Source of the DNA: Myxococcales bacterium | GTDB lineage: Bacteria; Myxococcota_A; Polyangia; Polyangiales; Houyiibacteriaceae | Direction: 5' to 3' | DNA: 44,668 nt | Assembly (NCBI GenBank): GCA_029862185.1 | Contig: JAOTXX010000029.1 | Coordinates: 1-44,668 of the forward strand | Position numbers and translations under genes: made by a program | In this document: one piece after another, positions 1-44,668 of the stretch | Layout: each line of letters opens with the position of its first letter | Position numbering within the stretch: the first letter of the stretch is position 1 | The notes under the pieces: generated by a model | The model's database searches: none | Told to the model about the DNA's origin: nothing | Seen by the model: the letters and a program-made list of their open reading frames with translations, nothing else

Positions 1-394
1 ATGGCGGCAGCCCCGGGACAAGCCCGGTCATGTAGCCACCGAACGCGACCGACACGGTTGCCAAGGAAAGAACGCCCGAGGAGAGGACGATCCATCCGAC
101 CAGCAGCGAGAGGGCCGGGCGCCCAAACGCTTGCTCGGTGAAGAACGACTCGCCTGCGCTTCGGGGGAAGCGGCCGCCGAGCTCGGCGTACGTGAGGGCC
201 GTCAGACCGGCTACGACGAGCGCCACCCCGAATGCGGCCCAGCTTGCGTTCCCCGCCACCCCAGCCACCTTGCCGACGAGCGCGTAGATGCCGGCGCCCA
301 GGATGTCCCCGACGCCGTAGAAGACGAGCGCCCAAAAACCTAGGGATCGGCGGAGCTCAGCTGGTTTGGAGTCGGTCATCGGGCCGGACGTCAT
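1..394 (-). CDS. APC-superfamily amino acid permease, N-terminal part (cut by window edge)
   Basis: The minus strand is open from an ATG at 394 (in-frame ATG at 379 also possible) to the left edge, giving about 131 residues and no stop. The protein begins with a short polar stretch and then GVGDILGAGIYALVG, the glycine-rich unwound first helix typical of the APC superfamily that binds the substrate amino group. Further hydrophobic helices follow (AAFGVALVVAGLTALTYAEL, then SLLVGWIVLSSGVLSLATVS), as does the family-typical ELGGRFPRSAGE between helices 2 and 3. It should be an inner-membrane amino-acid transporter; the substrate cannot be told from this part. It diverges from the TrpB2 gene 57 bp away, so a link to tryptophan or indole compounds is possible but only inferred. 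Confidence 0.85.
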   Translation of the reverse strand, partial: MTSGPMTDSKPAELRRSLGFWALVFYGVGDILGAGIYALVGKVAGVAGNASWAAFGVALVVAGLTALTYAELGGRFPRSAGESFFTEQAFGRPALSLLVGWIVLSSGVLSLATVSVAFGGYMTGLVPGLPP

Positions 395-435
395 TTCTGG
401 TCGAAGTAGGGGTCGTCTACGACGCAAAGCGCTGG

Positions 436-441
436 TAGGCT
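436..441 (+). promoter_or_regulatory. -10-like TAGGCT upstream of trpB2
   Basis: TAGGCT carries an extended-10 TG one base before it (TGGTAGGCT) and ends 10 nt before the ATG at 452. There is no Shine-Dalgarno sequence. The transcript would be nearly leaderless. No good -35 is visible. Confidence 0.3.
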
Positions 442-451
442 CCCCGACGCC

Positions 452-1828
452 ATGAAGCAAACCAAGATCACCCTCGAAGAGAACGAAATTCCAGAGCGTT
501 GGTACAACATCGTCGCCGACATGCCGAACAAGCCCTTGCCGCCGCTCAATCCGGCAACCCAGGAGCCCATCGGCCCCGAGGCGCTCGCCCCCATCTTCCC
601 AATGGCATTGATCGAGCAGGAGGTCAGCCAAGACCGGTGGATTCCGATTCCCGAAGAGGTGAGACAGATCTACACGAGCTGGCGCCCATCTCCGTTGTAC
701 CGGGCGCATGGGCTCGAAAAGGCGCTCGATACACCCGCGCACATTTACTACAAGTACGAGGGCGTCAGCCCGGCGGGGTCCCACAAGCCGAACACCGCGG
801 TCGCTCAGGCGTTCTACAACAAGCAAGCAGGCGTCAAGCGGATCACGACCGAGACGGGCGCTGGCCAGTGGGGAAGCGCGCTGAGCTATGCCTGTCAGCA
901 CTTTGGGCTCGGCTGCGAGGTGTACATGGTGCGTATCAGCTACGACCAGAAGCCTTACCGGAAGCTGATGATGAATACCTGGGGTGCGGAGGTGATTCCC
1001 TCGCCGAGCCCGCAGACCGAGGCGGGTCGCAAGATCCTCGCCGAACACCCCGACTCGCCTGGAAGCCTCGGCATTGCGATTTCCGAAGCCATGGAGCGCG
1101 CGGCAACCGACCCCGACACCAACTACTCCCTCGGCAGTGTGCTGAACCACGTGCTCACGCACCAAACCGTCATGGGGCAAGAAGCGATCAAGCAAATGGA
1201 GAAGGCGGGCGAGCTGCCCGACGTGGTCATCGCGCCGTTTGGCGGTGGATCGAACTTCGCCGGGCTCAGCTTTCCGTTCCTTCGGATGAACTTTGCGGAG
1301 GGTCAGAACATCCGCTGCTTGGCCACTGAGCCCACGTCGTGCCCGAAGCTCACGCGCGGCGTGTTCCGTTACGACTTCGGCGACTCCATCGGGATGACTC
1401 CGCTGATTCCCATGTACACCTTGGGTCACAACTTCGTGCCGGCCAAGATCCATGCCGGCGGCTTGCGCTACCACGGCGCGGGTGCGCTCGTCAGTCAGCT
1501 CCTCCACGACAAGCTGATCGACGCGGAGGCGGTCGATCAGATCGAAAGCTTCGAAGCGGGCGTGCTGTTCGCGCGCGCCGAGGGCATCATCCCTGCACCG
1601 GAAGCCAATCACGGCGTGGCGTCGGCGATTCGCGAGGCGAAGGAAGCCAAGGAGGAGGGCAAAAAGCGCGTCATCCTCTTCAACCTCTGCGGCCACGGTC
1701 ACTTCGACATGTCGGCATACGAGGCCTACTTCTCGGGCGAGCTCCATCGCCACGAGCTCAGCCAACAGGACATCGACTCAGCCATCTCCGAGATCGACAC
1801 GCCCGAAATTCCCGATACGGCTGCCTGA
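452..1828 (+). CDS. trpB2: TrpB2-type tryptophan synthase beta-like PLP enzyme
   Basis: A 458-residue fold-type II PLP enzyme that should condense indole with serine to give tryptophan, or act as a serine deaminase-like paralogue. GSHKPNTA holds the Schiff-base lysine (K112), ETGAGQWG (about 134-141) is the substrate carboxylate loop, GGGSN (264-268) binds the PLP phosphate, and PAPEANHG near the C-terminus carries the conserved Glu. The N-terminal extension ([16 protein letters not shown]) and the length fit the TrpB2 branch, which does not form the usual complex with TrpA. No trpA lies nearby. It diverges from a permease and is followed after 17 nt by an enolase-superfamily gene, so it may serve a salvage or catabolic role rather than the main trp pathway (inference). 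Confidence 0.9.
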
Positions 1829-1845
1829 GAGCGCGTGTAGCGAAC

Positions 1846-3072
1846 ATGCGCATCACGTCCATCGAGCTTTTTCACGTCTCGGTTCCGCTTCGTCAGACGT
1901 TTTGGCCGTCGTGGATTCCTGGGTACCCGCAGACGCACAACCGCTTCACGCTCGCGAAGCTGGTGACCGACCAGGGGATCGAGGGCTTCGCGGCCGGGCA
2001 GTCGATGGGCAAAGAGCGGCAGGGCCTCGGAGACCTGCTGGGCGGGTATCTACTCGGAACGGATCCCACCGACATCGATCGCGTGCAGGACTTGCTCAAG
2101 CAAGCCGGGTTTTTGGGGTGGCGAAACTTCTGGTTGGAAGCGGCCTGCTGGGACATCAAGGGCAAGGCCGCGGGCAAGCCGGTGTACGAGCTGTTTGGTG
2201 GCACGCCGCGCCCGCTTCCGGTCTACCTCTCGACGGGCGAAGTGCATCCGCCCGAGCAGCGCATCGACGAGCTGCTTCGGATGAAAGATCGGGGATACCG
2301 CACGGCTAAGCTGCGGGTGAAGAGCCCACGTCTCACTGAAGACATTCGGCAGATCGAGGTCGTACGCAAAGGGATCGGTGATGACTTCGTTCTTGGTGTC
2401 GATGCGAATCAGGGCTGGTTGGTGTCGATCGTTGATCGCGTGCCAGCCTGGGATCTGAAGCGGGCCACCGAGTTCGCCGCGGCCTGTCACGACAACGGGA
2501 TCTCGTGGCTCGAGGAGCCGCTCGACTGGCACGACTACGACGGACTTGCGGCGTTGAAAAAGGCTTCGAAGGTGAAGATCGCCGGCGCGGAGCTCAACCA
2601 TGGCTGGGACGAGATCAAAATCATGTTCGAGAAGGACTGCTTTGACATCTACCAGCCGGACGCCTGCTTTGCCGGAGGCATGGCCCAGGTCAAGAAGGTC
2701 ATCGACGCCTGCCACGAACACGATCGCATCTACTCGCCGCACACTTGGACCAACGGCATCGGTTTCTACGTGAACTGGAACATGGCGCTGGCCGATCAAA
2801 AGAACAGCCACCCACTCGAGTACCCGCTCGAAGAGCCGTCGTGGATTCCCGAGTTTCGCGAAGGTATCATCGACCCGATCCTGCCCAACGAGAACGGCAT
2901 GCTCCCGCCTTTCCGGCGCCCCGGGCTCGGCTTCGAGATCGACAAAAAGAAGCTGCGCAAGTACGGAAAGCGATTCTTCAAGCTCACCGAGACCGGGTTG
3001 AAGCTGAAGGTGATCCGCGAAAAGGGGATCCGGGCCGCGCTGGATCTTAAGAAGCGGAAAGAGTCGCAGTAA
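1846..3072 (+). CDS. Enolase-superfamily enzyme (mandelate racemase/muconate lactonizing type)
   Basis: A 408-residue protein starting at the ATG that opens the real reading (MRITSIELFHVSVPL); the frame stays open far upstream but that part is antisense-like shadow inside trpB2. Family metal ligands are visible as D186 (VDANQGW), E223/E224 (WLEEP) and E249 (AGAEL). An Asp-His dyad follows at D272 (YQPDA) and H299 (SPHTW), as in the mandelate racemase subgroup. At the usual Lys-x-Lys position the sequence is K155-L-R-V-K159, so the second lysine of the motif is arginine. The reaction is abstraction of a proton alpha to a carboxylate (racemisation, dehydration or lactonisation); the substrate is unknown. 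It probably forms an operon with trpB2 (17-nt gap). Confidence 0.85.
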   Translation: MRITSIELFHVSVPLRQTFWPSWIPGYPQTHNRFTLAKLVTDQGIEGFAAGQSMGKERQGLGDLLGGYLLGTDPTDIDRVQDLLKQAGFLGWRNFWLEAACWDIKGKAAGKPVYELFGGTPRPLPVYLSTGEVHPPEQRIDELLRMKDRGYRTAKLRVKSPRLTEDIRQIEVVRKGIGDDFVLGVDANQGWLVSIVDRVPAWDLKRATEFAAACHDNGISWLEEPLDWHDYDGLAALKKASKVKIAGAELNHGWDEIKIMFEKDCFDIYQPDACFAGGMAQVKKVIDACHEHDRIYSPHTWTNGIGFYVNWNMALADQKNSHPLEYPLEEPSWIPEFREGIIDPILPNENGMLPPFRRPGLGFEIDKKKLRKYGKRFFKLTETGLKLKVIREKGIRAALDLKKRKESQ

Positions 3073-3081
3073 GGCGCAACC

Positions 3082-3107
3082 GGGGCGCGGAAATAAGCGC
3101 GACACGG
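3082..3107 (+). repeat. Dispersed GC-AT-GC repeat, copy A
   Basis: Reads GGGGCGCGGAAATAAGCGCG followed by ACACGG, starting 9 nt after the stop of the enolase-superfamily gene and in the same direction. It matches copy D (35253-35278, minus strand) at 25 of 26 positions. Its place right after a stop codon suggests a role in transcript ends. Confidence 0.7.
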
Positions 3108-3250
3108 GCCTGCGTCGAACGGCTCGGCTTGCAAATGTGGTCGGATGCACTTGGGGGCTTTGACCACGCAAGCCTCGCCTCGGCGCGCGCGCCAATCGGC
3201 GCTGGTTGCTGTCTTGCCGATTGTCACTTGCGACGTCGACTCCGACCCAT

Positions 3251-3272
3251 ATCGCGCTTTATTCCGCGCCCC
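3251..3272 (-). repeat. Dispersed GC-AT-GC repeat, copy B
   Basis: On the minus strand it reads GGGGCGCGGAATAAAGCGCG then AT, matching copy A with small changes. It lies about 200 bp beyond the stop of the minus-strand lipoprotein gene and is inverted relative to copy A. Confidence 0.6.
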
Positions 3273-3423
3273 TCCATTAATATCCATGTGCGGAGGAGGG
3301 CAGCACAGGAGTCACCCCCCGCCCCCACAAGACAGCAGGCGGCAGCGCGAGCCGGAACGGCGAAGCACGGCGCAACGCGCCGGCAAGGCGAAGCGCAGCG
3401 ACCGCCGCGCCAGGGAGGATTAC

Positions 3424-3440
3424 GGGTGGGGGTGGGCGGG
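3424..3440 (+). other. G-quadruplex-capable run
   Basis: Four G tracts separated by single bases (GGGTGGGGGTGGGCGGG) fit the G3-N1 quadruplex pattern. An upstream C-rich run at about 3313-3330 is complementary to it, so the two could instead form a long stem around roughly 95 nt. It lies just beyond the 3' end of the minus-strand lipoprotein gene. Confidence 0.5.
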
Positions 3441-3474
3441 TGGTGTAACCAAACCTGACCAGGCCCCACGCCCA

Positions 3475-3957
3475 TCAACCACCCTCCACCACATCCGCGT
3501 CATCGCCAGCGTCGGTGTTGTAGTCGCCACTCCCCATGACTTGGTTGCCGGGTGCCTGAGGTGGCATACCGGGGGATGTGCCGCTCAAATTGAAACGGGC
3601 GGTCCGGATCACCGCGCCACTTGTTGTATCGGTGATGTCGTGCTCAAATGAACCATCGAAGTCGTTCGTTTCGCACCCCGGATCCTCGTCCCAGAAGATG
3701 TCGATGTAGTCTGAAAAGTCTTCCTCCGGCGGGATTCGGTAGTTGTAGATGTCGCAGCCGTCGACGGACGGAATCGTCTGGACGGGTGGGTGAAAGCAGA
3801 CGTCCCTTGTCACCACCCCCGTCGCGCCGCTGAAACTGAACGTCCCCGGACCGCACACCTCACCCGCGGTGTTCGTGCAACCAACCGACATGAGTGCTGT
3901 CACTGACAGCGCCAGAGTCCATGAGAATATTCGCGTCACAACCTCCCTTCTTGGCAT
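3475..3957 (-). CDS. Small secreted lipoprotein, unknown function
   Basis: A 160-residue protein with a charged start (MPRREVVTRIF), a hydrophobic segment and a lipobox-like ending SVGC near residue 27, so it is probably exported and lipidated. The mature part is acidic, has several cysteines (C-T-N, EVCGPG, DVCFHP, DGCDIY, PGCETN) that could form disulfides, and ends in an Asp-rich tail. I do not recognise the family. The start is uncertain: the chosen ATG has no clear ribosome site, while GGGAGG lies just before an in-frame GTG a few codons later, though too close. It is followed by a repeat-rich gene-free stretch. Confidence 0.6.
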   Translation of the reverse strand: MPRREVVTRIFSWTLALSVTALMSVGCTNTAGEVCGPGTFSFSGATGVVTRDVCFHPPVQTIPSVDGCDIYNYRIPPEEDFSDYIDIFWDEDPGCETNDFDGSFEHDITDTTSGAVIRTARFNLSGTSPGMPPQAPGNQVMGSGDYNTDAGDDADVVEGG

Positions 3958-4319
3958 CGCGCTACGAAGCCGGGTGGTGTTGATGCATCAGGCGTGCCAG
4001 GTGGGAGTCAGGTTTTGTTGGGCAATAGAGTACCGTGACGCGCACGTTTTTCGTTTGGAGTGTGGGGGCGCGGCGGGTGCGTGGCTCGAATAGCAGGCTT
4101 TACTCCTGTTCGAGAAGCCCGGGCGGGCTGCGGACGCGGGCGAGCAGGATTGACTAGCAAACACGCTCTCCGGATCGGTTCTCCTATGCAGATGCATTCA
4201 TGGGAAGTCGCATCACGGCCAGACCCCCTCGTATTTCTCCATCGACGTTTACGTAGGCACGGGCGCGGAAAAAGGCGCGACGCAGCCCCGTGTCGCGTCT
4301 TTTTCCGCGCTCCGGTGAT
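3958..4319. other. Gene-free stretch upstream of the small lipoprotein
   Basis: No supported gene. It contains the long palindrome at 4261-4313 directly after the desaturase stop and must hold the promoter of the minus-strand lipoprotein, but I could not pick a convincing -35/-10 pair. Confidence 0.5.
4261..4313 (-). terminator. Long palindrome after the desaturase gene (repeat copy C)
   Basis: Left arm GCGCGGAAAAAGGCGCGAC and right arm GTCGCGTCTTTTTCCGCGC pair at 18 of 19 positions around a 10-nt loop. It starts 6 nt after the stop of the minus-strand desaturase gene, so it may end or stabilise that transcript. Each arm is a copy of the dispersed GC-AT-GC repeat; here two copies face each other. 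It has no trailing T-run outside the stem, so it is not a textbook intrinsic terminator. Confidence 0.5.
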
Positions 4320-5102
4320 CTACGCCGCCGCCTTCAGCTTCTTCCGCTTAGCCAAATGCTCCGCATACCCAGCGCACAGCGTGCCAAACGCCGCGTCCGT
4401 CCATGGAAAGAAACCGGCGTAGTTGCCCTTCACCTTTGCGTGGTGGAAGTCGTGGTGCGTGGCGCCGTCGCTGAAGGGCATCAGGTGGGTGGGGCTCCAG
4501 GGGAAGTCGTAACCGGCGTGGCCTTCGGCAGCTTCCCATTCGCGAAGCACGATCCAGATGTAGAGCGTGACGACGTGTGCGCCGACGAGCAGCGGGCCGA
4601 TCAGCATGACGGTGCCCGTCAGAGCGAACTCGATCGGGTGCATGTAGTTCCCGGTGATCGCCCAGGGCGTCATGATGCGGTGGTGAATCGAGTGAACGTT
4701 CTTGAACAGCCATCGGCTCTCGTGAAGGCCGCGGTGCATCCAGTAGAACAAGAAGTCGTCGAGCAGGATGAAGAATACCAGCTGAAGAACGATGACCCAC
4801 CAGGCGGGCAGCGGCCCTGCATGCACGTTCGATAGCCGAAGCAAAGGCCACGCACCCAGCGTGACGATCGCCAAGACCAAGTTATTGCGGGCGACGTGCC
4901 AAAAGGCGGGGCCCACGATGGCGCGGCGGCCGGTCTTGCGTGCTTGAATTCGATAGGGCTCCGCCCATTGGGGTTGCTTCCAGGCGAGCAGAGTAAAGGG
5001 AACGGCGAAGGCCAAGAACGAGACGAGCGCAAGGACCGTTCCAGCAACGGGAAAGAGCCAGAACAATGGCTCGCTGTAGATCTCGCTCAACCATTCCCAC
5101 AT
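4320..5102 (-). CDS. Sterol desaturase/fatty acid hydroxylase family membrane protein
   Basis: A 260-residue integral-membrane di-iron oxygenase. The histidine boxes are in order: H123-x3-H127 (HRGLH), H137-x2-HH (HSIHH) and HHDFHH (216-221), with extra histidines at 194 and 206 near the end of the membrane domain. About four hydrophobic helices are visible (residues 12-40, 74-90, 101-121 and 160-186). The family inserts oxygen or a double bond into sterols, fatty acids, carotenoids or ether lipids; the substrate here is not readable. It follows the small membrane protein gene by 26 nt on the same strand. A TGCTAGAGT box 9 nt before the ATG and the lack of a Shine-Dalgarno sequence suggest a leaderless transcript. 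Confidence 0.85.
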   Translation of the reverse strand: MWEWLSEIYSEPLFWLFPVAGTVLALVSFLAFAVPFTLLAWKQPQWAEPYRIQARKTGRRAIVGPAFWHVARNNLVLAIVTLGAWPLLRLSNVHAGPLPAWWVIVLQLVFFILLDDFLFYWMHRGLHESRWLFKNVHSIHHRIMTPWAITGNYMHPIEFALTGTVMLIGPLLVGAHVVTLYIWIVLREWEAAEGHAGYDFPWSPTHLMPFSDGATHHDFHHAKVKGNYAGFFPWTDAAFGTLCAGYAEHLAKRKKLKAAA

Positions 5103-5111
5103 CGGAAGGCG

Positions 5112-5120
5112 ACTCTAGCA
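5112..5120 (-). promoter_or_regulatory. Extended -10-like box before the desaturase gene
   Basis: The minus strand reads TGCTAGAGT, an extended -10 shape, with 9 nt to the ATG at 5102. A start site about 7 nt downstream would fall at or beside the start codon. No -35 is evident. Confidence 0.35.
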
Positions 5121-5128
5121 CCAGGCGG

Positions 5129-5572
5129 TCAGGGTTTCACTCCGCGGGCGCCGTACCAGCTCTCCACGTCGGGCCAGCTTCCCCACGGAAAGACCGCGGC
5201 TGAAACCAGGCCTGCGAACGCCCAGCCGCTGATCACGGCCCAGGCTCCCATCGGGGCGGGCTCCATGCGTAACAGGACAGCGATCCCCGCGATGCAGGCG
5301 AGCGTCTTGTAGATGACGAGATACTGGAAGAACACCAGGTAGCGAACTGGCCAGACGACGCCGAGCGCAAACATGGCGCCTTCGCCCATGATCGCGCCGC
5401 CGTAGAGGGCTTGCACGAATGGATCGTCGCCGACGTTCAGCCCCATCGAGCCCCAGGCCGCAGCGGGGTCGATCATCATCCACGCACCGATGACGAAGGA
5501 GGAGGACGCGAAGAAAAAGCAGACGAGACGAATCAATTGGATTCGGCGATCGGAGAGTCCTTGCTCGCTCAT
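5129..5572 (-). CDS. Small four-helix membrane protein, unknown function
   Basis: A 147-residue protein starting at MSEQGLSDRRIQLIR; upstream in-frame starts would overlap the neighbouring gene. Four hydrophobic stretches are visible: LVCFFFASSSFVIGAWMMI, FVQALYGGAIMGEGAMFALG, YLVFFQYLVIYKTLACIAGI and AVISGWAFAGLVSAAVFPW. It resembles small uncharacterised inner-membrane proteins and I cannot assign a role. It lies 43 nt after the ATP-grasp-like gene on the same strand and 26 nt before the desaturase, so the three may be co-expressed. A -10-like TATGGT sits 6 nt before the ATG, with TTGCGG 18 nt further upstream, so the gene may also have its own leaderless promoter. Confidence 0.7.
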   Translation of the reverse strand: MSEQGLSDRRIQLIRLVCFFFASSSFVIGAWMMIDPAAAWGSMGLNVGDDPFVQALYGGAIMGEGAMFALGVVWPVRYLVFFQYLVIYKTLACIAGIAVLLRMEPAPMGAWAVISGWAFAGLVSAAVFPWGSWPDVESWYGARGVKP

Positions 5573-5578
5573 ACGGCG

Positions 5579-5608
5579 ACCATAGGGTGACAGCGCAGGC
5601 GCCCGCAA
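5579..5608 (-). promoter_or_regulatory. Possible promoter TTGCGG-18-TATGGT
   Basis: On the minus strand TTGCGG (5608-5603) and TATGGT (5584-5579) are 18 nt apart, and the -10 ends 6 nt before the ATG at 5572. This would give a leaderless mRNA. Confidence 0.35.
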
Positions 5609-5615
5609 GCACGTT

Positions 5616-7043
5616 TCACAAGCCGAGCCGCTTCGGAAGGATCTCGAGCACGCCACGTTCGGCGTCGTCTTGATCGGCGCCGATGGAAATCACGTCAAAC
5701 TTGCCGTGCCCATCGAGGGGGCCGAGGTTGTAGAGGATGAAGCGACCCTTGCCAGTCTCGGTCTGAAAGACGAGGTCACCAAGGAGCCGGAGGAGGTCGG
5801 TGAGCCGCGCGCCGACGAGCTCGGGGTAGACGACGTCCTGTGCACGGTACGCCGGGCGTGGCTGGTTCAGCAGACGGTCGAGCAGGCTCATCGGCATGCT
5901 GGTGCCGCCCCAACGGCCGTTGCATTCGGTGAACACCACGTGAAACACGCCGTCCGGGTCGCCTGTGACCAGGTGGTCGAACGAGCAGCGTCCGACATAC
6001 CCGAGCTCTTGAAGCGCTGCGCCGACCATCAACGCGTCGCTCGCGAGCTTTTGGTTCAACGTATCGGGAAGGGTCGAGGGCCGGCTTCCAACAAACACCT
6101 TCTCTTCGCCTTTTAGAATCTGCTCGTAAATCCCGTCGAGACGCGGGTCGCCAAATCCAAGAGGTGGAATCCAAAGCTGCGTCGAAGGCGACAGGTCGGT
6201 ATCGAGCCACGCGACCGTGAGCACTTCTTCTCCGTCCGGCCATTCGGTACGCCGTAAGAACGCTTGCACCATCTCCTCAGCGTCCTGGTCCGATCGCAAG
6301 TCACGTGATGCGAAGACCGCGTTGCCCATCGCGGATGCGCACCTCGTCCGCTTGAGCGCGACGCGTTCGTACCGCTGCGACAGCGTTCGCAGATCGGTTT
6401 CGATTCCAGAGACGTCCCGAGAAATCCGTGTTTCGACCAATGCCTCGCGTCCGAGCACGCGTTCGACGAGCTCGTCGAACACGGACTTGTCGTTGGCGAT
6501 CCAAGTCACCGGAGGCGGTGGCGCGAGCACGCGTATCGGGCTGCGGCTGTCCACGCTGAGCATTGCCGCGAGCTCCCAGACATCTTTGATGCCCATGTAC
6601 GGGTGAATGGTCATGCCGCCCGCAGCGCTTGCTCTCTCGATGAGACGCGCGCGGGTAACTCCCTTGGTGCACGCTCGCGCAACGGCGATCGGCGGGCCCA
6701 CCCGATCAGCGACCAGATGCTCCGGCGCTCCCAGTTGGAGCGTGTCGTGGCAATAGGCTTCGTAGCCCGCAACGGCGGGAGTGACGGTCACATAGAGGTC
6801 GTGGTCGCCAGCCCTGAGCCGGCCCCGGTGCTGATATTCCTCGACCCCTGCGATATCGGCGAGGAACGGAATCGCCGAGACGTCGTCGAGTTGCAGCGTC
6901 GGGTGAGGAGTATCGCCGCGGTGCCAGCGGTGCGCTTCATACGGAACGAGCTGGCGCGCGATGTCGATGTCCGCCCCTAGCTGCCGACCCGCAAGACGCG
7001 CCTGTTCGAAGTCCAAGACAGCGTCGCGGGGGTGCATGCTCAC
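5616..7043 (-). CDS. ATP-grasp-like ligase (PGM1-like peptide ligase candidate)
   Basis: A 475-residue cytosolic protein. The C-terminal half carries GYVGRCSFDHLV and then TECNGRWGGTSMP, which looks like the metal-binding E-x-N strand of ATP-grasp enzymes followed by a glycine loop. The overall layout recalls PGM1-type peptide ligases (pre-ATP-grasp region, ATP-grasp fold, C-terminal cap), but I see no clean glycine-rich ATP loop, so the call is tentative. ATP-grasp ligases join a carboxylate, activated as acyl-phosphate, to an amine. The start is GTG at 7043, with ATG two codons later; a TAAAGC hexamer 6 nt before the GTG favours the longer form. The neighbours are a hydrolase upstream and a small membrane protein downstream, all on one strand. 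Confidence 0.55.
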   Translation of the reverse strand: MSMHPRDAVLDFEQARLAGRQLGADIDIARQLVPYEAHRWHRGDTPHPTLQLDDVSAIPFLADIAGVEEYQHRGRLRAGDHDLYVTVTPAVAGYEAYCHDTLQLGAPEHLVADRVGPPIAVARACTKGVTRARLIERASAAGGMTIHPYMGIKDVWELAAMLSVDSRSPIRVLAPPPPVTWIANDKSVFDELVERVLGREALVETRISRDVSGIETDLRTLSQRYERVALKRTRCASAMGNAVFASRDLRSDQDAEEMVQAFLRRTEWPDGEEVLTVAWLDTDLSPSTQLWIPPLGFGDPRLDGIYEQILKGEEKVFVGSRPSTLPDTLNQKLASDALMVGAALQELGYVGRCSFDHLVTGDPDGVFHVVFTECNGRWGGTSMPMSLLDRLLNQPRPAYRAQDVVYPELVGARLTDLLRLLGDLVFQTETGKGRFILYNLGPLDGHGKFDVISIGADQDDAERGVLEILPKRLGL

Positions 7044-7083
7044 AGGCCCGCTTTAGCGCAGCTGGGCGCGGGTTCCAGCGGGT

Positions 7084-7875
7084 TTAGTCGGGCGCAGGGG
7101 CCGGCATGGGCGGGGCATAGCTCTCGAGGAAGCCGTTGACGGCCGCCCAGTAGACATCGTGATCCGGGAACTTCTCCCACAGCGCGCGGGACCCATGCTG
7201 ACCTCGCGATGCCGGGGTGAAGAGGATCTTCTTTTTGGCAGGGGATGCATCGAAGATCGGCTTGACCTGCGCCCGCTCTTTTTTCGAGGAGGTCACGAAG
7301 AGCGGTTGCTTCACGCGCTTGGCGAAGTTCCAGATGTAGACCGGGCTCTTTTGCTTTTCGAAGTACTCGCCTGGAGCAAACGCCAACACTGCCGTCACGA
7401 CCTTCGGATGCTCGGCCGCCAAGCGAAAGACGAGCGACGCTGAATAGGAGCTACCCCACGCGATGATCTGCTCGGCGCCCAGCTCCTTGCGCGCGTAGCG
7501 AAGCGCGGCTTCCAGGTCTGCGTAGGCATCCAGGTAATTACGTGGCAGGCCCATTTTCGTGGCTCGCCGATGGGTCTCGTTCTGAACTCCGTTGACAGCG
7601 CCGCCCGAACGCTGGTCGACCGCCATCACCCGATACCCGGCGTTCACGAGCTTCGGGGCGATCTCCCTGTACTCCCCACGGCTCCATCCGGCCTGATGAA
7701 ACAGGAGGACCACAGTGGCCGATTCGTCCTTCGATGCGTAGACGTCCGCACGGCCTTGGATGCCGCCGTCCGTTGGAAAGTCGATGCTCTCTACGCCCGG
7801 CTTCGCAAGCGCGGTGCTCGCCATCCCAGCCAACATCACTGCGAGTGCCGTGAGCCCCCAAGTCAATCGTCGCAT
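7084..7875 (-). CDS. Secreted alpha/beta hydrolase (dienelactone hydrolase-like)
   Basis: A 263-residue protein with an N-terminal signal peptide (MRRLTWGLTALAVMLAGM, likely cut after TALA at residue 24). The alpha/beta-hydrolase core shows VVLLFHQAGWSRGEY (oxyanion strand), the nucleophile elbow WGSSYSAS (S143) and a C-terminal histidine in RGQHGSR (H227); the acid is probably in APGEYFEKQ or nearby. It should cleave esters or similar bonds in the periplasm; the substrate is unknown. It has a strong Shine-Dalgarno AGGAGG (7881-7886) 5 nt before the ATG. It lies 48 nt after the GH3 beta-glucosidase gene on the same strand and is probably co-transcribed with it. Confidence 0.8.
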   Translation of the reverse strand: MRRLTWGLTALAVMLAGMASTALAKPGVESIDFPTDGGIQGRADVYASKDESATVVLLFHQAGWSRGEYREIAPKLVNAGYRVMAVDQRSGGAVNGVQNETHRRATKMGLPRNYLDAYADLEAALRYARKELGAEQIIAWGSSYSASLVFRLAAEHPKVVTAVLAFAPGEYFEKQKSPVYIWNFAKRVKQPLFVTSSKKERAQVKPIFDASPAKKKILFTPASRGQHGSRALWEKFPDHDVYWAAVNGFLESYAPPMPAPAPD

Positions 7876-7923
7876 GTGCTCCTCCTAGGCGAGGCGGTCG
7901 AGAATCGGAAATGAACCCTCACC

Positions 7924-10014
7924 TCAGTACACCGAAACGGGAGCTTGAGCGGCGACGCTCAGCGTGGTCGACAGCGGCAGATCTCGGGAAGAAGTGCCGA
8001 CGTGAATCGCGTGTTCCAGCGCCTCGAGTGCCCAGGCAGATTCGGCGACGTCGTAGTAGGCGAGGTCGTTCACCGGCAGCGAGATTTCGACAGTCTGGCT
8101 CTCCCCTGGTTCCAGCATCACTTTCACGAAACCTTTGAGGTCACGTTCCGAGCGCTCCACCGCGGACCCCGGATACGTTGCGTAGAGTTGCACCACTTCC
8201 GCGCCCGCCGCCGAACCCGTGTTTGTGACGTCGACGTTGAAGCGTACGACATCGCCAGCAACGGCCGTGGACTGACTCGCCTGGAGATTGTCGATGGAGA
8301 ACGTCGTGTAGCTCAGGCCGAAACCGAACGGAAACTCCGGCGTCGCACCGTTGCGGTCGACGTATCGATAGCCGTGAAAGTAATCGTACGTCACATCGAG
8401 CAAAACGTTGTCGAACGGGGGCAGTTGGTCGAGGCCGGTGGGGAAGGTGATCGGCAGCTTACCCGATGGGTTCGCAACGCCGAACAGCAAGTCGGCGATG
8501 GCGTAGCCGCCCATTTGACCGGGGTACCAGACCATCAGGAGCGCCTCGACCTCGGGAAGCCAGTCGCCCATCGTGATCGCTCCCCCGCCTTCTAGGACGA
8601 CGATCGTTCGAGGGTTTGCCGCGGCGGCGTCTCGAATGAGTGTTTCTCGTTCCGGGGAAAGGTCGAGGTCGAGCCGGTCGCCTGCGCCGATGAGCCCTTC
8701 GCCTTCGTCTTCGGCCGTGAGCCCGGTCACGACGACCACCGCATCCGCTGCTCCGATTGCCACGAGGTCATCGCTATCGAGAACGTCCTTCGCGATGTGG
8801 TCAACTACGACCGCCTCGCCCACGGCTTCCTCGATACCCTGCAGGGGCGTCACCACGAACGCCGGCATAGTATCGCTGCTTCCGTCATCCCCGGTGTTCG
8901 GCGTGTCGGCGAGGAGCCCGACGACGGCAATCCGTTGCCCCGCGCCCGCGTCCAGGGGTAGGGCGTTTGACGCGTTCTTCAGTAGCACGGAGCCTTCCAC
9001 CGCCGCTTCCCTGGCAATCGCCAAGTGCTCGTCGCTTCCGATCACGCTTTCGTCGAGTCCGCTCGGCTGGTCGAGCCCGTACTGTAGCTTCTTTCGCACC
9101 ATCCGACGGACTGCATCGTCGATGAGAGGCTCAGGGACGTCTCCGTCTTGGACCGCCATCAGCAGTGGCTCGCCGTAGAACCTTGCGATCGGCATCTCGA
9201 TATCGAGGCCGTTCAGCGCCGAGCCGAGCGTCGACTGCGTCCCGAAGATCCAGTCGGACAAAACAAAGCCATCGAATCCCCAATCTCCCTTGAGGATGTC
9301 TCTGATCAGGTGCTCGTTTTCGCCGCAGAACTGCCCGTTGACCGAGTTGTATGCACTCATGACGGAGGCCGCTTGGCCCTCGAGCACGGCAGCGCGAAAT
9401 TGCTTCAGATAGATTTCGCGCAAGGTCCGCTCGTCGATCGTGACGTCGACCTCGAAGCGCGTGTCCTCGATGCTGTTTGCGGCGTAGTGCTTCGGATTGG
9501 CCAGTGCGTTCTCTTGAACGCCTTGGACGAACGCGACAGCCATGCGTGAGAGCAGGTGCACGTCCTCGCCGTACGTCTCCTGCGAACGGCCCCAGCTTGG
9601 ATGCCGCAGCATGTTGATCGTCGGGGCAAGCAAGATGTTGCCACCTGCAGCCCTCAGCTCACGGCCCATCGCTGCCCCGACACGGTTCTCGATGCCGGGT
9701 TCCCAGCTCGCGCCGCGGGCCATCCCGACGGGAAACGTGGTCGCGCCTTGAATCGGGCCGAGCCCCCTTGGGCCATCCGCCATTTTAAAGGGCGGAACGC
9801 CCAGCCGCTCGACGCCCGGGACATTCCAAAGCGTGTCGCCCTCAGGCAAGAAGACCCCGCTGTCACCCGACATCTGCGCGACCTTTTCGTCGAGTGTCAT
9901 CTGAGCGACGAGCTCGTCCACGCGGCGCTCCAAATCGCTGCCGACGTTGCTGCTACCACTGCTGCACGCGATGATGACCGCGAGCGGAACCCAAAAAAGC
10001 CTTCGAAGAATCAT
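7924..10014 (-). CDS. GH3 family beta-glucosidase, lipoprotein
   Basis: A 696-residue exported glycoside hydrolase. The start MILRRLFWVPLAVIIAC gives a signal peptide with the lipidated cysteine at residue 17. The GH3 N-terminal barrel follows (MADGPRGLG, KHYAANSIE, SAYNSVNG), with the catalytic nucleophile D254 in VLSDWIFG. After it come the alpha/beta sandwich (LLKNASNALPL, VVVVTGLTAEDEGE, VVLEGGGAI) and a C-terminal fibronectin III-like domain (FNVDVTNTGSAAGAEVVQLY). It should release terminal beta-linked glucose or similar sugars at the cell envelope. An upstream in-frame start at 10050 would add 12 residues but would overlap the promoter TTGTCA-16-TACGCT, whose -10 lies 8 nt before the chosen ATG. 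Confidence 0.93.
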   Translation of the reverse strand: MILRRLFWVPLAVIIACSSGSSNVGSDLERRVDELVAQMTLDEKVAQMSGDSGVFLPEGDTLWNVPGVERLGVPPFKMADGPRGLGPIQGATTFPVGMARGASWEPGIENRVGAAMGRELRAAGGNILLAPTINMLRHPSWGRSQETYGEDVHLLSRMAVAFVQGVQENALANPKHYAANSIEDTRFEVDVTIDERTLREIYLKQFRAAVLEGQAASVMSAYNSVNGQFCGENEHLIRDILKGDWGFDGFVLSDWIFGTQSTLGSALNGLDIEMPIARFYGEPLLMAVQDGDVPEPLIDDAVRRMVRKKLQYGLDQPSGLDESVIGSDEHLAIAREAAVEGSVLLKNASNALPLDAGAGQRIAVVGLLADTPNTGDDGSSDTMPAFVVTPLQGIEEAVGEAVVVDHIAKDVLDSDDLVAIGAADAVVVVTGLTAEDEGEGLIGAGDRLDLDLSPERETLIRDAAAANPRTIVVLEGGGAITMGDWLPEVEALLMVWYPGQMGGYAIADLLFGVANPSGKLPITFPTGLDQLPPFDNVLLDVTYDYFHGYRYVDRNGATPEFPFGFGLSYTTFSIDNLQASQSTAVAGDVVRFNVDVTNTGSAAGAEVVQLYATYPGSAVERSERDLKGFVKVMLEPGESQTVEISLPVNDLAYYDVAESAWALEALEHAIHVGTSSRDLPLSTTLSVAAQAPVSVY

Positions 10015-10022
10015 TGCGGTCG

Positions 10023-10050
10023 AGCGTACCCGATCCTGATTTGCTGACAA
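10023..10050 (-). promoter_or_regulatory. Promoter TTGTCA-16-TACGCT for the GH3 gene
   Basis: On the minus strand TTGTCA (10050-10045) and TACGCT (10028-10023) are 16 nt apart. The -10 ends 8 nt before the ATG at 10014, so the mRNA would be leaderless or nearly so. Confidence 0.5.
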
Positions 10051-10077
10051 GACCCGCTCCGGGCAGCTCGGGCGCCG

Positions 10078-10353
10078 TTAGCTGGCATCCAAGCGCCAGA
10101 GGTTCTCGAGCTGGTCGATCGCTTCGGCAGGGTCGCCCTGGTAGCGGATCAGCCGGCGGGATTCGAGCGTGTCGACGAGCTGTTCGGCCTCTAGCTCGGA
10201 GCATTTCAGAATCGCGACCACTGCGGCACGAAGGTCACCCTTTCCACGCACGTACCCTGCGGGAGGCGCTTCGCCGAAGCGCGCCGCCAGTTGGCGCCTG
10301 AGCTCATTCAGGTCAATCTCCTCGGGAATCATCTGCGGGGTTGTACGACTCAA
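10078..10353 (-). CDS. Small acidic protein, unknown function
   Basis: A 91-residue protein, or 84 if it starts at the in-frame ATG at 10332 (MIPEEIDLNELRRQL). It is helical and charged, with a segment GKGDLRAAVVAILKCSELEAEQLVDTLESRRLIRYQG that looks like a small winged or helical domain. I do not recognise the family. Its start region faces the antiporter gene on the other strand and its end is 27 nt from the promoter of the GH3 gene. Coding status is supported by steady codon use and clean placement between genes, but not by homology that I can name. Confidence 0.5.
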   Translation of the reverse strand: MSRTTPQMIPEEIDLNELRRQLAARFGEAPPAGYVRGKGDLRAAVVAILKCSELEAEQLVDTLESRRLIRYQGDPAEAIDQLENLWRLDAS

Positions 10354-10398
10354 TCGGGCTTATGGCAAAGCAGCTTCCGAGACGATTCGCCGAGAGCC

Positions 10399-12177
10399 AT
10401 GCACCAAGAGACCATTAATGGAATCGTGACGCTGGTCGCGCTCGGCGCAGGCTCACAGTGGATCGCATGGCGCTTGAGGATTCCATCCATTTTGGTTCTG
10501 CTTGCCGTGGGCTTCATCGCAGGGCCGCTGACGGGCTTTTTCGCGCCGGACGAGGTTCTCGGATCGCTCGTGTTCCCCTTCGTTGCACTGGCGGCGGCGG
10601 TCGTTCTTTTCGAAGGTGGGCTCACGGCGAGTTGGGAGGAGATCAAGGGTGTCGCGACGCCGGTTCGGCGATTGATCGTTCTTGGGATTCCGATCACTTG
10701 GGCGATTCTGTCGACCGCCGGGCACTACCTGCTCGGGCTGCGAGTCGAGCTCGCCCTTCTTCTCGGAGCGATTCTCGTCGTCACGGGTCCAACGGTCATC
10801 GGCCCTCTGCTGCGTCATGCGCGTCCACGGGGGTCGGTGGGATCCGTTCTGAAGCTCGAAGGAATCATCAACGACCCGATCGGGGCGATTCTCGCGGTGC
10901 TGGTTTTTCAGGGTATCCGCGCAGAGGAGATCGACCGTGCATTCACGGTGGTGAGCGCCGGGATCTTGAAAGCGGCCTTGGTCAGCCTGTTGCTGGGTTC
11001 CGTCGCTGCGTTTCTCTTCGTGAGGTTTCGCGAGCGCGACGTGCTACCGGAGTTCCTCCACAATGCGGTCGTTCTTCCATGTGCCCTCGTCGTTTACGCG
11101 GGCGCGAATCACATTCAAGAGGAATCCGGGTTGCTTGCCGTCACCATCATGGGCATCGCCTTGGCGTCGCAGAAGCGGGTCAGCATGGAGCAGAGCTTGG
11201 AGTTCACCGAGCACGTTCGCATCCTCCTGATATCCACGCTCTTCATCCTCCTCACCGCGCGAATGCAGCTCAGCGACATCACCGGGCTTCCAATCGCTGC
11301 ATTGGCCTTCGTGGCGGTCGTCATCTTCGTCGCTCGGCCGGCCTCGGTGTTGCTTTCGACCGTTCGCTCCGGCCTTTCGGTGCGTGAGCGTATCTTCCTC
11401 GGCGCCATGGCCCCGCGAGGCGTCGTTGCAGCCGCTGTCTCCTCGCTCTTTGCGCTCGAGCTCGTCGAAACCGGCTACGAGGAAGCGTCCATTCTCATGC
11501 CGATCACCTTCGCAGTCATCGCGCTGACCGTTCTTACTTCGGGTCTTTCGGCAGTTCCATTGCTGAGGCGACTTGGGCTCGCCCAAAAGAAGCCGCAGGG
11601 CGTGCTCATCGTCGGTGCGGATCGCGTAGGCCGGACGATCGCCCAGGCCCTACGGCAGCAAGGGTTTCCGGCACTCCTCGTCGACTCCGATCTGGGCAAG
11701 GTCGAAGAAGCCCGATCACTCGGTCTCGAGGTCGTGAAGGGCGAGGTCCTCTCCCGCCGGGTCTTGCGAAGTCTCGACTTGGACGGGATCGGGTATCTGC
11801 TCGCGCTGACCCCCAACGACGACGTGAACACGCTGGCGGCCGCGCATTTCCTCAGGCTCTTCGGAGCGGACAATGTGTATCAGATTCAACCGAGCAGCCA
11901 TCGAGGGCGTCCGATGCCGGGCTACGCAAGCGAGCTTCAAGCGCATACGTTTGCGGGCGGGGCTACGCTCGGCAAGCTGGAAGCGCTGGCGAAATCGGGA
12001 GGCGCGGTGACGGTGACGGCGGTCGAGGAGACCCCCACGTTGGAGCAAATGCGCGAACAGCTCGGACTGGATGCAGTTCCTTTGTTCGCAGTGAGCGACG
12101 ATGGGGATTTGAGCTTCATCCGCTCGGACGAACCGCTGCCAAGCGCTGCCAAGCTCGTCGTACTGACGCCGCCCTGA
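10399..12177 (+). CDS. Cation:proton antiporter with C-terminal TrkA-N domain
   Basis: A 592-residue inner-membrane protein starting at MHQETINGIVTLV; longer in-frame starts run into the opposite small gene. The first about 390 residues hold many hydrophobic helices with family motifs (LAVGFIAGPLTG, LFEGGLTASWEE, VVTGPTVIGPLLRHARP, KLEGIINDPIGAIL, GAMAPRGVVAAAVSSLFAL). The Asn-Asp pair in INDPIGA matches the ion-binding site of CPA1/CPA2 Na+(K+)/H+ antiporters. A Rossmann-type TrkA-N domain follows from about residue 402 (VLIVGADRVGRTIAQAL), which in related proteins binds NAD(H) or nucleotides and gates transport. It probably exchanges Na+ or K+ for H+. A weak GAGAG precedes the start. Confidence 0.9.
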   Translation: MHQETINGIVTLVALGAGSQWIAWRLRIPSILVLLAVGFIAGPLTGFFAPDEVLGSLVFPFVALAAAVVLFEGGLTASWEEIKGVATPVRRLIVLGIPITWAILSTAGHYLLGLRVELALLLGAILVVTGPTVIGPLLRHARPRGSVGSVLKLEGIINDPIGAILAVLVFQGIRAEEIDRAFTVVSAGILKAALVSLLLGSVAAFLFVRFRERDVLPEFLHNAVVLPCALVVYAGANHIQEESGLLAVTIMGIALASQKRVSMEQSLEFTEHVRILLISTLFILLTARMQLSDITGLPIAALAFVAVVIFVARPASVLLSTVRSGLSVRERIFLGAMAPRGVVAAAVSSLFALELVETGYEEASILMPITFAVIALTVLTSGLSAVPLLRRLGLAQKKPQGVLIVGADRVGRTIAQALRQQGFPALLVDSDLGKVEEARSLGLEVVKGEVLSRRVLRSLDLDGIGYLLALTPNDDVNTLAAAHFLRLFGADNVYQIQPSSHRGRPMPGYASELQAHTFAGGATLGKLEALAKSGGAVTVTAVEETPTLEQMREQLGLDAVPLFAVSDDGDLSFIRSDEPLPSAAKLVVLTPP

Positions 12178-12201
12178 CCTTCGTCGTCGATTGAAGGGAC
12201 T

Positions 12202-13419
12202 TCAACCCCGTTGCACCGCGTGCTTCTTGAACTCGATTCGCGCGACGGCCCGCCGGTGTACTTCGTCCGGCCCGTCGGCGAGTCGCAAGGTTCTGCTTTG
12301 GGCCCAGGTCTCGGCCAAGCCAAAGTCTGTGGTGACCCCTCCGCCACCGTGTGCCTGAACGGCGTCGTCGAGGACCTTGAGCGCGGTCAGCGGCGCTTTC
12401 ACTTTGATCATCGCGATCTCGGCGCGCGCCGCCTTGTTGCCGACCTTGTCCATCATGTCCGCCGCCTTGAGCGTCAGTAGCCGAGCGCATTCGATGTCGA
12501 TCCGAGCATCTGCCACCCGCTCTTCCCAGATGGATTGCTCGTAGATCTTCTTGCCAAACGCTGTCCGGCTCATCAAGCGTAGGCACATCTTCTCGAGCGC
12601 CCGCTCGGCCACGCCGATCAGACGCATGCAGTGATGAATCCGCCCCGGGCCCAGACGACCCTGCGCGATCTCGAAGCCGCGACCTTCGCCGAGGAGCATG
12701 TTGCTCGCGGGAACGCGGACGTTTTCAAAGAGCACCTCGCCGTGCCCGTGGGGCGCGTCGTCGAACCCGTATACCGGAAGGTAGCGTTCGACCGTCACGC
12801 CCTTCGCGTCGCGAGGGACGAGGATCATGCTCTGCTGAAGGTGGGACGAGGCGTTTGGATCGCTCTTACCCATCACGATCATGATCTTGCAGCGCTTGTC
12901 CATGATGCCGGACGTCCACCACTTGCGGCCGTTGATCACGTATTCATCGCCGTCACGGCGAATCTCGGTGCAGATGTTGGTCGCATCCGACGAGGCCACG
13001 TCGGGCTCGGTCATCGCAAACGCCGAGCGAATGCGACCCTCGAGCAAGGGCTCCAACCATTTGCGTTTTTGCGCCTCCGTGCCGTAGCGGTCGAGCACTT
13101 CCATGTTGCCGGTATCTGGGGCAGCGCAGTTGAAGACCTCCGGTGCAAACGCGACGCGGCCCATGATTTCGCAAAGCGGTGCGTATTCCAGATTGGTGAG
13201 CCCCGCACCGCGTTCACTCTCGGGCAAAAACAGATTCCATAGGCCCGCATTCTGCGCCTTTTTCTTCAGCTCTTCGATTAGGGGCGGCGTGTCCCATCGG
13301 TCCGAAAGCGAAGCGTGCTGTTCGCGAACTGCGGCCTCATTTGGATAGATCTCCGCCTCCATGAATGCCTGAAGGCGGGAGATCAGAGCTTGCGTTTCAT
13401 CGCTGTACGTAAAATCCAT
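12202..13419 (-). CDS. Acyl-CoA dehydrogenase
   Basis: A 405-residue flavoenzyme that introduces a 2,3-trans double bond into an acyl-CoA, passing electrons to ETF. The start [17 protein letters not shown] is the normal family N-terminus. The middle domain has [15 protein letters not shown] (acyl-CoA dehydrogenase signature) and WWTSGIMD; the C-terminal helical domain has [16 protein letters not shown] and [18 protein letters not shown]. The long form with [16 protein letters not shown] resembles the branch acting on larger or branched substrates. It is the last gene of a minus-strand set: DUF1015 protein, quinone oxidoreductase-like enzyme (13-nt gap) and this enzyme. It converges with the antiporter gene. 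Confidence 0.9.
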
Positions 13420-13432
13420 GACTGTCCCCTGA

Positions 13433-14419
13433 CTAATCGACTGCCAAGACCACTTTTCCGCGGGCTCGTTTGGTTTCCATGTATCGGTGGGCTTCGGCGA
13501 TGTTGGCGAGCGGGAAAGAACGGTCGACCACGACACGAAGGCGGCCGGCGTCGATCTGTTGGCGCAGCCAGTCGAGTTGGTCTCGCCTGGATTTCACGAT
13601 CACCAGCTTCGCACGCTTTCGGCGCACGAAGCTTCGGGCGACGTCTTTGAAGATGCGCGCGCTTGGAATCGTGTTGACGTACGTGCCCCGCGCCGAGAGC
13701 AGCTTCTTCAGCTTGTCGAAGCGGTAGTTGCCAAACACGTCAAAGATCGCGTCGAACTGTTCGTCGAGCTCCACGAGCTCTGTTTTCGTGTAATCGATGA
13801 CTCGATCGGCGCCGAGCTCAGTTACGAGATCGATGTTTCGGTGGCTGCATACGGCGGTGACCTGCGCGCCCAGGATCTTGGCGATCTGTATCGCGAACAC
13901 CCCCACACCACCGGACGCACCGTTGATCAAGACAGTCTGGCCCGCCTTCAGCTGCGCGTCGTCGCGCAGAGCTTGCAGCGCCGTTTGGGCGGCCAGCGGA
14001 ACGGCGGCCGCCGCCGCCAGCTCGATCGAGGCCGGCGCCTTGGCCAGCTGCTGGCAATCTACGGCGGCGTACTCCGCGTAGGCACGGCCCGCGAAGTCGT
14101 TGATCATTCCGTAGACCTGGTCGCCTTTCGCTAAATCGGCGCCAAGCCCGACCTCGACGACCTCCCCGGCGATGTCGTGCCCGACGATCAGTGGGAACTT
14201 CTTGCCCGTCGCAATTTGGAACTTCCCCTTGCGGACGATGACGTCTTTGGGATTCACCCCGATGAAGCGCGTCCGAACCAGTACTTGGCCTCGTGTCGGA
14301 ACCGGACGAGGGACGGTGGCTAGGCGCAGCACTTCCGGACCGCCGTATCGGTCGATGAGCACCGCGCGCATGGTCGCGCTCGGATGCAGGTGCTTACCGT
14401 ACTGCGGCAGCGCACTCAT
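13433..14419 (-). CDS. Zinc-free quinone oxidoreductase-like MDR enzyme
   Basis: A 328-residue NAD(P)-dependent medium-chain dehydrogenase/reductase. The core begins at [17 protein letters not shown] (residue 17); the longer start is preferred because its ATG overlaps the stop of the upstream gene (ATGA). It has [13 protein letters not shown], the Rossmann loop [17 protein letters not shown] and [10 protein letters not shown]. It lacks the structural zinc Cys cluster of true alcohol dehydrogenases. It should reduce quinones or enones with NADPH. Its overlap with the DUF1015 gene and the 13-nt gap to the acyl-CoA dehydrogenase gene imply one transcript. Confidence 0.85.
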
Positions 14420-15570
14420 TTCTTGGTGAACCGGTACAGTGAAAGGCCCGAGAGAATCTTGGGCTGAAAGAAGGTGCTCTTTTCGGGCATGACGACCTCT
14501 GAATCTTCGAGACCGGCGTCGGCCACCGCCATGAGCTCGTCGAGGCTCACCGGGTGCAGCGCAATCGCCATGTCGTAATCGCCGCGGTCGACGGCGGCTT
14601 TCATTTCGTCGAGGGCGGACTCCGAGTAGTAGTCGAAGTGAGCGGGATCGACGACCATGTCGTGGGTCAGCCCGAGCTTTGGGTAGAGCTCACGCTCGAG
14701 GATCGCGCAATCGAGGCGTCCGACGACGTCGTTTGGAACCTCTTGCGCATCGAGCTCGAAGCAGCCGTTCTTGGTGTAGATGCAGAAGCTGTGCTTTTCG
14801 GGAGTGCGGAATGAATCGACCGGCCGCAACAGTAGGTCGCCTTCAATCTCGGAGAAGGGACGAACGCCGTTGATGACTCGATTGTACGCCTGAATCACGG
14901 CTTCCTCGGTGACGTAGCAGAGGAAATGAGTCTGTTCGTTCAAGAGGCTCGCGTGGTAACGGTGATGACCGTCGGCGATGTACAAAGGCTCGGGACCTAG
15001 CGCCGCCTGGAGCGCACGCCCCGTCTCGCTGGCCTCGGGCACACGCCAGACCTTGTTCAGAATGCCCTCCAGCTCGCTGAAACCGCCGAACCTGCTGGTG
15101 AAGTCGTAGACCGGGTCCGCCTCTTGTTTCGCCTGGTCCAAAATCGAGGCGATCGGCGCCCGCGTCAAAACGAACACCGGCCCGATGTGAAGACCTGTGG
15201 AGCGCCGCATCGCAATGCGACCTTTGACCTTGTCGTCGAAGGTTTTTTCGTGACGAATGATCTGCTTGGCCTGGTAGGGCGAAACCTCTGCCGCCACGAA
15301 GACGCCGGTTCGACGCCCCCCTTCCCAGGTCTGCTCGTATACGTAGTACGCTGGTTCGGCGTCTTCGATGAGCGAACCGTCTGCGAGGAGGCGATCGCGC
15401 GCCGCTGCAGGCTCTGGGCCCAAGATGATGTGGTAGAGCGAGCTCGGCTCTCGTTCGAGCAGCTTTTCGAGTGCGGTGCCTGGCTTGATCACGTCGTAAG
15501 GGGGGGACGCGATTCGAGACACTCGGGTCGGGTCCGGGCGCAAGCCGGTGAGTCCGATCGTGGCGACCAT
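14416..15570 (-). CDS. DUF1015 family protein
   Basis: A 384-residue cytosolic protein of the DUF1015 family, recognised by SPPYDVI near residue 22, EQTWEGGRRTGVF, the ARHEKT-like IIRHEKTFDDKV, and YIADGHHRYHASL in the middle. The histidine-rich DGHHRY motif suggests metal or phosphate binding, but the biochemical role of the family is not established. A clear Shine-Dalgarno AAGGAG lies 6 nt before the ATG. It leads a three-gene minus-strand operon with a quinone oxidoreductase-like enzyme (ATGA overlap) and an acyl-CoA dehydrogenase. Confidence 0.85.
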   Translation of the reverse strand: MVATIGLTGLRPDPTRVSRIASPPYDVIKPGTALEKLLEREPSSLYHIILGPEPAAARDRLLADGSLIEDAEPAYYVYEQTWEGGRRTGVFVAAEVSPYQAKQIIRHEKTFDDKVKGRIAMRRSTGLHIGPVFVLTRAPIASILDQAKQEADPVYDFTSRFGGFSELEGILNKVWRVPEASETGRALQAALGPEPLYIADGHHRYHASLLNEQTHFLCYVTEEAVIQAYNRVINGVRPFSEIEGDLLLRPVDSFRTPEKHSFCIYTKNGCFELDAQEVPNDVVGRLDCAILERELYPKLGLTHDMVVDPAHFDYYSESALDEMKAAVDRGDYDMAIALHPVSLDELMAVADAGLEDSEVVMPEKSTFFQPKILSGLSLYRFTKK

Positions 15571-15601
15571 GGTAGCTCCTTAGGGGCTTGCCGATCGCAT
15601 A

Positions 15602-15618
15602 TTGACCCTGGAAGTCAA
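15602..15618. promoter_or_regulatory. Inverted repeat TTGAC-7-GTCAA
   Basis: TTGACCCTGGAAGTCAA lies 32 nt upstream of the DUF1015 start. Perfect 5-bp arms with a 7-nt spacer could be an operator, and each arm also reads as a partial -35 (TTGAC). No protein can be assigned. Confidence 0.25.
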
Positions 15619-15641
15619 GGGCCCCGGGAGCCTCGTTCCGC

Positions 15642-18005
15642 TCAGGCGCGCGTCAGCGTTCCACGGTCTCCGTCGAGCGTGACCAAGTCGCCGGTTTGAA
15701 TGCTGGTGGTTGCGACTCGAAGGTTCACAACTGCCGGAAGGCCGTATTCCCGTGCGACGACCGCGCCATGCGACACCGCGCTCCCGACGTCGGTGGCGAG
15801 GCCGGCGATCAGGCTGAAGTAGGGCGTCCAGCCGACGTCGGTGATGGGCGCGATCAAGATTTCACCTGCCTCTAGCGCGGCTGCCTGTTCGAGGGTCTCG
15901 ACGACGCGCGCACGCCCCGTGACCTTGCCGCGGCTCACCGGTTTGCCAACGAGCGCCCCGTCGCCGTTCGTGAACGGCTCTAGTCCCAGTGGCTCGGGCC
16001 GATCGCGGAACACTTCGGGGAAGTGAAGCGGCATCTGGTAGTCGATGACCTTTCGCCTCGATACCGCGAGGTCGGAGAGCTCCCGCCGCCCAACGAGTAG
16101 CTCGCCGAGCTCTTGGTGGGTCAGGAAGAAGATCGCGTCCGGGTCGGTCAAGCAACCTTCCTCCATAAGCTGCGAGCCAAGCGCCCGGTACGCGTGCTTG
16201 AACGCCGTCGTTACCGCGACCAGCGCGGACTTGGTGTGCTCGCGTGTCCGAATGGCCGCGTGCGCCAACGGTAGGAGCCGTCGAAGGATTGGATGGCCCT
16301 GCGCGGCAGCGTGAGGCCGGGTCGCGGGTCGGTGACGCGCGCCGAATTCCAGCCGGGCCCGCAGGCCAGACTGCAGGGAGCCGATCAGTGGAGCCGGATC
16401 GACGGCCCATTCCTTTTGCCGGAGCTCGAGCTCCCGGACCGCGCGATGACCGTGTCTTGCTAGGTACTGCGCAAACTCCAAGCTCGCCTCGCCCGCCTCG
16501 TTCGAACAAAGCCAGGCAAGCGCAGCGTCCGGATCGGCTGTGGCAAAGGCCTCCTCGGCCCGCTCCTGCACGAGCAGCAGGTCGATCAGCCGCTCGACCC
16601 CCTCGGCGATGTCGGCGCTCTCGACGTCTTTCGCGCCTGCGAGCATGTCTGCGACTTCTGCGTGATGCGCTTGAGTCGGCTCCTCTCCCTTCGCGAGGAC
16701 GCCGAGCAAGATGGGGCTCAGTGCGCCGGCCGATGATGAAGACAGCAGATGGAGCTCGTACGCTCGCCAGATCTGCGGAAGGTTCTCGTCGATCGCACGG
16801 TAGAGTTGCCTCGCGGTGCCTCGCGCGGGCAGGTTCAAGCCTCCCAGAAGCGCATCGAGGTCGTTGCGATGCTTTGCGGCCGAGACGAGGAGCGAGAAGT
16901 AGCGGACGCCGTTGAACGCCCGCCGCCAGGACGGTTCCGGCTCCGGGTCGGCAAGCTCTTCGATGTCTCTGCCGCAAAGCGCGATGCACATCTGGCTTTT
17001 GTTCGACCCGGCCACGGCGGACGCGAGCTCGGACAAGTTCGAAAGGTTGAGGAACAGGTGACCGAAGTACATTCCCACGTATCGAAGCTCGTCGCTGTGC
17101 GGTACCTTGGCCCCCATTCGCCGGTAAGCCCCCTGCATACCGAGGTCGATGCCGCGCGCAGTCACCGAAAACGTCAGCGGGGTGACCGCCCCCGGCATCA
17201 TCTCTCCAATGTTGCACCAGGTGTAGACGTCGTCGGGGTTTGGCTTGGTGTCGAGCTCGTTCGGGTCCGCCGGAAGCTGCGTGATCGGCCGCGCCTGGAG
17301 CCATCGAAGCGAACCGTCCTGGTCTATGGCCCACTCCATGTCGAGCGGTGCGCCGTACCCTGTTTCGGCGCGGAGGGCCCCGTCGACCAAACGAGCGAGC
17401 TCGGCATCGCTCAAGATCGGCTCGTCACCCTGAAGCTCGCGCTCGATCACCGAGCCGTCTCGCGCCACTAGCCAATGGTCTGGTACGGCCCGTCCGCTGA
17501 CCAAGGCTTCGCCGAGGCCAGTCACCGCGTCGACGACGATTTGGTCGCGTCGAGCATTCACGGGGTGTGCCGTGAACAGCACACCGGCTGCCCGCGCATC
17601 GACCATCCGTTGCACGACGATGTTCATCTGAGCTTCGCGCTGGCCGGTCTGCTCGTCGCGGTATGCAAGGGCACGCGCGTTCTCCAACGAACGAAGACAG
17701 TCCTCGATCGCAGAGCGAAGAGCCTCGCTGCCCTCGACGTTCAACACCGTCTCGTACTGCCCGGCAAAGGACGCGTCACCGGAATCTTCTCCGATGGCGG
17801 AGGACCGAACCGCAACCTTGCCTGCGCCGATTCGGGCGTAGTGCGCGTCGAGGTCGTCTGGCAGGCGGCCGGAGCGGGCGCCCATCACGACGAAGCCCGG
17901 AGGTACATCGAACCCGTAGTCCAGCAAACGGACCAGCCCTTCGGCCTTGCCGCCCACGGCTTCATTGGAAATAGCTTCGAGCGGAATGCAGCGAGGTCCG
18001 GTCAT
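15642..18005 (-). CDS. PEP synthase-like/rifampin phosphotransferase-like dikinase
   Basis: A 787-residue three-part phosphotransferase. The N-terminal ATP-grasp domain has GGKAEGLVRL, VAVRSSAIGEDSGDASFAGQ and ARAAGVLFTAHPV, ending in DMEWAIDQDGSLRWLQARPI. A less conserved alpha-helical middle (about 330-680) follows, then a swivelling domain with the phospho-histidine H746 in AVSHGAVVAREYGLPAV. This order (ATP, middle, His) is that of rifampin phosphotransferase and some PEP synthase relatives, and it lacks the PEP-barrel of true PpsA. The enzyme should split ATP and move the beta-phosphate through the His to an acceptor bound by the middle domain; the acceptor is unknown. Its start overlaps the stop of the F420-type gene by 4 nt, so the two are translationally coupled. 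Confidence 0.85.
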   Translation of the reverse strand: MTGPRCIPLEAISNEAVGGKAEGLVRLLDYGFDVPPGFVVMGARSGRLPDDLDAHYARIGAGKVAVRSSAIGEDSGDASFAGQYETVLNVEGSEALRSAIEDCLRSLENARALAYRDEQTGQREAQMNIVVQRMVDARAAGVLFTAHPVNARRDQIVVDAVTGLGEALVSGRAVPDHWLVARDGSVIERELQGDEPILSDAELARLVDGALRAETGYGAPLDMEWAIDQDGSLRWLQARPITQLPADPNELDTKPNPDDVYTWCNIGEMMPGAVTPLTFSVTARGIDLGMQGAYRRMGAKVPHSDELRYVGMYFGHLFLNLSNLSELASAVAGSNKSQMCIALCGRDIEELADPEPEPSWRRAFNGVRYFSLLVSAAKHRNDLDALLGGLNLPARGTARQLYRAIDENLPQIWRAYELHLLSSSSAGALSPILLGVLAKGEEPTQAHHAEVADMLAGAKDVESADIAEGVERLIDLLLVQERAEEAFATADPDAALAWLCSNEAGEASLEFAQYLARHGHRAVRELELRQKEWAVDPAPLIGSLQSGLRARLEFGARHRPATRPHAAAQGHPILRRLLPLAHAAIRTREHTKSALVAVTTAFKHAYRALGSQLMEEGCLTDPDAIFFLTHQELGELLVGRRELSDLAVSRRKVIDYQMPLHFPEVFRDRPEPLGLEPFTNGDGALVGKPVSRGKVTGRARVVETLEQAAALEAGEILIAPITDVGWTPYFSLIAGLATDVGSAVSHGAVVAREYGLPAVVNLRVATTSIQTGDLVTLDGDRGTLTRA

Positions 18006-19024
18006 GCGGTGTTAGACTGGCTTCGCAGCTTGCTGATGATCTCGGACGCGCAGCCTTGCGGGAGCGGGAATGGCGACGCAAAGCCGAGCCTTCCTGCGAG
18101 GGAGCCGTAGCGCCGGTGCAAGATCTCGGCGACTTCATCGGGCGTGCCCACAGCAGCGATGCGGCCCAGGAGCTCATCGTCGATCAGCGCGGCCATTTCG
18201 TGCCAACGGCCCTCCTTGGTGAGCCTACGAAGCTCCGGCTGGAGCTCGCCCCAGCCCTCGGCTTCGAGCACGCTGCGATACGCAGGCGTCGATGCGTAGA
18301 AGGCGATCTGATTTCGCGTCATGGCCCGCGCGCTCTCGAAGCCGGCCTCATCTTTGCCGGTCACGACCAGGACCTGTGCGCAAAGGGTGAACTCGGAGAG
18401 CTCGCGCCCCGATGCGGCCAAGCCTCTCGTCAGGTTCGGCAGCATCACTTGTTGGAGCGAGCGCTCGGTGTGAAAGGGATGCAAGAGCATGCCGTCCGCG
18501 ACTTCGCCTGCCGCTTCGGTCATCTTTGGCCCGACGCCACCGAGATAGATCGGCGGCGCGCCGCCCTTGGCCGGACCGGGATTGAAGATCGGCGGCATCA
18601 GCGTGTGCGTGTAGAAGTCTCCGCGGAAGTCGAGCTTCTCGTTGTCGTTCCAACTCGCGAGGATTGCCCGAAGGGCCCGCACGAACTCCTTCATGCGCGA
18701 AACCGGTTTGCCCCAGGGCATGCTGTATCGAGCTTCGATGTGCGGCTTGATCTGCGATCCGAGCCCGAGCCAGAAGCGGCCACCGGAAAACTGCTGCAGG
18801 TCGTGCGCCACGTTCGCGACGGTCATGGGGGTACGTGCGAAGGCGATTGCGAGGCCGGTGCCGACCTCGAGCTTCGAGTGCTCGGCCGCGAGCACCAGCG
18901 GCATGAACGGTTCGTGCGGTCCCTCGAAGGTGAAGCATCCGTCGAAGCCGGCCTCCTCGAGCTCGTGAACCCGCGTGGCGACCTGCTTCATGTCGGTGAC
19001 CAGCAATCCGGCGTCGATCTTCAT
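18002..19024 (-). CDS. F420-dependent luciferase-like oxidoreductase
   Basis: A 340-residue TIM-barrel protein of the luciferase-like monooxygenase family, in the branch that mostly uses coenzyme F420. Visible motifs are EEAGFDGCFTFEGPHEPF, VGTGLAIAFARTPMTVANVAHDL, GGRFWLGLGSQIKPHIEARY and APPIYLGGVGPKMTEAAGEVADGMLLHPF. The family reduces or oxidises small molecules by hydride transfer from reduced F420 or flavin. The substrate is not readable. It is the first gene of a two-gene operon with the PEP synthase-like enzyme (4-nt overlap). Its start is separated by about 115 nt from a second, divergent family member at 19140. Confidence 0.88.
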   Translation of the reverse strand: MKIDAGLLVTDMKQVATRVHELEEAGFDGCFTFEGPHEPFMPLVLAAEHSKLEVGTGLAIAFARTPMTVANVAHDLQQFSGGRFWLGLGSQIKPHIEARYSMPWGKPVSRMKEFVRALRAILASWNDNEKLDFRGDFYTHTLMPPIFNPGPAKGGAPPIYLGGVGPKMTEAAGEVADGMLLHPFHTERSLQQVMLPNLTRGLAASGRELSEFTLCAQVLVVTGKDEAGFESARAMTRNQIAFYASTPAYRSVLEAEGWGELQPELRRLTKEGRWHEMAALIDDELLGRIAAVGTPDEVAEILHRRYGSLAGRLGFASPFPLPQGCASEIISKLRSQSNTA

Positions 19025-19139
19025 CCGTTGGGGTTCCTGCGGAGACAGGCTCGTCGCATGAATCGCCGGACACTGTCAAGGCGAGCAGGCTCTTGAAACC
19101 CCATCTCAACGGGGCTACTTGCAGCTCCGGAGGCAATCG

Positions 19140-20141
19140 ATGACCGAACGAACCGGGCTTCTCCCATTCTGGAAAGACTACGACCGCAAGCTCTATCTGA
19201 AAGCCGCGATTCTCGCGGACGAGCTTGGCTACGATTCCTTCTGGATTCCCGAGGCCTGGGGCTACGAAATCTTCTCGCTTCTGACCGAGATCGCGGTGCA
19301 CACCAAGCAGATCAAGATCGGCACCGGGATCGTCAACTGCTTCAGCCGCTCGCCCGGCCTCATGGCGATGAACGCAGCGACGGTCGACGAGATTAGTGAA
19401 GGCCGTCTCATCCTCGGCATGGGTACGAGCGGCAAGCGGGTCATCGAAGGCTTTCACGCGCGCCAGTTCGACAAGCCGCTGACTCAGCTACGCGATGTGA
19501 TCCGGGTGACCAAGACCCTGCTCGCCGGAAAGCGGCTCACCGAAAGCGGCGCCAAGCTTCACGACTACCGGCCCTTCGAGCTCGCGATGAAACCGCTTCG
19601 CGTCGACGTGCCGATTTACGTCGCAGCGCTCAAACAGAAATCGATCACTTCGATCGGCGAGCTCGCCGACGGCTGGATTCCCACGTTCTGGCCGTACACC
19701 AAGCTCGACCAGGGCCATACTTGGATCGCAGACGGCGCAGCCAAGTCGGGGCGCGACCCTAACGAAATCACCACGGCGCCATTCACGACGGTCATCCCGC
19801 TCGGCGAGGCGGGCGTTCGTGAGGCCCGTCAGATCATCGCCTTCTACATCGGTGGCATGGGCGACTACTACAAGGAGCTTCTGAGCGGGTTTGGATACGC
19901 AGACGAGTGCAAAAGGGTCGACGAGCTCTACGGTGACAAGAAGACCCGGTCGCAGGCAGCCGATGCGGTCTCCGACGAGATGATCGAAGCGCTCAGCATC
20001 GCGGGCGACCCTCAACACTGCATTTCGGAGCTGAAGCGCCGGCGCGAATACGGAATCGACCTCCCGATCCTCAATCTGCCCTCGAATCTACCCTGGGAGA
20101 TGGTCGAGATGTTCATCCGAACGATGGCGCCTTCGGCTTAG
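19140..20141 (+). CDS. F420-dependent luciferase-like oxidoreductase
   Basis: A 333-residue protein of the luciferase-like family. The start [15 protein letters not shown] is supported by GGAGG (19129-19133) 6 nt before the ATG; a TTG seven codons upstream is less likely. Motifs are [55 protein letters not shown] and [22 protein letters not shown]. The layout resembles F420-dependent methylene-tetrahydromethanopterin reductase-like proteins. It is divergent from the other family member at 18002-19024, with which it shares only the fold, so the two may act on related substrates. Confidence 0.88.
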
Positions 20142-20147
20142 GGTTTC

Positions 20148-20175
20148 TTGGCCTGTACGGCCAGCTTGCTACCCT
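20148..20175 (+). promoter_or_regulatory. Promoter TTGGCC-16-TACCCT before lipoprotein 1
   Basis: TTGGCC (20148-20153) and an extended -10 TGCTACCCT (hexamer 20170-20175) are 16 nt apart. The predicted start falls near 20182, leaving GGGGAGGAG and then the ATG at 20206, or allowing a leaderless GTG at 20182. Confidence 0.45.
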
Positions 20176-20205
20176 GTAGCCGTGGGGAGGAGACGCGGCG
20201 ACGCG

Positions 20206-21486
20206 ATGCGTGGTCTTAGCCGGCTTACCGGCCTGTGCCCGCTCGTCTTCGCGCTTGCCTGCTCGGTCTACGATGCGAGCCTGATCGATGGTCGCGTGGC
20301 GGGCCTGCCCGCGCGGCCAGCCGCAAACACGAGCTCTCCAGACGACAGCGAGTCGCTCCTCTTCGCGTTCAACGAAATCTTTCTCCGGCAGTCTGCCGAG
20401 ATGGCCGCACGTGTTGGCATCGATCTCGATTCGGCGATAACGACTGGTCCCAATGACGCCACCTGCGAGCCGCCGACGGTCGATGGCGAAGTCGTCGGCC
20501 AGGCCGTGGTCGACGGCGAGAAAGGAGTCGACAATGCGATCGGCTCGCTTCTATTGCCAGCGGTAGGAACCGCGCTCCCATGCCTCGAAGACAACCTGGC
20601 GCTGACGCAGGGCCGCGGGATCGGCACGATACTGCTTTGGGTTCGGGGTTGGAACGGGCTCGACAATGACGCGAGCGTATCGGTGGTGCTCACCAACGCC
20701 GTTGACGCCACGAGCGAAGATCCCGCGCTCGTCGGTTTTGAGGGCTCCGATCCGGTGAATCTCGTGTATCTGAGCGGGCGCCCGGGTGTCGACGCGCCGC
20801 CTCCCCGCTGGGAGCAACAGGACTACTGGTACCTCGACCCAGACGACTTCGATGCGGACGAATCCGGCCAGCCTAGCCTCGATCTGCCGAAGAGACCGCA
20901 AGCAGATGCCTATGTGTCGCACGGCCGCCTAGTCGTGCCGTTAGCTCCAGGCACCGCGTTCGAGCTGATCGCCGGTGACGGCACGTTGCCGAGTGACGGC
21001 GACATGACGATCGCAGTCAACGGCGGTTATCTGATGGGCGACATCGATCAAGAGCGTACGAAGCTCACGAGCGGGCTTTTCGCAGGCCGGCTCACTCTCG
21101 AGAAGCTCGCGCAGATCACGCCAAAGGTCGGTCTCTGCGCGTTCGATGCCGAGCTCATGCAATCGCTCATCGGGCAGTTTGCCGATATCGTCGGCTTCCC
21201 GGAACACGATCGAACCGGAATGGAATGCGACGCCTTCAGCGTGGGCGTGACCTTCAGCGCGGTGGTCGGCCAGGTTGCAGGGCTCGCAGCATCTTCACGA
21301 GCAGCGCTCGAGCCCTGCGCAAACAGCGGGCCCATCCAGGTGGATCGCTGCTGTCCGAGCCAATGGCTGAGCGGCAAGTCGAGGGCGGAAACCTGCGACA
21401 CCTTCGAGAAGGTCGTCAAGGCAGCGCGCTTCGACTCCCTCTCGAACGCCATTCGAGTTCCAGTGCCCGAGCCGGCCCCGTTCTAG
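20206..21486 (+). CDS. Lipoprotein of a paralogous pair (CSVYDASL family), copy 1
   Basis: A 426-residue exported protein. The signal segment MRGLSRLTGLCPLVFALAC ends at the probable lipidated cysteine, followed by SVYDASLIDG. It shares with the protein at 23714-24943 the N-terminal CSVYDASL, an LAG-x-P-x-RP-x-A-x-TSS stretch, a central G-(V/I)-DNA(I/F)G, an ED(N)(L/I)AL-(T/N)QG segment, a PxxxDAY(V/I)S motif, and a C-terminal EPCAN...DRCC region with paired cysteines. I recognise no named family. The mature part is acidic and rich in Asp and Gly, with patterns like beta-sheet surface proteins. A GTG at 20182 is an alternative start. It converges with the DAHP synthase gene. Confidence 0.75.
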   Translation: MRGLSRLTGLCPLVFALACSVYDASLIDGRVAGLPARPAANTSSPDDSESLLFAFNEIFLRQSAEMAARVGIDLDSAITTGPNDATCEPPTVDGEVVGQAVVDGEKGVDNAIGSLLLPAVGTALPCLEDNLALTQGRGIGTILLWVRGWNGLDNDASVSVVLTNAVDATSEDPALVGFEGSDPVNLVYLSGRPGVDAPPPRWEQQDYWYLDPDDFDADESGQPSLDLPKRPQADAYVSHGRLVVPLAPGTAFELIAGDGTLPSDGDMTIAVNGGYLMGDIDQERTKLTSGLFAGRLTLEKLAQITPKVGLCAFDAELMQSLIGQFADIVGFPEHDRTGMECDAFSVGVTFSAVVGQVAGLAASSRAALEPCANSGPIQVDRCCPSQWLSGKSRAETCDTFEKVVKAARFDSLSNAIRVPVPEPAPF

Positions 21487-21500
21487 AGCCTCGAGCTCGC

Positions 21501-22568
21501 TCAGGTTCCTGCCATTCGGCGCTTTCGAGTCGCGTCCGCCAGGCCTTCGAGGACGGGCACGGTGACGTCCCAACTCATGCACGCATCCGTGATGCTCTGC
21601 CCGTATTGGAGCTCGGTGCCAGGCTTGTTGTCTTGACGCCCGCCGACCAGAAAGCTTTCCAGCATCACCCCGAACACCTTGGTGCTGCCTTCGGCGAGCT
21701 GTTGCCCAATCGCGATCGCGACGCCCGCCTGCTTCTCGTGGTCTTTCTGGCTATTGGCGTGACTACAGTCGACCATGATGCGACCTTCGAGCCCGGCCGC
21801 CTCGAGCATCTCCACCGTCGAGGCGACGTGCTCCGGCTCGTAGTTCGGCTTGCCGCCGCCGCCGCGCAAGATGACGTGGCAATCCAGATTGCCCTTGGTT
21901 GCAACGATGGCCGTCAGGCCTTGCTTGGTGACCGAAAGGAAATGATGCGGGTTCCGGGCCGCCTTCACCGCTTCGACGGCGATCAGCACCGTCCCTCGCG
22001 TCCCGTTCTTGAAGCCCACCGGCATCGACAGCCCGCTCGCCAGCTCGCGATGAACCTGGCTCTCGGTCGTTCGCGCGCCAATTGCTCCCCAGGACACCAG
22101 GTCCGCGACGAACTGCGGCGAAATCGGATCGAGGAACTCCGTCCCGCTCGGCAGGCCCAACTCCGCCAGCGCGCTCAGCAAGCCGCGTGATACGCGCAGT
22201 CCGTGGTTGATGTCGAAGCTTCCGTCGAGGTTGGGATCGTTGATCAGGCCCTTCCACCCGACGGTGGTGCGTGGCTTCTCGAAGTAGGTGCGCATGACGA
22301 TGAACAGATCTTTGACATGCTCATCGCGCAGCGCTTTGAGCCGCTGGGCGTACTCTAGCGCAGCGTCCGCGTCGTGAATGGAGCACGGGCCGACGACCAC
22401 GAGCAGTCGGTCATCCTTGCCGTGAACGATGTCGCTGATCTCTTGGCGCTCGGTCGCGATCCGCGTGATTGATTCTTCCCCGGGATGGATCTCTTCCATC
22501 AAGATGGCGGGCGGGATCAGAGGGCGAAGGTCGTCGATCCGGACGTCGTCGGTAGGCGGGCGAAACAT
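21501..22568 (-). CDS. aroG: 3-deoxy-7-phosphoheptulonate synthase, class I
   Basis: A 355-residue first enzyme of the shikimate pathway: PEP + erythrose 4-phosphate to DAHP. Family motifs are VVVGPCSIHD, MRTYFEKPRTTVGWKG, GARTTESQVHRELASG, PVGFKNGT, HVILRGG and DCSHANSQKDH, which include the metal and PEP ligands; the length matches AroF/G/H. Which aromatic amino acid inhibits it cannot be read reliably. The chosen start MFRPPTDDVRIDDLRPL has no clear Shine-Dalgarno sequence; a TGCTAGAAG box lies 10 nt before it. It is divergent from the BASS transporter, with only 18 nt between the chosen starts, and sits between the two paralogous lipoproteins. Confidence 0.95.
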   Translation of the reverse strand: MFRPPTDDVRIDDLRPLIPPAILMEEIHPGEESITRIATERQEISDIVHGKDDRLLVVVGPCSIHDADAALEYAQRLKALRDEHVKDLFIVMRTYFEKPRTTVGWKGLINDPNLDGSFDINHGLRVSRGLLSALAELGLPSGTEFLDPISPQFVADLVSWGAIGARTTESQVHRELASGLSMPVGFKNGTRGTVLIAVEAVKAARNPHHFLSVTKQGLTAIVATKGNLDCHVILRGGGGKPNYEPEHVASTVEMLEAAGLEGRIMVDCSHANSQKDHEKQAGVAIAIGQQLAEGSTKVFGVMLESFLVGGRQDNKPGTELQYGQSITDACMSWDVTVPVLEGLADATRKRRMAGT

Positions 22569-22586
22569 GAGATCGGGACTTCTAGC

Positions 22587-23585
22587 ATGGAAGCACGACG
22601 GCGTCTCGCTCGGCCCGCGCCCACGCATGCTGTGCTACATGGCGACCTCGTGGCTGCGTTCGTTCGGTTCTTTCCCCTTTGGGTCACCCTCGGCGGTGTC
22701 GCAGCGCTCATTTACCCGCCGGCCTTCGACTGGTTTCTCGAGTACGGGCTGATCACGCCGGGGCTGCAGATCATCATGCTCGGCATGGGGCTTACGCTCG
22801 AGCTTTCAGATTTCTCGCGCGTTTTTCGCTCCCCTGCGCCCATTGTTTGGGGAGTGCTCCTGCAGTACACGGTCATGCCGTTGCTCGGCTGGGGCGTGGG
22901 CTATCTGTTTCAACTTCCCACCGCGTTTGCCGTCGGCCTGGTGTTGGTCTGCTGCTGTCCGGGCGGAACGGCTTCCAATGTGATCGCTTACTTGGCCAAG
23001 GCCGACGTCGCGCTTTCCGTTTCGATGACCGCGTTCTCGACGATGCTCGCGGCTGCGTGCACGCCGCTGCTCACGACTTGGATCGTCGGCAGCCGAGTCG
23101 ACGTCGACGGCTGGGCCCTGTTTCTCAGCACCGCAAAGGTGGTCCTGCTTCCGGTTGCGCTAGGGCTTTTCATGCGACGCTACGTGCCGAAGCTCACCGA
23201 GAAGCTACTCCCCGTCGCACCAGCAGCTGCAGTGCTCATGATCGTTCTGATCGTGTCGGCAATACTCGGGGCGCGGAAGGATGCCGTGCTCGAATCCGGG
23301 CTGCAGTTGCTCGGCGCCGTGGTCACGGCGCATGCCTTTGGCTTCTTTCTCGGCTACCTGTTCGGCGGTCTCAGCGGGGGCTTTGGCACGGTCGCGCGGA
23401 CGACCTCGATCGAGGTCGGAATGCAGAACTCCGGCTTGGGTGCGGTCCTTGCGCAAGCCCACTTCGCCAACCCGCTCACCGTGATTCCAAGCGCGATCTC
23501 GGCGATTACCCATTGCATCATCGGTAGCGCGCTGGCCGCATTCTGGTCTCGACGCCCCACATCCGGCGAAATGGCCGGCCCTTAG
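22587..23585 (+). CDS. BASS-family transporter (bile acid:sodium symporter-like)
   Basis: A 332-residue inner-membrane protein with about nine hydrophobic helices. Typical features are FVRFFPLWVTLGGVAALIYP at the first helix, GLQIIMLGMGLTLELSDFSRV, VGLVLVCCCPGGTASNVIAYLAKADVALSVSMTA (the family signature around the sodium and substrate site) and RTTSIEVGMQNSGLGAVLA (second crossover). It should import an organic anion with sodium. The start is unresolved: ATG 22587 is used, but GTG at 22632 or 22650 would better match family N-termini and leave room for a divergent promoter. It lies next to DAHP synthase, so an aromatic or keto-acid substrate is conceivable. Confidence 0.88.
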   Translation: MEARRRLARPAPTHAVLHGDLVAAFVRFFPLWVTLGGVAALIYPPAFDWFLEYGLITPGLQIIMLGMGLTLELSDFSRVFRSPAPIVWGVLLQYTVMPLLGWGVGYLFQLPTAFAVGLVLVCCCPGGTASNVIAYLAKADVALSVSMTAFSTMLAAACTPLLTTWIVGSRVDVDGWALFLSTAKVVLLPVALGLFMRRYVPKLTEKLLPVAPAAAVLMIVLIVSAILGARKDAVLESGLQLLGAVVTAHAFGFFLGYLFGGLSGGFGTVARTTSIEVGMQNSGLGAVLAQAHFANPLTVIPSAISAITHCIIGSALAAFWSRRPTSGEMAGP

Positions 23586-23713
23586 GCCCCGCCCGGATGG
23601 AGACGGGTCTCGCGCGCTGTTTGTGCGGCATCGTACAATCTCTGGGAGTCTTTTGTCGCTGTTCTATTATGTTGATGCTAGATTTTTAAGACGTCGTGGA
23701 CGGCGTGGAACCG

Positions 23714-24943
23714 ATGAAGAACTCTTTCAACGTCTTGCTCGTGGCCCTTCTGCCGGCCGCTGTGGCCTGCAGCGTCTACGACGCCAGCCTGGTGGACAAG
23801 GGGCTGGCGGGCGTTCCGATTCGTCCTCCGGCGAGCACCAGCTCAGAGGCCGATGATGTCGAGGCGGTCTTCGCGTTCCGCAACGTATCGCTCGACCAGT
23901 CCGGGGATCGCTGGCGACGGTTCGGCCTCGATCTGGACGGGATGAACACCGTGTCGGTCCTCGATGCCGCCGAGTGCGTCGCGGCCAACGGGCAGCCCCC
24001 CCTCGACGGGCAAAAGGGGATCGACAACGCCTTTGGACAATACGTCCTACCGACGGTCGTAGGCCTGGTCGCCTGTCTCGAGGACAACATCGCACTCAAT
24101 CAGGGCTGCGGTCGGGGTACGGTCCTCATGCGCTTGCGCAATTGGAACGGCAGTCCAAACGACGCGAAGGTTGACGTGTCGACCTTCTTTGCCGTCGATG
24201 GAACGTCTCTCGACGACATCTCCGACTTGGAGTGGGGAGGGTCCAGTGGCTCTCGCCTGATGCTGCCGGGCTCCACGGAAGAGGCCCCGGACCCGGCGTG
24301 GGATGGGAACGACCACTTTTTTGTCGACCCTTCGACCTTGATTACCGGAGACCTCGACCGACCGGTGGTGTGGCAAACGGATGCCTACATCAGCAACCGC
24401 CGTGTCGTGCTCCCGCTGGATACGGGCTCCACGTTCGTGTTTTTGACCGGCCCCGGCAGTTTCTCGATTTCGATCAACGGATTTGTGATCGCGGACCTCA
24501 GCGAAGACGGACAGACATTGGAAAAGGGCCTGATCGCGGGTCGATTCCCTGCGGGCAAGCTGGTCTCCGCACTCGAGCCTCTGGGGGTTTGCGACGAGAC
24601 ACTTCAGGGAAGCATCCTCGGCCTGCTCACCGACAATCTCGATCTCCGCAGCGATCCCGATGTGGGAAGCCCCGACGATGAATGCACTGCGACTGGCGTA
24701 GCCTTTAGCTTCCAAGGAATCCGGGCCCGCATCGCCGACCAAGTCGCGCCGGTCGAGCTTCCAATTCCAGAGCCCTGCGCCAATCCTGGGAGGGGGGGCC
24801 CCGAGCCGGCGTTCGATCGCTGCTGCCGCTCGGTCGAGCTCAACTCACCCGAAGCGCTTCCGTTGGATTGTACTGCCGAGGATCTTCAGCCCTATGTGGA
24901 CCTCCCGAATCCGATTCCGGTGCCGCTCGAACAGGGCTTCTAG
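23714..24943 (+). CDS. Lipoprotein of a paralogous pair (CSVYDASL family), copy 2
   Basis: A 409-residue exported protein starting MKNSFNVLLVALLPAAVAC, with a lipidated cysteine followed by SVYDASLVDKG. It aligns along its length with the lipoprotein at 20206-21486: CSVYDASL, GIDNAFGQYVLPTVVGLVACLEDNIALNQG (also in copy 1 as a similar block), WQTDAYISNRRVVLPL, ISINGFVIADLSEDG, and the end EPCANPG...FDRCC. The function is unknown. It is preceded by an unusually A/T-rich stretch (about 23650-23690) that may hold its promoter. Its stop overlaps the stop of the convergent A-type Fe-S gene by 4 nt. Confidence 0.75.
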   Translation: MKNSFNVLLVALLPAAVACSVYDASLVDKGLAGVPIRPPASTSSEADDVEAVFAFRNVSLDQSGDRWRRFGLDLDGMNTVSVLDAAECVAANGQPPLDGQKGIDNAFGQYVLPTVVGLVACLEDNIALNQGCGRGTVLMRLRNWNGSPNDAKVDVSTFFAVDGTSLDDISDLEWGGSSGSRLMLPGSTEEAPDPAWDGNDHFFVDPSTLITGDLDRPVVWQTDAYISNRRVVLPLDTGSTFVFLTGPGSFSISINGFVIADLSEDGQTLEKGLIAGRFPAGKLVSALEPLGVCDETLQGSILGLLTDNLDLRSDPDVGSPDDECTATGVAFSFQGIRARIADQVAPVELPIPEPCANPGRGGPEPAFDRCCRSVELNSPEALPLDCTAEDLQPYVDLPNPIPVPLEQGF

Positions 24944-25284
24944 CTGACCTCGAAGGACTCGCCGCAACCGCAGTCGCCAGTTGCGTTTGGGTTCGTCCAT
25001 TTGAACCCATAGCTCATCAGGCTTTGCTCCCAATCGAGCACGGCGCCCGCGAGAAACTCGATGCTTCGGTTGTCGACGACGACTTTGAGACCGTCGAAGT
25101 CGAACACCAAATCTTTGTTGGGCCGGACCTTTTTGGCGAAATCGTACACGTAGTAGTAGCCGGAGCAGCCGCCGCCTTTGACGCCCAGCCGCAGCCCTTC
25201 GACGGGCTCGCCGGCGTCGGCGAGCTTTGCCTTCGCCATCTGCACGGCTTTCGGTGTCAGCGTGATGCCCTTCGCTTCGCTCAT
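24940..25284 (-). CDS. iscA: A-type iron-sulfur carrier (IscA/ErpA-like)
   Basis: A 114-residue Fe-S cluster carrier that receives clusters from a scaffold and hands them to apo-proteins. The three family cysteines are present: C40 in GGGCSGYYY and C105/C107 in the C-terminal GDCGCGESF. The gene lies 50 nt after the IscS-type desulfurase gene on the same strand, which suggests a small Fe-S operon separate from the suf operon 3 kb away. That suf operon lacks a sufA, so this protein may be its A-type partner. Confidence 0.93.
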   Translation of the reverse strand: MSEAKGITLTPKAVQMAKAKLADAGEPVEGLRLGVKGGGCSGYYYVYDFAKKVRPNKDLVFDFDGLKVVVDNRSIEFLAGAVLDWEQSLMSYGFKWTNPNATGDCGCGESFEVS

Positions 25285-25334
25285 CTCTCTCTATGTAAGG
25301 CGGGACGCACGGTTTCGCCAGGTTACGGGCTCCG

Positions 25335-26540
25335 TTACCATTCGACCGGCTTTCCGCTGGCCCTTCGAGCCCAAAGAGGGGAGCGCTCTCTCAGCCGGGA
25401 GACGGTTTCAACCACGGCATCGCCGACGGATTGGACCTCGTCCGCGGTCGTGTGCCGCCCGAGCCCGAAGCGAACGGAGGCGGCGCTCCATGCCTTCGGC
25501 ACGCCCATGGCTTCCAGTACGTAGCTGGGTCCTTCGGTCGCGCTGCTACAGGCGGCGCCGCTCGAGACGGATACCACCTCGCTGAGATCTAAAAGCAGTC
25601 GAGGGCCGTCCACGTAGCCGAACGACAAGTTGAGGTTTCCTGGATGCCGCGGAGCGGCCGCGCCGTTCAACCGTACTTCTTCGAGCTCAGAGAGGAGCCG
25701 ATCCCTCAGGGCATCTCGAAGCGACTCGAGCCGCGCCGCCTCCGTCTTGCCCTCGTCTTTCATGATCGTCGCCGCCGCACCAAAGCCTACGACACCTGGC
25801 ACGTTGAGTGTTCCCGAGCGCAGCCCACGCTCGTGCCCACCGCCATGCATCTGCGCCGCAAGCATCCCGCGCGTCTGCACGAGCCGCCGTACGTAGAGCG
25901 CGCCCACGCCTTTGGGACCGTACATCTTGTGCGCAGAGAAGCTCGCTAGGTCGATCTGCAGATCTTCGACCGAGAACGGCAAGTAGCCGACGCCCTGAGC
26001 CGCATCGCAATGAAACAAGACGCCGCGCGCCCGCGCGAGCGCGCCGATCTCGGCGAGGCGCTGCACGATGCCCACCTCGTTGTTGGCAAGCATCACGCTG
26101 AGCAGCACCGTCTGGTCGGTGAGCGCAGCGGCGATGGAATCGGGCGACACCAGGCCCTCTTCGTCCACGTCGAGGCGGGTCACCTGCCAGCCCTCGCGTT
26201 CGAGAGTGGTGCAGCTATCGAGCACGGCCTTGTGCTCGGTGCGGACGGTGACGATGTGATTGCCGTCGGCCTTGCGCGCTTCGGCGACCCCGCGGATCGC
26301 CAAGTTGTCGCTCTCGGTCGCACCCGAGGTGAAGATCAGCTCCTGGGGCCTGGCCCCAACCAGGCCCGCGACCTCGGCCCGCGCAAGCTCTACGGCATCC
26401 CGGGCGGCCAAGCCGTGGGCGTGCACCCGACTCGCAGCATTGCCGAACCGGTCGACGAAGTAAGGAAGCATCCGTGCGAGGACCCGCTCGTCGACGGGAG
26501 TCGTCGCGTGGTGGTCCATGTAAATCGGCGCGTCGTCCAT
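25335..26540 (-). CDS. iscS: Cysteine desulfurase, IscS/NifS type
   Basis: A 401-residue PLP enzyme that turns cysteine into alanine and a protein-bound persulfide. Motifs are YMDHHATTPVD at the N-terminus, TSGATESDNLAI, RTEHKAVLDSC (PLP-stacking His), the Schiff-base K205 in FSAHKMYGPKG, and the catalytic C331 in VSSGAACSSATEGPS with the longer loop of class I desulfurases. It is transcribed with the A-type carrier. The window also holds a class II SufS, so the organism has both types. Start ATG 26540 has no good Shine-Dalgarno; TACGCT lies 11 nt before it. Confidence 0.93.
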   Translation of the reverse strand: MDDAPIYMDHHATTPVDERVLARMLPYFVDRFGNAASRVHAHGLAARDAVELARAEVAGLVGARPQELIFTSGATESDNLAIRGVAEARKADGNHIVTVRTEHKAVLDSCTTLEREGWQVTRLDVDEEGLVSPDSIAAALTDQTVLLSVMLANNEVGIVQRLAEIGALARARGVLFHCDAAQGVGYLPFSVEDLQIDLASFSAHKMYGPKGVGALYVRRLVQTRGMLAAQMHGGGHERGLRSGTLNVPGVVGFGAAATIMKDEGKTEAARLESLRDALRDRLLSELEEVRLNGAAAPRHPGNLNLSFGYVDGPRLLLDLSEVVSVSSGAACSSATEGPSYVLEAMGVPKAWSAASVRFGLGRHTTADEVQSVGDAVVETVSRLRERSPLWARRASGKPVEW

Positions 26541-26590
26541 TGGTCTGCCCTAGCGTAGCGCCGACCATGTGCGCCTCCAACGGGTTGATC

Positions 26591-26596
26591 TATGCT
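26591..26596 (+). promoter_or_regulatory. -10-like TATGCT before the USP gene
   Basis: TATGCT ends 6 nt before the ATG at 26603, and there is no Shine-Dalgarno. A leaderless start is likely if this ATG is used; it also supports 26603 over 26567. Confidence 0.35.
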
Positions 26597-26602
26597 TTGC
26601 GC

Positions 26603-27538
26603 ATGGCAGCAGCGAGCATTCTTTGTGCAACCGATTTGACCTCAGCGGGCCCACGAACCGTCGATCTCGCGATCGCGGCGGCCAAGGCCTTCGGCGTGCG
26701 GATCGACCTGGTTCACGTCCTCGATGACACGGATTCTTGGTGGCCGGAGGCCCCCGAATTTCAGGCGGCGGCCGAGGCCGCGAGGGCAGACGCTTCGCAC
26801 TACGAGGCCGTGCTCGAGGCCGAGCTTCAAAAGGAGCGGGATCGTTGCGTTGCCGCAGGTGTCGAATGCGAAACATTCGTCGTTCGCGGCAGGCCATGGC
26901 GGGTCATTCCGGAGTTCGCGGGCGATCGAGGCGCGTTCCTGATCACCATCGGCGCGTATGGGTCGAACGGACCTCGATCGGTCGAGAGCAGGGGGACCAA
27001 AGAGCTCGTTCTTGGTTCGACCGTCGAGCGCGTAATCCGCGCGGCCGACCGCCCGGTCTTCGTCGCGACCGGTGACGCTCCCATTCCCGACGCGCTCGAA
27101 GGCACGAACTGGTTCGTCGGCACCGACTTCTCTCCATCGTCTTTGGCCGCCGTCACCTGGGCGAAGCGCGCGGCCGCGCGCGTGAACGGCGAGCTACACA
27201 TTGCCAATGTCGTCATCCCGGCTGGCGGCGAGGAGAAGCCCGACGAGGAGCGCACCTGGCGCCAGGTCTTGCGCGACCAGAGCAAGCTCGAAGCCGGCAA
27301 AAAACTCGCGGCGTACGTCGACGAGCATGCGCCTGGGGCCGAGCATCACCAAGTGGTTTCCGCTGATTATGCCTCGCATGCGATGTGCAAGGCGGCGGAG
27401 GCGGTCCAGGCCGACATCATGGTCGTCGGCACGCATAGGCAAGGTGTGCTGGGCCGATTGCTGGTCGGAAGCACGGCCTCGCGTTGCCTTCGCGTCTCAC
27501 CCATGCCGATCTTATTGGTTCCCGAGCAAGCTCGGTAG
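26603..27538 (+). CDS. Tandem universal stress protein (two UspA domains)
   Basis: A 311-residue cytosolic protein with two UspA folds. Domain 1 (1-about 155) starts SILCATDLTSAGPRTVDLAI and ends with GAYGSNGPR...LVLGSTVERVIRAADRPVFV. Domain 2 starts WFVGTDFSPSSLAAVTWAK and ends with GTHRQGVLGRLLVGSTASRC, which carries the G-x2-G-x9-G-(S/T) ATP-binding pattern. Such proteins bind ATP and help cells survive stress or starvation. An upstream ATG (26567) would add 12 residues without domain content. It is divergent from iscS. Confidence 0.88.
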   Translation: MAAASILCATDLTSAGPRTVDLAIAAAKAFGVRIDLVHVLDDTDSWWPEAPEFQAAAEAARADASHYEAVLEAELQKERDRCVAAGVECETFVVRGRPWRVIPEFAGDRGAFLITIGAYGSNGPRSVESRGTKELVLGSTVERVIRAADRPVFVATGDAPIPDALEGTNWFVGTDFSPSSLAAVTWAKRAAARVNGELHIANVVIPAGGEEKPDEERTWRQVLRDQSKLEAGKKLAAYVDEHAPGAEHHQVVSADYASHAMCKAAEAVQADIMVVGTHRQGVLGRLLVGSTASRCLRVSPMPILLVPEQAR

Positions 27539-28066
27539 CCCGTCGAGGCTCTCGGCGTTGTTGTCCCGTTGGTACTTGGCGAGACCATCCTCGCCTTTGC
27601 TGTCCGCCCAGCGCGGAAGTTGATCACGCTCGCCTTGGTAGTCGTATAACGGCACGCCGTAACCGCAGGAGTCGCTGATGCGGCTTGCGCGAATCCGGAT
27701 GATCGAGCGCACCCCCGGGTAGTCGTCGAACCGGTCGCGCAAGCGTTCGAACTCGTCGTCGGATGGCTCCACGACGTCGCCGACACCGTGCACGCGGACG
27801 ATTCTCGGCGGGCCTTCAAATGCACAGAACATCAAACAGATGCGGCCATTCTCGCGAAGATGGGCGATCGTTTCGACGCCGCTCCCAGTGAAATCGAGAT
27901 ACGCGATCGTGCGATCGTCGAGCACCGCGAAGGTGCCCGCGAGGCCTTTTGGCGACACATTGACATGCCCCTCGGAAGTCGACGGTGCGGTCGCGACGAA
28001 GAACATCTTCTGCCGGTCGATGAAGCTCCGGAGCTTGTCGTTGAATGAGTCGAAGGTCTTGGCCAT
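27512..28066 (-). CDS. Pyridoxamine 5'-phosphate oxidase-fold protein
   Basis: A 184-residue split-barrel flavin-binding protein starting MAKTFDSFNDKLRSFID. Typical are MFFVATAPSTSEGHVNVSPKG (flavin-binding strand), IAYLDFTGSGVETIAHLREN, GRICLMFCAFEGPPRIVRVHG and the later SDSCGYGVPLYDY. The family includes FMN or F420 binders and haem-utilisation relatives; the exact activity is unknown. Its 3' end overlaps that of the convergent stress-protein gene by 27 nt. It is divergent from the suf regulator, so it could be influenced by the operator at 28108-28132. Confidence 0.85.
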   Translation of the reverse strand: MAKTFDSFNDKLRSFIDRQKMFFVATAPSTSEGHVNVSPKGLAGTFAVLDDRTIAYLDFTGSGVETIAHLRENGRICLMFCAFEGPPRIVRVHGVGDVVEPSDDEFERLRDRFDDYPGVRSIIRIRASRISDSCGYGVPLYDYQGERDQLPRWADSKGEDGLAKYQRDNNAESLDGLPSLLGNQ

Positions 28067-28075
28067 GGGCCAACC

Positions 28076-28104
28076 TTGACACCCAGGCAGCCGTACTCTA
28101 GATC
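28076..28104 (+). promoter_or_regulatory. Possible promoter TTGACA-17-TAGATC for the suf operon
   Basis: TTGACA (28076-28081) and TAGATC (28099-28104) are 17 nt apart; the -35 is perfect and the -10 weak. The start would be near 28111, inside the IscR-like operator. A second -10-like TATAAC (28132-28137), 9 nt before the ATG, would give a leaderless start instead. Confidence 0.45.
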
Positions 28105-28107
28105 CAC

Positions 28108-28132
28108 ATATGGGACTGAAACGGTCCGGTAT
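28108..28132. promoter_or_regulatory. IscR type 1-like operator upstream of the suf regulator
   Basis: An imperfect 25-bp inverted repeat: left part ATATGGGACTG, centre AAA, right part CGGTCCGGTAT. It follows the known IscR type 1 consensus (ATA, then GACT, AT-rich centre, then AGTC-like and TAT) except for small changes. It lies 14 nt before the ATG of the Rrf2 regulator, as expected for autoregulation. Confidence 0.65.
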
Positions 28133-28146
28133 ATAACTCTCTGAAA

Positions 28147-28638
28147 ATGCTCCGAATTTCGAAAATGACCGACTATGCAGTCGTGCTGGCCAGCCACTTG
28201 GCCGCCGCGGACGGGGCACATGCTGCCCGCGACCTGGCCCTGCAGACCCAAATCCCCGAACCGACCGCGAGCAAGGTCTTGAAGAAGCTGGCGCGAGCCG
28301 GCGTGGTGATCTCGCAGCGCGGTGCAAAAGGCGGCTACGCGCTTGCTCGTCGTCCCGAGCAGATCGGGATCAACGAGGTCATCGAAGCGATCGAAGGCCC
28401 GATTGCAGTGACCGAGTGCTCAGACGAAAGCACCGATTCATTTTGCGAGTATGAAACCAACTGCGGGGTCCGGGCCAACTGGCAGCGCATCAATCTTGCG
28501 GTCCACCGCGCCCTGTCCGAGATCAGCCTGGCGGACATGGCGTTCCCAGGCACGGCGGAGCTCGTGTCGATCGCGCTCTCGGGCAAGGATGCCGAGCGGA
28601 TGCGCGACGCCGGCACGCAGAGCAACGACGTTCACTGA
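28147..28638 (+). CDS. Rrf2-family Fe-S-sensing regulator of the suf operon
   Basis: A 163-residue winged-helix regulator. The N-terminal helix-turn-helix is MLRISKMTDYAVVLASHLA...TQIPEPTASKVLKKLARAGVV, followed by the wing RGAKGGYALARRP. Three cysteines, C91, C100 and C106 (C-x8-C-x5-C), fit an Fe-S cluster-binding site as in IscR and SUF-type Rrf2 proteins. It should repress sufBCDSUT when clusters are plentiful and release it when they are lost. It sits 13 nt before sufB and behind an IscR-like operator. The start lacks a Shine-Dalgarno sequence and is probably leaderless. Confidence 0.9.
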   Translation: MLRISKMTDYAVVLASHLAAADGAHAARDLALQTQIPEPTASKVLKKLARAGVVISQRGAKGGYALARRPEQIGINEVIEAIEGPIAVTECSDESTDSFCEYETNCGVRANWQRINLAVHRALSEISLADMAFPGTAELVSIALSGKDAERMRDAGTQSNDVH

Positions 28639-28651
28639 GTTGGAGTAACTC

Positions 28652-30100
28652 ATGTCAGCAGCAACGGAACAAATCGACGACATCCTCAAGAAGCGTTACG
28701 ACGCCGGTTTCATCACCGACATCGAACAGGAGTACGCGCCGCCCGGTTTGAGTGAAGAGATCGTCGCCTTCATCTCGAACAAGAAGCAAGAGCCCGATTG
28801 GCTTCTCCAATGGAGACTCAAAGCCTATCGGCGCTGGCTCGACATGAAGGAGCCGACCTGGGCCAAGGTCAGCTACCCGAAGATCAATTATCAGGACATC
28901 TGCTACTACGCGGCGCCGAAGACGAACGAGAACGCGCCGAAGAGCCTCGACGAAGTCGATCCGGAGCTCCTCAGGACCTATGAAAAGCTGGGGATTCCGC
29001 TCCACGAGCGGGAAATCCTGGCTGGTGTCGCGGTCGATGCCGTGTTCGATAGCGTATCGGTTGCCACGACGTTCCGGAAGAGGCTCTCGGAGGTCGGCGT
29101 CATTTTCATGTCGTTTTCCGAGGCGGTGAAGGAGCACCCCGAGCTCATCAAGAAGTACCTGGGCTCGGTCGTACCCGTCTCCGACAATTTCTTTGCGGCA
29201 CTCAACAGCGCGGTCTTCAGCGACGGCTCGTTTGTCTACATTCCAAAGGGCGTGCGCTGCCCGATGGAGCTGTCGACCTACTTCCGGATCAACGCCGCCA
29301 ACACCGGACAGTTCGAGCGGACGCTCATCATCGCGGACGAGGGTAGCTACGTGAGCTATCTCGAGGGCTGCACGGCGCCGATGCGGGACGAAAATCAGCT
29401 GCACGCCGCGGTCGTCGAGCTGATCACGCACGAGGACGCCCAAATCAAGTACTCCACCGTGCAGAACTGGTATCCCGGCGACGAGAACGGGAAGGGTGGC
29501 ATCTTCAACTTCGTCACCAAGCGCGGCCTCTGCGAGGGCGCCCGCTCGAAGATCAGCTGGACGCAGGTCGAAACAGGCTCGGCGATCACTTGGAAATACC
29601 CGAGTTGCATTCTCAAGGGCGACGACTCGATCGGGGAGTTCTACTCGGTGGCTTTGAGCAACCACCGTCAACAAGCCGACACCGGGACCAAGATGATCCA
29701 CCTCGGCAAGAACACGAAATCCACCATCATTTCCAAGGGTATCAGCGCGGGCCATGGACAGCAGACCTACCGGGGCGGCGTGAAAATCTCCCGTGGCGCG
29801 ACCAACGCCCGAAACTACACCCAATGTGATTCGCTTCTCATCGGGGACAAATGCGCGGCGCACACCGTGCCCTACGTCGATGTGCGCAACGCCTCGTCGA
29901 AGCTCGAGCACGAAGCGACGACCTCGAGTATCGGAGACGACCAGCTCTTCTACTGCCGGCAGCGTGGGCTTTCGGAAGAAGATGCGGTGAGCCTCATCGT
30001 CAACGGCTTTGCCAAGCAAGTCTTGAAAGAGCTGCCCATGGAATTTGCAGTCGAGGCGCAGAAGCTCCTCGGCGTGAGCTTGGAAGGAGCAGTCGGCTGA
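28652..30100 (+). CDS. sufB: SufB, Fe-S scaffold subunit
   Basis: A 482-residue core of the SufBC2D scaffold, which assembles [4Fe-4S] clusters in the cytosol. The typical beta-helix core and end are present: FIPKG-like [39 protein letters not shown] with the key cysteine, [29 protein letters not shown] and [18 protein letters not shown] Shine-Dalgarno (28642-28645) lies 6 nt before the ATG. Next in the operon is sufC, whose ATG overlaps the sufB stop by one base. Confidence 0.97.
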
Positions 30101-30852
30101 TGTTGAAGATCGAGGACCTGCACGTCGAAGTAGACGGCAAGCCCATCCTCAAGGGGATCAACCTCGACATCGAGGCGGGGCAAGTGCACGCGATCATGGG
30201 GCCGAACGGATCCGGGAAGAGCACGCTTGCGTACGCCCTCGCCGGCCGCGAGGGCTACGAAGTCACCAAAGGGAGCGTACTCTACAAAGGGCAAGATCTG
30301 CTCGAGATGGCGCCCGAGCTTCGCGCCGCCGAGGGTGTCTTCTTGGGCTTTCAGTACCCCGTCGCGATTCCGGGCGTGAGCAACATCTATTTCCTGAAGG
30401 CCGCCCTCAACGCCATTCGAAAACATCGCGGAGAAGACCCGCTCGATGCGATCGATTTCATGAAGCTCTCGAAGCAGAAGGCCGCATTGGTTCAGCTGCC
30501 GGACGAGCTCACCAAGCGCTCGGTCAACGATGGCTTCAGCGGTGGCGAGAAAAAGCGAAACGAGATCTATCAAATGGCCATGCTCGAGCCCTCCCTCGCG
30601 GTGCTTGACGAGACGGACTCCGGCCTCGACATCGACGCGCTCAAGGTCGTCGCGCAAGGTGTGAACGGCCTTCGCGGGCCAGATCGGGCCCTGCTGGTCA
30701 TCACGCACTATCAGCGCCTCCTCGATTACATCGTGCCGGACGTCGTGCATGTGCTGATCAACGGTCAGATCGTTCGAACCGGAGACAAGGACCTCGCCAA
30801 ACGGCTCGAGAAAGAGGGGTACAGCGAAGTCCGGGACGCAACTCAGCTGTGA
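30100..30852 (+). CDS. sufC: SufC, Fe-S assembly ATPase
   Basis: A 250-residue ABC-type ATPase of the SufBCD complex. Walker A GPNGSGKST is at 34-42, the ABC signature is FSGGEKKRNE and Walker B is LAVLDETDSGLDID; FLGFQYPVAIPGVSN and the final LAKRLEKEGY are typical of SufC. GGAAGGAG (30082-30089) lies before the ATG, which shares the A of the sufB stop TGA. The next gene, sufD, starts with GTG overlapping the stop by 4 nt. Confidence 0.97.
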   Translation: MLKIEDLHVEVDGKPILKGINLDIEAGQVHAIMGPNGSGKSTLAYALAGREGYEVTKGSVLYKGQDLLEMAPELRAAEGVFLGFQYPVAIPGVSNIYFLKAALNAIRKHRGEDPLDAIDFMKLSKQKAALVQLPDELTKRSVNDGFSGGEKKRNEIYQMAMLEPSLAVLDETDSGLDIDALKVVAQGVNGLRGPDRALLVITHYQRLLDYIVPDVVHVLINGQIVRTGDKDLAKRLEKEGYSEVRDATQL

Positions 30853-32066
30853 CAGAGGCAACCAGCCAGACGCTACTCGCGAGTCTTCCCGCCTCGTTCG
30901 ATACGGGGCCGGATTGGTTGCGCACGCTCCGTGGACGGGCTGCGGCGACGCTCCGCGAGCAGGGCCTTCCCACCAAGCGCACGGAGGCTTGGCGCTTCAC
31001 GCCGGTTCGCTCGCTCGTCGATTCCGAGTTCTCGCGGGATGACGAGGGTGTTCCCGCTCTGGTTTCGGGGGTTCCCGAGGGTGTCACGGTCCGCGGCCTG
31101 ACCGAGGTCCTCGAATCACAGCCTGAGCTTCTGCAAGGGCGGCTCGACTTGGGCGGCGCGCCTACCCACTTTGCTGCGCTCAATACAGCGCTGTTCCGCG
31201 ATGGGCTCTGGATCGACGTTCCTGCGGGCGCAGTCGTCGAGGCGCCGATCGAGATCAGCCATACGAGCCCTACATCATCGGAGCCAGGCGTAGTTTACCC
31301 CCGCGTGCTGATTACCGCAGGCGAGGGCGCCGAGCTGACCTTAATCGAGACGTATGCTGGCGGCAGAGCCGCTCAGCTGAGCAACTCGGTGGTCGAGGTC
31401 GAGCTCGGTCGCAACGCCAAGATGAACCACGTGCGTGTTCACGAAAACGCCGGCCTGCAGATCGGTCGCGTGGATGTTCGTCAAGATGCAGACAGCGGCT
31501 ACCGCTCCACCGTCGTGACCCTGGGCGGCGCCCTGTTGCGCTTTGATGTACGCTGCCTGCTGCAGGGCAAGGGCGCCGAGTGTCAGCTCGACGGCGCGTA
31601 TCTGACCGACGGAGACGATCACGTCGACCACCACACCTTGGTGGAGCATCAGGCGCCCCACTGCCGCAGCGGGCAGACCTACCGAGGCATCGTGTCCGGG
31701 AAGAGTACCGCAGTGTTCGATGGAGTCGTCATCGTGCACCGCGACGCTCAGAAGACCGAGGCGCACCAGGAGAATCGCAACCTCCTTCTCTCCGATACGG
31801 CGACCATTCACACCAAGCCGCATCTCGAGATCGACGCAGACGACGTGATCTGTAGCCATGGCGCCACCGTGGGCGCGCTCGACGAGGACCAGCTCTTCTA
31901 CCTTCGTGCACGCGGTGTCCCAGAGGATTTCGCGCTCGCGATGCTGACCTATGCGTTCGTGGAGTCGATCGTAGATCGCATGAGCCATGAGCCGACACGG
32001 GCTCGAATGCGCGAGGCGCTGCTTTCACGAATTCCGCATGGTGACGAGATTCGGGAGGTCACGTGA
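30849..32066 (+). CDS. sufD: SufD, Fe-S scaffold subunit
   Basis: A 405-residue paralogue of SufB in the SufBC2D complex. Typical parts are KRTEAWRFTPVRSL, the beta-helix core, RGIVSGKSTAVFDGVVIVH, KTEAHQENRNLLLSD, KPHLEIDADDVICSHGATVGALDEDQLFYLRARG with the conserved His, and the C-terminal helix. The start is GTG within GTGA, overlapping sufC, so translation is coupled. It overlaps sufS in the same way at its 3' end. Confidence 0.95.
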   Translation: MTEATSQTLLASLPASFDTGPDWLRTLRGRAAATLREQGLPTKRTEAWRFTPVRSLVDSEFSRDDEGVPALVSGVPEGVTVRGLTEVLESQPELLQGRLDLGGAPTHFAALNTALFRDGLWIDVPAGAVVEAPIEISHTSPTSSEPGVVYPRVLITAGEGAELTLIETYAGGRAAQLSNSVVEVELGRNAKMNHVRVHENAGLQIGRVDVRQDADSGYRSTVVTLGGALLRFDVRCLLQGKGAECQLDGAYLTDGDDHVDHHTLVEHQAPHCRSGQTYRGIVSGKSTAVFDGVVIVHRDAQKTEAHQENRNLLLSDTATIHTKPHLEIDADDVICSHGATVGALDEDQLFYLRARGVPEDFALAMLTYAFVESIVDRMSHEPTRARMREALLSRIPHGDEIREVT

Positions 32067-33319
32067 ACGAGGTGTCGCCCATCGTCGCTGCTTCCTCCGA
32101 GGTGTTTGACGTCGAGCGGGTGCGCGCGGACTTCCCAGCGCTTCATCAAGACGTACACGGCAAGCCCTTGGTCTACCTCGATAGCGCCGCCACTACGCTC
32201 AAGCCGCAATCGGTGATCGACGCGGTGGACGAAGTCTACGCCCGCGACTGCGCCAACATTCACCGTGCGGTTCATCTGCTCTCGCAGCGGGCGACGGCTC
32301 GCTTCGAAGAGGCACGCGAGAAGGTTCGCAACTTCGTGAACGCCTCGAAGAAGACCGAGATCGTGTTCACCCGTGGAACGACCGAGGCGATCAACCTGGT
32401 GTCGCAAAGCTGGGGGCGCAGCTCGCTTCGTGAGGGCGACGAGGTTCTGGTAACCGAGCTCGAGCACCACTCAAACATCGTCCCTTGGCAAATCCTCTGC
32501 CAGCAGACGGGCGCCAAGCTCGTGGTGGTGCCGATGACCGACCGAGGAGAGGTCTTGCGGGAAGCTTTCGAGAAGAAGCTCAGCGAGCGGACGCGCTTGG
32601 TCGCGATGGCACACGTTTCGAATGCGCTCGGGACGGTGCTGCCCGTGGAAGAGCTCATCGCGCTTGCGCACGAGCGCGGCGCGTCGGTTTTGCTCGATGG
32701 TGCGCAGGCCGTTTCGCACGTCGATGTCGACGTGCAGGCGCTCGACTGTGACTTCTATACCTTCAGCGGCCACAAGCTCTACGGCCCGACGGGCATTGGG
32801 GTGCTCTACGGCAAAGAACGGCTCCTCGACAAGATGCCGCCCTACCAAGGTGGCGGTGACATGATCCGCTCGGTGACGTTTGAGGAGACGATCTACAACG
32901 ATCTTCCCTACAAGTTCGAAGCGGGGACGCCGCACATTGCCGGGGCGATCGGCCTGGGTGCGGCGATCGACTACCTCTCGTCCTTCGATGCGGGGCTGAT
33001 TCACGCACACGAGAACGCCGTGCTCCATTATGCGACCGAAGCACTCGAAGCGGTTCCAGGGTTGCGCGTCATCGGCACCGCGCCGGGCAAGGTCGCGGTT
33101 CTTTCCTTCCTGATGGACTCGGCGCATCCGCATGACATCGGCACGATCGTCGATGCCGAGGGCGTCGCCATTCGGACGGGACATCATTGCGCGCAGCCGG
33201 TGATGGAGCATTTCGGCATCGCCGCGACCGCGCGGGCATCGCTCGGCATGTACAACAGCCGCGGCGACATCGATGCCTTGGGCACAGCACTTCGAAAAGT
33301 GCAGGAGCTGTTCGGCTGA
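32063..33319 (+). CDS. sufS: SufS, class II cysteine desulfurase
   Basis: A 418-residue PLP enzyme that supplies sulfur to SufU and the scaffold. It has VYLDSAATTLKPQSVIDA, FTRGTTEAINLV, LEHHSNIVPW, the Schiff-base K238 in TFSGHKLYGPTG, and the active-site C376 in RTGHHCAQP, with the short loop of class II enzymes. The GTG start overlaps the sufD stop (GTGA). sufU starts one base into its stop codon. This contrasts with the class I desulfurase at 25335-26540. Confidence 0.97.
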   Translation: MNEVSPIVAASSEVFDVERVRADFPALHQDVHGKPLVYLDSAATTLKPQSVIDAVDEVYARDCANIHRAVHLLSQRATARFEEAREKVRNFVNASKKTEIVFTRGTTEAINLVSQSWGRSSLREGDEVLVTELEHHSNIVPWQILCQQTGAKLVVVPMTDRGEVLREAFEKKLSERTRLVAMAHVSNALGTVLPVEELIALAHERGASVLLDGAQAVSHVDVDVQALDCDFYTFSGHKLYGPTGIGVLYGKERLLDKMPPYQGGGDMIRSVTFEETIYNDLPYKFEAGTPHIAGAIGLGAAIDYLSSFDAGLIHAHENAVLHYATEALEAVPGLRVIGTAPGKVAVLSFLMDSAHPHDIGTIVDAEGVAIRTGHHCAQPVMEHFGIAATARASLGMYNSRGDIDALGTALRKVQELFG

Positions 33320-33768
33320 TGGACCTCCGCGAGCTCTACCAGGAAGTGATTCTCGACCACGGCAGGAACCCTCGGAACCACAGGTTCCCTGAGCCGCACA
33401 ACCGAGAAGGACGTGGCTACAATCCCCTCTGCGGTGACAAGATCGCGCTGCGTCTGCAGCTGGACGGCGAGACGATTTCCGATGTGGGCTTCATCGGCCA
33501 AGGCTGTGCCATCTCTCAGGCATCGTGCTCCACGATGACCGAGGCGATCAAGGGCATGACCGTCCCCGAGGTCGACGCCCTGTTCTCCAAGTTTCATACC
33601 ATGGTCACGGGCGACGACGGCTCCGACGATGACCTCGAAGCGTTAGGAAAGCTTGCGGTCTTCGCCGGCGTCCGCGAGTTCCCGATGCGCGTCAAGTGCG
33701 CAACCCTCGGCTGGCACACGCTCAAACAGGCTCTTCACGACCAGAGCGGCGAAGCAACGACGGAGTAG
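33319..33768 (+). CDS. sufU: SufU, sulfur-transfer/scaffold protein
   Basis: A 149-residue IscU-fold protein. The ligand residues are C38 and D40 (NPLCGDKI), C63 (IGQGCAIS) and C127 (RVKCATLGW), and the 18-20-residue insertion between the second and third sites fits SufU rather than IscU. SufU accepts persulfide from SufS, usually with a bound zinc. The ATG overlaps the sufS stop by one base. Confidence 0.93.
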   Translation: MDLRELYQEVILDHGRNPRNHRFPEPHNREGRGYNPLCGDKIALRLQLDGETISDVGFIGQGCAISQASCSTMTEAIKGMTVPEVDALFSKFHTMVTGDDGSDDDLEALGKLAVFAGVREFPMRVKCATLGWHTLKQALHDQSGEATTE

Positions 33769-33772
33769 ATTG

Positions 33773-34237
33773 GTGGGCGACGACATCGAACGTTTGAAGA
33801 TCCACAAGATCCAACCGCGGACCACGTCGGACCACGTGTTTTTGCCGGTGACGGAACCGCACCATCCACCCACCGAGCCGATCACCGAGGCGCTCGGCGG
33901 GAGCGGAGAGAAGCCCGCTACGCCAGTCGATCCTGCGCGCGTCCAGGCCGCCATCATCGAAGCGCTCGAGACGATTTACGACCCGGAGATCCCCGTGAAC
34001 ATCTATGACCTCGGCTTGATCTATGGCGTCGAGGTCGATGAAGACGGCCGCGCCGAAATTCGAATGACACTGACGGCGCCTGCGTGTCCGGTCGCCGGCG
34101 CGATCGTCGAAGAGGTCGCCGAGAAGTCGGGTCGCGTAGAAGGTGTTTCTACCTCGCACGTCGAGTTGGTCTGGGACCCACCCTGGACGCCCGAACGAAT
34201 GACCGAAGCGGCAAAGCTCGAGCTCGGCATGATTTAG
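33773..34237 (+). CDS. sufT: SufT (MIP18/DUF59 family) Fe-S maturation factor
   Basis: A 154-residue protein whose DUF59 domain has YDPEIPVNIYDLGLIYGVEV, MTLTAPACPVAGAI with the conserved Cys, and VWDPPWTPERMTEAA. SufT proteins help mature Fe-S proteins under high demand. The N-terminal about 55 residues are unconserved and Pro-rich. Start GTG at 33773 follows the sufU stop by 4 nt, with GGAG (33762-33765) at suitable spacing; TTG at 33770 is a close alternative. Confidence 0.88.
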   Translation: MGDDIERLKIHKIQPRTTSDHVFLPVTEPHHPPTEPITEALGGSGEKPATPVDPARVQAAIIEALETIYDPEIPVNIYDLGLIYGVEVDEDGRAEIRMTLTAPACPVAGAIVEEVAEKSGRVEGVSTSHVELVWDPPWTPERMTEAAKLELGMI

Positions 34238-34246
34238 AGGTTCGCC

Positions 34247-35203
34247 ATGATGCGCTTCCTGCTTCGTACATCGGTTCTTTGTTTCATCGCTGCGGGGTGC
34301 CAAGACGCCTCCCCGGGCGGTCCAGCGGCTACATCGGGTACGAACAACATCTACGAGGGCAGAGTGCCCTCACCCGAGTCGTTTGCAGAGCGGTACCCGG
34401 CCTTCGACAGCTATTGGTATCAGGGGCGCGCGGAGCTCACCCGCTACACGCTTCGGCAAGCGAGATATGGCGACCAGCACGATGGAGAAGCCGTCCTGGT
34501 CTTCGTCACCGAGGATTTCCTTCCACGCCTGCAAGTGAAGCAGGAACACGGGGATTCGCCCGACGGGATCTCTGTGCTGAAGCTCAATGCCTACCGGCGC
34601 TTCTATACCGGAATCTACCCGTACACCTTGATGACGTCGTCGTTCACGCCCGCGCTTCCACCGAGGGGGCCGACGCTCAAGCTGAGCAGCACGATTCAGG
34701 AATGGTGCGGAAATGTCTACACCCAGATCAACCGTCGAGACGACGGCCTCCATGCCGTTTTGCATTCGTATTTCCAAGATGACGCCGACCAGAAAACGAC
34801 GCTGCCGATCGCGCGGTTGGAGGACGGGATCTGGGCGCAGATTCGAATCGATCCCTCGGCGATCCCCGTTGGCAAGCAGGAGTTGATACCTGCGCTCGAC
34901 TATATTCGGATGCGACACAAGGCTTTGCGCGCGTACCCGGCCGAGGTGACTCGGAAGTCCGATGTCGAGACCGACTTGATCGATCATCCCGTTGCAGCGG
35001 TCGAGGTGAAATATCCCGCATTGGGCCGCGACCTGATCATCTATTACGAGCCGAAGTTCCCCTACGTCATCCAAGCATGGGAAGAGAACGTCGGACCGCA
35101 ACGCACGACGGCCGTGCGGAGCCGGGCAATCATCGACGACTACTGGAATCACAACGCCCCAAGCGACGCCTGGTACCGAGACGCCCTCGGCCTAACGCAC
35201 TAA
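34247..35203 (+). CDS. Conserved lipoprotein (often labelled Maf-like by error)
   Basis: A 318-residue exported protein with a signal ending IAAGC (C18). It shows a conserved pattern: FDSYWYQGRAELTRYTLRQARYG, GEAVLVFVTEDF, VLKLNAYRRFYTGIYPYTLMTSSFTP, IQEWCGNVYTQIN. Similar proteins in Bacteroidetes are listed as septum formation inhibitor Maf, but none of the Maf nucleotide-pyrophosphatase motifs is present, so the role is unknown. AGAGG precedes the ATG by 6 nt. It follows sufT by 9 nt, so it may be the last gene of the suf transcript. Confidence 0.75.
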   Translation: MMRFLLRTSVLCFIAAGCQDASPGGPAATSGTNNIYEGRVPSPESFAERYPAFDSYWYQGRAELTRYTLRQARYGDQHDGEAVLVFVTEDFLPRLQVKQEHGDSPDGISVLKLNAYRRFYTGIYPYTLMTSSFTPALPPRGPTLKLSSTIQEWCGNVYTQINRRDDGLHAVLHSYFQDDADQKTTLPIARLEDGIWAQIRIDPSAIPVGKQELIPALDYIRMRHKALRAYPAEVTRKSDVETDLIDHPVAAVEVKYPALGRDLIIYYEPKFPYVIQAWEENVGPQRTTAVRSRAIIDDYWNHNAPSDAWYRDALGLTH

Positions 35204-35252
35204 TCGACGCGTCTACGAGCCGTTCTCCGATTGTGTGGTTGATGGTCGCATT

Positions 35253-35278
35253 CCGTGTCGCGCTTTTTTCCGCGCCCC
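35253..35278 (-). repeat. Dispersed GC-AT-GC repeat, copy D
   Basis: On the minus strand it reads GGGGCGCGGAAAAAAGCGCG then ACACGG, matching copy A at 25 of 26 positions. It lies 7 nt after the stop of the minus-strand Cys-rich gene, in the same direction, between two convergent genes. Confidence 0.7.
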
Positions 35279-35285
35279 AGTGCGG

Positions 35286-35903
35286 CTACTTCTTCTGTCC
35301 GGCGAACTGATCGTCTTTGGTTTTGAACAGGACGTTGAAGGTGGTGAGGGAGCCGTAGCAGCCGGTGATGTACTGCTGGAGTTGGACCTTGTCTTCGTCG
35401 CTCAGGTTCTTATTGCCGTTGACCTTTTGTTCGAGGACGCGGAGCTTGTCTCGGACCATGACGATCTTCTTGAAGAAGACGTCGAGGGGGATGCGTTTTT
35501 CCTGGGTTCCCTCTTTGCCCGGGATGAGCACCAGCTCACCGTCGTTCCAGCGGTCCCCGAGCTCGACCTCACGGACGCCGAGCTCATCGAGGAGAACTTC
35601 GCGCAGAACTTGTCGAAAGGTTTCTTGATCCATGTCGATTCCAATCTCCGAGGGAATGATCGGCCGCGGTTTCGGCGCCGGTTCATCGCGATACATCCGC
35701 GGCACCCCAGCCGCGGGCTTTCGTTTGAGGGCCTGTTCCCAAGGGGTGTCTTTGGACTTGTGACTTGAACAGGTCGCCATGTCCTTGAGGGGCCAACGGC
35801 CCTGCCCAAGCCGGCAATCCCCTACCCAAGACCCGTCGGGCTCCTCGCGTTTGCGAGTGTACCAACCGCAGGTTCCGCACCGGCCTGAGAGGTCGCGGTC
35901 CAT
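35286..35903 (-). CDS. Cys-rich N-terminus plus coiled-coil protein, unknown function
   Basis: A 205-residue cytosolic protein starting MDRDLSGRCGTCGWYTRK. The N-terminal four-cysteine set (RCGTCGWY, GDCRLGQ, ATCSSH) could bind zinc. A Pro-rich link follows, then [20 protein letters not shown], and then a long helical region (FFKKIVMVRDKLRVLEQKVNGNKNLSDEDKVQLQQY) likely to be coiled coil. I cannot name a family. A TACCCT -10-like box ends 9 nt before the ATG. An upstream start at 35942 would add 13 Arg/Pro-rich residues and is less likely. Confidence 0.7.
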   Translation of the reverse strand: MDRDLSGRCGTCGWYTRKREEPDGSWVGDCRLGQGRWPLKDMATCSSHKSKDTPWEQALKRKPAAGVPRMYRDEPAPKPRPIIPSEIGIDMDQETFRQVLREVLLDELGVREVELGDRWNDGELVLIPGKEGTQEKRIPLDVFFKKIVMVRDKLRVLEQKVNGNKNLSDEDKVQLQQYITGCYGSLTTFNVLFKTKDDQFAGQKK

Positions 35904-35912
35904 CGAGGGCCG

Positions 35913-35918
35913 AGGGTA
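35913..35918 (-). promoter_or_regulatory. -10-like TACCCT before the Cys-rich gene
   Basis: The minus strand TACCCT ends 9 nt before the ATG at 35903. The same hexamer precedes lipoprotein 1. No -35 or Shine-Dalgarno is visible. Confidence 0.3.
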
Positions 35919-35937
35919 GGGCAGGCGCGGCCGCAGC

Positions 35938-35976
35938 GCCACCCCGTAGAGTCGATGCTGCGCATCGCCGACGGGG
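35938..35976 (-). repeat. REP-like 39-bp repeat, copy 1
   Basis: The minus strand has the core GGCGATGCGCAGCATCGAC, flanked by CCCCGT and ACGGGG. It matches 37697-37735 at 37 of 39 positions in opposite orientation. The outer CCCCGT/ACGGGG and inner GATGC/GCATC arms can fold into a hairpin. It covers an ATG at 35955, which argues against that start for the next gene. Confidence 0.75.
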
Positions 35977-35988
35977 CTTCGGCGCCGG

Positions 35989-35997
35989 TGCTACACT
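35989..35997 (+). promoter_or_regulatory. Extended -10-like TGCTACACT before the two-domain GGCT gene
   Basis: TGCTACACT ends 5 nt before the GTG at 36003, consistent with a leaderless transcript. No -35 is visible. Confidence 0.3.
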
Positions 35998-36002
35998 GCC
36001 GT

Positions 36003-36857
36003 GTGTTCTACTTTGCCTACGGGTCCAATCTTGATTTGCAGAACTGGAACCTTTGGTGCGCGAATAAGGGATTCGACGCGGATTCCATCGATCCCCTCGG
36101 CCCCGCATGGCTCCCCGATCACGAGCTGGTCTTCCACTACCAGTCCCGTCTTCGAAAGGGCGGCGCCCTCGACATTCGTCCGCGTCGCGGTGCGGTGATC
36201 CCCGGCGCGCTATTTCGAGTTCACGATTGGGAAGGGCTCGACGCGAAAGAAGGTGTGTTCGGACGGTACTACCGTCGAATCTCGGTTACCGCGTTGACCG
36301 ATGACGGGCGCGCTCATGCGGCAACCACCTATTGCGTGTGCGAGGAGCGTGTGGGCCCCTTCGTGCCTCCATCGCCGGCGTACCGCGAGATCGTCGCGCG
36401 CGGCCTTTCGCGTTTCGGGCACGGCCACGAAGCGTTTCTCGAGGCAGCCAGCAACACGCCCGCTTCGCCAATCCCCAGCGCGATTTTCACCTACGGCACC
36501 CTGATGAGCGGCGAGCGCAATCACGGATTGTTGGCTTCCCAGGTGCTTCGTGCGCACGGCTCCGCTCGGGTCGCCGATGCGGCGCTTCTCCAGATCGACT
36601 GGTATCCCGGGCTCGTGCTCAGCCAAGGGGGAACCGTGCACGGCGAGCTCTACGAGCTCGACGACGTTGCCGCAGCGCTCCAAGAGCTCGACTCCTACGA
36701 GGACTTCATGGGCTACGAAAGCCCGACCTCGCTGTATCGACGCTCCCTCATCAACGCGGTCACACCGAGCGGCTCAGCCCTCGCATGGACGTACGTCTTT
36801 CTGGGTGATGCAGGTCAGTTTCCCTTGATTCCATCGGGACGTTGGTCCGGTGCTTGA
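36003..36857 (+). CDS. Two-domain gamma-glutamylcyclotransferase-like protein
   Basis: A 284-residue protein made of two cyclotransferase-fold domains. Domain 1 (1-about 150) has FYFAYGSNLDLQNW and the catalytic-type Glu at about 83 (DAKEGVFGRYYRR), as in glutathione-type GGCT. Domain 2 (about 158-284) has IFTYGTLMSGERNH and Glu 233 in LDSYEDFMGYE, as in AIG2/GGACT proteins. Both keep the loop and the Glu, so both may be active. Such enzymes release 5-oxoproline from gamma-glutamyl amino acids or peptides. GTG at 36003 is chosen because the alternative ATG at 35955 lies in a repeat and adds residues before the first beta-strand. Confidence 0.8.
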   Translation: MFYFAYGSNLDLQNWNLWCANKGFDADSIDPLGPAWLPDHELVFHYQSRLRKGGALDIRPRRGAVIPGALFRVHDWEGLDAKEGVFGRYYRRISVTALTDDGRAHAATTYCVCEERVGPFVPPSPAYREIVARGLSRFGHGHEAFLEAASNTPASPIPSAIFTYGTLMSGERNHGLLASQVLRAHGSARVADAALLQIDWYPGLVLSQGGTVHGELYELDDVAAALQELDSYEDFMGYESPTSLYRRSLINAVTPSGSALAWTYVFLGDAGQFPLIPSGRWSGA

Positions 36858-36881
36858 CCCTTCGCCATGGAGTCGTAATAT
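36854..36881 (+). promoter_or_regulatory. Promoter TTGACC-16-TAATAT for the leader/pseudo-trpG unit
   Basis: TTGACC (36854-36859) and TAATAT (36876-36881) are 16 nt apart, the best sigma-70-like pair in the window. It overlaps the stop of the preceding gene, and the -10 ends 10 nt before the leader ATG at 36892, so the 5' UTR would be only a few bases. Confidence 0.65.
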
Positions 36882-36891
36882 GAGAGCTCAG

Positions 36892-36939
36892 ATGAACACT
36901 CACCGCGACATCCGCTACTTTTTTTGGTTCACCGACTGA
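36892..36939 (+). CDS. Aromatic leader peptide (attenuation control)
   Basis: A 15-codon ORF, MNTHRDIRYFFWFTD, with five consecutive aromatic codons TAC TTT TTT TGG TTC near its end. It is followed at once by antiterminator and terminator arms. By analogy with pheL and trpL leaders, ribosome stalling at these codons when charged Phe, Tyr or Trp tRNA is short would allow read-through into the next gene. An in-frame ATG at 36880 exists but overlaps the -10 box. A weak GAG lies 6 nt before the ATG; the message may be nearly leaderless. Confidence 0.75.
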   Translation: MNTHRDIRYFFWFTD

Positions 36940-36974
36940 GGTGGCCTGCGCGCGTTGTCGCTCAAAGGCCGCCT
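36939..36974 (+). promoter_or_regulatory. Antiterminator hairpin of the attenuator
   Basis: AGGTGGCCT (36939-36947) can pair over nine positions, one G-U, with AGGCCGCCT (36966-36974). The latter is also the left arm of the terminator, so the two hairpins exclude each other. The first arm begins at the leader stop codon and would be covered by a terminating ribosome. Confidence 0.6.
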
Positions 36975-36996
36975 TTCAGGGCGGCCTTCTTGGTTT
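36965..36996 (+). terminator. Attenuator terminator hairpin
   Basis: AAGGCCGCC (36965-36973) and GGCGGCCTT (36980-36988) form a 9-bp stem with loop TTTCAG, followed by CTTGGTTT, a modest U-tract. It lies 43 nt before the start of the TrpG-like gene. Confidence 0.7.
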
Positions 36997-37038
36997 AAAA
37001 ATCTGAAGCCGTCTTGGGAGGGGCTGGGAGCCCGACCG

Positions 37039-37683
37039 ATGGCACGGACAGATAGAAACCAAGCACAAGACCGACACTCTCAGATTCGAGCCCGAGCGCA
37101 CCGAAAGGCGACCGTCGTGCATGACGGCTCTGCTTTCCAGCTCGCGGCCGACCTGCGTGTCTATGGTTTCGACGTGGCTGAAGGGCCACTGCTCGCGTCC
37201 TCGGCCATGCAAGGCAACTTGGGCAGCCTCGCGGTGATCGCGACGCGTCCGGGTGCGACCCGAAGCGAGCGCATGCAGGATTGGACCCGCCAGCTCTGCT
37301 GGAACGGCGCGACGCTCCTTGCGGTTGGCGCGGCGATGGGCCCGGTCGCCGAGTTCTTCGGTACTCGGCGCACGGCACAGTCCGATGAACGGGTCAGCGG
37401 CCGTTTGGCCAACGTGGTCTGTGCCGAGGAAGGCCTCTTCACCGGCTTGCCCGAGAAGTTTCGGCTCGCGCTCCCGGCCGGCGACGGCTTCCCCGCGTCC
37501 GAGCTCAGCCCCGAGTTCCGAACAACCGCGCAGAGCCACGACGGCGAGCTCATCGGCGCCTCACATGTCTTCCGCCCGGTGCACCTACTGCACGCGGGAG
37601 CGATGGAGAGCGGCGAGGTGCGCTCGGTGGTTCTCAAGAAGTTGTTGCGGTTGGTGAGGGAGAACGGCGGCCGGGCTTTCTAG
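37039..37683 (+). CDS. TrpG-like glutamine amidotransferase fold, catalytic residues lost
   Basis: A 214-residue protein matching TrpG/PabA class I amidotransferases in order: HDGSAFQLAADLRVYGFDV (normally IDNYDSF), SLAVIATRPGATRSE (SPGPGTP strand), ATLLAVGAAMGPVAEFFG (ILGVCLGHQAIAEAFG), RVSGRLANV (HGK-S-I), GLFTGLPEKFR, DGELIGASHVFRPVHLLHAGAMES (GVQFHPES). The nucleophile Cys is Gly97, the YHSL patch is LALPAGDGF, and HPES is HAGAMES, so glutaminase activity is not expected. No TrpE-like partner is nearby. Start ATG 37039 has GGGAG 8 nt upstream. Its expression appears to be controlled by the aromatic leader. It could be a regulatory or structural pseudoenzyme; this is inference. Confidence 0.75.
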   Translation: MARTDRNQAQDRHSQIRARAHRKATVVHDGSAFQLAADLRVYGFDVAEGPLLASSAMQGNLGSLAVIATRPGATRSERMQDWTRQLCWNGATLLAVGAAMGPVAEFFGTRRTAQSDERVSGRLANVVCAEEGLFTGLPEKFRLALPAGDGFPASELSPEFRTTAQSHDGELIGASHVFRPVHLLHAGAMESGEVRSVVLKKLLRLVRENGGRAF

Positions 37684-37696
37684 CGCTGACACCTGG

Positions 37697-37735
37697 CCCC
37701 GTGGGCGATGCGCAGCATCGACTTTACGGGGTGGC
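37697..37735 (+). repeat. REP-like 39-bp repeat, copy 2
   Basis: Core GGCGATGCGCAGCATCGAC between CCCCGT and ACGGGG, matching the inverted copy at 35938-35976 at 37 of 39 positions. It lies between the pseudo-trpG stop and the enoyl-CoA hydratase start. The pair brackets 35.9-37.7 kb. Confidence 0.75.
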
Positions 37736-37761
37736 CCCGACGGGTGTGCTACGGAGTCCAC

Positions 37762-38535
37762 ATGGCCGACGCGCTCATCCTCACGGACCTCGACGACGAC
37801 GGGGTTCTCACCGTCACGATGAATCGTCCCCAGCGGCGAAACGCGTTCAACTCGGAAGCGTTTCTGGCGCTTCGGGATGCTTTCGTGACAGCCAACACGG
37901 ACCCGAGGGTTGCGGTTGTCTTGCTCACGGGTGCAGGCGATGATTTCAGCTCGGGGCTCGATCTTTCGGCGATCGACATGAATCGGGATGAGGAGCCGCC
38001 TTTCGAGTTGATGATGGACGCGGTCTGCGCATTCGAGAAGCCGCTGGTCTGCGCGGCAAAGGGCTGTGCGATCGGGTTTGGCGCGACGGTGCTCTTTCAT
38101 GCCGATGTCGTCTATCTGGGGCAGAGCGCGAACTTGCGTTTTCCATTCGTGAGCCTTGGGCTGGTCACCGAGGCGGCGGCTGCGTATCTGGGGCCGGTGA
38201 CGATTGGCCACAAACAGGCCGCGGAGCTGCTGTTCACCGCCGAGCTCTTTGGCGCGGACAAGGCGCTAGAGTACGGGATCGCGACGCAAGTTTTCGAAGA
38301 CGCCGAGCTCTTGCCGAGAGCGGTCGAGAAAGCGCGGCAAATGGCGCAATGGCCGATCGACTCCCTGGTCGCGATCAAGCGTATCATGAAGGCGATGCAC
38401 GGTGACAAAGTCGCGCTCGCGCGGAAGCTCGAAATGGAGGGGTTTGCGGAGCTGATGGGCTCTGCGGCCAACATGGAAGCGTTCTCTGCGTTCATGGAAA
38501 GGCGCCCGCCCGACTTCAAACAGTTTCGGAAATAG
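37762..38535 (+). CDS. Enoyl-CoA hydratase/isomerase family protein
   Basis: A 257-residue crotonase-fold enzyme starting MADALILTDLDDDGVLTVTMNRP. The oxyanion-hole loops are RRNAFNS...SSGLDLSAID and CAAKGCAIGFGATVLFHADVVY. At the position of the catalytic glutamates it has FVSLGLVTEAAAAYLGPVTIG with a single Glu, which is more like a 3,2-enoyl-CoA isomerase or a CoA hydrolase-type member than a classical hydratase with two. It should act in fatty acid or related CoA-ester breakdown. A TGCTACGGA box lies 6 nt before the ATG. Its 3' end overlaps the convergent membrane protein gene by 20 nt. Confidence 0.85.
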   Translation: MADALILTDLDDDGVLTVTMNRPQRRNAFNSEAFLALRDAFVTANTDPRVAVVLLTGAGDDFSSGLDLSAIDMNRDEEPPFELMMDAVCAFEKPLVCAAKGCAIGFGATVLFHADVVYLGQSANLRFPFVSLGLVTEAAAAYLGPVTIGHKQAAELLFTAELFGADKALEYGIATQVFEDAELLPRAVEKARQMAQWPIDSLVAIKRIMKAMHGDKVALARKLEMEGFAELMGSAANMEAFSAFMERRPPDFKQFRK

Positions 38536-40813
38536 CTGCCCCTTTGCTCGCGTGAAGGGCGATGACGAGCAGGATGGCGATCAAGCCGAGAAACATTCCG
38601 CTCCACAAAGTGAACTGCCCGTACTGGCCGGGAATGAGCCAGCCAAACCATTGGAGCGAGCAGAAGCCAAGCACAGCGGCCGCGATCAGCGTCCAATCTC
38701 TGCTCGAATCTGGCCCAGCTCTTGAGGCGAGAAGCAACGGCCAGATGAAGAGGATGTGCAGGTAGTAGTTCGCGGGATAGAAATAGATCGGGATCATCAA
38801 GGTCCCGATCACCGCTGCGTCGGCGAGCCGCAGTCGTCTGCACGCTACGATGCCGAGCAAGGTGTACAACAGCATGCCGGCGATCGTGATCCAACGCCGA
38901 TCCTTCATGGTTTGCTCAGTCAGCGGTCCCCATTGTTCCGGGTCCTCGCCCCGAGCGCGGAGATGGTGCCAGAGGTTGTCGGGCTCATAGCTCACCGAGG
39001 CGATCATCCCGATGTGATTCACATTGGGTTTGTTGGCGTGCATCGAGATCTTCTGGGACCACGCGCCCCACGACCGTTCGATACCGAACCTATTGGCCGA
39101 CAAACCGCCCAGAACCACCGCCACGACGAAGACCCCGGCCCCGACCCTGACCAGGGGAAGCAGTTGCGAAAGCGGGCTGGCGTCGTCGTCCGAGCCGCCT
39201 CGACGTTTCCGCATGGCTGCGAGCAGCCTCCACGCGATCGGTGCGGCTAAGAACAGGAGCGCAAGGACGGGAAATGCTCGAATCATCGCGCCCCAGCCGA
39301 GGAGCAGCCCGGCCAGGAACCAGCGCCGCGATGCCAGCGCGCAGACGCCCAGCCCTAGTAAGACCATCCAGTCGTTTCGAAGGGTCGAGCCGCCCCAGTT
39401 GCTTCCGAACTGGTAAATGGTCGTTGCTCCATAGGCGACCAGACACACGAGCGCCGTCCGAAGCCCGAAGGTGCGCCACGCCACAATGAAGAAGAGCAGC
39501 AACAGCAGAGGATCGAGGAGCGCACCCCAGAGAAACGTGGGCTCACTTGCTTCCGCCGAGCCGTAGATCGCATACGCGACGAGAAGCCAGGCAGGGGTCG
39601 CATTCCCACCGTGGTCGCGCAGGCTGTTCAAATAGGCCCCCGGTCCCATCGCGTTCCAGAAATAGGACATGTCCTGCTTGAACTCGAGCCATCGCTCTGG
39701 AGAAAAGCGATCCTTCACGGCGTGGATCTCTTCGGCAACTTCGGAAACGGTTCGTATCTCGTAGTCCCGCAAGTCCCGAAGCTGGGTGCCTTTGATTCGA
39801 TCGAGCGACCCGTCGAGCTTATCGTCGGCATACGCTTTCACGCTCGCGAGATACACACCGTCGTAGCCGAGCTCATCAAAATACTTCACGAACGGGAAGT
39901 ACACGCGCATATCCCAGGTATGGACATAGGTCGGCTTTCGTCCCTCGAAGTCGTGAAACTGTGGATGGCCGAGGTTGTAGAATGTCAATATCGACATGAA
40001 GGCCATGGCGGCGAGGAGGCCGGTGAGCAGCCCTTTGCGGGCGTGCTCCGGGCGCAGGCCAAGCCGCAGGACCACCGCGCAGGCCACCGCCGCGGGGACG
40101 GCGCGCGACACGTCGATTACGCTCGCCTCGACCGGCCAGATCAGGAAAATGAAATAGCCTGCAATCCCGGCAGAAAGCAGAGTCGCCGCCCACAACAGGT
40201 TCGACAGCGGCTTTCGCGTGTCTCGGCGGTGAAAGAGCACCGCCAAGGTGGCGAGCACGCCAAACAAGAGCAACGAAAGCCGTGACCAGATCGACGACTC
40301 GAACTCGACCAAGACCGGAATCTTGGGCGGCCAGACCGAAGGTGCCGCGGAGAAGAGTTGAATCTCGCTCGCGCTCACGCTGGCATCGCCACCGAACGCG
40401 CTCAGTTTCGCAAAACGCGCGCTTCCACCGAGGCCACTTTCCCACCGGGCGCGGAGGCCTTGCGGGCCCACGGCAGGCGCAGTCCAAAGGGTTGTAAAGC
40501 GGGCGCCGTCCTCCGAGATCTCGAGGATGAACTCGTCGTTGTTGTCCCCCTGAAGGTACACGGCGTCGATGGGTGTCACCTTGCCGAGGTCGAAGATCAC
40601 GTAGGCACGGCTTCCGCGGAAGATGGCGGCCGTCTCCGAGTTCCATGCGCTGCCTTCGAACGAGCGTTGTCCGTCGGTCAGTCGGCCAACGTGCACGACG
40701 TGCTGCGCCGCCGCTGGAGCATCGAGTCGGATTTGCTCCGGCGGCGCCGCTCCTGAGCATCCCGCGGCCGCAACCCATAGCAAACCCGCGATGCCCACCG
40801 TGATTCGCTTCAT
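38516..40813 (-). CDS. Large polytopic membrane protein with discoidin-like N-terminus
   Basis: A 765-residue protein. It starts MKRITVGIAGLLWVAAAGC with a lipobox-like end (C19), then a periplasmic discoidin (F5/8 type C)-like domain (about 30-185; RGSRAYVIFDLGKVTPIDAVYLQ, EFILEISEDGARFTTLW). After that come about ten or more membrane helices, with a soluble loop at about 310-430 that includes TYVHTWDMRVYFPFVKYFDELGYDG. Helix spacing and an Asp in the first large loop recall GT-C glycosyltransferases that use polyprenyl-linked sugars, but no signature is decisive. It could build cell-surface sugars. An upstream start at 40981 would add 56 residues without signal character. Confidence 0.65.
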   Translation of the reverse strand: MKRITVGIAGLLWVAAAGCSGAAPPEQIRLDAPAAAQHVVHVGRLTDGQRSFEGSAWNSETAAIFRGSRAYVIFDLGKVTPIDAVYLQGDNNDEFILEISEDGARFTTLWTAPAVGPQGLRARWESGLGGSARFAKLSAFGGDASVSASEIQLFSAAPSVWPPKIPVLVEFESSIWSRLSLLLFGVLATLAVLFHRRDTRKPLSNLLWAATLLSAGIAGYFIFLIWPVEASVIDVSRAVPAAVACAVVLRLGLRPEHARKGLLTGLLAAMAFMSILTFYNLGHPQFHDFEGRKPTYVHTWDMRVYFPFVKYFDELGYDGVYLASVKAYADDKLDGSLDRIKGTQLRDLRDYEIRTVSEVAEEIHAVKDRFSPERWLEFKQDMSYFWNAMGPGAYLNSLRDHGGNATPAWLLVAYAIYGSAEASEPTFLWGALLDPLLLLLFFIVAWRTFGLRTALVCLVAYGATTIYQFGSNWGGSTLRNDWMVLLGLGVCALASRRWFLAGLLLGWGAMIRAFPVLALLFLAAPIAWRLLAAMRKRRGGSDDDASPLSQLLPLVRVGAGVFVVAVVLGGLSANRFGIERSWGAWSQKISMHANKPNVNHIGMIASVSYEPDNLWHHLRARGEDPEQWGPLTEQTMKDRRWITIAGMLLYTLLGIVACRRLRLADAAVIGTLMIPIYFYPANYYLHILFIWPLLLASRAGPDSSRDWTLIAAAVLGFCSLQWFGWLIPGQYGQFTLWSGMFLGLIAILLVIALHASKGAAISETV

Positions 40814-41187
40814 GGCCGCCGAATCAGTAGCAGGCCGAGCGTTCGCCGAGAAGGCCGTCCTCCCCTCGAGAATCGGAGCGACAAGCCGGCGCAGGCCTGA
40901 CACAAAATGACAATTGGAAATGAACCGACAGCCAGATTGCAGTAATCCTTTTTCAACGGACGAAAGAACAGGTCCGTACAAGACGCGTTCCCGTGTCCTT
41001 GCGAGACCTTACGCCGATCGCCGGTGTTCTGGGGCGCCTAACGACTCGCAAGTGCGGTCCGAGGTCGGCGTGCGCTCGTGTACGCGCCGTGTTTGACGCG
41101 GTTGGGCTAAGCCGCTACTTCCGACGCCTGAAGCGGGGAATGTGGGTGTTCGTGGTGTACCCCGCGTTATCAACGGAGAGAATCACT
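40814..41187. other. Gene-free stretch between divergent genes
   Basis: Holds the divergent promoters of the membrane protein and the Ala-rich lipoprotein. The only pair I can suggest is TTGACG (41093-41098) and TACTTC (41116-41121), 17 nt apart, for the plus-strand gene. No other element was recognised. Confidence 0.4.
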
Positions 41188-41550
41188 ATGACCAAAAACA
41201 TTTTTCGATTGGGCCTGGTCCTCGCGCTTTGCGGGGCCATGACGGCTTGCAAGAAGGCACAAGAAGCCGCCGATGAGGCTGCGGCCGCAGCGGAACATGC
41301 GGCGCACGAAGCGGCGGAGGCTGCTGAAGCAGCTGGAGAAGCCGCCGGAGAAGCTGCTGAAGCAGCTGGAGAAGCCGCCGGAGAAGCTGCTGAAGCAGCT
41401 GGAGAAGCCGCAGCGGAGGCCGCAAAGGACGTCAAGGAAGCAGCCGCAGGCGCTGCCGAGGACACCAAAGCCGCCGCTGCTGACGCAAAGGAAGGCGCCG
41501 AAGCTGCCGCCGCTGACGCCAAGGCCGACCTGAAGAAGATGGCCGAGTAA
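41188..41550 (+). CDS. Ala/Glu-rich 11-mer repeat lipoprotein (LEA-like)
   Basis: A 120-residue protein: signal MTKNIFRLGLVLALCGAMTAC with the lipidated Cys at 21, then a mature part almost only Ala, Glu, Lys, Gly and Asp. It contains three 11-residue repeats AAEAAGEAAGE, followed by longer periods ending AAAADAKADLKKMAE. Eleven-residue amphipathic repeats are typical of LEA group 3 proteins and of apolipoprotein-like helices, so a lipid-bound or stress-protective helix at the envelope is plausible. CGGAGAG lies 7 nt before the ATG. A strong terminator follows. High expression is likely, given the clean ribosome site and terminator. Confidence 0.8.
   Translation: MTKNIFRLGLVLALCGAMTACKKAQEAADEAAAAAEHAAHEAAEAAEAAGEAAGEAAEAAGEAAGEAAEAAGEAAAEAAKDVKEAAAGAAEDTKAAAADAKEGAEAAAADAKADLKKMAE
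41320..41411 (+). repeat. Perfect 33-bp tandem repeat inside the Ala-rich gene
   Basis: Two exact 33-bp units (41320-41352, 41353-41385) and a 26-bp third unit (41386-41411). Each encodes 11 residues, so the frame is kept for any copy number. Exact identity suggests recent expansion by slippage or recombination. Confidence 0.9.
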
Positions 41551-41578
41551 AGCACTGGGTTTTCGGACGTCTCAATAG

Positions 41579-41608
41579 AAAGCCGGCTCACGCGAGCCGG
41601 CTTTTATT
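41579..41608 (+). terminator. Intrinsic terminator after the Ala-rich lipoprotein gene
   Basis: Arms AAAGCCGGCTC (41579-41589) and GAGCCGGCTTT (41594-41604) make an 11-bp perfect stem with loop ACGC, followed by TATT. It lies 28 nt after the stop and also separates this gene from the acyl-CoA dehydrogenase pair. Confidence 0.9.
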
Positions 41609-41696
41609 CGTTGGCGCTCCGGCGTCGGCTTGCATCGGAGGCATGGCTAACTAGAACATGTTTCACTCCGGCGGCTTCGCCGGAACGCATGAGGCC

Positions 41697-42875
41697 ATGT
41701 ATTTCGACTACACCCCCGAGCAAAAAGCGCTGCGCGACGAGCTTCGTGCGTACTTCGACCAGCTGATCAGCGACGCGCTCCTCGCGGAGCTCGATCGAGC
41801 GGAGGGCGGCGGTCCACTCTATCACCAAGCCATGCAGCAGCTCGGCGCCGATGGCTGGCTGGGGATTGGCTGGCCCAAGGAGCACGGCGGCCAGGGCCGC
41901 GGCCCGATCGAGCAGTTCATTTTCTTCGATGAGGTGCAGCGTGCCGGCTTTCCGATTCCTATCCTCACCCTGAACACCGTGGGGCCTACCCTCCTCAAGT
42001 TCGGTACGGCGGCGCAGAAGGCCAAGTACCCGCCGAAGATCCTCGAGGGCAAGTGTCACTTCTCAATCGGATACACCGAGCCGGGGTCCGGCACCGACCT
42101 CGCTTCGCTTCAGACGAGCGCAGTGCGGGACGGCGATGACTATGTGATCAACGGCCAGAAGATATGGACGAGCCTGGCCGACCACGCCGATTACATGTGG
42201 CTCGCCTGCCGAACCGACCCCGATGCACCCCCGCACAAGGGGATTTCGATCATCATCGTTCCGGCGAATGCCGAAGGCGTTCAGATCACACCGATGCACG
42301 CGCTCGGCGAGAACAACGTGCACGCGGTGTACTACGACGACGTGAGAGTTCCGGCCGAGAACATCGTAGGCGGCGAAAACAAGGGCTGGCACCTGATCAC
42401 CACGCAGCTCAACCACGAGCGCGTAGCGCTCTGTTCGGTTGGGCCGCTCGAAAAGATCTGCACCGAAACCATCGCATGGGCCAAGAAGACGCCAAACGGC
42501 GACGGAGGCATGGTCATCGACTTGCCCTGGGTGAAGAGCAATCTGGCGCGCGTCTACGCCAAGCTCGAGGTGCTCAAGCTGCTCAACTGGCAGCAAGCCT
42601 GGGGCATTGCCAAAGATGCGCTTTCGCCGGCCGATGCCTCGGCGATCAAAGTCTTCGGCTCGGAGTTCTACGTGGAAGGGTCTCGATTGCTGATGGAGGT
42701 TCATGGAGCGGCCGGTGTGCTCCATCATAGCTCCGAAGGCGCGCTCCTACGTGGGCGGCTCGAGAAGTACTACCGGATGTCGTTGGTGCTCACCTTCGGC
42801 GGCGGCACCAACGAGATCCAACGAGACATCATTTGCCAGGCGGGCCTTCGCATGCCCCGCCTCGGACGACGCTGA
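41697..42875 (+). CDS. Acyl-CoA dehydrogenase (first of a pair)
   Basis: A 392-residue flavoenzyme starting MYFDYTPEQKALRDELRAYF. The signature YTEPGSGTDLASLQTSA is in the middle domain, INGQKIWTSLADHADYMWLA follows, and the C-terminus has LLMEVHGAAGVLHHSS and LTFGGGTNEIQRDIICQ. The catalytic Glu of medium-chain enzymes (in the YEG motif) is Gly here, so the base must sit elsewhere, as in the isovaleryl-type branch. A start at 41658 would add 13 unlikely residues. The next gene begins 11 nt after the stop, and the pair resembles two-subunit acyl-CoA dehydrogenases of sterol-side-chain or branched-acid breakdown. Confidence 0.85.
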   Translation: MYFDYTPEQKALRDELRAYFDQLISDALLAELDRAEGGGPLYHQAMQQLGADGWLGIGWPKEHGGQGRGPIEQFIFFDEVQRAGFPIPILTLNTVGPTLLKFGTAAQKAKYPPKILEGKCHFSIGYTEPGSGTDLASLQTSAVRDGDDYVINGQKIWTSLADHADYMWLACRTDPDAPPHKGISIIIVPANAEGVQITPMHALGENNVHAVYYDDVRVPAENIVGGENKGWHLITTQLNHERVALCSVGPLEKICTETIAWAKKTPNGDGGMVIDLPWVKSNLARVYAKLEVLKLLNWQQAWGIAKDALSPADASAIKVFGSEFYVEGSRLLMEVHGAAGVLHHSSEGALLRGRLEKYYRMSLVLTFGGGTNEIQRDIICQAGLRMPRLGRR

Positions 42876-42886
42876 CGAGGCCCGAC

Positions 42887-44002
42887 ATGGATTTCTCCTT
42901 CACCGAAGATCAAAACAGCATTCGAGATCTCGTCAAGCAGGTGCTCACCGACATCGTCACGGACGAGTCGCTGAAGGCGCTCGCCAAAGAGGGCACCTGG
43001 TTCCACGAGCGCGCGTGGAGGCAGCTCGCCGAATCGGAAATGCTCGGGCTCGCCATTGCCGAGGAGTATGGCGGAGCCGGAATGGGGTTGACCGAGCTGT
43101 GTCTGTTGCTCCAGCAGGTTGGGCGCACCGTGGCGCCGATTCCCGCGATCGAAACACTCGTGTCCGGCGCGCTTCCTCTGGCAGAGTTTGGGACGCCGGA
43201 GCAAAAGGACCGCTTCCTTGGCGGAATTGCGCAGGGCCGTACGATCCTGACCCCGGCGCTCGTCGATGCGGGGAGCCGCAATCCGCTCAACCCTTCCGCC
43301 GTCGCCGAGGCCGACGGAGATGGCTGGCGCGTCCGCGGGCGCTTCAGCAATGTCGCCTACGCGGACGTCGCCGAACGGATCGTTGTGCCTGCGCGCACCG
43401 AGAGCGGTTCGACCGTAGTGCTGCTGGTCGATCCCAAGGCCAATGGCGTGCGCCTAGGCGCGCAGCGGGGCACCAACGGCCAGCCGCTTTGGCTTCTCGA
43501 GCTCAACCACGCTCCGGTGGCTGCCGCTGACCTGCTTGGTGGCACGGAGCAGGGCGAGGAGGTCCTTCGGTATCTCGTCGATCGCACCGACCTCGCCATC
43601 TGCGCGGTCGAATACGGCATTGCCGAGCAGGCGCTCTTCATGACCGCCACCTACTCGGGTGAACGCCAGCAGTTCCGTGTCCCCATCGCCACGTTTCAGG
43701 GCGTGACCCAGCGGGTTGGCGACGCCTACATCGACGTCCAGGCCATGCGTTCGTCGATGTGGCAAGCCTGCTGGCGTCTCGATGAAGGCCTCGACGCCGC
43801 CAAGGAGCTCGCGGTTGCGAAGTTCTTCGCTTCCGAAGCAGGCGCCCGGGTCGTGGCTGCCGCGCAGCACGTGCATGGCGGGATGGGCTTCGACCGGGAC
43901 TACCCGCTCTACCGTTACTTCATGACCTCCAAGCATCTGGAGTTCATGCTGGGCGGTACCCACGAGAGCCTGGCCAGGCTTGGCGAGCTCATCAGCGCTT
44001 GA
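42887..44002 (+). CDS. Acyl-CoA dehydrogenase (second of a pair)
   Basis: A 371-residue acyl-CoA dehydrogenase-fold protein starting MDFSFTEDQNSIRDLVKQVL, with ACGAGG before the ATG. It has EEYGGAGMGLTELCLLLQQVG and, at the C-terminus, AAQHVHGGMGFDRDYPLYRYF and MLGGTHESLARLG. The middle domain lacks the usual TEP-x-x-G-S-D signature (it reads VDAGSRNPLNPSAVAEADGDG), and the YEG Glu is replaced by Gly. It may therefore be the less active partner of a heteromeric enzyme with the gene before it (11-nt gap). The reaction is probably CoA-ester desaturation. Confidence 0.83.
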   Translation: MDFSFTEDQNSIRDLVKQVLTDIVTDESLKALAKEGTWFHERAWRQLAESEMLGLAIAEEYGGAGMGLTELCLLLQQVGRTVAPIPAIETLVSGALPLAEFGTPEQKDRFLGGIAQGRTILTPALVDAGSRNPLNPSAVAEADGDGWRVRGRFSNVAYADVAERIVVPARTESGSTVVLLVDPKANGVRLGAQRGTNGQPLWLLELNHAPVAAADLLGGTEQGEEVLRYLVDRTDLAICAVEYGIAEQALFMTATYSGERQQFRVPIATFQGVTQRVGDAYIDVQAMRSSMWQACWRLDEGLDAAKELAVAKFFASEAGARVVAAAQHVHGGMGFDRDYPLYRYFMTSKHLEFMLGGTHESLARLGELISA

Positions 44003-44005
44003 AGT

Positions 44006-44058
44006 CCCTGCCTGGAAACCGCCGATTGGTGAGACCGGTGGAACCAGGCAGGGGGTTT
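44006..44058 (+). terminator. Hairpin after the acyl-CoA dehydrogenase pair
   Basis: CCCTGCCTGG (44006-44015) pairs with CCAGGCAGGG (44044-44053), with an inner CCGCC/GGTGG stem (44019-44023 and 44037-44041), followed by GGTTT. The T-run is short, so its strength is unclear. Confidence 0.55.
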
Positions 44059-44102
44059 ATGAAGGAGAGGTTGTACCCCTGATATGACCGGTCTCCGGGT
44101 GT

Positions 44103-44110
44103 GTTACGGT
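44103..44110 (+). promoter_or_regulatory. Extended -10-like TGTTACGGT before the DUF4442 gene
   Basis: TACGGT (44105-44110) with TG before it ends 7 nt from the ATG at 44118. No Shine-Dalgarno or clear -35 is seen, so a leaderless start is likely. Confidence 0.35.
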
Positions 44111-44117
44111 TCATGTC

Positions 44118-44630
44118 ATGGCGGTCAGCACTTTTTTTCGAGCAGAAGCACTAACCACCGAATCCAAAAGGAATTTCATTCGAGACGTTTGGAATCGATT
44201 GGAGCGAGTTCCTGGCGGCAAGCGCTTGTACAGCCGGCTGGTAGGGCAGATGGCCCCGTACACCGGCTCCATCGCTGCGGTGGTTCAAGAGCTCGGGGAC
44301 GGGTACTCGCGGGTCACGCTTTCTGATCGCCGCGCGGTCCGCAATCACCTCTCGTGCATTCACGCGGTGGCGCTCGCCAACCTCGTCGAGCTCACGGGCA
44401 ACCTCGCGCTTGGCTACTCGCTTCCCGACGACGCACGCTTCATCGTCGCCGGCATGAACCTCGACTACATCAAGAAGGCGCGCGGACCCATCACCGGCGA
44501 ATGCCGCACCCCGCCCATCGAGTCGAGCGCGAGGCAGGAATACGAAGTCAATGTCACGCTCCGGGATGAGGGCGGGGACATTGTGGTGGAGGGGATGTTG
44601 CGGACACTGGTTGGGCCGAAGCAGGGGTAG
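44118..44630 (+). CDS. DUF4442 hotdog-fold protein (thioesterase-like)
   Basis: A 170-residue protein starting MAVSTFFRAEALTTESKRNFIRDVWNRLERVPGGKRLYSRLVGQMAPYTGSIAAVVQEL in layout, with the hotdog segment VTLSDRRAVRNHLSCIHAVALANLVELTGNLALGYSLPDDARFIVAGMNLDYIKKARGPIT. NHLSCIHAVA with its helix is the usual thioesterase-family active region. It resembles DUF4442/YiiD-C-type proteins that may hydrolyse acyl-CoA. The preceding acyl-CoA dehydrogenases suggest a fatty-acid-like setting. Its stop is followed by a hexanucleotide repeat. Confidence 0.8.
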   Translation: MAVSTFFRAEALTTESKRNFIRDVWNRLERVPGGKRLYSRLVGQMAPYTGSIAAVVQELGDGYSRVTLSDRRAVRNHLSCIHAVALANLVELTGNLALGYSLPDDARFIVAGMNLDYIKKARGPITGECRTPPIESSARQEYEVNVTLRDEGGDIVVEGMLRTLVGPKQG

Positions 44631-44657
44631 CAGCGGCAGCGGCAGCGGCAGCGGCAG
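44631..44657 (+). repeat. (CAGCGG)n hexanucleotide repeat
   Basis: Four full CAGCGG units plus CAG directly after the DUF4442 stop. Such a tract can slip in copy number. It ends just before the window edge. Confidence 0.8.
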
Positions 44658-44668
44658 TGTCAGCGCCA

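Follow-up and report, generated by a model that had tools for sequence, protein, structure and literature searches.

Amino-acid attenuators usually precede biosynthetic operons or tRNA synthetases. In the trp operons of Corynebacterium/Streptomyces and of Proteobacteria, attenuators with a gGCC-rGCy-GGCC triple have been reported (PMC1262725). In Sinorhizobium meliloti rnTrpL, the leader ORF starts at the 5' end of the transcript or close to it (PMC7298713). Here, we analysed a 44,668-nt stretch of DNA from a Myxococcales bacterium (hereafter, the window), in which a classical ribosome-mediated attenuator very likely controls the gene of a 214-aa TrpG-like protein, as judged, for the expression side, from the sequence.

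Like the trp attenuators described earlier (PMC1262725), the locus combines a leader ORF, an overlapping anti-terminator and terminator with a GGCC-type triple, and a Trp codon near the stop codon. Unlike them, it employs mixed Tyr/Phe/Trp codons with one Trp, and in place of a biosynthetic operon it targets one TrpG-like gene whose product is catalytically dead. With rnTrpL/peTrpL of trpE(G) it shares a leader ORF predicted to lie at or near the transcript start and a target gene with a TrpG domain, whereas in S. meliloti an active fusion of TrpE and TrpG is targeted and control is by Trp codons (PMC7298713). Attenuators with the same core were also found at trpE(G) within the Myxococcota, with WW in G107 and WWW in G147, G155 and G198. 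These share with our locus GAGG[TC]GGC at or just past the stop codon, GGCCGCCT and a GGCGGCC right arm, and differ from it in their WW/WWW leaders and in the active fused anthranilate synthase located 3' of them; moreover, they belong to other families. The predicted RNA device in the window is of the trp type, because its core also precedes trpE(G) of Myxococcota and because trp attenuators of Actinobacteria have a GGCC-type triple. The original prediction had spoken of Phe/Trp-type attenuation; all parts of such a device are present, and its type can now be refined to mixed Tyr/Phe/Trp codons on a trp-type GGCC core. Thus, what is new here is the combination of mixed aromatic control codons with a single dead-TrpG target, while the attenuator design itself is classical.

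The WW/WWW attenuators lie 5' of the trpE(G) ORF, i.e., before the fused anthranilate synthase, at L134, L131, L072 and L073 in several Myxococcota families. We found no published description of these leaders, and the open-access papers searched (most subscription journals lie outside this coverage) contained no description of attenuation in Myxococcota. A match of the leader pattern in G307 was discarded, as it is located inside a coding frame.

Rfam gave no match in the leader region at the gathering threshold. The Phe leader (RF01859) matched at full length and with a low score over 36891-36994 (21.2 bits versus a gathering threshold of 55). The leader resembles this pheL-pheA family in its Phe-rich peptide with overlapping hairpins; unlike its members, it scores below the gathering threshold and is therefore not counted among them. 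Further weak Rfam matches (RNAI, SorY and others) were set aside, as they probably reflect the terminator hairpin.

Architecture of the leader

The predicted TTGACC-16-TAATAT promoter is present at 36854..36881 on the forward (+) strand, with the -35 box TTGACC at 36854-36859, the -10 box TAATAT at 36876-36881 and a spacer of 16 nt. Its -35 box shares bases with the stop codon of the gamma-glutamylcyclotransferase-like gene that lies upstream. It is followed by an ORF of 15 codons, MNTHRDIRYFFWFTD*, that spans 36892..36939 (+) from its ATG at 36892 to the TGA stop codon at 36937-36939. The start codon lies 10 nt past the -10 box in the window and 8-11 nt behind it in 16/16 genomes, and the leader mRNA is therefore probably leaderless or nearly so. 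A promoter-like match by itself carries little weight, as one was found in the region and 2.6 were expected from shuffled sequence, i.e., not above chance. Thus, conservation was used as the test, and it is conservation that establishes the predicted leader as real, for which a single window is insufficient.

The control codons Tyr9-Phe10-Phe11-Trp12-Phe13 (36916..36930, +) were assigned from a table of codons numbered backwards from the stop codon and from a model of ribosome stalling. They correspond to the Tyr-Phe-Phe-Trp-Phe run originally noticed, which, like the ORF, is conserved in the genus; Phe11-Trp12 is invariant there. The single Trp codon and the mixed composition are unlike most attenuators, and we counted this against the attenuator reading.

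Four RNA regions can be delineated around the stop codon. Region 1, the protector arm (36926..36933, +), pairs with region 2, AGGTGGCCT (36939..36947, +), which overlaps the leader stop codon. Region 2 in turn pairs with region 3, AGGCCGCCT (36966..36974, +), which is common to the anti-terminator and the terminator and forms the left arm of the latter. This pairing of the stop-codon arm, part of the original prediction, comprises 9/9 pairs in the window, including one G-U. The terminator hairpin formed by regions 3 and 4 (36965..36988, +) reads AAGGCCGCCT-TTCA-GGGCGGCCTT, with a loop of 4 nt, and is followed by a weak T-run (CTTGGTTTAA). The hairpin was thus correctly recognised, its stem being 10 bp instead of the 9 bp first given when the closing U-G is included. 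All 16 sequences of the genus keep the 10/10 pairs of the terminator and the 9/9 pairs of the 2:3 helix. In the window, the predicted energies are -8.0 kcal/mol for 1:2, -21.4 kcal/mol for 2:3 and -18.3 kcal/mol for 3:4; the comparison of 2:3 with 3:4 had been suggested as a check. Hence, anti-terminator and terminator are mutually exclusive and employ one common arm, as in a classical attenuator.

To relate these helices to the control codons, we folded the RNA at equilibrium while hiding all of it as far as 15 nt beyond the P-site codon (+15 footprint). In the window, the anti-terminator was the best fold when the A site held one of codons 9-12 (Tyr, Phe, Phe, Trp), and the terminator when it held one of codons 13-16 (codon 13 to the stop codon). 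The model is consistent with the attenuation mechanism; we do not take it as proof, because shifting the footprint by one base alters the outcome in the window and in several relatives. Equilibrium folding of the full RNA yielded the switch in some relatives and not in every one. Covariation within the helices is almost absent among the 16 genus sequences, as the helices hardly vary.

Conservation of the leader and alternative readings

A search for the downstream gene among 97 relatives detected it in 16 genomes out of the 19 in the genus (the genome of the window counted), the copies other than that of the window showing 59-87% identity. After the loci had been oriented and compared, the leader was found in all 16 gene-bearing genomes, and a covariance model of the leader gave one strong copy in each. 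The model found no copy in the three genus genomes without the gene, which are incomplete assemblies. Over 184 genomes of the order, it yielded one further clear match (E 1.4e-5) in a genome from another genus of the same family (G027), and two marginal ones (E 0.04-0.05) in G053 and G442. The former was rejected, being a plain terminator on reading, and the latter matches the model in its hairpin part alone. Apart from these two, the leader is limited to 17 gene-bearing genomes among the 184, and the same orthologous gene follows in all 17. Conservation of the leader codons alongside the gene had been set beforehand as the test by which the prediction could fall; it was observed in 16/16 genus genomes and, as one diverged copy, in G027. 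Furthermore, in every carrier the leader precedes the TrpG-like gene and not an aromatic biosynthesis operon, as first stated.

The 16/16 genus genomes keep the promoter as TTGAC[CG]-16/17-TAnnnT and the core of the peptide as Phe-Trp-Phe/Tyr. The pairing arms and the terminator reach a mean pairwise identity of 94-96% and the control-codon stretch one of 90%, as against 75% for the first leader codons and 36% for the bases immediately 5' of the start codon; fourfold sites of the downstream gene show a mean identity of 48%. Indels within the leader measure 3 or 6 nt and retain the frame; the ORF ends at the same point in 16/16 genus genomes and in G027, and within the genus the stop codon is never more than one base away from region 2. 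With the stop codon numbered -1, position -5 is Trp and position -6 is Phe in 16/16 genomes, with Phe or Tyr at -4 and -7. Judging from the sequences compared, this pattern is what attenuation predicts. The leader of G027 has diverged to MIRHDSARYYGWFTSF and precedes the orthologous gene. Its protector hairpin retains the pairing of regions 1 and 2 and is rebuilt from other bases (ACCTC with GAGGT), and one terminator pair is compensated (A-U to C-G).

The residues past Trp (F/Y, T/S, D) are also strongly conserved, and Asp and Thr are needless as aromatic control codons. Such conservation might point to an arrest peptide, in which the residues W-F/Y-T/S-D would stall the ribosome on a small molecule (free tryptophan) in the manner of TnaC and not in response to tRNA charging. 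However, this stretch doubles as RNA region 1, so base pairing accounts for its conservation. Phe and Tyr swap freely outside the invariant Phe-Trp, one leader does without one Phe codon, and the G027 copy reads RYYGWFTSF. Since the geometry of stop codon and region 2 also matches that of tRNA-charging attenuators, we consider an arrest peptide improbable.

The very strong conservation of the RNA and the predicted leaderless start, which resembles that of rnTrpL (PMC7298713), could alternatively indicate that the terminated leader RNA or its peptide is the main product and acts in trans, like rnTrpL/peTrpL of S. meliloti, with the downstream gene as a secondary target. This reading is unlikely, as conservation is centred where attenuation requires it while the first leader codons vary freely, and as neither the genus genomes nor the 184 genomes of the order yielded the element without the gene. 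That the hairpin, which follows the stop codon of the gamma-glutamylcyclotransferase-like gene at a distance of ~110 nt and would end that transcript too, is a plain terminator of this upstream gene next to an incidental small ORF or free small protein is highly improbable, as the conserved start, frame, aromatic codons and competing region 2 would have no role there and as the G027 leader precedes the orthologous gene in a 16-kb stretch that yielded no homologue of the upstream gene.

The downstream gene encodes a TrpG homologue lacking catalytic residues

The gene controlled by the putative attenuator (37039..37683, +) encodes a 214-aa homologue of TrpG/PabA-type class I glutamine amidotransferases without the catalytic Cys and Glu. 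Pfam gave no significant match for the product, and the curated cut-offs of Pfam GATase and of TrpG were not reached; NCBIfam yielded weak matches to TrpG/PabA (TIGR00566, NF005849) and TrpE(G) families. A profile of the family searched against the PDB matched a PabAB-type aminodeoxychorismate synthase and PabA (best E 1.8e-5), and hhalign aligned the family to true TrpG of related genomes with 1e-12 over 189 columns. The predicted structure, which is of low confidence (pLDDT 58), found GATases as its best Foldseek matches, including PabA and TrpG. By profile and fold similarity, the protein thus belongs to the class I glutamine amidotransferase superfamily; it is homologous to the TrpG/PabA glutaminase subunits over most of its length and shares their fold family.

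Unlike these glutaminases, the protein has Gly in place of the nucleophile Cys in the G-x-C-x-G motif, in 17/17 proteins. Of the His-x-Glu of the triad, His185 is kept in the genus and the Glu is replaced; in G027 the His appears to be replaced as well, as read from the alignment. Neither hallmark of an active TrpG/PabA glutaminase is therefore intact, and the protein is predicted to lack glutamine-hydrolysing activity. The label pseudo-TrpG, under which the gene was first noted, is borne out by the significant profile match to true TrpG, by PabA/TrpG among the nearest solved relatives and by the missing Cys and Glu. The median dN/dS between genus members is 0.175, by which measure the gene is under purifying selection and not decaying.

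A genuine TrpG is encoded elsewhere in 19/19 genomes (split over two contigs in one), along with chorismate-binding enzymes. No such leader was found upstream of the trpE and trpG loci examined, and a leader modelled on the control of the genome's own trpE/trpG was therefore dropped as an explanation. In a protein tree, the dead family is set apart on a very long branch, and the tree decides neither for a free TrpG nor for the TrpG domain of TrpE(G) as its source. Given this long branch, the attenuator may either have been inherited from a trpE(G) ancestor or have converged.

Model of regulation and possible role

From the observed anatomy and conservation, we infer the transcription start, termination, stalling and sensed signal as follows. 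The transcript would start just 5' of the leader ORF, which carries Tyr-Phe-Phe-Trp-Phe at the control position. When charged tRNAs for Trp and Phe (perhaps also Tyr) are plentiful, the ribosome would reach the stop codon and cover region 2, so that the 3:4 terminator could form and transcription would stop near 36990-36997. When these charged tRNAs are short, the ribosome would stall on codons 9-12 and hide region 1; regions 2 and 3 could then pair, no terminator would form and the 214-aa gene would be transcribed.

As to the role of the protein, we tentatively suggest that, when aromatic amino acids are short, it serves a chorismate-using enzyme, TrpE or PabB, as a non-catalytic partner or regulator. 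Conceivably, this dead TrpG paralogue, made through the attenuator only upon aromatic shortage, replaces active TrpG as the binding partner of TrpE or PabB, or recognises a ligand of the chorismate pathway, and in this way redirects the use of chorismate or ammonia. If true, it would represent a pseudo-enzyme regulator having its own amino-acid-charging switch. An attenuator tied to a conserved inactive TrpG relative, with the genuine trpE/trpG devoid of such a leader, suggests that pseudo-amidotransferases have a regulatory function in aromatic metabolism that has gone unrecognised.

Genomic surroundings

The upstream gene (35955-36857) encodes a two-domain gamma-glutamylcyclotransferase-like protein, and the gene order upstream is stable within the genus. 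Downstream, some members have an enoyl-CoA hydratase, G018 and G016 carry another gene at this place, and in G027 the neighbour is an acyl-CoA dehydrogenase. Because these neighbours differ between lineages, the predicted regulated unit is one gene, in agreement with the single small gene proposed at the outset. An enoyl-CoA hydratase as part of the unit was dropped, as the surroundings of the gene in G018, G016, G013, G014 and G027 yielded none, with runs of N in the region checked in G013 and G014. In G018 and G016, a terminator-like repeat (GGGGACTGTCCCCTTTT in L092, slightly different in L091) directly follows the stop codon of the dead-TrpG gene, supporting a single-gene transcript as the probable unit in that lineage.

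Elsewhere in the window, a gene for DAHP synthase, the first step of aromatic biosynthesis, is located at 21501-22628 (-), ~15 kb from the leader, and the two are also ~15 kb apart on one contig in G018 and G016. No leader was found in front of DAHP synthase in the window. A hypothetical gene at 35286-35942 (-) is divergent from the cyclotransferase gene in the window and close relatives and co-directional with it in G018, G016, G014 and G003; this change of orientation suggests a local inversion. Finally, 40993-41550 (+) encodes a small predicted protein with a possible lipoprotein signal, beyond which Ala/Glu/Gly repeats (EAAGEAAGEAAEAAGEAA) dominate.
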